Virus record (IMG/VR): IMGVR_UViG_3300022687_000025 | Coordinates: 1-38,116 of that record | Origin: a virus | Strand: one strand, 5' to 3' | DNA length: 38,116 nucleotides | Shown here: in pieces, positions 1-38,116 of the stretch | Layout of the letters: each line of letters begins with the position of its first letter | Numbering within the stretch: the first letter of the stretch is position 1 | Notes under the pieces: generated by a model | Database searches by the model: none | Seen by the model: the letters and a program-made list of their open reading frames with translations, nothing else | Told to the model about the DNA's origin: nothing | Made by a program: the position numbers and the translations under genes

Positions 1-93
1 ATGCTAGACTCAGAGGTTGATAAGTTGAACAAACTACTGGCTGTGTCAGTAGGTGTGTCACTTCATCAACCTCTTTTTTGTAAAATTTACGGT

Positions 94-1314
94 ATGAAGC
101 CTCGTTTCAAAGCACCTAGATTGGTTATTCCATCTCCTGAAAGTAAAGATCAGCGCTGGGTAATTAAGTTTTGGGTGTATGATGCCGAAAAAAAGAAACA
201 AGTTCTAGTACGAGACGTTGGTTTCAATCATATCAAAGACCTCAAGAAACGTCGGCATGTTGCCGAAAGACTCATGGCTCAGTATCTGGAAGAGCTTAAA
301 TCAGGAGCGCATATAAACCGAAGTTTATCGGCAAAACAAGATTCTGAACAAAACGCTGTTAAAGAAAAAAAAGAAAAGGAATCTCTAAAAAGTCAGATTT
401 CTCTTGTTGATGCGGTAAATAGTGTTGTGGCTAGAAAGTCTTCTAAAAGTGAGTCAACAAAGAGAGATTATGCCTACTTCGTCAGGTATTTATTTGAATG
501 GCTCAAAGATAATGGCAAGGCAAATATTCGCCTTTCTGAATTCGATTTAGAATTGGCAAGAGAATACATGCATCATTTTCTTACAACTAGAAAAGCATCT
601 CCACGCTATCATAATAACGCAAAGACCTATTTGGGTACAATTTTTCGTGAACTGGAAATGAATGGATACCCTATTGAAAACCCATTCAAACATATTCCCA
701 AGTTAAAAGAAGGTAGAGGAAGGAATCATGCTTATGATAAAGCACAGCAGAACGCCATTATGGAATTGGCAGCGAAGCAGCTACCAGCGCTCATCCCAGT
801 ATTGAAAACCATGTATTATACCTTGATGCGCGAGGCTGAACTGATTCGCCTTCAGGTGAAAGACATTTATGCCCTTCATCCAAACAGGATCTACCTGCCA
901 GGATCAAAATCAAAGAACTCGCAAGAACGCCATATTGAAGTTCCGGAGGAACTCGCCAAGGTTTTTGAGGAAATGAAGGTGAAGGAATTCCCAGATGATT
1001 ATTACGTATTTTCTGATAACACGTTAACCCCTGGCCCAAAGATGTACACCGTAAAGAAACTAGGCGCGCGGTATTCCATTAATATTGGACTAAAACTAAA
1101 GTATGGCCCGAACTATACTCTGTACTCCTGGAAGCACACTGGAGTGGCTGAGGCAAAGCTTGCAGGCATAGACGATGCCTATATCATGATGCAAGGCGGC
1201 TGGTTAGATGTGGGTGCTTATAATAAGTACCTGAAAAGCTTGGCGCTGATGGAAAACACGGAATTCAGAAACAAAATGCCAAAGCTTGGCGAAGGACGAA
1301 TAAAGAATAGATAG
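94..1314 (+). CDS. Phage-type tyrosine recombinase (integrase)
   Basis: Site-specific recombinase of about 406 residues, expected to integrate and excise the prophage. The C-terminal catalytic domain shows the first Arg near residue 246 (LMREAELIRL), His348 in the box WKHTGV, Trp370 in GGW and the nucleophile Tyr379 nine residues later (YNKYLKS). The usual second Arg of the HxxR box is replaced by Val, a pattern known from Bacteroidota phage integrases. Residues 100-190 look like a SAM-like core-binding domain. An in-frame ATG at base 1 would add 31 residues that do not resemble the family; the ATG at 94 opens a typical N-terminus (MKPRFKAPRL). It is transcribed toward the leftward late genes. 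Confidence 0.93.
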   Translation: MKPRFKAPRLVIPSPESKDQRWVIKFWVYDAEKKKQVLVRDVGFNHIKDLKKRRHVAERLMAQYLEELKSGAHINRSLSAKQDSEQNAVKEKKEKESLKSQISLVDAVNSVVARKSSKSESTKRDYAYFVRYLFEWLKDNGKANIRLSEFDLELAREYMHHFLTTRKASPRYHNNAKTYLGTIFRELEMNGYPIENPFKHIPKLKEGRGRNHAYDKAQQNAIMELAAKQLPALIPVLKTMYYTLMREAELIRLQVKDIYALHPNRIYLPGSKSKNSQERHIEVPEELAKVFEEMKVKEFPDDYYVFSDNTLTPGPKMYTVKKLGARYSINIGLKLKYGPNYTLYSWKHTGVAEAKLAGIDDAYIMMQGGWLDVGAYNKYLKSLALMENTEFRNKMPKLGEGRIKNR

Positions 1315-1330
1315 CCTCCCCCCCAGTGGA

Positions 1331-1561
1331 CTATCCAATTGCTTCTGCAGCCTCGTCAATAAAATCTCTCAAATTATTTAATTCAGCTATTCTCTTCACA
1401 TGGCATTTACACTCCACAGCATCCTTGTGCTGGGCTGCTTCCGCTGCTAAAAGCAGCACTTCACGTAAATCTTCAGAATAAGAATTTAGCGTATTGAAAT
1501 TTAGATCATGTCGCTGAAGTAGTTCAGCAATTTTGGTTAGCTGCAGTATTTTCATATTCAT
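1331..1561 (-). CDS. Small helical hypothetical protein
   Basis: Encodes 76 residues, predominantly helical, with a Cys-x-Cys-His stretch (CKCHVKR) near residue 52 and an acidic C-terminus. I do not recognise the family. It converges with the integrase, the two stop codons being only 16 bases apart. A strong hairpin terminator (1620-1652) separates it from the next gene upstream, so it probably has its own promoter in the 58 bases between. ATG at 1561 is followed by a second in-frame ATG at 1555; either could be used. Codon use looks like the neighbours. Moderate confidence that it is a real gene. Confidence 0.5.
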   Translation of the reverse strand: MNMKILQLTKIAELLQRHDLNFNTLNSYSEDLREVLLLAAEAAQHKDAVECKCHVKRIAELNNLRDFIDEAAEAIG

Positions 1562-1619
1562 AATTATTTAGGTATTGACTCTAACGTAAAACCATGCCGT
1601 ACTAGTGGCCGTCTTAAAA

Positions 1620-1652
1620 AAAATCCCCGGGAAACCACTCACCGGGGATTTT
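1620..1652. terminator. Hairpin terminator between small genes
   Basis: Perfect 11-base-pair stem (AAAATCCCCGG / CCGGGGATTTT) with an 11-base loop. T-rich and A-rich flanks make it usable on both strands; leftward it would end transcripts from the gene at 1717-2049. Confidence 0.8.
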
Positions 1653-1716
1653 ATTCTAACCTAATAATCCAACGCTAATTTACGGAGGACGTTGCAATAG
1701 TTTTGTCACATTTGTG

Positions 1717-2049
1717 TCAAAATTTCAACTTAATCAGCCAAACGAACTTCTTTAAGTCCGGACTCCACTTGAAATTAAATTCTTGAGAAAGAATCGCTAC
1801 GAAATCATCAATGCTGTAATCGGCACGATAAAATTCCTGAAATGCTGTGTAAAGCTCCTCTGAACTTACATAGTCAGATTCTTCAACGGAGTTTGTCTGG
1901 ACATAATGTTCCTGAAACTTTGAAACCATGGTCATCAATACTTCGTCGACCGTGTTCGTTTGATCAAGATTAGAATCTGAATCGTCTGTTGGTACTTTGT
2001 TGCTCCTACCCTTCCTGGAAGAGTGATGCGGTGATTGTGAGTTTGACAT
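1717..2049 (-). CDS. Hypothetical protein with winged-helix-like C-terminus
   Basis: Encodes 110 residues. The first 35 are polar and disordered-looking (Ser, Asp, Lys rich). Residues 60-110 have the rhythm of a small winged-helix domain: VSSEELYTAFQEFYR, then IDDFVAILSQEFNFKW and a closing strand pair. That type of domain occurs in primase- and plasmid-associated proteins, so DNA binding is possible, but this is a resemblance only. It lies left of the structured element at 2062-2137 and ends before the terminator at 1620-1652, so it is probably a single-gene transcript or a read-through gene of the tail unit. Confidence 0.6.
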   Translation of the reverse strand: MSNSQSPHHSSRKGRSNKVPTDDSDSNLDQTNTVDEVLMTMVSKFQEHYVQTNSVEESDYVSSEELYTAFQEFYRADYSIDDFVAILSQEFNFKWSPDLKKFVWLIKLKF

Positions 2050-2061
2050 AATTTAATAGAA

Positions 2062-2137
2062 AAAGAGCCCGGTCGGGGTCAAACTCACAATCTGCGGAGC
2101 AAACTGAAATTACCCTTCTCAGGGGCACGACCGGGTT
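2062..2137 (-). terminator. Structured element / probable terminator after lipoprotein gene
   Basis: A GC-rich pair of arms (GCCCGGTCG at 2067-2075 and CGACCGGG at 2128-2135) encloses about 52 bases, which contain a second short hairpin (CCCT...AGGG). Read leftward, the last arm is followed by CTCTTTTTCT, a terminator-like tail, about 10 bases before the ATG at 2049. The large structured loop is unusual for a simple terminator; a small structured RNA is an alternative. Confidence 0.5.
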
Positions 2138-2272
2138 TATTTTAAAACTTAAAAAGTTGGCAAAGAATATTTGCTCCATATAGATATAATGAGTTTGACA
2201 AGGGCAAAAGTAAAAACTTTGCTCGAAGAAATCGAATAAAATTGAGGGGGCTAGTCGCCCAGGGAGCAAAGA

Positions 2273-2638
2273 CTATGGATAACCTACGAACCAAGCACCC
2301 TTAAGAACCAATTCATTGGCTCTTGGCTTGGTTGACCAATAAATACTTGTATCTCCAGGGGAGTAGATCACTACTTCTTCAGGTGAGGCTGTCGTATTTG
2401 AATAAGCATAGATATATGCAAAATTATCCTCTTGAAACACAAAAGTATCGGAACTAAAGCTTCCTTTCATGGATACAGTATCCCATTGGCCATCCGGCAG
2501 GTTGTAGACAATTTCACAGTCTGCACATGTTGCAGAATAGGCAACGGAATACGACTTCAATTGCTTCGGCGCAGACTCCTCTTTCATGCAGCCAAGCATG
2601 GCTAAAGAAAAAACCAATAATAAAGTGACTGTCTTCAT
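2273..2638 (-). CDS. Phage-encoded lipoprotein
   Basis: Encodes 121 residues. MKTVTLLLVFSLAMLGC is a lipoprotein signal with Cys17 as the lipidation site. The acidic residues just after it (CMKEESAP) resemble the Bacteroidota surface lipoprotein export signal, so surface exposure is possible. The mature part is mostly beta with a CADC pair near residues 38-41. It is the last gene of the tail unit, 34 bases after the tape measure gene, and is followed by a terminator-like structure. Position and type recall superinfection-exclusion lipoproteins of other phages (for example T5 Llp), but nothing in the sequence proves that role. Confidence 0.7.
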   Translation of the reverse strand: MKTVTLLLVFSLAMLGCMKEESAPKQLKSYSVAYSATCADCEIVYNLPDGQWDTVSMKGSFSSDTFVFQEDNFAYIYAYSNTTASPEEVVIYSPGDTSIYWSTKPRANELVLKGAWFVGYP

Positions 2639-2672
2639 CGTCGTGAAATTACGTAAAAACTATTGAAAAGTT

Positions 2673-5600
2673 TCAAAATGCACCTCCTCCATTAATAAAC
2701 TGATTCTCGCTATTCAACTCCTCCAGCTCTTCGGCTTGTTCATTACCAATTACGGTTATGGCCTTAACCGGCTTTTGTAGTTGAGTCTTTAATTCCATCA
2801 TAACGCGGGTATTCATCTCAATCATATGTATGAGCTCGGCAGTATATTCGGTTTGCGGGTTTTCAAGTGATGAGCCAGAAGATTCTGAAGGCGGTGCTGC
2901 AGTGACTCCACCTAAAGCAAAACGAGGATAGTTGGCCGCTTGCATCACCTTATTGTAGTCGAGGCGTGGCTGCTTGCCAAAACGAGGAAACTGAATAGGT
3001 GCCCCGTTGCGATTAAGTGAGCTATGAAGTAAGGAATCAACTAAATCCCTATTATTCCTATACGTGTTCCGACTCAAAATCATATAAGGCTCTCCACCTT
3101 CCATCTCTCCTACCTTTTGCCTGGTAGTTGAGTTGATGAGATCTATTCCTCCAGAAGCGTGACTCGGACCGTCAGGAACCCCGCCAATTAGTCGACGAGC
3201 ACCTTTGCTAAACTTCGGGGGCTTCTGAGCTGCTATAATTGCTATCTGAGCAGCCGCGGCAACTCCAGCAGCAATGGCATTGGGCCAATTTGGTAGGGCC
3301 TTAATTGTAGCTAAGGCGCCGGCAATAACAGCTTGAAAAAGCGAGGCCCGCTTTTCTGCCTGCCATTGCTGAAGTTTGAGCTGGTTCTCTCGATTACGTT
3401 GCGATTCTGCTAATTGCTGTTTCTTACGCTGGTAATCTTCTTCAATTTTAGCTTTCTGAGATTCCGTGAGGCTCTTCCGAGATAGATCTCTTTGCATGGC
3501 GGCATCAAGTGAAGCCATTTCTCTCTCACCACGTTCTTGATTTGCTTGAATCGCCTCATCATTCTCTTGTCTTCGGTTGTTCGAGACGATTTGAGAAATG
3601 GCACCAAATACCTGCTCGCCCTGGCTAAGTAAATACTGTCCCATCGCCTGGCGTTTTTGTCGTTCGTATAGATCAACCGCATCTATGCGTTGCTTCTCAA
3701 TTTCTGCAAGTAGCTCTTGATTCTCATGCGCTTTCTCCCGCATATCATCGTATTTCGCATTGAGCTGTGCTAACTCATCTCCTTGGGCATCGCGGCGCAT
3801 ACGGAGAAGCTCCTCTTCAACAGATTTTTCCTCCTGCAGACGTTTTTCGTTTGCCTTGGCCTCTTCCTCTTCTTTTTTATTCCGCTCTTTTTCCTCCTCC
3901 TCTGCCTTCTTATCGCTGTACTTCTTATCAATGAGCTCAATTTCTTTTTGCTTCAGCTCTTCAAGTTGGGTGATATCCTGTTTCAAGCGTTTGCCTTCAT
4001 CAATAATCTTTGCATACTTCAGCTGAACGGCAAATACCTCACGCTCTTGTCCTTCCAAACTGGAAGTGGCCACTTCTTCATTAAGTCTGCTTAGATCGTC
4101 TAGGTACTTTTCTAAATCGCGCTTTTTGGCATCTAATAGGCGTTGTGCCTCCTTTCCTGATTTTTCATTCGCCTCTTTTTCAAATTTCTCCCGAGCTTCG
4201 AGAATTCCCTTGGCCATTGCCGATTGGGTATTCGTATTATCTGCTGCAATCTTTTGTAGCTCGATATTGGTTAGCTTGTTCAGATCAACCTTGGTTTCCT
4301 CTCCTTTTTTAACCGTTTCAACTACAGCTGCCGTTTGCTCGTTGACATAATTCACCATGGTAGCAATCTCACCCAGTGTTTTTGTTTGGCCCATACTAAT
4401 CACCCCAAAAAGTCGCGTGGTATTGGATTCGGTGCTACCGATCACCTCCCTGCCGGTGTTTTCAATTTCTTGAAGGGTCATCTGGACTTTGGCTCTTTGC
4501 TCACGAATCAAACTTTCGAACTCCTTCATGTCCTCCATTTCTTTTGGATCAAATGTGCGTCCTGCCACATTCATTTTTCTTCCAGCTCTTAGTTCCTTCT
4601 CGGCGAACATCAGCACATTGAGTTCATTGGCATATTCGATTGCCGCGTCTTTATTTTCTTCAAAGGCCTCTTTGGTTTTCACTTTTAGAATTTCCTTCTG
4701 TTGCTCAATGAACTCTTTCGATTTTTGCGTTGAAACACTGATTGCATTACCATATTCATCGAACTCAAAGGCTGTGAACGGTATCGTTTCACGCAACTTT
4801 TCAAGTATCCCCTGCATTTCCTCTTGTTCTTCCACGCTAGTTTCCGTCTGATTTTGCAATTCTTCGTAGCGCGCAATTAATGGGGATGTTTGCTTCTCGA
4901 GTCTGTTCACCTCATCACGCTGGCGGTCCATTGCATCAGAAGCTTGTTGTGCCGCTGTTTCAAATCCAAGAAAGCGGTTGGTAAAATCGACCATGCCACT
5001 AACGGTCTCTGGAGTGATCATCATAGAAAGAGAAGCTGAGACATTCTTGCTCAACTTCTCAAGCTTGGCCGCTGCATTTTCATTCTTCGTATTGAACTCA
5101 TCCAAAATTGAAGTCCCTTTGTCGTATTCATCATTTGCCAGGGCCTGTTGACCACGCAGGAAATCTGTTTTTCCAGCCAATGCCATAATAACGCTAGCAC
5201 CGCGGGCTCCATCCACTCCAAGTTTGGCCACATTTCCGGAGAGCTCCTTCATACCAGTATTATTCCCTTTCACTCCCTCCAGCACGCGAATAAATGCTTC
5301 GTTAACATCGGCATTCATCAAATCACTAAACTCCTGAAGGCCCATGCCTGCCATCTTTGCAAACTTGGGTGTGTCCTGGAACATATCGAGCAATACATTT
5401 TGAATGGCAGTACCACTCATTTCGGCTTGCATACCAAGATTATCGACGGTACTGGAGAGCCCGAGTATTTCCGGAACGCTCATTTTCGATTGCGCTCCAA
5501 CGCCTCCGAGCCGTTTGGTCATTTCCACCAAAAAGCCTTCAGCTGCCATAGAGTTTGCACCCAAGGCATTAATTGCCGATCCTGTTTTAAGCATGGCCTC

Positions 5601-6401
5601 CCCATAACCGTACTGCGCATTGGTACCCATGAGCTCATTAATTTTTCCAAGATTAACAATCGCTCCTTCGCCCAAGTCTTCGCCCAGCGATACGTTAATT
5701 TTATCTGCAGCATCAGTGAAATCGACAATATCCTTTTTACCCGTGATACCTAATTTACCCGCTTGTGAAGCAAGTTTGAGCAGTTCAGAACGCGAGGAGC
5801 GTGTATTGATACTGCGGAGCTCCTTGTCTAGTTCCTTGGTTTCCTTAATTGTTAATCCTGTCGTTTTAGCTACGTCGGCGTATGCATCTGAGAGATCACC
5901 GGCACGCTTCACCTGGTTCATAAAGCCCATTGCCAAACCGCTCAATGCACCAATTGCTGCAGCAGCCACGCCCAAGTATTTATTAAATCCATCAGCGACC
6001 TTGCCTATACCTCCTTTTAGTCGAGAAAGCATTCTGCCCGTTGCTCTTGCCTCGTTCTTTACTTTGACTAATTCGGCATCAATCTTCTTAAGCTGCTGTG
6101 CTGCGTTGCTTGCTGCACGAAGCTCCAAGGGCATCTGACTCAATTCTCTATTGAGCTCCCTTTGTTTGGCGCGAAGTTGCTGCAAGGTCGGTCCTAATTT
6201 GCCTGATAATTGTCCTTCAGCTTGAGAGATGCGGTGAAGCACCTTTTCACGCTCAGCTGTGACCTTATTCCACTTATCTGATCCTTGGGTTAGGTCGGCC
6301 AATTGGCGGTCGAGCTTGGCTATTAGCTTACGGTCTTTTTCTATGACTTTCTCCAGGGATCCATCATCGATAAAAATCTTTATTACACGGGTTTCTGCCA
6401 T
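2673..6401 (-). CDS. Phage tail tape measure protein
   Basis: About 1242 residues. The protein fixes tail length and is ejected with DNA. Residues 1-125 form a coiled coil, followed by a hydrophobic segment (about 130-158, LGVAAAAIGALSGLAMGF). A TP901-type tape measure core lies at about 165-430, then a very long Glu/Lys/Gln-rich coiled coil (about 480-1010), and a second hydrophobic patch rich in Ala and Ile near 1030-1065. The reading frame stays open upstream to 6503, but ATG 6401 (MAETRVIKIF) lies two bases after the stop of the preceding gene and begins the typical sequence, so I chose it. By the family rule of about 0.15 nm per residue the tail would be near 190 nm, which suggests a siphovirus. 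Confidence 0.95.
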   Translation of the reverse strand: MAETRVIKIFIDDGSLEKVIEKDRKLIAKLDRQLADLTQGSDKWNKVTAEREKVLHRISQAEGQLSGKLGPTLQQLRAKQRELNRELSQMPLELRAASNAAQQLKKIDAELVKVKNEARATGRMLSRLKGGIGKVADGFNKYLGVAAAAIGALSGLAMGFMNQVKRAGDLSDAYADVAKTTGLTIKETKELDKELRSINTRSSRSELLKLASQAGKLGITGKKDIVDFTDAADKINVSLGEDLGEGAIVNLGKINELMGTNAQYGYGEAMLKTGSAINALGANSMAAEGFLVEMTKRLGGVGAQSKMSVPEILGLSSTVDNLGMQAEMSGTAIQNVLLDMFQDTPKFAKMAGMGLQEFSDLMNADVNEAFIRVLEGVKGNNTGMKELSGNVAKLGVDGARGASVIMALAGKTDFLRGQQALANDEYDKGTSILDEFNTKNENAAAKLEKLSKNVSASLSMMITPETVSGMVDFTNRFLGFETAAQQASDAMDRQRDEVNRLEKQTSPLIARYEELQNQTETSVEEQEEMQGILEKLRETIPFTAFEFDEYGNAISVSTQKSKEFIEQQKEILKVKTKEAFEENKDAAIEYANELNVLMFAEKELRAGRKMNVAGRTFDPKEMEDMKEFESLIREQRAKVQMTLQEIENTGREVIGSTESNTTRLFGVISMGQTKTLGEIATMVNYVNEQTAAVVETVKKGEETKVDLNKLTNIELQKIAADNTNTQSAMAKGILEAREKFEKEANEKSGKEAQRLLDAKKRDLEKYLDDLSRLNEEVATSSLEGQEREVFAVQLKYAKIIDEGKRLKQDITQLEELKQKEIELIDKKYSDKKAEEEEKERNKKEEEEAKANEKRLQEEKSVEEELLRMRRDAQGDELAQLNAKYDDMREKAHENQELLAEIEKQRIDAVDLYERQKRQAMGQYLLSQGEQVFGAISQIVSNNRRQENDEAIQANQERGEREMASLDAAMQRDLSRKSLTESQKAKIEEDYQRKKQQLAESQRNRENQLKLQQWQAEKRASLFQAVIAGALATIKALPNWPNAIAAGVAAAAQIAIIAAQKPPKFSKGARRLIGGVPDGPSHASGGIDLINSTTRQKVGEMEGGEPYMILSRNTYRNNRDLVDSLLHSSLNRNGAPIQFPRFGKQPRLDYNKVMQAANYPRFALGGVTAAPPSESSGSSLENPQTEYTAELIHMIEMNTRVMMELKTQLQKPVKAITVIGNEQAEELEELNSENQFINGGGAF

Positions 6402-6403
6402 GA

Positions 6404-6883
6404 TTACAGGATATAAATATTGTTTTCTAAAATATCTGCATTGTGTTTCGCTACCGTATTGGCTAGCAATGGAACTGCCCGATCGATAACTGGATTGAAC
6501 CAAGGTTTTGGCTTGCGTGTTTTAGCTCCAAGCTTATCGCTAGGGCTTAAAAACCTACCAACAGCCCGCTTGTTATAGCCATGGGCTTCAAGGGCTTTGC
6601 GCTTTTTTGTATTTGTGAGGCCAAGAGCGCGACCTCCCACGGCATCGATTGGATGGCCCCTTCCTACTCCTTTGTGTACGAAAACTGCATGCTGAGGCAT
6701 CGCAAATCCAACTCCATTGACCTTGCCGCTATAGCGGAAATATTTGTCGCGGAGATAGCGCCGCATCTGACCGGTATAATTCTTAATACCGAGCCCCCGG
6801 ATCTCCGATTTCAAGGGTCCGATTTGAGACTTACCCCACTTAATAATAGCACCATTACGGTTGAGTAATTCTTGATTTTTCAT
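6404..6883 (-). CDS. HK97 gp10-like tail completion / minor tail protein
   Basis: Encodes 159 residues, very basic. A Lys/Arg-rich middle (GLTNTKKRKALEAHG), a VHKGVGRG strand-turn and a C-terminal motif KPWFNPVIDRAVPLLAN resemble the HK97-gp10-like family, whose members join the head-tail interface to the tail tube. The usual hallmark is a strand near 70 followed by a PF/PWF-containing C-terminal helix, and both are visible. The start overlaps the stop of the upstream gene by four bases, and the stop lies two bases before the tape measure start, so translation is probably coupled. The family call is by motif only. Confidence 0.6.
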   Translation of the reverse strand: MKNQELLNRNGAIIKWGKSQIGPLKSEIRGLGIKNYTGQMRRYLRDKYFRYSGKVNGVGFAMPQHAVFVHKGVGRGHPIDAVGGRALGLTNTKKRKALEAHGYNKRAVGRFLSPSDKLGAKTRKPKPWFNPVIDRAVPLLANTVAKHNADILENNIYIL

Positions 6884-8472
6884 ATGCGGAAAAATTCAAA
6901 ATCAGCTGGACTAATAGAATTACCTAACTCAAACTGAACCTCGTTGATATAGAATAAGCTGTCTTTAATACGCACCTTTTTACGCAAATCCAATCTCAGA
7001 ATATCATCTAGTTCAATCTTTACCTGATAGGAGACTTTGCGAGCATTCTGCTTGAATTCATCATAATCCTTCCACCAAACATTGTATAATCCCTTTTCGC
7101 CTCCAGGGTAAAGCGTATAATTCGTTCCCCCTATTTCAATATCACCAAAACGCCTATCTCCTGGCGTAGCCAATGGGTAGTTATTCGCATTACTATCTGG
7201 CTGCATTCCTCGATAAAACAGCAAACGCAATCCAAACTGGGCTGTTAGATTTTCTCCAGGTGGAATATCTTCACTATTACCAGGTTGCTCTGAAGTAGGT
7301 AGAAAAAATGATCGCGTTTGTGCGCTTGCATTGTCTAAATTTTCTTCCATGGCAATGAGACTGCCTTTTAGATCCACGTCCTGACCATCAACATCGTTAA
7401 TCAACGAAATCAAATTCTCATCAATCGCCAAGAAGTCGGTTGATTCTGTCTGGTATTTGAGGTTTTTTATTGCTTCAGTTCCAGGCTCAATTTGGGGCGT
7501 TCCAATAATTCTTTCTGTTATGTCCCAGGCATCCGTTTGCTTGTGAATATCTCGGAAGGCATCGAGGGTGCAGGAATTGTCAAAAAAATTCCAATTGAAG
7601 AATAAATTGAATTGATTTCTAAGCGTATTCAGCAATTCTGAAACCGTGATATCAGGCAGATATTTATTGAGATTAAATACGGTCGGTTGAATCAAAAGCG
7701 TCTGACTTCCCGGATTCCAAGTACCTGGCGTATACTCGCTCGTGGTGGTATGGATAATCAGGTTTTGAATTTCTTCATCTTCTAGCCAGCTGCTCTCAAA
7801 TCGAATCCCAACTTCTGCGAAAATTTCGCGAAGCAGATAATCAAGTTTAACAAATGGGAGATAATGATGACCATAGTTCCGATAAGGGTAACTTCCACCG
7901 GGCTGAGATATCGTTTTATATGCCCCATTTATATAGTAATTGAGGTATTCAGTTCCCAAGAGGAATCCAACAAGCCAAAGCTCTGTATCATGATATATCT
8001 GTGGATTTCTCACACAAGGGAAGAGGTAATCATAATCATTTGGGTTAGCTGCAACCAAGTCAGCATGATATTGTAGCCCATAAAAGCCGCTTGGAAAATT
8101 TGGCGTTCTAGGTCCTCCAAGGGCAAAGCTTCTTAGCTTTCTATTACCCAACGGCTTAATTCCAGCCACCCCGAAATTAAAAGTGACCCGATAATTGGTT
8201 TTTGCACTCAAGAAAAGCACGTATCCAGTTAGCAGTGGATGGCCTTTATAGAGCAACTTCACATTCTCAAAGGTGCTTCCTAAAATCTCTCTATTTGCAA
8301 GAAGCTCTGGATGCCCAAAAGTCTTTTGAGTTTCCTTTGTAATGGGTATTTCAAAAGGAAAGGTATTTCCTCCGGGTATTGAAGAAGTATCGAAGATCTG
8401 GCCTCTTAAACGAAACCGAATCTTGGCATTTTTGATGGGAATTGACACCCCTTGCATTTCGAGTGAAAACAT
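6880..8472 (-). CDS. Large tail protein, probably baseplate/hub type
   Basis: Encodes 530 residues, beta-rich, no membrane segments. The N-terminus (residues 10-60: FRLRGQIFDTSSIPGG, FPFEIPITKETQKTFGHPE) and the motif DITVSELLNTLRNQFNLFFNW near residue 275 match a recurrent Bacteroidota phage tail protein. Its position next to the tape measure suggests a tail-tip or hub role. No enzymatic domain is visible. It abuts the preceding gene with no gap and overlaps the next by four bases. Which tail-tip component it is (Dit-like, Tal-like or other) cannot be decided from sequence alone. Confidence 0.65.
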   Translation of the reverse strand: MFSLEMQGVSIPIKNAKIRFRLRGQIFDTSSIPGGNTFPFEIPITKETQKTFGHPELLANREILGSTFENVKLLYKGHPLLTGYVLFLSAKTNYRVTFNFGVAGIKPLGNRKLRSFALGGPRTPNFPSGFYGLQYHADLVAANPNDYDYLFPCVRNPQIYHDTELWLVGFLLGTEYLNYYINGAYKTISQPGGSYPYRNYGHHYLPFVKLDYLLREIFAEVGIRFESSWLEDEEIQNLIIHTTTSEYTPGTWNPGSQTLLIQPTVFNLNKYLPDITVSELLNTLRNQFNLFFNWNFFDNSCTLDAFRDIHKQTDAWDITERIIGTPQIEPGTEAIKNLKYQTESTDFLAIDENLISLINDVDGQDVDLKGSLIAMEENLDNASAQTRSFFLPTSEQPGNSEDIPPGENLTAQFGLRLLFYRGMQPDSNANNYPLATPGDRRFGDIEIGGTNYTLYPGGEKGLYNVWWKDYDEFKQNARKVSYQVKIELDDILRLDLRKKVRIKDSLFYINEVQFELGNSISPADFEFFRI

Positions 8473-9999
8473 TTAAAAAGCTTTATCGATGAATCCGTAG
8501 GTATAAGAGAAAGAAAGACTCCAGAGCTCGTCGCTGTCGTTATCGATTTCTTTAATGCTTCCCCGATCAAGGCGTATTTCTAGCCATTTGCTCCCGGTAT
8601 CAAGCAAGATGCGGCGCGACAAAGGCAGTTCTCGCGCAAGTGCCTGGATATAAACTTTAGAGCGATATCCAGTATTGAGCTGTAAGATGCGGGTTTGATC
8701 AGGATCCTCCGATATGGAATTGGATGGAATCACAAGGCTTTCAACCGCATCGGATTTAAACGCTCTAGGTGTTGGAATGGAGAATTCCTCACCGGTATTC
8801 GCTAGACTTCGAGCCTGATCGCCAGTGCACCAGACCGTATCCCAACCATTGAGCGAATTATGGAAGATAAAACGACGAGGATTGAGTTTGAAATGATTGT
8901 CGAGCTCGAACTTAAAGTGTTCGGATTCCGCGCCATCTTGCTGTACAAAGATTTCATAGCTGACCGCGTACTCTGCAGTGCCTGGCATAAGTGAAATCAA
9001 ATCATGTACATCAAATCCCACTGGTATGATGGCCATGGACTTCGCATTGCCTGCCACGCTGTATAACAAGACATTGGAGCTTGTGGTACCATCGTCCCAA
9101 GTAATATTGACCAATACGTCATATTCGGCCAATACGAGTACACATAGGAAGCTTTGTGTTGCGCGGTCCACGAGTACTTCTCTGGGTAAATTGCTCAAGA
9201 ACTTCTGTCCAGAAATGCCAGCACCGTACTCATTAGCAAAGTTTGCAAAGGGCCACCGCTCGAGCGCAATGCCTGCAAGAATTGCCCTCATTACAGTTGC
9301 TCTTTGATAGCAATGCACCTTGCCATCATAGAAGTCGCCAAAGCGAATCATGAATTTGCGAAGAGAATTCTGGTTATAAGCGATTACGTCCGTTGCATAA
9401 GCGGGAAGATCTGGAGAGAGTTGTTTTTCAATCAACTCCGCCATATCGGGAAATACCTGTTGATTGGCGTCTGGCTTTAAAAATTGACCAACGATAAACT
9501 CATCAGGTTCTGAAGCTGAATCACCGCCCATAAACAGGTCCCACGCCATCGCATAATCGCTGCGGTTGACCTCTGGCGTGCTAGCAGTCGGCACATAAAC
9601 CAAGGAGGCTGTGCCACCAAATGTGAGGTTATAAATGGAGCCAGGTTCTTTTGCCTGTATTCCAAAGCCGTTGTTCACATTATAGTAGCGCTCGAGGTAG
9701 AAGTTTTTCTTCAGCTGAGCGTATAGATTGGCTTGCATGTCTGCGCCAACCCCTCCTGCGCGATCTATATCAAAACAACTAGCAGGATCTGGCGTATCGG
9801 TGAAAGTGTAGGTAAAAAAGATGCCGAGTACAGTGATTGTGAAAGTCTCACCGTTGGCTGGAGGCGTTACATCAAGATAAAGAGAAGTAGTAAAGGGAAC
9901 CCCTGCGTTTGTGATATATGCATCGGTTTGCGCCCGGTATAGAATCTGATTCTTAGCGAGGCTTAATGCATCTGGTTCCTGAGTAATACTGACTGCCAT
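8473..9999 (-). CDS. Large tail structural protein, first gene of tail unit
   Basis: Encodes 508 residues, beta-rich, no signal peptide. Near the N-terminus it has the phrase LAKNQILYRAQTDAYITNAG, then Thr/Phe-rich strands. The C-terminus ends in aromatic strands (LWSLSFSYTYGFIDKAF). I take it to be a tail or baseplate component because it heads the unit that leads to the tape measure and because similar long beta proteins pair with the next gene in Bacteroidota prophages. ATG 9999 lies only four bases after the -7-like octamer of a phage promoter element, so the mRNA may be leaderless. Confidence 0.6.
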   Translation of the reverse strand: MAVSITQEPDALSLAKNQILYRAQTDAYITNAGVPFTTSLYLDVTPPANGETFTITVLGIFFTYTFTDTPDPASCFDIDRAGGVGADMQANLYAQLKKNFYLERYYNVNNGFGIQAKEPGSIYNLTFGGTASLVYVPTASTPEVNRSDYAMAWDLFMGGDSASEPDEFIVGQFLKPDANQQVFPDMAELIEKQLSPDLPAYATDVIAYNQNSLRKFMIRFGDFYDGKVHCYQRATVMRAILAGIALERWPFANFANEYGAGISGQKFLSNLPREVLVDRATQSFLCVLVLAEYDVLVNITWDDGTTSSNVLLYSVAGNAKSMAIIPVGFDVHDLISLMPGTAEYAVSYEIFVQQDGAESEHFKFELDNHFKLNPRRFIFHNSLNGWDTVWCTGDQARSLANTGEEFSIPTPRAFKSDAVESLVIPSNSISEDPDQTRILQLNTGYRSKVYIQALARELPLSRRILLDTGSKWLEIRLDRGSIKEIDNDSDELWSLSFSYTYGFIDKAF

Positions 10000-10003
10000 G
10001 AAT

Positions 10004-10039
10004 CGAAGGTCGAATCATGGTAAAGGGGGAAAAAGGACA
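10004..10039 (-). promoter_or_regulatory. Late promoter element B (tail unit)
   Basis: Leftward strand: TGTCCTTT (plus-strand AAAGGACA at 10032-10039), 20 bases, then GACCTTCG (plus-strand 10004-10011), four bases, ATG. It is one of five copies with identical spacing. The extended box GGGGAAAAAGGACAG is shared with copy A. Confidence 0.65.
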
Positions 10040-10059
10040 GGAAATTATTCATCCTACGC

Positions 10060-10635
10060 TCAAGACAAATCCACATTCCACCATTGCGGATCATAAATAA
10101 TGGCTTCATTCTTTGGTGTCTTGAATGTAAACTCGCAGCGGGTGCCGAATACATTTGCCTCCAGAGGGCCAACGGGGAAAAAGCCGCATTCATTGAGTTC
10201 CAGATAAAGCGAATTCATCATTTCGCCATTATGCCAGGCGCGGGTATTATGTTCTTCCACCCGTGCCATGATTTGTTCGGCAACGGCTTGTGTGTCTGCT
10301 AAACACTGACTCACTTCTGCAGGAATGACCTTGGTAGAGCTTTCGTTGGCTTTTTTAAGAATGATAAAGCAGGCAGATGGCACCAGCTCCCGATTATCTC
10401 CTCCTCTATCGGTCCACTTGAATTCAAGGTGCTCGAGTACCATCACATATTTCCCTTCCTTCAATCTCATGCGTGAACGGATTCCTGATATAAAATCAGC
10501 GTCCCAAGTCATGTCGACGGGATCGAAGGAACGTAAGACTTCAAAAAAACGATTGTCCACTGCTGGGTCGTTTTCGATTTGTTTGTGATTCGCAGCGAGG
10601 TCGCGAAAAAAACTGCGGTATTTAACTTGATCCAT
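10060..10635 (-). CDS. Hypothetical phage protein, probably tail assembly
   Basis: Encodes 191 residues, mixed alpha/beta, no signal or membrane segment. It begins MDQVKYRSFFRDLAANHKQIEN and contains a strand region MRLKEGKYVMVLEHLEFKW, where one face may bind a partner. I do not recognise a named family; similar genes sit just before tail-tip genes in Bacteroidota prophages. It overlaps the preceding gene by 14 bases. It is the last gene of the portal-lysis unit, since promoter B follows within its downstream gap. Function is inferred only from place. Confidence 0.55.
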   Translation of the reverse strand: MDQVKYRSFFRDLAANHKQIENDPAVDNRFFEVLRSFDPVDMTWDADFISGIRSRMRLKEGKYVMVLEHLEFKWTDRGGDNRELVPSACFIILKKANESSTKVIPAEVSQCLADTQAVAEQIMARVEEHNTRAWHNGEMMNSLYLELNECGFFPVGPLEANVFGTRCEFTFKTPKNEAIIYDPQWWNVDLS

Positions 10636-11485
10636 GTTTTTGCTTTTCGAATTGTTCTTTTAAGCGCTCAGCTTCGTTTACCAAGCGGAGCATTTCTTCA
10701 AATACCATGTACACATTCTCTTTTCTGATGGTATGGAAGTTCAATACACCTCCTCCAATATTCATGGCAGTATTTAACCAAGAAGAGCGCCCTTCTCCTT
10801 CATCTTCTTCCTTTCTGCTGAACACGGCTTTATAATGTTCGAGCATGGCAAAGCGGCAATGGCTAAACCATAAATAAACGAGCATCCGTTTGTTCAATGG
10901 AAGCTGCTCGGCAATCCTGATTCGGTAATCATAGGTGATATGATTGAAGGGTTCCCGGATATCTCCATTGCTCTTAAAATGCTTTTGGCTAAATCCGCGT
11001 ATTCGGCGACGGTATAGAATCGCCACAAGCTTGTTCAGCTGCTCTTCGTCCTTCGTTTCATTGAAGCTTAGAAAGGCATCATCTGCAAATCCGAATTCCT
11101 CAAAGCTCAGGCGGTGAAATTCGGAAACAGGGCCATAATACTTTTGCAGGCGCCATCTGAAAAATGGAAGCCGGTTAATGCTCAATAGATCTTCAAAGTA
11201 GAATTGGCAAAGTTTCTCAGTGGCCAATAAGTCGCGGATTTGCTCTGGAGTGATTTGTTCAAAGGCTTTGACCGAAATGGGCAATAAGGAGCGTAATAGG
11301 ATAATTTCAGCCTGCAGTAATTTATCAGCATTGCGCGTGATCAGCTTTCCATCGACCTGGCTAAACAGTATATCCTTTCGCATCTCAATTACCTGCACAT
11401 AGGTAAGCAGCTGCACCCTATTCAATTCATCGAATCGGTTGGGGATTGTAGCCTTTAGTCCGGTATTGAATTCAACTTGAACCAT
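10622..11485 (-). CDS. Hypothetical protein, possible tail assembly factor
   Basis: Encodes 287 residues from ATG 11485. The frame is open to 11566, but that part overlaps the upstream gene more and carries no recognisable sequence. The first 60 residues (GLKATIPNRFDELNRVQLLTY) resemble the opening of tail-assembly chaperone-like proteins. The middle is rich in Arg and aromatic residues, and the C-terminus is a charged helix (LRLVNEAERLKEQFEKQK). A patch GEGRSSWLNTAMNIGGGVLNF near 235-255 is Gly-rich. It overlaps the spanin-like gene by 31 bases. The role is uncertain. Confidence 0.55.
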   Translation of the reverse strand: MVQVEFNTGLKATIPNRFDELNRVQLLTYVQVIEMRKDILFSQVDGKLITRNADKLLQAEIILLRSLLPISVKAFEQITPEQIRDLLATEKLCQFYFEDLLSINRLPFFRWRLQKYYGPVSEFHRLSFEEFGFADDAFLSFNETKDEEQLNKLVAILYRRRIRGFSQKHFKSNGDIREPFNHITYDYRIRIAEQLPLNKRMLVYLWFSHCRFAMLEHYKAVFSRKEEDEGEGRSSWLNTAMNIGGGVLNFHTIRKENVYMVFEEMLRLVNEAERLKEQFEKQKHGSS

Positions 11486-12027
11486 GGAAGAATGAAACAA
11501 ATGAGTTTTAGAATGCCAGGAATTGAAAGGATGCCTAAGGCAATGAGTGAAGGCAATACCCACCAAGGCAGCACTTCACGGATTTCTGCTGGTGGAATCT
11601 TTACTTCGAAATGAGCGCTTCCTTCAAGCACCTCAATCGCGGAATCCTTGGATTGTAGCTCCTTTTGAAAGCGATTCACTACAGAATCGCAGGAGCAGTT
11701 AGCGCGGAGCATACCGTTGGCATCTGACTTGATGGTCAATTTGCCATTTCCTGACTGCAGCTGAAGGTTGAGGTTTTCGATGATCTTGCCTAAGCTGTCG
11801 CAAGGTTGGAATATGGTCTCGAGCATCGTCTCCGGGTAAACAATCAATGAATCCCATTTCGAGGTGGTGGAGCTCGATGAGGTGTTTTTCGAATTCCAAG
11901 TCGAGTCGCTGCGAATCTCTTTGCTCGGGGTACAGAATTTCCGCACCGCCTGCTTCTTGGTATAGCAGCTGGATACAAGCAGACAAAGCAGGGCAATGAT
12001 GGCCAATAATGAGGATTTGCATTTCAT
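11455..12027 (-). CDS. Candidate unimolecular spanin (lipoprotein with C-terminal membrane anchor)
   Basis: Encodes 190 residues from ATG 12027. It has a lipoprotein signal with lipobox LVSSC (Cys21), a Ser/Thr-rich then mixed periplasmic region (residues 22-152) and a C-terminal transmembrane helix (about 154-182) ending in a short basic/polar tail. An outer-membrane lipid anchor plus an inner-membrane helix in one polypeptide is the defining layout of u-spanins such as T1 gp11, which fuse inner and outer membranes in the last step of lysis. It starts one base after the stop of the endolysin gene and follows two holin-like genes, which fits. A longer frame up to 12171 runs through the endolysin gene and is unlikely. 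Confidence 0.7.
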   Translation of the reverse strand: MKCKSSLLAIIALLCLLVSSCYTKKQAVRKFCTPSKEIRSDSTWNSKNTSSSSTTSKWDSLIVYPETMLETIFQPCDSLGKIIENLNLQLQSGNGKLTIKSDANGMLRANCSCDSVVNRFQKELQSKDSAIEVLEGSAHFEVKIPPAEIREVLPWWVLPSLIALGILSIPGILKLICFILPWFKLNSIPD

Positions 12028-12028
12028 G

Positions 12029-12568
12029 TTATTTTGTCCAACGGGTGATTGAATAGGTTTGCTTATAGCTTCGGCGGCGCTTATAGACTCCGTCACCGTT
12101 GAAGGATCCACCATCGTTGGTATTTCCTTCGATGCTGGTATAAAACCTGTCAGAGGTCTGGGAATGCACAAATCCGGTATGCGCTATCCGCTTTCTGGAA
12201 TAGCTCCAAATGGTAAAAACGTCCCCTGGCATGGGCGTTGAATATTGCCTGCCATTCCAGTATACAAGGTTCTTGGCATTATGCGCTGTCGGACTCCAGG
12301 CGTTGATGGTGTTTTTAACTCCGCATTGATCCAGGACATAATGCACAAATGCGGCGCACCAGCTGTAGCCTTTTCCAAGTCCAACGGATTTTAAGAACAT
12401 CTCTACCTCCGGACCGTCGTTCTTGCCAGTTGCCTCCCTGACATCCAGAAATTGCTCGGCAGTTTGTACGATGCAGGATTCCTTGTCTATACCAAAAGAT
12501 GGAGCAGGAACAGAAAGGCTGAGAATAAAAAGAAGTAAACTGCCAATAAGCTTGAAATTCTTTGCCAT
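12029..12568 (-). CDS. Exported endolysin, CHAP/NlpC-P60-like peptidase
   Basis: Encodes 179 residues. A signal peptide (MAKNFKLIGSLLLFILSLS, cut probably after PAPSFG at residue 26) would take it through the inner membrane. The catalytic set is visible: Cys71 in GYSWCAAFV, His130 in RIAHTGFVH and a polar residue in SIEGNTN (residues 145-150), the layout of CHAP amidase/peptidases that cut peptidoglycan. Being Sec-exported, it may not need a large-hole holin; a pinholin or slow export would be enough. The signal-peptide codons overlap the end of the upstream holin-like gene by 82 bases. It is followed by the spanin-like gene. Confidence 0.85.
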   Translation of the reverse strand: MAKNFKLIGSLLLFILSLSVPAPSFGIDKESCIVQTAEQFLDVREATGKNDGPEVEMFLKSVGLGKGYSWCAAFVHYVLDQCGVKNTINAWSPTAHNAKNLVYWNGRQYSTPMPGDVFTIWSYSRKRIAHTGFVHSQTSDRFYTSIEGNTNDGGSFNGDGVYKRRRSYKQTYSITRWTK

Positions 12569-12843
12569 GGTTTTAATTCGTTGAAGTCATTGGAAAATGA
12601 ATGGGTTAAATAATTGAACAGCTCAGGGAAATTGAAACGAATCCCCAACCAGGTCACGAAATTGATGACCACGACAAAAGCCGTTGCCAAAATGATACTC
12701 TGGAGGATTCCAGGATCATAGGTTGCTACTCCTTCACCGAAGAAGTCAGCAGAGAAAAATCCAAAGGCAATAAAGCCCAGGACAAGCAAGGGGGCTGACC
12801 ACAGGCCATCCCACCTAAAGAGGAATTCAGTTATCTTTTTCAT
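12487..12843 (-). CDS. Holin-like membrane protein, three membrane helices
   Basis: Encodes 118 residues from ATG 12843. Three hydrophobic helices are visible at about 15-35, 47-68 and 95-118, with a short charged linker (NDFNELKPWQR) before the last. Size, helix number and position just upstream of the endolysin suggest a class I-type holin or a holin partner. The third helix is encoded by DNA that also encodes the endolysin signal peptide in another frame. It overlaps the smaller holin-like gene by 17 bases. The 31 extra codons upstream of 12843 are polar and lie inside the previous gene, so I excluded them. Confidence 0.65.
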   Translation of the reverse strand: MKKITEFLFRWDGLWSAPLLVLGFIAFGFFSADFFGEGVATYDPGILQSIILATAFVVVINFVTWLGIRFNFPELFNYLTHSFSNDFNELKPWQRISSLLAVYFFLFSAFLFLLHLLV

Positions 12844-13030
12844 TGTGTTTTGATTGCTCTTTTTCTTTTTTGATCTGCAGGCGTTTGTGCTGGATTGAAT
12901 AATAGAGCAGTGCGAGTCCGCCAATACCGGCAGCAATTTTCACTGAAGCATCAATTAGCTCAAGGAATTGAGGCACGATGGCTACTACAAAGCCAAAAAA
13001 ACCAACAATGGTGTCTGTAAAATCTTTCAT
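12827..13030 (-). CDS. Small holin-like membrane protein
   Basis: Encodes 67 residues. A first hydrophobic segment (IVGFFGFVVAIVPQFLEL, about 8-25), a short loop, a second (IAAGIGGLALLYYSI, about 32-46) and a strongly charged, Lys/Glu-rich C-terminal tail (KRLQIKKEKEQSKHNEKDN). Two helices plus a charged cytoplasmic tail is a common holin or pinholin layout. The start overlaps the stop of the connector-like gene by four bases (ATGA). Together with the next gene it may form a holin/antiholin pair; which of the two forms the hole cannot be told. Confidence 0.6.
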   Translation of the reverse strand: MKDFTDTIVGFFGFVVAIVPQFLELIDASVKIAAGIGGLALLYYSIQHKRLQIKKEKEQSKHNEKDN

Positions 13031-14025
13031 ACTCCCCAGAAGGAAGCGCCTCCTGAATTTTTAAAGGTGGATGATTCCGATTCTGAAGGGTATAGATCAG
13101 CATCGTTAAAATAAGTAGGGTATTTGGTGGCCGAGGCCGTTTTATTCAGGTATTCGCGCAGCTCACGCAAGGCAGCGGCGCCTTTCTTCTCTGCATCTTG
13201 GCGCACGTTATAGGCGTCGGTTCTTCCTGCAGGTCCTTCCTTTTCGGAATTATCAGAAACCGCATCAATGCCATCTACACGAAGGCCATTGGATGACGAA
13301 CGGAAATTCAATTCCATGCTGGCTCTTTCTATGGAAAGATGAGCAATAACAGGAGCGATATAAGAATTGAGCAGGATCTTGTTGTCGGCTGTCAAATCAT
13401 CATCAATAAACTCTTCCGTGATTTGCTCATAGAGTTCATTACCAATATTCTCACGAATCACACGCTCCTGGATAAAGAGCATAGATGGCCGCAAAGTCCA
13501 AAGCGTTTCAAAGCCATGAATTCGCCGCTGTTTGTTGAATGAATCCAGAGTAGGCAGCCAAACTGCGAGCATTTCGCTGATACTGTCTGAAGTGCTCCAC
13601 TCTATATAAATATCGCGTTTGGCCATGAGCAACTTGAGTATTTGGTGCATGGCTTCCCAGGCGCGTTCGCTCCGGGCGCGCTTAAATTCCCGAACCTGCC
13701 ATTGGTAGGCGCCTTTCCTTCCTCCTTCTTCTACCTGAAGGAAACCGGTATCGGAAATTTGAATGGTTCCATCTGAAGCAAATAGTAGGTAGCCAAAATT
13801 TGCCTGGGCACGACGAACCAAAGTAAGCAGTGCCAAATGATTGATATCTGTGCTTGATGCAGTCAAATCGGACTGCAGCTTATCCCACATTTCAGGCCCC
13901 AACAAGGGTGTTATTTTCTGCTGGGCTTCATCAATATAGGGAGCAATGGTTTCCCAAACATTGTTCACGTTGGCGGAGATAAACTCACGCACGATATCGA
14001 AATCGGATTTGAAGAGATTAGCCAT
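13027..14025 (-). CDS. Head-tail connector-like protein (DUF6712-type)
   Basis: Encodes 332 residues, mostly helical. Residues 30-75 (IDEAQQKITPLLGPEMWDKL, then TDINHLALLTLVRRA) and the motif GAYQWQVREFKRARSERAWEAM resemble an uncharacterised Bacteroidota phage family that I associate with DUF6712, usually next to the portal. The C-terminal third is polar and ends in Ser/Gly (SESESSTFKNSGGASFWGV). A connector/adaptor role is inferred from its place directly after the portal-like gene, with which it overlaps by eight bases. It contains no signal peptide or membrane segment. Confidence 0.55.
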   Translation of the reverse strand: MANLFKSDFDIVREFISANVNNVWETIAPYIDEAQQKITPLLGPEMWDKLQSDLTASSTDINHLALLTLVRRAQANFGYLLFASDGTIQISDTGFLQVEEGGRKGAYQWQVREFKRARSERAWEAMHQILKLLMAKRDIYIEWSTSDSISEMLAVWLPTLDSFNKQRRIHGFETLWTLRPSMLFIQERVIRENIGNELYEQITEEFIDDDLTADNKILLNSYIAPVIAHLSIERASMELNFRSSSNGLRVDGIDAVSDNSEKEGPAGRTDAYNVRQDAEKKGAAALRELREYLNKTASATKYPTYFNDADLYPSESESSTFKNSGGASFWGV

Positions 14026-15331
14026 TGACTACAGTTTGTTTTCCTGTTGGATTTTCATCCAGGGTTTGAGATGTATCGATATCCACGTAGCGCGGTTTCC
14101 CCTCGTTCGTGTTGATTTTATTGAAGTCGATGATGAAGTTGACCAGCTGCATGCTCACTAAGCGTTCGCGGAAAAGCATGGCCTGTTTGATTTTGATTCC
14201 TTCGCGTTTATCACTTCCGGATCCACTCAGGTTTTTTCCTCCGGGAATGCCTAAACCTATGGTGGAAGGATCAACACCAAAAGCAAACAAGATTTCGGAG
14301 TTGGCAGCAGCGTTATTGGGCAGCTCCGCATCCTTTTTCATGTAGTCTTGAATGGATTCGATTTTCCAACCTGGTACCGGTTTATTGTCATCATCGAGGC
14401 CAAAAACCGAAACGAAGCTCTTGTGGGCGTTCTTTTTACCCATGAGAAAATCGTCCATACTCTTTTGTTCTTCTTGATAGATGGCCAGCTGATCCTTTTC
14501 TTTTTTCTCTCTCCAGTCTTTGTACTTGTTTACGAAGAAGTGAAGCGGAATTTGAATATGGTATTTGATGGTTGCCGATTTATCATACATGGTATTAATA
14601 AACTCAGGAACGGAACAGGCCACATCTACCCAACCATTGCGGAATACCGCGTAATAATCAGGTTCAGGATAATAGATTTTTCCTGTGGTGGAGTATTTGA
14701 AGATGATGACAAATTCATTGACCTTGTTTGGTGATTGTGGATCAAACAAATCATACTCCACATAGTCTTCCTTCTTTGGGGTATCAGGGAATTTATAGCT
14801 GAAGTAGAGCTTGGTGATATTGCCCTTATCATCACGCTTACCAAGGCGACAGAAATAAGGATCTAGCGCCTCAATTTCCATGATTTTGTTCTTGGAAACA
14901 TTGGTTAAGAAGCGAACTGGTACCCAGTAATAGGTTTCCAATAGATCAATAGCATCTGAATGCACCAGGTCAAAATTGGTTTGGGCTTTGAAGGAGTCCC
15001 ACTCAGGAACTAGCACTGGACGTTTGATGATTTTATTCTCCACCATTTCCTTGACAAAAAACTCAATGCCTGCACCGTAATGTGCGTCTGCATTAAGACA
15101 GATTGCCCGTTTGCCAATGGAGAGTTTGCCAAGCTTCTTAAGGAGATTCTGCGCGAAATCATCCTGTTCTCCCCATTTGGCCCAAGGGTTTCCTCCAGCT
15201 TCCTGGTTCTCCTCATCCTGCATTTTTACAGGTTTCGCCTTCGCGGTATCTGCAGGTGCAGCCGTTATGCCATCCGTTGAATAAACACCTGCTTGTCCGA
15301 TTAAAATGGAAGTTTTATTTCCTTTACCCAT
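14018..15331 (-). CDS. Portal-like protein
   Basis: Encodes 437 residues. The C-terminal half carries a portal-type signature: NSEILFAFGVDPSTIGLGIP followed by a Gly/Ser-rich segment with GSGSDKREGIKIKQAMLFRE, where portals have the wing-to-crown region. The first half has strand-rich sequence around YYWVPVRFLTNVSKNKIMEI. A long insertion rich in Lys (about 270-310) precedes the signature. Portals form the dodecameric DNA gate of the capsid. The gene follows a small unknown gene with an eight-base overlap and is far from the terminase because the cargo block lies in between. The assignment is by signature and neighbours. Confidence 0.72.
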   Translation of the reverse strand: MGKGNKTSILIGQAGVYSTDGITAAPADTAKAKPVKMQDEENQEAGGNPWAKWGEQDDFAQNLLKKLGKLSIGKRAICLNADAHYGAGIEFFVKEMVENKIIKRPVLVPEWDSFKAQTNFDLVHSDAIDLLETYYWVPVRFLTNVSKNKIMEIEALDPYFCRLGKRDDKGNITKLYFSYKFPDTPKKEDYVEYDLFDPQSPNKVNEFVIIFKYSTTGKIYYPEPDYYAVFRNGWVDVACSVPEFINTMYDKSATIKYHIQIPLHFFVNKYKDWREKKEKDQLAIYQEEQKSMDDFLMGKKNAHKSFVSVFGLDDDNKPVPGWKIESIQDYMKKDAELPNNAAANSEILFAFGVDPSTIGLGIPGGKNLSGSGSDKREGIKIKQAMLFRERLVSMQLVNFIIDFNKINTNEGKPRYVDIDTSQTLDENPTGKQTVVNG

Positions 15332-15650
15332 GTATATGCCATTTCACTTGCATGTCATTCACCTTCGTGATTAGCCAGATGTGTACGGTTGTGATTTGAT
15401 CCGTGCCCAGCTGACGAATATTGCGGGTAGCATTGCGCCAATGGTTGATATTCCTGAAGCCAGTAGATGGCCTAGTGGGTTTACCGCGGACAATGCTCAC
15501 CAGCTCAGCATGGCGTAAATGAATTTGCCGACCAACTTTCTCACCTCGTTTATTCCAGGTGATAAATTCGATACTGAAGGGAATAGGATTCCCCGATCGG
15601 TCGGTTTGAGTCATCAGCTCCAAGGCATCTGCCAGCGCAATAACATGCAT
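15324..15650 (-). CDS. Small hypothetical protein, first gene of portal-lysis unit
   Basis: Encodes 108 residues, basic, beta-rich, His and Trp rich toward the end (VHIWLITKVNDMQVKWHIHG). No family recognised. It is read from promoter element C, only four bases upstream of its ATG at 15650, and overlaps the portal-like gene by eight bases, so it is almost certainly translated with it. A virion or assembly role is likely from context but unproven. Confidence 0.6.
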   Translation of the reverse strand: MHVIALADALELMTQTDRSGNPIPFSIEFITWNKRGEKVGRQIHLRHAELVSIVRGKPTRPSTGFRNINHWRNATRNIRQLGTDQITTVHIWLITKVNDMQVKWHIHG

Positions 15651-15654
15651 GGAC

Positions 15655-15690
15655 CGAAGGTCTAATTGTATAGAAGCTGGAAAAAGGACA
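15655..15690 (-). promoter_or_regulatory. Late promoter element C (portal-lysis unit)
   Basis: Leftward strand: TGTCCTTT (plus AAAGGACA at 15683-15690), 20 bases, GACCTTCG (plus 15655-15662), four bases, ATG 15650. Same geometry as the other four copies; the octamer is identical to copy B. Confidence 0.65.
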
Positions 15691-15720
15691 GAATGAAAAA
15701 GCGCATGAAAAAAGGAAAAA

Positions 15721-15732
15721 TGACGTTCGTCA
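15721..15732. promoter_or_regulatory. Short dyad, candidate operator
   Basis: TGACG-TT-CGTCA lies between the leftward element C and the rightward promoter at 15751. It could bind a dimeric regulator that controls both directions; this is inference from position and symmetry only. Confidence 0.3.
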
Positions 15733-15750
15733 CTTACTAAAACCTACCAC

Positions 15751-15781
15751 TTGCTTTATATCATATTGTGATTTATCTTTA
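15751..15781 (+). promoter_or_regulatory. Bacteroidota-type promoter for small regulator
   Basis: TTG at 15751-15753, 20 bases, TATCTTTA at 15774-15781, a seven-of-eight match to the TAnnTTTG type -7 box. The same box and spacing occur upstream of the gene at 21628. Transcription would start near 15786, giving a leader of about 70 bases before ATG 15857. Confidence 0.55.
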
Positions 15782-15856
15782 TTAGGTTAAAGAGCAATAA
15801 AAAACCAAAGTGGCATCGAAGGGTGTGCTCATAATTTTACTTCAATCACCTAAAGC

Positions 15857-16054
15857 ATGACAACCAGAGAAGCATTCGAAAAAATGATTCATATCCGCGG
15901 TATACACCACAAGCTAGGCACTCATACCGGACATGTTACCCGAATTCGCTATGACTTAAAACAAGGCCGAGTGAGCCTCGACCGTATGGAGGATCTCCTG
16001 GAGAAAGCAGGATGGAAAAAGGTAGTGGTGGAGGATTGGGAGAAAGAAGAGTAG
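15857..16054 (+). CDS. Small regulator-like protein (phage HTH type)
   Basis: Encodes 65 residues. The layout of an N-terminal helix (TTREAFEKMI), a central helix-turn-helix-like stretch (HHKLGTHTGHVTRIRYDLKQG) and a closing segment (VSLDRMEDLLEKAGWKKV) matches a small family of Bacteroidota phage DNA-binding proteins. It is the only rightward gene between the integrase and the short unit at 30426, has its own host-type promoter and stands divergent to the portal unit, next to a short dyad. A Cro-like or late-gene regulatory role is plausible. The 229 bases after it, up to the specificity subunit gene, hold no clear feature. Confidence 0.6.
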   Translation: MTTREAFEKMIHIRGIHHKLGTHTGHVTRIRYDLKQGRVSLDRMEDLLEKAGWKKVVVEDWEKEE

Positions 16055-16283
16055 CGGTTTACGCGTTTTAAAAGTATTGGATGTCAAAGTACTTACCTAT
16101 CCGCCACAACAAAATTTATTAAATCCACAACCTTAGACTTTGGAACCTCACCAAATACCGCCTTATATATTGTTATGCAATCGTGCTTTTTTTCTATTCG
16201 TGCATTGGACTGAACACACTTTTTACCAAGCAGAGGCATGCGTGTTGGCTTGTGAAAATTGGCAATATGGCAGTGTGTAGCCG

Positions 16284-17789
16284 TTATAAGATAAAGTTTA
16301 TCTTTACTTCTCGGTCATTTGCTATGTCGTCAATGGCTTTGTTCAGAATTTCTTTTAATTGTTTGGCTGTTTTGTCCAACTCGTAAATACCAGCCGTTTT
16401 ATTGAAATTGTTGTCTTGTTCTAAAAAGTTGTCCAATGTAAAAGTGTTTGTTTGGTAAATACTCGTACGGTTGTGATAGAGCGAAGCAATTTCAGTTTGT
16501 TTTGCGTTGCCAAATTTCGGAAATGGAATTATGTCCCAATACTTTTGAGCTAAACTCCCACCATTACCGCCAACTGCATAAAGATCAATCAGTTCCTTAC
16601 TTCTCAAATAATCTAAACAACACTTTACTAAGATTGCTTTGTTCACGTCGTGTTCTTCTTGCTGGATCGTTATGCCGTGAATATTTGTTATTACCCTGTT
16701 TTGCTCTTCAATAATTACGATTGACCTACCTTTTTCAAAACCTTCTGCACCAAAAATTAAATCGCCTTTTTTCAGTGTCTTTAATGAGTTAGGATTTCCT
16801 AAGTATTCTATTTTATCAACAGTTCCAAATTTTGAAAGAAACTTTGGCAACATCAAAGTATAGAATTTGTTGAATTTCTTTTTACTATAAACGCTGCTGC
16901 CAATATTTGACACCTGTAAGTTCTGCCCACGAGATAGAGAGAAACCTAATTCCTTTATTGTTTGAAATCCATGTGTGTAATTCTCTATTTGAAAAACTAT
17001 TTTTTTGAAATGTTCACGATAGAGGTTCGTATCTAATCTCCCAACAGTTTCAATTTCCCTTATAGTTGGCAGTTCAAACTTAAAATTGTCTGGCTTTTGA
17101 TTAGAGACAAGTTCTTGTTCTATGAGATTTAATATGCTCTCGTGCCTGATCCTAATAAGTTGTTCTTTGCTGATAATTGCTTGTGTTAGCAACTCAACAA
17201 ACTTGATTGTGTTTTCCGAATTGTGATTGGGCATTGGTATTTTACAATCCAAAAAAATTGTCTTTGCATGACGAATGGTAGCACCTTTGGGAACCATAAA
17301 GTCCAACTGTTCTCGAAAAACGTTGTGTTTGATAAAAGCCAATAGATAATACTTTTTATCGCTTACTGGTAATTTATATAATGCTCCTGAAAGCATATAA
17401 TTTGGATAGTCTTTGTCTAAAATCACTATTTCTCCAATATTGCTGTCTTTAGATATAATCAGGTCGCCTTTTGTCAAATTCATTTTTACAAAGCAATTTG
17501 GCATTATTGGTAATGCTGTTTCGTTAGTTACTTCTGGTAAAAATGTATGTTGTTGAAGTGCTTTAGTTCTTAGAAAATAATGAGTGGATTTTCCAATATA
17601 ATTTAACGAACCGACTTCAAAGCCTAAATCTTTACGCTGTAATGGTCTGCTTAGAAAATCCCTTACAAATAAGAAATTTTCATTCGGTATCACTAAATTC
17701 ATATACTGCGAAGAAGAGAGCGTAAAGTCTTTCTTCATTATTTGAGCAAATGAAATTGCTGTCGGTGTCTTAACATAGCTGTTGCTCAT
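16284..17789 (-). CDS. hsdS: DNA specificity subunit (type I S / BcgI B-like)
   Basis: Encodes 501 residues with two target-recognition domains in tandem. Half one has FVKMNLTKGDLIISKDSNIGEIVIL followed by a long helix near 205-235 (VELLTQAIISKEQLIRIRH). Half two has LGFSLSRGQNLQVSNIG, LKTLKKGDLIFGAEG and IVKCCLDYLRS-like sequence with a C-terminal helix. KGDLI and the paired long helices are typical of HsdS. It lies two bases after the stop of the nuclease-methylase gene and would supply its sequence recognition. The base composition is clearly AT-richer than the phage structural genes, which suggests separate origin. The symbol is by family and not by exact orthology. Confidence 0.82.
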   Translation of the reverse strand: MSNSYVKTPTAISFAQIMKKDFTLSSSQYMNLVIPNENFLFVRDFLSRPLQRKDLGFEVGSLNYIGKSTHYFLRTKALQQHTFLPEVTNETALPIMPNCFVKMNLTKGDLIISKDSNIGEIVILDKDYPNYMLSGALYKLPVSDKKYYLLAFIKHNVFREQLDFMVPKGATIRHAKTIFLDCKIPMPNHNSENTIKFVELLTQAIISKEQLIRIRHESILNLIEQELVSNQKPDNFKFELPTIREIETVGRLDTNLYREHFKKIVFQIENYTHGFQTIKELGFSLSRGQNLQVSNIGSSVYSKKKFNKFYTLMLPKFLSKFGTVDKIEYLGNPNSLKTLKKGDLIFGAEGFEKGRSIVIIEEQNRVITNIHGITIQQEEHDVNKAILVKCCLDYLRSKELIDLYAVGGNGGSLAQKYWDIIPFPKFGNAKQTEIASLYHNRTSIYQTNTFTLDNFLEQDNNFNKTAGIYELDKTAKQLKEILNKAIDDIANDREVKINFIL

Positions 17790-17791
17790 AC

Positions 17792-19957
17792 TTACTTAAC
17801 CTTGATAAAATTGTCCTGTAATTGTTTCTCTTGGCTTAAACACCATTTTTTAAAGTGAGTAGTTGTTTCAGAAAATTCTTCATCGAGCAAGGCTCGTCCT
17901 TCTTTATCAATTTCAATTTCAAAAGTCTCATAATTGATTTTATAGTTCGGCGAGAAAAATTTCACGCGTTTGCTAGTCTTTACTTCATAACCGACTTTTT
18001 CGATGCCTTTGAAAAATACTTGATAGTTCTGCTCTTTCAGTTTTGTTAATTCTTTTTCATTTGGCTTGTAGGCAACAATGATTGAAGTGTTTACTCCGGT
18101 CTCCGCAAATACATTGGCTGGCAAGTCAAAAATGGCAACAATACGCATTTTATCCATTAACCATTTACGGGCGATTTTATGCGTATCAATACTAGCTATT
18201 GAATTGGATAAAACAATTCCCATTCTTCCATTCTCTTTCAAAATGCGGTAGGCATTTTCTAGAAACACTACACCTAAATCTATTTTACTCGCTTGCTTTT
18301 CGGCTTTCTTCTTTTTCCCTCCTGGTTGTAAATCGCCTTTATTGCTATACAAGTGCCAAAGCTCGTAGCATTGTATCATTTCCAAATCTTTATCGTCTTT
18401 TGGAACAAAGGCACGGTCTTCACCAAAAGGTGGATTAGTTAGGACTACATCAAATTTTTTGAGTTGGTTGTCGTCTGGTCTGTCGTCCCAATTCCCTTTT
18501 TGATTCATTGTTGGCACAAGATCAAGAATTTCGCCTTTGTGGTCAAACTTCGAAAGTAAAGAACCGTAGCCCGATTTTGCTTTTATTTTAGCGTTGCCAT
18601 CACCGTTCAAAAGCATATTCAAAGTTGCAAGCATCACCATTTGATCGTCAATGTCCATTCCGAAAATGTTGTTGTCGTCTAACTTGCTATTTGAGTTCAC
18701 ATATGAAACAGAGAGAAAATCGGCAATCCCTACTGTTGGGTCAATTACAGTTTCGCCATTTCTTGGATTTACAATACTTACCAAAAAGTCAATCAAAGGA
18801 AGTGGCGTAACAAATTGAGCATTTTGGTCTTTTGAAAATGGTGTCGCGAATTTGTAAAATACCAACTGATAAAGGTCAGTCTTATGAGAACGAACAAAAG
18901 AATAATCTTGAAACTGATAAACCACTTCAATCAATACTTTGATATGGTTTTCATTTTTTACGTTCAGTGGATTGTCTTTTAAGATTCGGTAATAAGTTCC
19001 TGCTGCTTCATCTCTTAAAGCACTGAACCGCTTTATAAACTCTTGGAGTGGCTTGTCGGCGAGGGTTTTGAAATTCTTTTCTTGGTCTGTATTGTAAAAG
19101 TCCAAAAAACGAATTGGCGTTTTTTCGTTTCTTTTTTCATCATAGATTTTGAGAGAAAGAATTTGAATGAGAATTTCAAACCCTTTTTGATTTACCATTC
19201 CAACTTTGTCCATTGTTCGCAAAATACTGCTCATTGCGTCATTGATTTGCGTTGAATGAACACCTGAAATTATGTCTAAGTCCGTGATTGCTCTTTTTGA
19301 ACGGTCAATTGCAAAAGTTTCTGTCCACTCTAATAAGTCTTCAAAAGTTGGAAGATTTATGTAAGGGTCGGGAAGATGTAAAGCCAATTCTTTTGTTTTA
19401 CTTTCCTCCCCTTTTGTGTTAAACTCTTCGCTGTATCGTAAAAACTTGTTGTTGTGTTTACGGAATAAATAAAGCCTTTCAGTGTCATACAAAACAGCCA
19501 AACAAAAAGGTCTACGACTTTCGTTTAAATATGCCTTGAGTTGTTTGTCCCAAACGTCTGCAACATTTTTGTTGTCTTCTTTTTTAAATTCAAGTGCAAC
19601 AATTAAATGTTCACGAAGCCACTCTAAACTTTCGTTGTTTCCATTCTCGTGGTAATCTTTGTATTTGTCAAACCAAGTAATGTCGTCAAAAATTGCTCCG
19701 TCAAGTTTTAGCGGTGCAGAAGATTTGTTGCCCTTTGGAAATTGAACTTCTGTCCCAATATAGTCTTTGGCAAAAAAACCTGATTGCACAATGGAATAAA
19801 GAAATTGCCATTTGTAATATTGTTCATTTGGTTGTCCGTTTTTCTTTTTAAAATTGGTTTTTCGTCCAAAAGTCAAATGCTCGGTTAGGAAACTGTCGTA
19901 TTCTGTTGCCGTTCTGTATTTCTTCTCAAATGCGTGTTTCGCTTCTGTAAATGTCAT
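17792..19957 (-). CDS. Fused nuclease and N6-adenine DNA methyltransferase
   Basis: About 721 residues from ATG 19957 (a GTG at 19996 would add 13 polar residues). The N-terminal part has a PD-(D/E)xK-like nuclease core: Asp86 in KLDGAIF, Glu123-x-Lys125 in ALEFKK and Gln139 in WDKQLKAYL. The methylase part (about 350-650) has motif I as IDPTVGIADFL (residues 405-415, in place of the usual DPxxGTGxF) and motif IV NPPF at 508-511. One polypeptide for cutting and methylation plus a separate specificity subunit is the BcgI-like (type IIB/IIG) arrangement; no HsdR gene is present. AT-rich, unlike its phage neighbours. Confidence 0.85.
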   Translation of the reverse strand: MTFTEAKHAFEKKYRTATEYDSFLTEHLTFGRKTNFKKKNGQPNEQYYKWQFLYSIVQSGFFAKDYIGTEVQFPKGNKSSAPLKLDGAIFDDITWFDKYKDYHENGNNESLEWLREHLIVALEFKKEDNKNVADVWDKQLKAYLNESRRPFCLAVLYDTERLYLFRKHNNKFLRYSEEFNTKGEESKTKELALHLPDPYINLPTFEDLLEWTETFAIDRSKRAITDLDIISGVHSTQINDAMSSILRTMDKVGMVNQKGFEILIQILSLKIYDEKRNEKTPIRFLDFYNTDQEKNFKTLADKPLQEFIKRFSALRDEAAGTYYRILKDNPLNVKNENHIKVLIEVVYQFQDYSFVRSHKTDLYQLVFYKFATPFSKDQNAQFVTPLPLIDFLVSIVNPRNGETVIDPTVGIADFLSVSYVNSNSKLDDNNIFGMDIDDQMVMLATLNMLLNGDGNAKIKAKSGYGSLLSKFDHKGEILDLVPTMNQKGNWDDRPDDNQLKKFDVVLTNPPFGEDRAFVPKDDKDLEMIQCYELWHLYSNKGDLQPGGKKKKAEKQASKIDLGVVFLENAYRILKENGRMGIVLSNSIASIDTHKIARKWLMDKMRIVAIFDLPANVFAETGVNTSIIVAYKPNEKELTKLKEQNYQVFFKGIEKVGYEVKTSKRVKFFSPNYKINYETFEIEIDKEGRALLDEEFSETTTHFKKWCLSQEKQLQDNFIKVK

Positions 19958-20195
19958 TCGGTCCTTATTTTTAATTCTTTTTAAATGTTGGTGCACTGCA
20001 AAAAGTAATGCTTTCTTGTTTTTTACCGTTTGGTTTTAGTGTTGGAAAAACCTAAATCTGTCTAATCGAGCCATGGCTATAGTTCATGTCGACATAACTA
20101 AACGCTATACGAATAAAACTTGCAAAATCTCATTAATTAACATACCAAAGTGCAACGAGTGTTTAAACGTCACCACTGCCTATTCCTTTTCTTTG

Positions 20196-20262
20196 CTTCT
20201 TTCTTTTGCGCCAAAACGGTGTCAAGACGAAGTAACGCACACCATGGCGGAAAAGAAAGAAG
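20196..20262. repeat. 18-base inverted repeat followed by T-run
   Basis: Arms CTTCTTTCTTTTGCGCCA (20196-20213) and TGGCGGAAAAGAAAGAAG (20245-20262) pair with one mismatch around a 31-base loop. Seven T residues follow on the plus strand, so a rightward terminator is possible. It lies in the roughly 365-base gap between the methylase gene and the ArdC/RadC-like gene, where I see no gene. Confidence 0.6.
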
Positions 20263-20271
20263 TTTTTTTCA

Positions 20272-20301
20272 CAAAAAAACCCTTCCCATTGCGGGAAAGG
20301 C
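20272..20301 (-). terminator. Terminator after ArdC/RadC-like gene
   Basis: Leftward strand: CCTTTCCC, loop GCAAT, GGGAAGG, then GTTTTTTT. A seven-pair stem with one bulged T and a strong U-tail, 22 bases after the stop codon at 20324. Confidence 0.8.
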
Positions 20302-20323
20302 TCTATATTTTGTCTTCTAGGCT

Positions 20324-21148
20324 TTACATCCAGCCTTCATCCGCAAAGCTGGCGTAACTGCTTTCAGTTAAAATAATATGGTCAAGGATTCGCATATCGA
20401 GCAACTCGGCACCTTCTTTTAATTTCTTGGTTAGGTTAATATCTGCGCTGCTTGGTTTAAGGCTTCCGCTGGGGTGATTATGACAAAGGATGATGCCGCA
20501 AGCATTGCCCATTAAAGCGTGTTGAAATATGATACGAGGGTCGGCAACTGTTCCACAAATACCGCCAGTGCTAATAGTGGCAAAGCCTAAAATTCTATTT
20601 GCTTGATTCAAAAGCAGTATTGCAAAGGCTTCTCTATGTTGGATAAATTCCTCGAATAATGGCCGCAAAGCGTCTTGAGCATCCTTCGAACCTCTCAGGG
20701 TTTCAGGCATTGAAATACTGCGCCCTGGGTTATACTTTACCTCTATTTCGTGGAAGGTCTTATATAAGACCTCCTCTTCACGTACTTCTGAGCTGGTCGG
20801 CTCTTCGGTGCGCTTGTATACTTGTTTATTGCTGAACAGGTAGCAAATAGGAAAGAATTCGTTTTTCTCGTCCTCTTCTCCTTCTTTGGTTTCCTTGTTT
20901 CCAATTTGGCGAGGCTTGCCCCATACGACAAAGGCTTGAGAACCTTTTGCAATGCTAAACCCGTCTTTTTTCCATTGTTCAAAAGTCTTGAAAACGGTGT
21001 TCCCGTCTTTCTTGTAAACCTCTTCAATGATTGCGGCGTTTAAGGTTTCGTAGGCTCCTTCTAAAACTAGGGGCTTCAATGGATTAGAAATTGTTTTAAG
21101 CTCTTCGCGTCTTTGTTTGGCTTTGCTTTCGTAAGTTTGTGTAGTCAT
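20324..21148 (-). CDS. ArdC-like N-terminus fused to RadC-type JAB/MPN domain
   Basis: Encodes 274 residues. Residues 30-80 (YETLNAAIIEEVYKKDGN, FEQWKKDGFSIAKGSQAFVVW) resemble the ArdC N-terminal (DUF1738) domain, which binds single-stranded DNA and protects incoming DNA from restriction. Residues 155-274 are a RadC-like JAMM domain with Glu173, His223-Asn-His225-Pro-Ser-Gly and Asp236, the metal-binding set. The linker is charged. Such fusions occur in Bacteroidota mobile elements. It is carried beside a restriction-modification pair. It follows a small helical gene with an 81-base gap that holds a hairpin, and it has its own terminator downstream. Confidence 0.8.
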   Translation of the reverse strand: MTTQTYESKAKQRREELKTISNPLKPLVLEGAYETLNAAIIEEVYKKDGNTVFKTFEQWKKDGFSIAKGSQAFVVWGKPRQIGNKETKEGEEDEKNEFFPICYLFSNKQVYKRTEEPTSSEVREEEVLYKTFHEIEVKYNPGRSISMPETLRGSKDAQDALRPLFEEFIQHREAFAILLLNQANRILGFATISTGGICGTVADPRIIFQHALMGNACGIILCHNHPSGSLKPSSADINLTKKLKEGAELLDMRILDHIILTESSYASFADEGWM

Positions 21149-21181
21149 TATTTTGTCTTTAGATGGTGAAATTTTGATTTT

Positions 21182-21221
21182 AACCCCTCGCTATTCGTGG
21201 TAGTCTAGCAAGGGGTTTTTT
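21182..21221. terminator. Hairpin between cargo genes
   Basis: AACCCCTCGCT (21182-21192) pairs with AGCAAGGGGTT (21207-21217) with one mismatch. The T-run follows on the plus strand, while the leftward side has only TTAAAAT. Leftward it may act as a weak terminator or attenuator before the ArdC/RadC-like gene. Confidence 0.5.
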
Positions 21222-21229
21222 GTTGGTTG

Positions 21230-21628
21230 TTACTTTACCAATTCGGTTTCGATTTCTGCAATTTTGGCTCTGATTTGGGCCTTTAATTCAATTACAAGCG
21301 CAAGCATCAAGTTTGCGTTTTTAATTTCGTAGCGGTTGCGCTGCTTATCCATCAACTCAATCCGTGCGATTCCTTCGCCATTTCCAAAGGCGTCGTTTTC
21401 GTTGCCCGTTTCTAGGCTGTTTACTTGGTCTAAGTGATTAATCAGCATTTCCCTTTGTCCTGCAAGATTCGCTTTCTCTGTTACTACCTTGAGCAGGTCT
21501 TTGAGTTGAACGGGTTTTTTGCCTTCTGTCAACTCTTTTGCACTTAATACTTCTGCTTTTGGGGCTTTTGTGTCGTTTGCGGTTTTTGCACCTTGTGCAA
21601 CTTTTACCGCTGTTTTCGTGGTAGTCAT
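21230..21628 (-). CDS. Small helical hypothetical protein of the cargo block
   Basis: Encodes 132 residues. The first 30 are Ala/Thr/Lys-rich and probably disordered. The rest is helical, with LKDLLKVVTEKANLAGQREM and a C-terminal coiled coil ELKAQIRAKIAEIETELVK. I do not recognise a named family. A clear host-type promoter lies just upstream, so it heads the transcript leading to the ArdC/RadC-like gene. The pairing with that gene is the only functional clue. Confidence 0.65.
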   Translation of the reverse strand: MTTTKTAVKVAQGAKTANDTKAPKAEVLSAKELTEGKKPVQLKDLLKVVTEKANLAGQREMLINHLDQVNSLETGNENDAFGNGEGIARIELMDKQRNRYEIKNANLMLALVIELKAQIRAKIAEIETELVK

Positions 21629-21656
21629 TCTTGTCTATCTGATTGATTTACAAGTA

Positions 21657-21687
21657 TAAAGATAATGTAAAACATGATAAAAAACAA
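21657..21687 (-). promoter_or_regulatory. Bacteroidota-type promoter of the cargo block
   Basis: Leftward: TTG (plus CAA at 21685-21687), 20 bases, TATCTTTA (plus 21657-21664). Identical -7 box and spacing to the promoter at 15751. Expected start near 21652, about 24 bases before ATG 21628. It lacks the TGTCCTTT box of the late units. Confidence 0.65.
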
Positions 21688-21782
21688 GTGATTTTTATAC
21701 TATTTTGTGATTTTATCTCCTTGACTTTCAGGTACTTATATCTAAAGAATCGATTTTTAAACTCCTTATTTTCAGCCTTTTA

Positions 21783-21931
21783 GGTTTTCGGAATGCCCCG
21801 AAAATCTAAAAATCTCCACTTTGTGCCGCCTACGCCCTAACGCGTCGCGGGCAATTGCCGTTTTGGATTCGCCATATATGAAACGCGGCCCTATGACTGC
21901 AGGCCTCGATTCATTTCGAATCGAATGGCCT
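21783..21931. other. Gap with two hairpins between cargo and terminase unit
   Basis: Gene-free stretch 21688-21964. It holds a hairpin with arms GGTTTTCGG and CCGAAAATC (21783-21806). A longer hairpin lies at 21901-21931 with outer arms AGGCC/GGCCT and inner arms CGATTC/GAATCG around ATTTC. Neither has a clear leftward T-run. They mark the right border of the AT-rich cargo and might be remnants of its insertion or an end signal for the terminase transcript. Confidence 0.4.
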
Positions 21932-21964
21932 GAGCCTTTGCAATACACGCCCTATGCGTGAGTA

Positions 21965-23668
21965 CTAGTGTAGGATGGGATAGCTTGGTGTATTGTCCTT
22001 CACCAAGTCTTTGAACAAACCGTAGAGGATCTGATCGGCAGCATCCGTTGAATCGGTTGCCTCTTCCCTCTTGGCCATGGGTAACTTCTGCTCGCTGCTC
22101 TTGTCCTTGGCTATAACATTATTGCCCTTGTCCATCGCTGGGGTATTCTCCATAGCGAATACCAACTCTTTGCAGTTGATCAGGTTGAAGCGCACAATGG
22201 GATAGCGTGCGTCCTTCTTTACCCAATTAGGATTGAGACAGCGTGCCCAGAGCAGATACTTATAGTGATGCTCTGGTTGCTTCTTGCTCTTCTGTTTGAT
22301 GATGCAGGTCCAGCCATTGTCTTTGAGGTAGGCACAGAACTGTTGGGTATAGGTTATCTTAGCATTGGCCACATCATCATTACCCATCGCATCAGGCCAT
22401 ATATGCGCGACCTTATGGGGGTGACTAGCATAGACATCACAGAACTCAGCGGCGAGATCATCAATAATCTTTGGCGTCTTCACATAGATATTGCGAATGA
22501 ACTTAATGGTATTGATACTCCTGAAGTGTTGGGCTACTACTACCCAGTTTATCTTACCGAAATCCAGCCCTAATTCGAGTGGGTGATTACCTACACAATC
22601 CGCATCTAAGCGTGCACCTGCCTTGTCGATAACGCTTAGGTCATCCTTCTCAGTCAGCTCCATATTATCAATCATGGAGTAATCGAAGGCTCCTTTGTAA
22701 CCGTGGGTATGCTTATCGAGTCCTGGATAAAAGCTCGACTCAATGGTCTCAATATTCTTGTTCAGTACTTCAACCAGGAATAAGGTGATATCACCGGCAT
22801 CATCATAAGCCTCTTGAATATAGCGCAGTCCAACATTGGCAATGTTCTCAAAGGTATTTGCCTCGGAATAGAGCATTCCTTTTTTGCTCTTATAGAATCG
22901 GAATTGTGCTTGAAGTTTCAGTATCTCTGGCCATATCTCCAGCTTGAGTTTTGGATCCGCTTCTTTCAGGAATTCCAGCTGCAGCTCAATAATCTGATTG
23001 CTCAGTCGGCGGTAATTGTAGCGATCTTCTTCATAGTAATTGCCTGTTTCCAATAGCCATTTGCCCGATTTGCCATAAGGCATGGATGAGAAATGGAAAA
23101 TACCGTGGTGGTAAGGAAGATGTCCGAAACGGTCATCGTTTCCCCGGTTGGTCATTTTCGCTTCTTGAAAGAACATATTCTCATCGAGCGTGAGACTTTC
23201 ATCCGCTATAATTCCATCCACATTCGGACCACGAGCTGAGCCTTTCCTATCCTGACTGTAGAGGTGAAAACCGACGCATCTTTCCGGATGAAAGAAAACG
23301 ATATAATGTTCAAAGTTCAGGGGTGCTTCAAAAGGCAGTATCCAATTCTTGGGCGGTTGTTTTCCCCATACATAATGGATGCCGCGCACATAACCGAGCT
23401 TTTCCATTGCGGCTAATGTGCCCTGGAGAGTGAGCGAAAGTATCTGTTTATAGGTTGCTCCTTGAATGGCCCAGCTGGCACCGGGCATGTTTTTAACGAT
23501 GAGGTCAATCAGGAGGGCAATAACGAATGATTTACCTGTACCACGTCCCCAAATAGACACTGCCCTTTTGAGTACAGTGAGCAGAGCCACAAAGCGAAAT
23601 TGAGGGCGGTTAAGCTTCAGCTCTACTTTGCTCCCCTCGAGCTCAAGTTCAATCGTCCGCTGATTCAT
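21965..23668 (-). CDS. Terminase large subunit
   Basis: About 567 residues from ATG 23668; the five codons above it start with TTG and lie in the overlap. The ATPase has Walker A WGRGTGKS (residues 40-47) and Walker B DGIIADES with Asp156-Glu157. The nuclease half starts at about 360 with LELGLDFGKINW and continues with HIWPDAMGNDD and DSTDAADQ near the end, consistent with the RNase H-like fold. It packages DNA into the prohead and cuts it. It is the last gene of the unit read from promoter D and overlaps the small-subunit-like gene by 20 bases. It is separated from the portal by about six kilobases of cargo, which is unusual. Confidence 0.93.
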   Translation of the reverse strand: MNQRTIELELEGSKVELKLNRPQFRFVALLTVLKRAVSIWGRGTGKSFVIALLIDLIVKNMPGASWAIQGATYKQILSLTLQGTLAAMEKLGYVRGIHYVWGKQPPKNWILPFEAPLNFEHYIVFFHPERCVGFHLYSQDRKGSARGPNVDGIIADESLTLDENMFFQEAKMTNRGNDDRFGHLPYHHGIFHFSSMPYGKSGKWLLETGNYYEEDRYNYRRLSNQIIELQLEFLKEADPKLKLEIWPEILKLQAQFRFYKSKKGMLYSEANTFENIANVGLRYIQEAYDDAGDITLFLVEVLNKNIETIESSFYPGLDKHTHGYKGAFDYSMIDNMELTEKDDLSVIDKAGARLDADCVGNHPLELGLDFGKINWVVVAQHFRSINTIKFIRNIYVKTPKIIDDLAAEFCDVYASHPHKVAHIWPDAMGNDDVANAKITYTQQFCAYLKDNGWTCIIKQKSKKQPEHHYKYLLWARCLNPNWVKKDARYPIVRFNLINCKELVFAMENTPAMDKGNNVIAKDKSSEQKLPMAKREEATDSTDAADQILYGLFKDLVKDNTPSYPILH

Positions 23669-24242
23669 CCTTGTTCTTTTCAAGTTCCTTCTTCATGTCA
23701 TCCACGGAGAATTGGATGCCTTCAATCAAATCAATAGTAGCTGGATTAAAATCCTCCACTTTCTGAACATCGATCAATCTGTGGCGGCCTCCAGTTGGAA
23801 GCACCAATTGGATGACGCTCGGACGAAGCAAGCGCGGATCAAACTCTTGTTCCGGAGTGAATAAGCCCTTCAGTGTATTGATCTGTTCCTGGATCCGGGA
23901 ACAGTGATAAAAATCCTTGGCAGTTTTGGCAGCGTTGAAGGCCATATCATAGAGCTTCTGCAGTCGTTCGATGGCCATGACTGTTTCAAAGGCTCTATCG
24001 GATACGTCGAAGTCACGGGAAAAGAACTGTTTGGTATCTCGGATATCATTGTAAGCACTGGCGCGGCTGTATTCGAATTTGCGTTTCATCATGCGCCAGG
24101 TAGTTCCAATATCGTGGCGCTTCAGTAGGTCGCGGCAATAGTCCAATCGCTCCTGGTACTCATCGAGCTCCGGAGTCATCGGGTAATTGTTAGGATCCCG
24201 ATAATGTTGGATAAGCTTATCTATTCTGGTCTTGTTGCTCAC
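23649..24242 (-). CDS. Probable terminase small subunit
   Basis: Encodes 197 residues. The N-terminal half is helical with a helix-turn-helix-like segment (HDIGTTWRMMKRKFEYSRASAYNDIRD split over residues 43-70). It is followed by a helical bundle (FETVMAIERLQKLYDMAF, IQEQINTLKG) and a C-terminal strand region ending in an acidic tail. DNA binding N-terminus, helical oligomerisation part and position directly before the large subunit fit a small terminase, which recognises the packaging site. The preceding 101-residue gene is an alternative candidate. It overlaps that gene by 26 bases. Confidence 0.65.
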   Translation of the reverse strand: MSNKTRIDKLIQHYRDPNNYPMTPELDEYQERLDYCRDLLKRHDIGTTWRMMKRKFEYSRASAYNDIRDTKQFFSRDFDVSDRAFETVMAIERLQKLYDMAFNAAKTAKDFYHCSRIQEQINTLKGLFTPEQEFDPRLLRPSVIQLVLPTGGRHRLIDVQKVEDFNPATIDLIEGIQFSVDDMKKELEKNKDESADD

Positions 24243-24522
24243 GGTCTTTTTCTATTTGTACGGCCAGCTCGTCGATTTGCTTGAGCACCTTATTCATGGC
24301 ATGACTGCTCGATTGTTCGGCAAAGCGAATGTTCTTTACATTCAGCCGGTATTTCAAACGAAGTGAGCCCTTCAGGTAGGCAATACCCAGAGGATGTTTG
24401 CTGTTTTGGAAATCATCTGCATGTTGGGCATAATCGAGCTCGAGTATCATGCAGATCTCGCGGGGTGTCATAATCCCTTCAGCGAATTCCTCCACCTGGC
24501 TAAGTATAGTCGGTTCAATCAT
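24217..24522 (-). CDS. Small hypothetical protein, terminase-associated
   Basis: Encodes 101 residues. ITPREICM-like sequence (residues 18-29) followed by HPLGIAYLKGSLRLKYRLNV recalls HTH plus helix layouts of some small terminase or packaging accessory proteins. The C-terminus is a charged coiled coil (LKQIDELAVQIEKDREQQDQ). It overlaps both neighbours (4 bases upstream, 26 bases downstream), so it is firmly part of the operon. It may cooperate with the small-subunit-like protein that follows. No definite family is assigned. Confidence 0.55.
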   Translation of the reverse strand: MIEPTILSQVEEFAEGIMTPREICMILELDYAQHADDFQNSKHPLGIAYLKGSLRLKYRLNVKNIRFAEQSSSHAMNKVLKQIDELAVQIEKDREQQDQNR

Positions 24523-25061
24523 CCGACTTCCTCCCCTTTCTCCAGCATTTCATGGATATGCTTTAAATCCCACTGCACGACATTTTCATCTGCAGAAACG
24601 AGGATCCTTTCCTGTTTTGGATTGTTGGTCAGGTTTGCTGATCCCAGGATGGAAACATTCATTTTCTCGCCGATCAATACGATTACTTTTGCGTGACAAG
24701 GATGCACTCTTAGGCTCCGAAATAGCGTGCGGGCCATATCGAAAGCTTCAGGATGATCCTTTCGTGTGCGGAAATCGACGACGCCGGCGATGGAAGCAAT
24801 CAAGCCTGAAGTATGAAGGCGCAGTATTGATTTCATTGCGGGCACAGAAATAGACCAGGAGCATAAGTGTGCATCCGCCCTGCCTGTGTGTTGGAGTGCC
24901 GCTTCGAGTACTTGGTGCAAATGAAGTTTCCCTTCGTTCCAGATATGGATGGTTTCTCCAGGTGCGATTTGCTCCAGAGAAAAATTTGCTTTGCTTGTTT
25001 CAGAAACCGTGGACAGTTTTTCCGCTTGAGCTTCTTCTATTTTCGATTCGAACCAACTCAT
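24519..25061 (-). CDS. PLD-superfamily nuclease-like protein
   Basis: Encodes 180 residues with a single phospholipase D-type motif: His123-x-Lys125 (CHAKVIVLIG) followed by GSANLTNN at residues 140-147, the HxK(x)nGSxN form. One motif per chain means it would have to act as a dimer, as in Nuc-type nucleases. Residues 35-110 form the alternating alpha/beta half. No signal peptide is present, so the protein is cytoplasmic. It lies between packaging genes with four-base overlaps on both sides, which suggests a role in DNA processing during packaging or in degrading host or competitor DNA. Substrate unknown. Confidence 0.75.
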   Translation of the reverse strand: MSWFESKIEEAQAEKLSTVSETSKANFSLEQIAPGETIHIWNEGKLHLHQVLEAALQHTGRADAHLCSWSISVPAMKSILRLHTSGLIASIAGVVDFRTRKDHPEAFDMARTLFRSLRVHPCHAKVIVLIGEKMNVSILGSANLTNNPKQERILVSADENVVQWDLKHIHEMLEKGEEVG

Positions 25062-25696
25062 AGAAGCTTCACTACTGCCTCCTGCAGCTTTTCATGATGC
25101 TGAATTCTCTCGAGCAATTCGGCCTTCTTGAGCGGGTCGGAAATAGTGCCCAGTTTCTTACGCCATTTGGAAAGGTTGGATGCGTTATTTCCTTTGAACC
25201 GCGCCAACTGAACGGTGTCCATTCCCTGCAAATCGGGAAGCACAAAGGCAGTTTCTTTTTTCTGGGATCCATGCTGCAGGAAATAATCAATACGCTCCCA
25301 GCAGCGTTGATTTTCCATCATGGATTGCATGATGAGCTCGGCATATTGGCAACGAAGTTCATCTGACTCTGCAGCCTCCATTTTGAGACGCAATTGCCCA
25401 GCGCTGCGGTACAATTCGGCCTTACGAATATGATCACGTTGCAGATCTTCTGGAAGAGAGAAATAGTCGTAAGAGGGGAAACCGATGGCGGCTTGTTTAT
25501 CGCCTTCGATGCTGGCAATGGGTGCCAGGTGTTCTTTGAGAATGGTTTCGAGTTTGTCCTGGTTAAATTGCGTTTCTCCCGAGCGTTTTATCATCCGGAG
25601 CTGGATGGAATCAGCATCCAATTGCTCGAGCAATTTAAGCCCTACAAGGAAGTCTTTATCGGATTGTAACCAAGTTCGAATCTGCTGCTGTAGCAT
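25058..25696 (-). CDS. Hypothetical protein, first gene of terminase unit
   Basis: Encodes 212 residues, largely helical, with no signal or membrane segment. The N-terminal part (FLVGLKLLEQLDADSIQLRM) is hydrophobic-amphipathic. The middle is a long charged helix (HIRKAELYRSAGQLRLKMEA) and the end is a Lys-rich helical hairpin (LSKWRKKLGTISDPLKKAELL). Similar proteins stand at the head of packaging operons in Bacteroidota prophages, but no function is known to me. ATG 25696 is four bases from the -7-like octamer of promoter D, so the transcript may be leaderless. Confidence 0.6.
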   Translation of the reverse strand: MLQQQIRTWLQSDKDFLVGLKLLEQLDADSIQLRMIKRSGETQFNQDKLETILKEHLAPIASIEGDKQAAIGFPSYDYFSLPEDLQRDHIRKAELYRSAGQLRLKMEAAESDELRCQYAELIMQSMMENQRCWERIDYFLQHGSQKKETAFVLPDLQGMDTVQLARFKGNNASNLSKWRKKLGTISDPLKKAELLERIQHHEKLQEAVVKLL

Positions 25697-25700
25697 GATT

Positions 25701-25736
25701 CGAATAAACTTCCAATCACATTATCAATAAAGGACA
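25701..25736 (-). promoter_or_regulatory. Late promoter element D (terminase unit)
   Basis: Leftward: TGTCCTTT (plus AAAGGACA at 25729-25736), 20 bases, TTTATTCG (plus 25701-25708), four bases, ATG 25696. The whole element fills the 41-base gap between two genes. The octamer differs from copies A-C but keeps TTCG and the spacing. Confidence 0.6.
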
Positions 25737-25737
25737 A

Positions 25738-26139
25738 TCATTGATATTCCACTAGTAAATGATCCAAACCATAAATGGATTGGAGTTCTTTAAATTCTTC
25801 AGGGCTGAGGGTTGATGTCTTTTCTGAGTGACCAACGACTGATTGCTGTTTTTCTTCATTTAATCTGCGACAAAATAATTGACCCAGCTGTTCCGAATCA
25901 CTTGGTGCTTTGCCAGTCCATCCTAGAAATTCATAAATAAGCAATATTTTCCCATCCCTATCTGCACCAATCGCTATTAGATGCACAAAGTATTGAAATT
26001 GCTCTCCAGTATCAACAGAGCTTGAGAAGTTAAAAGTTACGATGCGGCCTTTAACCATGGACCGTTCGTAAGGAGCCAAAACAGTATGACCTCCACTATA
26101 ACTCGCAAATGGGAATCGTATTTTATGTTCATAATCCAT
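25738..26139 (-). CDS. Hypothetical protein between two late units
   Basis: Encodes 133 residues from ATG 26139 (MDYEHKIRFP). An earlier in-frame ATG at 26187 would read through a terminator stem, which makes it unlikely. The N-terminal half is beta-rich (FASYSGGHTVLAPYER, GRIVTFNFSSSVDTG) and the end is helical and acidic. No family recognised. It lies just after the terminator that closes the capsid unit and just before promoter D, so how it is transcribed is unclear; read-through or a promoter upstream of the terminator is needed. It may be an accessory gene. Confidence 0.6.
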   Translation of the reverse strand: MDYEHKIRFPFASYSGGHTVLAPYERSMVKGRIVTFNFSSSVDTGEQFQYFVHLIAIGADRDGKILLIYEFLGWTGKAPSDSEQLGQLFCRRLNEEKQQSVVGHSEKTSTLSPEEFKELQSIYGLDHLLVEYQ

Positions 26140-26152
26140 AACGAAATTTACG

Positions 26153-26182
26153 AAAAAACCCCGAAGTGCTCTCCGGGGTTTT
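26153..26182 (-). terminator. Terminator of the capsid unit
   Basis: Leftward: AAAACCCCG, loop of ten bases, CGGGGTTTTTT. A nine-pair GC-core stem and six T residues, 24 bases after the stop at 26206. Confidence 0.85.
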
Positions 26183-26205
26183 AACATGAATATATGAATC
26201 TGCGT

Positions 26206-26457
26206 TTAAGCCTTCTTTGAGGTATCTGCAGCTGCGTCTTTCTTCAGCTTCAGAAATCTTCCTGGGCTGTATTCAAAAAGCGCATCGGCCTCTTCCATGC
26301 TCATTGTGCGCATGTCGATACGCACATTTTGCTTTGGAAAAAATTGCACCGTAGGAACACCTACCGCCTCATATTTGCGTGCTACATTCGTGGGTAGCTC
26401 GTGTTTTACTTCCTTTTTTTCTGCCGGATTTGCCGGCTTTAAATTAAGTTTTCCCAT
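26206..26457 (-). CDS. Small hypothetical protein of capsid unit
   Basis: Encodes 83 residues, basic N-terminus (KLNLKPANPAEKKEVKHE) and a central part VPTVQFFPKQNVRIDMRTMS, then EEADALFEYSPGRFLKLKK. The last gene of the capsid unit, followed by its terminator. The sequence looks like a small structural or head-completion protein, but I do not recognise the family. Twelve bases separate it from the tail-tube-like gene upstream. Confidence 0.6.
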   Translation of the reverse strand: MGKLNLKPANPAEKKEVKHELPTNVARKYEAVGVPTVQFFPKQNVRIDMRTMSMEEADALFEYSPGRFLKLKKDAAADTSKKA

Positions 26458-26468
26458 ATGTCAAAGAA

Positions 26469-27017
26469 CTAAGGTTTCATGGTTACTACACCTTCATAGA
26501 ATGCCAACGTAGGTTGGAATGCTTCAAAGGTGAATTCGATTCCTGCAAAGCCTGCATCTGGAGTTCCGCTGGTCCATTTGGCTTCGATGCACCGGGCAGG
26601 CATATCTTTCAAACCAAACTGATTTACATCTGCACCGGCGGCTGCTTTTAGCTTGGTTGCTAAAACCATCACCTCGGCATTATTGTATTCAGCTTCAGCA
26701 GCTGCCACTTCTTTACCAGTGCCGTAGAAGAAGGCTTTGATTGTCCACTTCTTGTTATTGGATCCCCAATCACCCGCTTTTTCGCCTTCCCACATGTTTT
26801 TCTTGAAGTCGCCTTCCAACTCAATGAAACCATCGGCCACATCAAAAGTATGATCGGCCGTTATGGTAACGGCATCCTCTGGGTTAACGATAGGTGAGAC
26901 AAATTCACTAATGACGAGGAACTTATCGAATCGGGCAAGGAAAAGCGTGGCCGCAATTCCGCCGATATTGTCCTTAGCCGTGGCATAAGGACGTTTAATA
27001 CTTACTAATTCTCCCAT
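26469..27017 (-). CDS. Tail tube-like structural protein
   Basis: Encodes 182 residues, beta-rich and acidic, without membrane segments. Strand pattern FIELEGDFKKNMW, KWTIKAFFYGTGKE and the C-terminal IEFTFEAFQPTLAFYEG resemble major tail tube proteins, which polymerise around the tape measure. It lies downstream of the capsid gene. An outer capsid (decoration) protein is an alternative of similar size. It is separated from its neighbours by 3 and 11 bases, so it is co-transcribed with the capsid gene and would be made in large amounts. Confidence 0.55.
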   Translation of the reverse strand: MGELVSIKRPYATAKDNIGGIAATLFLARFDKFLVISEFVSPIVNPEDAVTITADHTFDVADGFIELEGDFKKNMWEGEKAGDWGSNNKKWTIKAFFYGTGKEVAAAEAEYNNAEVMVLATKLKAAAGADVNQFGLKDMPARCIEAKWTSGTPDAGFAGIEFTFEAFQPTLAFYEGVVTMKP

Positions 27018-27020
27018 GGC

Positions 27021-27482
27021 TTAGTCTTTTAGTTTAAGAACTGAGGAACCCATTTCAACAAGTTCTGCAGTAAGCGCTTTGTCTTTACGCAAAGCGTCTG
27101 CAGAGTGAGTAGCGCCTTTATGGCGGAAGGAAGGAATCATGACCAGGTACTTTTTACCGTCATGACTGATTTCAGGAAGTGCCCCTTTGGCGGGTTTGTT
27201 TTCCAATGCTTTTTGAAGCTCCTCATTTTCACCCAAAGCGGCTTCAAGGTCGGCTTCTAGTTTATTAAAATTGCCCTGAAGCGTCGTCACTTTTGTTTCA
27301 GCTTCTTGAAGAGCCTTGGTTCCTGTTTCAATATCTGTCTCGAACTTGGCAATTTTCGCCACAGCTTCGTCAGATGTTTTTTTAAGCTCGGCAACCTGGG
27401 CCTGAGCTTCTTTTGCAAACGCAAGCAACTCCTCTGGAGAGAGAGTTGCCACGTCTGCAGTAATGTCAATCTTTTTTGCCAT
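27021..27482 (-). CDS. Coiled-coil phage structural protein
   Basis: Encodes 153 residues. Residues 15-95 form a heptad-like coiled coil (AKEAQAQVAELKKTSDEAV to LEAALGENEELQKAL). Residues 105-153 form a small globular end with the phrase KKYLVMIPSFRHKGATHSAD. It stands between the capsid and tail-tube-like genes. The C-terminal phrase recurs in Bacteroidota prophages. A head decoration or capsid-assembly role is plausible; the protease-scaffold upstream already has its own coil, so this need not be the scaffold. Confidence 0.6.
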   Translation of the reverse strand: MAKKIDITADVATLSPEELLAFAKEAQAQVAELKKTSDEAVAKIAKFETDIETGTKALQEAETKVTTLQGNFNKLEADLEAALGENEELQKALENKPAKGALPEISHDGKKYLVMIPSFRHKGATHSADALRKDKALTAELVEMGSSVLKLKD

Positions 27483-27486
27483 GATA

Positions 27487-28707
27487 TTAAGCTTGATCGT
27501 TTGTGTACAATGGCTCTAGGTCTGCGATTTCAAAGCCGAGCAGCCATTTTGCAACGGATTTGTAGCCATGGAGGCTTTCAATGGTTTTGGTTACACCCGG
27601 AGTGCTGGAGAGATTAGTTCCAACGCGAAGGTTGGTTCCTAATACATCAAAGATTACACGACCAGAAGTTCCCATCCATGTGTGTTCACGGATTTCCCAT
27701 TTCTTACCAGAGCCATAGATGTACTTTTTACCATCGCCCATAGTTTGATTCAATACTTGTGGGAACACGTCTTTTTCGTGATCCAAGTATTTCTGGTACA
27801 CATCTGGACTCATGCGTACAATTCCTCCTTTGGCACGATGCGCAACGGTCATATCCTTGTAGATCAATTCTACCTTATCCAAGGCATTCGCATCTGTAAG
27901 CGCCCCAGTAACCACCGGAGTGATATTAGCTGCAGTAATTTCATCAGCGATGATTTTGGCTGGACCGTCAAAGCTTACAAGTCCATTTACTTCTTCCCAT
28001 TTTGCAGGGTGAGAAATTGGCGTTTCTCCGGGCGCAGTGATTGCAACTGCACGGTAGAAATTACTGTCGGTGTATTTCACATAATCCCCAATAGCATAAG
28101 CACTGGCAGGATTAAATGCCGCGGCATCGCTGTGAAATTCCTGAAGCCAGAAATTATCATTGATTTCAGACGCCAGTTTCTCCATCTCACGAGCCCAGAC
28201 CCATTGCGCAAAAGGAATGTCCTTAGCACCTGGCTGAATCATATCGCTCATGAAGCTTTCCAAGAGCCCTTCTTCTTCAGGGATGATTTTAAAGAGCTTC
28301 ATCATGTCATACACGAAAAGCTTACGACCGCTGAACCTGCGTTCTACCCTTCCGTTTTCTTCTACCTCAACATCCAAAGGACGCATTCCAGCAAGGGCGG
28401 TAAATTTTGGAAGTAGCTTACCATGGCGACTGACCATCTTATCTGTGGTCAAGTCTTTCATGATGTCTAAGCCGTTCAGCATCTGATTGAGCATCGTCTT
28501 GCTGTTTTTACCAGCCCATTTGGCGATTGCCTCCACATCTGTGGTTGCTGCCATCATCAATGCGCCAGGCATATTCGGAGTAAAAAGTGCAATTGCCGAA
28601 ATACCGGCAACGGCCACGGCAACGTCAATCCCCAGGACTACGTGCGCAAAACCTGACCCGAAAAGGATCAGTGTGGCGAGAGAAAATAAGGTGAGTATCC
28701 TTTTCAT
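27487..28707 (-). CDS. Major capsid protein with hydrophobic N-terminus and inserted CBM-like domain
   Basis: Encodes 406 residues. The HK97-type-like body includes the helix-rich region 60-195 and the C-terminal part with GGIVRMSPDVYQKYL and KSVAKWLLGFEIADLEPLY. Two features are odd. Residues 1-45 are strongly hydrophobic (LTLFSLATLILFG, DVAVAVAGISAIALF), like one or two membrane helices. Residues 198-241 match a CBM5/12-type fold: AYAIGDYVKYTDSNFYRA, then PISHPAKWEEV. ATG 28707 lies six bases after the protease gene, so the long N-terminus fits the tight operon; starts at 28572 or 28554 would leave a gap over 130 bases. The protease upstream could remove it during maturation. Confidence 0.82.
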   Translation of the reverse strand: MKRILTLFSLATLILFGSGFAHVVLGIDVAVAVAGISAIALFTPNMPGALMMAATTDVEAIAKWAGKNSKTMLNQMLNGLDIMKDLTTDKMVSRHGKLLPKFTALAGMRPLDVEVEENGRVERRFSGRKLFVYDMMKLFKIIPEEEGLLESFMSDMIQPGAKDIPFAQWVWAREMEKLASEINDNFWLQEFHSDAAAFNPASAYAIGDYVKYTDSNFYRAVAITAPGETPISHPAKWEEVNGLVSFDGPAKIIADEITAANITPVVTGALTDANALDKVELIYKDMTVAHRAKGGIVRMSPDVYQKYLDHEKDVFPQVLNQTMGDGKKYIYGSGKKWEIREHTWMGTSGRVIFDVLGTNLRVGTNLSSTPGVTKTIESLHGYKSVAKWLLGFEIADLEPLYTNDQA

Positions 28708-28713
28708 ACGATT

Positions 28714-30099
28714 TTAGATCATTCCCAATGAAGCCTTCATTTCTGCCAACTGGGCATCGGCGGGGCTTTTAAATTCATCGGCTTCAGGATCAATAGTCTC
28801 TGGATCCTTATCTGCTTTTGGTTTTTTCTTACCATCTGCAGTAGTAGAATCCTTCAATTCCTGAAGCTCAGTATTGGTTGTAGAATGAGCGTCTTGCTCA
28901 TCTTTAAGTGCCTTTTGTGCTGCGGACAAATCAGATTTGGCTTTCGCTAGATCTGATTGAAGCGTTTTCACGGTGGCATTTTCCGAAATCAATTTCGCAG
29001 CGTCAGCTTCGAATGAGGACGGAACAATAGACAAACCCGTGATGCCTTCGCCTTCCAGCTCTGCATTCACGGCATTGATATCCTCTTCAGATACCTCTTC
29101 TGATGTTTTCCCTTTTAACCCGCTAAGGGTGGGAAATTTGTTTCCAAACAGTGCCATATTAGATTGTGATTGTGATGTGCTTTTTTTGGTTCCTACCCGG
29201 TTGTAAACCGATAAGATTGCGTCTTCCATGGAGCCAATGCGATCGGCCAAACCGATTTTAATTGCTTCCTCTGCGAAGTACATTTTGCCAGTGAACGGAT
29301 CACCTGCAGAGAGGTCGATTTTGTCGCCTCGATTGGATTTTATTGTATTGATAAAAGTTTCGGCAAGGAAATGCAGCTCGGCCTCTACCTTCTGGTAATT
29401 GCCTTTTAGTGCTTCCTTATAATCGCCGTTTTTGTCGCTTGATTGTGGTGCGTAGATCTGATGAATCTTGATACCAAGCTTATCGAAATATCCTTGGTAG
29501 TCTGCCAATTGGGTATAAACCCCAATGGAACCGATCATATCGGTTGGCTGACTAAGCAGGATTTCATCACAGCTGGAAATGGTCCACATTCCTGCAGAAG
29601 CGGCCATTCCATCATCAACAAATCCAGCTGTTGGTTTAGAACAGTTCCGGATCGCATCTGCAAACGTTGCGGTTCCATCTACCATTCCTCCTGGCGTATC
29701 ATGAACGAAAATGAGCCCTTCGATTTTTGAAGAGTCTTGTGCTTCACGCACCCAGCGGGTCATGTCTGCAGATCCAGGAACGCCGCAGTTGTAATACTTG
29801 GAAATAGGCCCTACAACGGGAATCATGGCAATAGATCCTTTCGGTGCCTCGTCGAACGAACGGTAGAAGCTAGCGCGAACGGTACCGGCAGAGACATCAA
29901 TCACGCGAGGCATGTTGATCAAGTCTTCCTGCATCCATTCCGGAGCATTATTCGGTAAAGAGGAAATAGGTTTTGAGGGATACGAAACAGCCTTACCCTC
30001 GAGAAGCGCGGCCACAAGAGCCAAATTGGCCTCCGCCCATGCCGGGTCTAAAAGCCAAGGTTTAGAAAGGATTGCTGATATGAGTCCGTAGTTCTGCAC
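28714..30099 (-). CDS. S49-type prohead protease fused to scaffold-like C-terminus
   Basis: Encodes 461 residues. The SppA/S49 protease domain spans about 75-300, with DTPGG at 134-138 and the nucleophile Ser168 in GMAASAGMW; the Lys partner is probably among residues 223-228 (KNGDYK). Residues 320-461 form a coiled coil, AKLISENATVKTLQSDLAKA, then an acidic Lys-rich tail, like a built-in scaffold that the protease removes. The start is GTG 30099: a stop codon lies directly before it in frame and no ATG is available. It heads the capsid unit and is read from promoter element A. Confidence 0.88.
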   Translation of the reverse strand: MQNYGLISAILSKPWLLDPAWAEANLALVAALLEGKAVSYPSKPISSLPNNAPEWMQEDLINMPRVIDVSAGTVRASFYRSFDEAPKGSIAMIPVVGPISKYYNCGVPGSADMTRWVREAQDSSKIEGLIFVHDTPGGMVDGTATFADAIRNCSKPTAGFVDDGMAASAGMWTISSCDEILLSQPTDMIGSIGVYTQLADYQGYFDKLGIKIHQIYAPQSSDKNGDYKEALKGNYQKVEAELHFLAETFINTIKSNRGDKIDLSAGDPFTGKMYFAEEAIKIGLADRIGSMEDAILSVYNRVGTKKSTSQSQSNMALFGNKFPTLSGLKGKTSEEVSEEDINAVNAELEGEGITGLSIVPSSFEADAAKLISENATVKTLQSDLAKAKSDLSAAQKALKDEQDAHSTTNTELQELKDSTTADGKKKPKADKDPETIDPEADEFKSPADAQLAEMKASLGMI

Positions 30100-30108
30100 T
30101 TACGGAAA

Positions 30109-30144
30109 CGAAGGTTATATCAGGATGAAAGGGGAAAAAGGACA
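30109..30144 (-). promoter_or_regulatory. Late promoter element A (capsid unit)
   Basis: Leftward: TGTCCTTT (plus AAAGGACA at 30137-30144), 20 bases, AACCTTCG (plus 30109-30116), then nine bases and GTG 30099. It shares the extended box GGGGAAAAAGGACAG with copy B. Confidence 0.65.
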
Positions 30145-30425
30145 GGGGATTAAATGGCATAGCAAGAATATTGATTCAAAAAAAACCTGAATGTTCACGG
30201 ATACAACCCCTTGAATAGTGTGAAAGTCGGCCAGACCACATAGCACAAAGGCTCCAGCCTATTAAATGATGCATTTATTACAGGCACATGTCTTCAAACT
30301 CTTTCGTTTGACAAACCGTGCCAACAACTACACCTCAATAACCACAAGCCTTTGAGGTCTCCAACCGGCTAATGTTGACATTTTTAAAATACCCCACTTG
30401 TATAACAGATGTGTACAACTGAACA

Positions 30426-30457
30426 TTGGAAGAATGGGTAATTAAGAAGAAACTTTG
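30426..30457 (+). promoter_or_regulatory. Candidate promoter of short rightward unit
   Basis: TTG at 30426-30428, 21 bases, AAACTTTG at 30450-30457, which fits NAnnTTTG. Apart from this, bases 30145-30634 hold no gene that I can support; a strong AGGAGGTG string at 30569-30576 has no convincing frame behind it. Confidence 0.35.
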
Positions 30458-30634
30458 AGACGCGCTAATTACAACCTAACGCAAAGCGAAAAAATATTTA
30501 GACAAAAGAATATCGATAAACGAAAAAAACAAAACGACTCTCTATTTATATAAGTAAATCCACAGCCAGGAGGTGGGTTCAATAAACAGCCTTGATTCCT
30601 GGGCAAGGCAAAAAAAATAAACACAAAAATACCA

Positions 30635-30739
30635 ATGTTTAAAAAGTTTAAAAAAGCACTCGGAATGCTGAACACCTCCGAGATGCTTCAATTGGTTCAA
30701 ATTGGAATTGCCATCATCGCTCTTTTTCATATGAAGTGA
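30635..30739 (+). CDS. Small membrane peptide (34 residues)
   Basis: MFKKFKKALGMLNTSEMLQ is a basic amphipathic start, followed by LVQIGIAIIALFHMK, a single short membrane-spanning segment. The frame is closed by TGA at 30737. It is too short for routine gene finding, but it lies on the plus strand inside a unit with a possible promoter at 30426 and a strong terminator at 30788-30819, while all neighbouring genes run leftward. It could be a toxin-like, antiholin-like or regulatory peptide, or the transcript could act as an RNA. Existence as a gene is inference. Confidence 0.4.
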   Translation: MFKKFKKALGMLNTSEMLQLVQIGIAIIALFHMK

Positions 30740-30787
30740 CAATTCTACTCATGATGGCACCGCTGGGTGTCTATTCTAAATCCACGA

Positions 30788-30819
30788 CCCCCTATTCACA
30801 GTAGGGGGCGTTTTCTTTT
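30788..30819 (+). terminator. Rightward terminator of short unit
   Basis: CCCCCTA (30788-30794), loop TTCACAG, TAGGGGG (30802-30808), then CGTTTTCTTTT. Strong seven-pair stem with T-run on the plus strand; the leftward side has no T-run. Confidence 0.8.
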
Positions 30820-30835
30820 CCAAATGTAGGCAGTT

Positions 30836-31126
30836 TCAGAATTTTTCCAAAATCTGCCCCTTCAAAAGATTATCAATATCCAGCTGCTCAACGATTGTTT
30901 GGATATAAACCAAATCAGAATCCTCTCCATTTTCTCCAGGTATATCAGAGATATCAAAGCTTCCAGATTCAGCCAGTTGATTGGCAATAGCAGCCTCCAA
31001 GGCTGGACGCTCCTTGTTAATACGTGAATCAAGCTTTTCCTGCAGAAACTGCGCGCATGAATAATCGATGCAATGAGGCTCGCCCTGGCGGTTGGTTGGA
31101 TTGAAGTTGAGGTTGATTGTTTTCAT
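30836..31126 (-). CDS. Small hypothetical protein of accessory virion unit
   Basis: Encodes 96 residues, acidic. It begins MKTINLNFNPTNRQGEPHC, then CAQFLQEKLDSRINKERPAL and an acidic end (DIPGENGEDSDLVYIQTIV). No family known to me. It overlaps the preceding gene by four bases and is the last gene of the unit read from promoter E. It may be a chaperone or small structural protein for the adhesion-like proteins upstream; this is only a guess from place. Confidence 0.55.
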   Translation of the reverse strand: MKTINLNFNPTNRQGEPHCIDYSCAQFLQEKLDSRINKERPALEAAIANQLAESGSFDISDIPGENGEDSDLVYIQTIVEQLDIDNLLKGQILEKF

Positions 31127-31668
31127 GGCTTATAAGGAAGGAAATTTGTCCCTTCAACAATTTTTAGGTCCCAGATACTGTATTCTTCATTTAACACCGA
31201 TCCGTTTCCAGGGCTGCCGGATCCTATATCAAAAAATTTCCCAACTGGAAAGGATGGGAGTGTCCTCAGAGTGCCGAAATAAAACGTCCAATGATCATTC
31301 AGAATTGCTTCAACATTGGGAGTATCGCAGATATCTAGGACAATTTTCACGGTAAGAGATACTCGTTTAGCCCAAAAACAATATGAATAATCCGTATTTG
31401 CCTCAATTGGTGGTGTTAGTTGCCTCAATTGAGCTCCAGCAGATGGATTAAATATCGAAGTTCTTTTGAATAAAGTAGCATAGCTAGTGCCGTCGGGGGC
31501 CAAAATAGCATTGGGTGTTCTTGTTGTTTGAGACGCCAAAGGAATCCAATTGGTAATCAAATCCCTTCCATTTAATACCAGGTCTACAAGCTTGGTATCC
31601 CATGAAATTCGGCGTGCAAAATCCATCGCATCACATGTAAAAACACCAGTATTTACCCCTTGGATCAT
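31123..31668 (-). CDS. Tail fibre-like protein with lectin/CBM-like layout
   Basis: Encodes 181 residues, beta-rich. The sequence WIPLASQTTRTPNAILAPDGTSYATLFKR has the form of the phage domain with NxxPDGTxxAxx, followed by IEANTDYSYCFWAKR and ending in YSIWDLKIVEG. This form of jelly-roll domain (carbohydrate-binding-module-like) is common in tail fibre and capsid-fibre proteins and in their receptor-binding parts. It overlaps both neighbours by four bases. A host-surface sugar ligand is plausible, but not shown by the sequence. Confidence 0.6.
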   Translation of the reverse strand: MIQGVNTGVFTCDAMDFARRISWDTKLVDLVLNGRDLITNWIPLASQTTRTPNAILAPDGTSYATLFKRTSIFNPSAGAQLRQLTPPIEANTDYSYCFWAKRVSLTVKIVLDICDTPNVEAILNDHWTFYFGTLRTLPSFPVGKFFDIGSGSPGNGSVLNEEYSIWDLKIVEGTNFLPYKP

Positions 31669-32129
31669 GGCGTCTCATTAATTACGGTACACTGGGCCAC
31701 AACATTGAAGAATTTCCCTGCAGATGGCACGGTCAAAATCCCGGCTACCAATTCCTGACCGTTTGCCAAGCGGATATACCTTTTTCCTTGGTTGCTAATT
31801 GGCAAGTTGGAAGCATTGGCGTTGCTGAGCAAATCGAACGGTAAGACCGTGCCATTGGTACCTGAGTTTGCCGGCACATTGAATATGCCTATAGGCATTA
31901 AATCTGCGCCATCGCGCAGGTAAATTGCCATCAATCTATTAACGGTATCATTGCTGACTACAAACAGACTATCCACCAAAGTGCCTTTCTGACTACCAGT
32001 GATCACAGCGAAAAGATTCGCATTCACATTATAAGTATGCGCTGAAGCTGCATCGGTAAACAGTAACGTACCACTTTCTGGTATAGTGCCAAATACGGGC
32101 TTGTTCTTTTCTTGTAATTCGTTCGCCAT
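31665..32129 (-). CDS. Hypothetical virion protein, beta-rich
   Basis: Encodes 154 residues, beta-rich, with low charge. Phrases such as GTLLFTDAASAHTYNVNANL and NRLMAIYLRDGADLMPIG recall small phage adhesin or capsid-attached proteins. No membrane segment or catalytic motif. It lies two bases after the gene upstream and overlaps the lectin-like gene by four bases. Probably part of a baseplate, fibre or head-fibre assembly with the two neighbours. Confidence 0.55.
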   Translation of the reverse strand: MANELQEKNKPVFGTIPESGTLLFTDAASAHTYNVNANLFAVITGSQKGTLVDSLFVVSNDTVNRLMAIYLRDGADLMPIGIFNVPANSGTNGTVLPFDLLSNANASNLPISNQGKRYIRLANGQELVAGILTVPSAGKFFNVVAQCTVINETP

Positions 32130-32131
32130 GT

Positions 32132-32845
32132 TTATAGAAGGTTACCGGTGATTGCTAAAGATGTCATGCAATAGGCATATTGCTCAAGTGTTTGGTTTGG
32201 ACCGAGGTAGCCAATTTGCACCCATGTATTTCCTTGTTTCTCCCAAACAAGATTCGTTACATAATCAAAGTATCCATCACCATTCTTCCCTACTCCTGCT
32301 CCTGGTGGTGTTTCATTGAAATACCAAAACCCACCAACCGTATAAGCTACCCCGGGTTGAAATTGAGAGTCGATAACTGTGCTGTCAACCTGAAATTGTC
32401 CGAAATAGAAGGGTGGCGCTGTGCGGAACTCGCCACTGAACTCGAACTGATACCCTACTCCGCCTGTCTTATAAATGAAGCGCAGGCCTTTCTCCTGGGT
32501 TCCGCAAAGTTTGTACTTGCCATTATTGCTTTTCACGATGACGATAAAATCATCATGCAGCATTTCATCAAACAGTGCCAGGTATTCGGGTTTGTCGACC
32601 GGCACAATTCCAGAGAGTTTTACTGGGTACCTCACTCCTGCCTCTGTCCGCTTTGGATCATCACTGTATTCGAGTTTGCCGTATACAGAATATCCGGCAT
32701 AGAAGGGCTGAGAGATAATCAAGTCAGTAGTGATAGCCTTCCCCTTCGCACGAGGCATGAGGGTGACAAATCTTTTTGGGATGAAAAAGAATTGCGAGTA
32801 TCCAACTGTGTTGGCTTCGCCGTTGACCCGAGGAAAGCTATACAT
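32132..32845 (-). CDS. Hypothetical virion protein, beta-rich, first of accessory unit
   Basis: Encodes 237 residues. A basic phrase RFVTLMPRAKGKAIT lies near residue 27, and an alternating strand pattern follows through 60-145 (YSVYGKLEYSDDPKR, KYKLCGTQEKGLRFIYKTGG, YQFEFSGEF). The C-terminal 80 residues hold Gly/Tyr-rich strands (GVAYTVGGFWYF, GKNGDGYFDYV). No named family. It heads the unit controlled by promoter element E, 38 bases after that element. With its neighbours it may build an adhesion device; the order of the unit before the capsid genes is unusual. Confidence 0.6.
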   Translation of the reverse strand: MYSFPRVNGEANTVGYSQFFFIPKRFVTLMPRAKGKAITTDLIISQPFYAGYSVYGKLEYSDDPKRTEAGVRYPVKLSGIVPVDKPEYLALFDEMLHDDFIVIVKSNNGKYKLCGTQEKGLRFIYKTGGVGYQFEFSGEFRTAPPFYFGQFQVDSTVIDSQFQPGVAYTVGGFWYFNETPPGAGVGKNGDGYFDYVTNLVWEKQGNTWVQIGYLGPNQTLEQYAYCMTSLAITGNLL

Positions 32846-32883
32846 TACATGATTTATCTAATGACCCAAACATTACGTGGATT

Positions 32884-32919
32884 CAAAGATTCAGCGTGAG
32901 TAAGGCACAACAAAGGACA
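32884..32919 (-). promoter_or_regulatory. Late promoter element E (accessory virion unit)
   Basis: Leftward: TGTCCTTT (plus AAAGGACA at 32912-32919), 20 bases, AATCTTTG (plus 32884-32891). The box lies inside the end of the gene at 32891-33592 and the octamer on its stop codon. The leader to ATG 32845 would be about 34 bases. This octamer is the closest of the five to TAnnTTTG. Confidence 0.55.
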
Positions 32920-33592
32920 AATCCTCTTCTGGAATGGCATCGATATGCACGAAAAGGCAGCCTTTATGGATGAATGTCTTGAGCGAATTGCGGTATTTAT
33001 TAAAAAAGGTGCGACGAGAGATGCCTTTGTAGGCAATAAAATCGGCTATCGGAATACCATCTGTTACCTCTTTTGCACACTTTGCACACTTTGCCCGTAT
33101 TTTCGGGACAGCCTTGCGCACTTTTTTTTCTTCCGAATAGTCGATTTCTTGTGCCAGGCAAAAACGCTGAAGATCCTTTTTCACTGAATCGAAGCTTTTC
33201 GCCTCTTCCGATAAACCAAAGCGTTCGAGCACCCCATCAATAACCGGCTTCATCCTGAACTTTACATCATTGCGTCGGCAGCTTTCTAATTCGTCCAGGA
33301 ATGCCGCACGGATCAAATCGCGAATGATGAGCTCCAGTGCCTGGTTCAATTCGATGATGGCGGAATTAGTCAGGGAGTTTTTTGCACGGAGCGCCTTTGC
33401 CCTGGACACAGGTATATGCATTTTCTTACTGAGACTTTCCGGCAACTCAATTGGAATTGGATCCTCCTCTCGTCCCTGCATAGCATGATACAGTTTCATG
33501 AATGTAGCATCCATGCCGCGGTTCTGGTAGAATTGGAATACCACCAAGGAACAAGGAAAAGCATGTGTGATTGAATTGCCAGGGCTCAACAT
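32891..33592 (-). CDS. Early DNA-binding-like protein
   Basis: Encodes up to 233 residues from ATG 33592; internal ATGs at 33514 (MDATFMKLYHAM) and 33499 are possible starts. The middle is a helical region rich in Arg and Lys (SRAKALRAKNSLTNSAIIEL, then LIIRDLIRAAFLDEL). Near the end, IPIADFIAYKGISRRTFFNKYR resembles a helix-turn-helix with a recognition helix around RRTFFNKY. AKCAKCAK near residue 170 is encoded by a short tandem repeat. I read it as a regulator of early or late genes, but the ligand is unknown. Promoter E begins in its 3' end. Confidence 0.6.
   Translation of the reverse strand: MLSPGNSITHAFPCSLVVFQFYQNRGMDATFMKLYHAMQGREEDPIPIELPESLSKKMHIPVSRAKALRAKNSLTNSAIIELNQALELIIRDLIRAAFLDELESCRRNDVKFRMKPVIDGVLERFGLSEEAKSFDSVKKDLQRFCLAQEIDYSEEKKVRKAVPKIRAKCAKCAKEVTDGIPIADFIAYKGISRRTFFNKYRNSLKTFIHKGCLFVHIDAIPEEDLSFVVPYSR
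33072..33094. repeat. Short tandem repeat inside regulator gene
   Basis: TTTGCACAC occurs twice and then as TTTGC (33072-33094), within the gene at 32891-33592. It encodes the AKCAKCAK stretch. Nine-base units keep frame, so length variation would add or remove three residues. Confidence 0.6.
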
Positions 33593-33687
33593 GATTAACT
33601 GTATAACGAATTACACAATTATACATTATTACACAGATTCAAACAGATATACTATTCAACATATGAACAGCGGGTACTAACCATTGT

Positions 33688-33882
33688 CTAGTCCGGTTTC
33701 TTCAACGAGTTTTTGTACTCGACCACTTCCCTGAGGAGTTTTCCGAATTCCTCCAGGTTGGAGGTGCGCATAAGGAGGAGGTCATTTTCCGACAGCGTAT
33801 TCAATTCACTTCGAAGTGCTACAAACCTTTTTACCATGGCCCTTTTTGTAGCCTGGATCATTTTGATGTCGTTGTCGTTCAT
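33688..33882 (-). CDS. Small helical hypothetical protein
   Basis: Encodes 64 residues, strongly charged and helical (IQATKRAMVKRFVALRSELN, LEEFGKLLREVVEYKNSLK). No family recognised. It is divergent from the membrane protein at 33923, with 40 bases between the two starts, so it may share a control region with it. The 95 bases downstream to the regulator gene start at 33592 hold repeated ATTACACA strings but no clear promoter. A small regulator or antidote-like partner of the membrane protein is one possibility; this is speculative. Confidence 0.5.
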   Translation of the reverse strand: MNDNDIKMIQATKRAMVKRFVALRSELNTLSENDLLLMRTSNLEEFGKLLREVVEYKNSLKKPD

Positions 33883-33922
33883 ACAGATTAGTGCAAAGCA
33901 CGTATATTGTAAAGAAAATTCA

Positions 33923-34870
33923 ATGGCTCTAGACTTTTCCGAAATCTATGATTCCTTAAAAACTAGGATTCGCAATCCTTTTTTTGGAACCTTTATTATT
34001 TCTTGGCTAATCATCAACTGGCACATCCCTATGGCATTGATAATGATGAGTCAAGAAGATGTACAGGCCCTTGGGCATAAAAACTGGATTTGGTTTATTG
34101 ACTATCATTTACATTGGCTAAACGCATTTTGGAAGCCTGTTGGCGCTGCGCTTGTTGTCTCCGCAACTACACCATTCATTATATCTGGATACAGAATCTT
34201 AAAGTCAAGGGCTGAGGATTGGTTTATTTATGAGCAAAAGAAGAACCCTGAAAACAGACATGTGAAAATGGAAAAGTATCTTGAACTCTGGGAATCCTAT
34301 GGCAAAAAATTAGACCAACTAGGTAGGGCAATTGAAGATGCGGAGATCTTTAAGAAAGAGCGAGAGAAGCTTGAAAAACTAACTGCCCAGCAAATAGATG
34401 ATATACGAATTCTAAATAGAAAATTAGAAGATGAACAGGTAATGCACAACGATATGAAGAATCGGTGGAATGAGCAGGAATTAAACCTTGCGGCATTAAG
34501 TAGAAATGATATTTTTCCCGAGGTATTTCAAAAAGAATTCTTGTTTACGATATCATCCAAACAAGGCGTGGAGATGTCAAAACGATCTGTTCGAGTCGCA
34601 AGAAATACGATGTGGTTCGTAGGGCTAAAAGGAATAGGGAAAGAAAGAGAAGATTTTAAACTAATATTTTGTCACTTTTCTCCGGCTGATCACAGGCTCG
34701 TATTTATCGACCACGGGTATAATAATACAAGTCCTGAGATAAGATATTTTAATCTAACAACAAGGTTTTCCAATAGATTGACCGGAGTGATGTGGATAGG
34801 AAGCATACAATACACTGTTAGTTTTGAGATTAGCCAAAAAAGCGGCATTCCGAACATTACGTTAGACTGA
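33923..34870 (+). CDS. Membrane and coiled-coil protein, candidate exclusion or defence factor
   Basis: Encodes 315 residues from ATG 33923; upstream in-frame codons lie in antisense to the divergent gene. The conserved opening FSEIYDSLKTRIRNPFFGTF precedes membrane helix one (about 20-41); helix two is at about 70-92. A charged coiled coil follows (105-190: RAIEDAEIFKKEREKLEKLT), and a globular beta part ends the protein (200-315). The opening is of a type seen in small inner-membrane proteins with NPFFGTF/SW segments. No catalytic motif is visible. It runs against the flow of the late genes, typical of a cargo (moron) gene, so superinfection exclusion or abortive defence is plausible, not proven. 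Confidence 0.7.
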   Translation: MALDFSEIYDSLKTRIRNPFFGTFIISWLIINWHIPMALIMMSQEDVQALGHKNWIWFIDYHLHWLNAFWKPVGAALVVSATTPFIISGYRILKSRAEDWFIYEQKKNPENRHVKMEKYLELWESYGKKLDQLGRAIEDAEIFKKEREKLEKLTAQQIDDIRILNRKLEDEQVMHNDMKNRWNEQELNLAALSRNDIFPEVFQKEFLFTISSKQGVEMSKRSVRVARNTMWFVGLKGIGKEREDFKLIFCHFSPADHRLVFIDHGYNNTSPEIRYFNLTTRFSNRLTGVMWIGSIQYTVSFEISQKSGIPNITLD

Positions 34871-34948
34871 TTATTGCCCTTCAACAAGAAACCCTTTGTG
34901 CATTTCAATAGGAACTCTGTAAATACTGGGCTTTTTGCGTTTTCGCAC

Positions 34949-35118
34949 TGTTGAAAATTGTTGAAAGTGTTTTCCAATATAACTATAAATCAATACTATA
35001 TGAGCGTTCAATTGTTGAAATATTTTCAACAGTTTTGTTGAAATTTTGTCAACAGCTCAATATCTTTAAAGACCTATTAATCAAACATATAGTTTTGGAA
35101 TTTCAACAATATTCAACA
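34949..35118. repeat. TGTTGAA box array, candidate operator or replication origin
   Basis: Eight copies of TGTTGAA or its complement (one copy has one mismatch) lie in 170 bases: 34949, 34959, 35013, 35025 (c), 35036, 35048 (c, GTCAACA), 35102 (c) and 35112 (c). Spacing within clusters is 10-12 bases, one helical turn, and the clusters are 54 bases apart. TGTTGAAA-TAT-TTTCAACA at 35013-35031 is a perfect dyad. The flanks are AT-rich. The gap from 34871 to 35235 holds no gene. This pattern suits iterons or multiple operators. Confidence 0.65.
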
Positions 35119-35235
35119 GCATTAAAATCAATAAACGAAGTAATATCAAGGCTTTCAGCATTTTTGCTCGTTCGTTTTTTGTTGACGCCCTGATTTGATT
35201 TTTAATTTATGTATATTCGATGCAAACCCTCGTAT

Positions 35236-35565
35236 ATGAAAACGCTCAAGGGCATTCTAATTTCTACAATTGTACTTTTTGCATTTGCTTGTGGTTCGAG
35301 CAACCAGGGAGATATTAATTCGACTTATCCTGAACCTTGGAAAGATCCAACTGGTGAAGAATATCAAAAAATAGGAAAAGCACTAGTTAAGAATAACATT
35401 ACTGGATGTGGTGAATATTATGTTCGACTAAGCGCCGAAAACAAAGGTGAATATTTGGTAGCTTGTTCTCGAGATGGTGAGTCATGGAGCTATTATTTGG
35501 TATGGACTGGTATAGATGAGGTGAATGGGCCTTATTTAGACACAATTATAACTGCACCACGTTGA
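35236..35565 (+). CDS. Small lipoprotein
   Basis: Encodes 109 residues from ATG 35236; earlier codons lack a signal sequence. MKTLKGILISTIVLFAFAC is a lipoprotein signal with Cys19, followed by GSSNQGD. The mature part is mixed, with YPEPWKDPTGEEYQKIGKAL and CGEYYVRLSAENKGEYLVAC, two Cys that could form a disulfide. It follows the TGTTGAA array and is two bases before the GNAT-like gene, so the two are co-transcribed. A TATATTCG string at 35212-35219 may be its -7 box. The role is unknown; as a phage-borne lipoprotein it may change the host envelope. Confidence 0.65.
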   Translation: MKTLKGILISTIVLFAFACGSSNQGDINSTYPEPWKDPTGEEYQKIGKALVKNNITGCGEYYVRLSAENKGEYLVACSRDGESWSYYLVWTGIDEVNGPYLDTIITAPR

Positions 35566-35566
35566 T

Positions 35567-35962
35567 ATGAGTGGAGGAATTAGACTTATCAAAGACCTCG
35601 ACACAAAGAGAGTTTATCGGCTGAAAAATGGCGATCAGGTGACTTTAGAAATTTCGTTGGCTTATTATCAAATCTCGGTTCTCAATCCCACTAACGAGGA
35701 AGACTATGGCCAAATCATAATGGAGTTTGAAGACCTTGATTATGATAGGTATCTGATTTTATCAATGAATTCCCCAGCTCAACAAATAGGATTTGGCACA
35801 GCGGCATTGGAGTTCTTTAAAGATTATACCCAAGGACAAATCTATGCACGACCAAATGATGGAATCGTGAGAAATGACGGAAGTCATCTTACCAACAACG
35901 CTCCCATTTTTGTTGGAAAAATGAGAGCATTGGGCCTAATAGAAAAGGAAGCATGGGATTAA
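35567..35962 (+). CDS. GNAT-like or related small protein
   Basis: Encodes 131 residues. The C-terminal half, QQIGFGTAALEFFKDYTQG followed by ARPNDG, NNAPIFVGKMRALGLIE, has the shape of a GNAT acetyltransferase A-motif (GxGxxAL) and the following strand/helix, though the family's Q/RxxGxG/A loop is only partly conserved. The first half is beta-rich with VYRLKNGDQVTLEISLAYY. Because the lipoprotein precedes it with one base between, the pair probably works together. It could also be an unrelated small protein. It converges with the DUF3987 gene, stop codons being one base apart. Confidence 0.45.
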   Translation: MSGGIRLIKDLDTKRVYRLKNGDQVTLEISLAYYQISVLNPTNEEDYGQIIMEFEDLDYDRYLILSMNSPAQQIGFGTAALEFFKDYTQGQIYARPNDGIVRNDGSHLTNNAPIFVGKMRALGLIEKEAWD

Positions 35963-35963
35963 T

Positions 35964-37361
35964 TCATCTATTCTCAGCTTTAAATACTTTAGGATATTCC
36001 TTCATCCATTTACGGCACATATAGGCCATTTTTTGGCGACTTGCCTCTGAGTTATCTTTTAATAAGTGCCTGGCCATATCTGTATAACTCATTCCTTTAT
36101 TGAACAAGACTGCAGCTTCAAGCACATCGTACGGCGCTACTATATTCTTACTCACCATATCATAGATTGTGGAAGCAGACTTTCGGAAATAATCTGCGAG
36201 GAGAATCCCCCGCTCAATATGATCCTGGGTTACGTGCAACTCAATTGGAAAGGCGGTCATGTGGTTATTCCACCCGTAATAGGTTTCTATACTCAGGGCC
36301 CTGTCTGATATCGCTAGGATAGCAGCAAAGCGCTGAGCATACTCCTTTACCTTTCCAAAAATTCCACTCTCCGTTTCACGCTCAATGGCTTCCTGAATAT
36401 GATTGATACGGCTATTATTCTCCCGTATCCATTCCTTTAGCACCTTCCCCGCTTCGCGCAATACAATACATTTCTTAGGATCATCAAAAGCACTTTCCAC
36501 TGGAAGACTATGATACAATACTTCCAGGCTCTTATTATGAATTTGTTGAAATTCATCCGGCATCAATGCATCTGCATCGATGTCGGCAACGGTATCGATA
36601 TAATTAGTAAACAGGATCCTGAAAACAAAACCGGTACTGTCTCGGTCGTTGGCGAAAAGCTTAGGCAGTATTTTACGTTGTATTCCTCCTAGCACATTAA
36701 CAAATGGCCGAGGGTTATTAAATTTCTGTTTCCCTGAGCGGATTGGAGAATAAGCCCGGCAGTTCCAGGAACTTAGCCAAAATTGTTCGTCAGTTCCTTC
36801 CTTACCCCTGCTCATGGCATTCATGGAGTTAATCCATTCGAGGAGCTCGTCGTGGTACTTCATCAAGCCTTTGGGATTGTCGGGCATCACATGGCGCATG
36901 AGGGTTGCAATATGTATATCACGAAGAATCACTTGCCGCATGTTTTGATACTGTTTCTTTTCATCAGTCATGTTTGCAGTGGTTTCTTCCCATTCTTGGT
37001 CAAACTCATTTTGAATATCTGTAAGCGGCTTATAGATATAATCCATGGCTACCGATTTCCCTGAAGAACTCATTCCCGCCATACAGGCCCATACAGGCAA
37101 GTAGATCCGGCCTAGGTTAGTTTCTATGGCATAGGCTGTTCCGATGGCTGAGGAATAAGCGCTGAGTAGGCAAATCCCCACATAGTCTGCCGGCACGTCA
37201 AACTTCTCGACCATAAAGTTAAGAAAGGGTTTGATTTTGGGATGGAATACCTCCAAGGGGAATCGATTACCAGAAGCTTCTCTATGGTTAAGCTCATTCC
37301 TTAAATCATCATTACTGGCGGATGCCAGTCCGTTTTTCTTCGCGTAGTCTTTAAAGCTCAT
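35964..37361 (-). CDS. DUF3987-type replication ATPase
   Basis: Encodes 465 residues. Walker A is AGMSSSGKS at 95-103, with the helix after it. The family's body has MKYHDELLEWINSMNAMSRG near 167 and the motif GGIQRKILPKLFANDRDSTGFVFRIL (about 225-250 in two parts), as in DUF3987 proteins that take the place of the helicase-primase in many Bacteroidota phages and mobile elements. The C-terminal part is helical and ends in a helix-turn-helix-like segment MSYTDMARHLLKDNSEASRQK. It overlaps the DnaB-N-like gene by four bases (ATGA). It converges with the GNAT-like gene; no terminator stands between. Confidence 0.8.
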   Translation of the reverse strand: MSFKDYAKKNGLASASNDDLRNELNHREASGNRFPLEVFHPKIKPFLNFMVEKFDVPADYVGICLLSAYSSAIGTAYAIETNLGRIYLPVWACMAGMSSSGKSVAMDYIYKPLTDIQNEFDQEWEETTANMTDEKKQYQNMRQVILRDIHIATLMRHVMPDNPKGLMKYHDELLEWINSMNAMSRGKEGTDEQFWLSSWNCRAYSPIRSGKQKFNNPRPFVNVLGGIQRKILPKLFANDRDSTGFVFRILFTNYIDTVADIDADALMPDEFQQIHNKSLEVLYHSLPVESAFDDPKKCIVLREAGKVLKEWIRENNSRINHIQEAIERETESGIFGKVKEYAQRFAAILAISDRALSIETYYGWNNHMTAFPIELHVTQDHIERGILLADYFRKSASTIYDMVSKNIVAPYDVLEAAVLFNKGMSYTDMARHLLKDNSEASRQKMAYMCRKWMKEYPKVFKAENR

Positions 37362-38116
37362 GCAAATTGTTCTTCGAGGGATTTAATTTTCGAAAGGTAA
37401 TCGGAGGGCACTTGCATGGAAAAGCCCAAGGAAATAATGATGTTGGTACAGCGACGAATGGCCTCTCTCCTATCAGAACCGCTTCCTATTTCGCAGAATT
37501 TGAAAAGTTGATTGATGAGGGTATCGAAATAGATCATACGCTTTGATTTATTGATTCGAAGGGTAATATTCTCAGAGAACTGAGCCAGTGGTTTTAGAAG
37601 TTCATCCGGGTAATTAATTGATTTCAAATAGTGAAAACCCTGTTCTACAAGGCTAAGGCTATCAAGCTTGGAATTCGTATCAATGGGTTCTGGATCCTTC
37701 ACCATTCCAATTACTTCCAATACTGCAGATTTAAAGACGTTACTTTCCAACGACTGCAGTTGTGTGTTGAGGAGGTCCAGAAATTTTTGAATGATGTCCC
37801 ATTCTAAAACCAACAGACTCTGGTACTCCAAGTTTGCGGTACTAATAACATTGGCTACCAATTCACTCAGAAATACCCCCCACTTCATGCCAGGGGCAGA
37901 AGAAGGATACTTTTCTGATAAATCCCTTGAAAGGCTGAGGATATCATTTGGTTTGAGTGGGTAGAAACTTTGCAGCGTTTCAAAAACCAACTGATGCTCC
38001 TTGAGCAGGAAGTTTTGTGGCGTTAAAAACTTGGCGGCGACCTGGTACTTATCTTCAAGAAGAACTGCCCCTAGGACGGCTCTCTCAGTTTCAATTCTTA
38101 GTTCTTTGGTGATCAT
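37358..38116 (-). CDS. DnaB N-terminal-domain-like replication protein
   Basis: Encodes 252 residues from ATG 38116 at the window edge; an upstream start cannot be excluded. Residues 8-100 read like the DnaB helicase N-terminal domain: ETERAVLGAVLLEDKYQVAA, then FLTPQNFLLKEHQLVFETLQ. The RecA-like ATPase domain of DnaB is missing and replaced by about 130 helical residues with no Walker motifs. It stands directly before the DUF3987 ATPase with a four-base overlap, so the two may make up one helicase function as separate chains. Helicase loading or interaction with primase is a possible role. Confidence 0.7.
   Translation of the reverse strand: MITKELRIETERAVLGAVLLEDKYQVAAKFLTPQNFLLKEHQLVFETLQSFYPLKPNDILSLSRDLSEKYPSSAPGMKWGVFLSELVANVISTANLEYQSLLVLEWDIIQKFLDLLNTQLQSLESNVFKSAVLEVIGMVKDPEPIDTNSKLDSLSLVEQGFHYLKSINYPDELLKPLAQFSENITLRINKSKRMIYFDTLINQLFKFCEIGSGSDRREAIRRCTNIIISLGFSMQVPSDYLSKIKSLEEQFA

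Follow-up and report, generated by a model that had tools for sequence, protein, structure and literature searches.

The window, a stretch of 38,116 nucleotides of viral DNA, encodes an HK97-fold major capsid protein with an inserted segment that, by homology and predicted fold, is a CBM5/12-type domain. The segment has kept the core of this chitin-binding family and lost its known chitin-binding face. We give a probability of roughly 0.45 to the reading that a phage-type module with the CBM5/12 fold is passed between virion proteins and, on the head surface, provides weak, multivalent adhesion.

The capsid protein and its inserted segment

The features of the capsid region are as follows.

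27487..28707, (-): major capsid protein, HK97 fold, with an inserted domain; 406 aa; assigned by Foldseek and an annotated homologue
28555..28707, (-): hydrophobic, signal-peptide-like N-terminal leader, residues 1-51; similar leader in L002, L007-L010 and others (L numbers denote sequences found in our searches)
28153..28212, (-): helix, residues 166-185, immediately before the insertion; DSSP of the AF2 model
27970..28140, (-): whole inserted stretch, about residues 190-246; from alignment with insert-less relatives, boundaries accurate to a few residues
27994..28119, (-): putative CBM5/12-fold domain, residues 197-238; Pfam CBM_5_12 match
28714..30099, (-): S49-family head maturation protease, directly upstream of the capsid gene

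A preliminary description of this DNA had placed a CBM5/12-like domain at residues 198-241 of the 406-aa reading frame at 27487-28707 (-). Its coordinates and motif letters are correct: these residues correspond to 28116-27985 (-), and the motif reads FNPASAYAIGDYVKYTDSNFYRAVAITAPGETPISHPAKWEEV. No capsid model in Pfam, PHROG or NCBIfam recognises the 406-aa protein, and a PDB sequence search with the whole protein gave no match. We nonetheless find that it is an HK97-fold major capsid protein, as had been proposed, because of its homologue, its neighbour and its predicted fold. The annotated major capsid protein of Microcystis phage Mea-Yong924-1 is a homologue (tblastn, E 5e-13), and the protease directly upstream matches the phrog_53 head maturation protease at E 2.5e-58 and Pfam Peptidase_S49 at E 9e-19. 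Foldseek of the full-length AlphaFold model found the capsids of SU10, P4 and phiRSA1 together with encapsulins, all with prob 1.00 and a best E of 1.7e-6; confidence in this model is modest (mean pLDDT 57, pTM 0.52), with only 10 sequences in the alignment behind it.

About half of the capsid family has a signal-peptide-like hydrophobic leader of ~35-60 aa. We observed it in the window protein and in L002, L007-L010, L040, L049, L077, L084 and L103, while the leader-less capsids L006, L012, L047, L066, L096 and L118 start approximately where the leader ends in the others. Since the upstream protease belongs to the S49 (SppA-type) family, the leader may be a removable propeptide. Downstream of the capsid gene, the genes at 26469-27017 and 27021-27482 (-) encode proteins of 182 aa and 153 aa, the latter a coiled coil, with apparent counterparts both in L006, whose capsid has the insert, and in L024, whose capsid does not. 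Coiled-coil matches of the 153-aa protein were discarded as chance or composition, as were weak Pfam matches such as MmgE_PrpD_N.

Single-protein scans of viral contigs with the window capsid or the Microcystis capsid returned no relatives, and relatives were obtained through alignments and degenerate motifs instead. One segment-bearing relative, L006, lies in a Chitinophagales metagenome-assembled genome and has 52% identity; six further bearers (L007-L012) came from a profile search of IMG/VR, and motif scans yielded sixteen more, giving 24 insert-bearing capsids. Because either the insert motif or the spine-helix motif was used to find these sixteen, the set gives no measure of how frequently bearer-clade capsids are without the insert. 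The segment is missing from at least eight more distant relatives (L002, L014, L024, L026-L029 and L033), in which the long helix leads through a short loop (e.g. NALYLGVYNGAGTAAADTVTGWGTII) into the next helix. Because these more distant relatives are without it, the segment is, as judged by the alignments, an insertion, in agreement with the preliminary description.

In an unrooted core tree of eight bearers and eight non-bearers, built with the insert removed, a single branch with local support of 0.995 separates the two groups, and no insert-less member was found within the bearer clade of this tree of 16. The single split is consistent with one acquisition or one loss, either being allowed because the tree is unrooted. 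Overall, the insert diverges about as fast as the shell. It is slightly less conserved than the shell in the eight capsids found independently of the motif, and its conservation in the 24-member set is biased upward by the THPAKW search. The divergence of insert versus shell does not separate an adhesive from a structural role.

Homology, predicted fold and binding residues of the insert

Pfam CBM_5_12 aligned to residues 197-238 along the entire model (positions 1-44 of 44), with E 0.002 and 18.5 bits in the whole protein and E 8.9e-5 and 22.9 bits for the excised segment, both under the curated cut-off of 26.2 bits. The orthologue L006 matched at the same place with E 3.3e-5 in the full protein and exceeded the cut-off only when excised (28.7 bits); L010 (E 0.0013) and L011 (E 0.011) also matched there. 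When the PDB was searched with a profile of eight homologous inserts, the best sequence match was the CBM12 of Bacillus circulans chitinase A1 (ChiA1; PDB 1ED7), with E 3e-5. Because the Pfam match is full-length and orthologues match independently, the CBM5/12 motif match in the capsid is real and well above chance at the level of sequence.

Folded alone with seven homologues, the 56-aa segment reached a mean pLDDT of 86.4, with 94-95 in the core, and is predicted to adopt the CBM5/12 ski-boot fold with its small antiparallel sheet. Nearly all of its Foldseek matches are either CBM5 chitin-binding domains or modules from the tail fibres and spikes of phages. The closest folds are the CBM5 domains of Streptomyces griseus ChiC (1WVV/2D49) and Serratia marcescens ChiB, with rmsd of 1.3-1.8 A over 45-46 columns and prob 1.00; also matched were Vibrio chito-oligosaccharide deacetylases and the tail fibres or spikes of phages 7-7-1, Milano, Pam1, A-1(L) and APK16. 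The E-values are weak, 0.018 at best, as a chain this short would lead one to expect. In the full-length capsid model the insert has pLDDT <50, and the model leaves its pose on the capsid unfixed. Altogether, the insert profile, the stand-alone fold and the Foldseek matches uphold the CBM5/12-like domain of the preliminary description, with homology resting on sequence and the fold on prediction.

In the CBM12 of ChiA1, chitin is bound by Gln679 and Trp687, and in CBM5 it is bound by a Tyr-Trp or Trp-Trp pair plus a third aromatic, while the core consists of a Tyr and a Trp (PMC8449059). The 24 insert-bearing capsids retain the core aromatics that mark the family (Y265 and W299 of CjCBM5, Y662 and W696 of ChiA1): the equivalent of Y662, an aromatic at 656 and at 675, and P689 are present in 24/24, and the position of W696 is W in 23 and F in one. 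For most of the added sequences, P689 and W696 belonged to the motif used in the search, which did not cover positions 656, 662, 675, 679 and 687. The binding residues are a different matter. Position 687 is Q in 14 and E in 10 of the capsids, Gln is found at the 679 equivalent in 0/24, and so the insert lacks what makes a CBM12 chitin binder. Nor does it have the exposed aromatic pair and third aromatic of a CBM5 binder: no capsid of the 24 has an aromatic between the second core Tyr and Gly, the place of the CBM5 pair, a non-aromatic residue stands three positions ahead of the core Trp, and their place is not taken by any other conserved and exposed platform of aromatics. These alignments show the fold kept and the known chitin-binding face lost. 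Since the CBM12 and CBM5 binding residues are replaced in 24/24, canonical chitin binding by the capsid module is unlikely, and the ligand is probably something other than chitin.

The loop that carries the search motif is not confined to capsids. A PxTHPAKW scan of viral contigs found the signature in many non-capsid proteins. One of them is the tail fibre L129, whose N-terminus is of the T7 type and which scores 38.8 bits against CBM_5_12, above the cut-off; two others, L088 and L137, have matches among head-tail adaptors (phrog_195, Mu gp36). Two positions ahead of the P of PxTHPAKW, at a residue outside the search pattern, Q or E stands in 19/19 capsid hits and 82/85 other hits. We therefore regard the module as a phage-type CBM5/12 subfamily with the signature TTAG[QE]SPxTHPAKW, recurring in several virion proteins as Ig-like domains do, and the shared loop suggests a role independent of protein context. 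CBM5/12-like THPAKW modules were also seen in L048, L050, L058, L060 and many more, and in L086, L088, L137 and L146; among the proteins bearing the signature are head-tail adaptors of the Mu gp36 type and a large set of phage proteins with lengths of 254-292 aa, of which the two members tested matched no family.

Site in the shell and possible roles

In the full-length model the insert is preceded by helix 166-185 and followed by helix 249-259. By HK97 topology, helix 166-185 would be the spine helix (PMC5701804, PMC8538268). In HK97 the spine helix is broken at its end by a glycine-rich G-loop (PMC5701804); in phiRSA1 the G-loop has 22 residues and locks the neighbouring E-loop (PMC8538268), and in P74-26 it contacts the E-loop and the decoration protein and acts as a structural lock (PMC6775164). 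From the order of elements we infer that the insert sits at the G-loop place of related HK97-fold capsids, since no sequence-level alignment to a solved capsid was obtainable (an insert-less profile found no capsid among PDB sequences, which leaves the placing without a sequence anchor). Such a site would put the insert on the outer surface near neighbouring subunits, where adhesion and clamping are both plausible.

The reading that we favour is that a phage capsid protein acquired a folded CBM5/12-type module in the loop after the spine helix, and that the module can move between capsid proteins, head-tail adaptors and tail fibres. Each capsid subunit would most likely expose one copy on the outside of the shell, as an integral decoration domain, and hundreds of copies per virion are probable because the module is inside the shell protein. 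Its likely function is to adhere, weakly and multivalently, to a polymer on the surface of the host or of its biofilm, with mucus or particles as further candidate targets, and this adhesion would operate without the known CBM5 or CBM12 chitin-binding residues. Adhesion is ranked first because a conserved loop in different virion positions points to a context-independent property, most simply polymer binding. Adhesion modules often vary faster, and the similar pace of insert and shell counts against this reading, as do the loss of the chitin-binding aromatics with no aromatic platform instead, the weak Foldseek E-values and the low confidence of the insert in the full-length model. The structural locking by the G-loops of phiRSA1 and P74-26 (PMC8538268, PMC6775164) also counts against it.

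That last point leads to a close rival, possible and placed second, in which the module acts as a G-loop that has grown into a folded unit. It would lock the adjacent E-loop or link capsomers to one another in the manner of a cement protein, and its sugar-binding ancestry would no longer matter. The position after the predicted spine helix, the presence of P4 and phiRSA1 among the best fold matches, the contacts of the P74-26 G-loop with both E-loop and decoration protein (PMC6775164), the lost carbohydrate-binding residues and a divergence about as slow as that of the shell all speak for clamping. However, the signature loop is shared by tail fibres and head-tail adaptors, which offer no E-loop to lock, and insert-less relatives retain the same neighbouring head genes, so there is nothing obvious for which the insert would compensate. 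We consider rather unlikely the further-reaching reading that a phage-specific, CBM5/12-derived module with a new binding specificity, the conserved Q/E and a K standing in for the aromatic platform, is lodged in the capsid G-loop, coats the whole head with polysaccharide-binding sites and is shuffled among capsid, neck and tail proteins.

Canonical binding of chitin or a mucin-type ligand through the CBM5/12 face, as the preliminary description proposed, fits the fold and family match and the occurrence of L006 in a Chitinophagales genome. The substitutions at the Trp687 and Gln679 equivalents and the missing aromatic of the CBM5 Tyr-Trp pair (PMC8449059) make it improbable, and on chitin the proposal found no support. 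Harder still to credit is a passive ornament. On this view a mobile domain entered a tolerant loop in a single ancestor and has persisted with no function of its own; there is one apparent acquisition and the site is tolerant, but the module has been kept in at least 24 diverged capsids with the fold core intact and the loop conserved, and the bearer clade of the tree yielded no insert-less member. Finally, that the segment is capsid core matched by chance, the outcome that the preliminary description had set against a separate domain, is suggested only by its low confidence in the full-length model and is very improbable, being contradicted by the insert-less distant relatives, the orthologue matches and the confident stand-alone fold resembling CBM5 structures.

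Comparison with known systems and other genes of the window

Like the CBM12 of ChiA1, the insert has the core Y662, the aromatics at 656 and 675, P689 and W696; unlike it, W687 and Q679 are replaced in all 24 capsids, and the ChiA1 domain is at the enzyme's end whereas the insert is inside a capsid protein. CBM5 domains are its closest folds, although it is without their Tyr-Trp or Trp-Trp pair and third surface aromatic. The fibre and spike modules of phages 7-7-1, Milano, Pam1, A-1(L) and APK16 have the same predicted fold but are present in few copies at the tail tip or neck, compared with potentially hundreds per virion for a capsid module. The I-domain of P22 and the BIG2 domain of phi29 are likewise extra folded domains within the shell protein itself, with folds unrelated to CBM5/12; the I-domain is inserted in the A-domain sheet (PMC5701804), and the CBM5/12 insert comes after the putative spine helix. 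T4 Hoc, an Ig-like decoration protein, is comparable in that it has been proposed to present a carbohydrate-interacting module on the head (PMC7602432), but it is a protein of its own, with Ig folds, located at the centres of capsomers.

Both elements are thus already known separately, domains inserted into HK97-fold capsids on the one hand and CBM5/12-like modules of phage tails on the other. A CBM5/12 module in a capsid protein was not described in the literature searched, a search whose scope excluded most subscription journals, and the CBM5-in-phage literature found concerns tails or bacteria and no capsids. On phage heads, the known carbohydrate-interacting folds are mainly Ig-like, either as decoration proteins of their own or as extensions of the coat. 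With a CBM5/12-fold module as part of the shell protein, a whole phage group would have a dense, obligatory display of a possible adhesin, and capsid adhesion could be tested by deletion of one loop. That the chitin-binding residues are uniformly lost, and that the module is used again in neck and tail proteins, poses the question of whether it has a binding target or is a structural building block.

The phage type is indicated by two further genes.

1-1314, (+): integrase; phrog_1, E 1.2e-27
2673-6503: tape measure protein

The presence of an integrase and a tape measure protein indicates a temperate, long-tailed, siphovirus-like phage. Between the head genes and the terminase lies a conserved gene (24519-25061 (-) in the window, 10576-11220 in L006, 6739-7410 in L024), in which an HxK...GSAN-type motif is suggestive of a phospholipase-D-like fold; its Microcystis phage counterpart is apparently annotated as a polyphosphate kinase. 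The reading frame at 20324-21148 (-) fuses an ArdC-type N-terminal domain (Pfam ArdcN, E 2e-6) to a RadC-like JAB domain (E 6e-38), and 17792-19996 (-) encodes an N6 adenine methylase of the Eco57I type, 734 aa in length.
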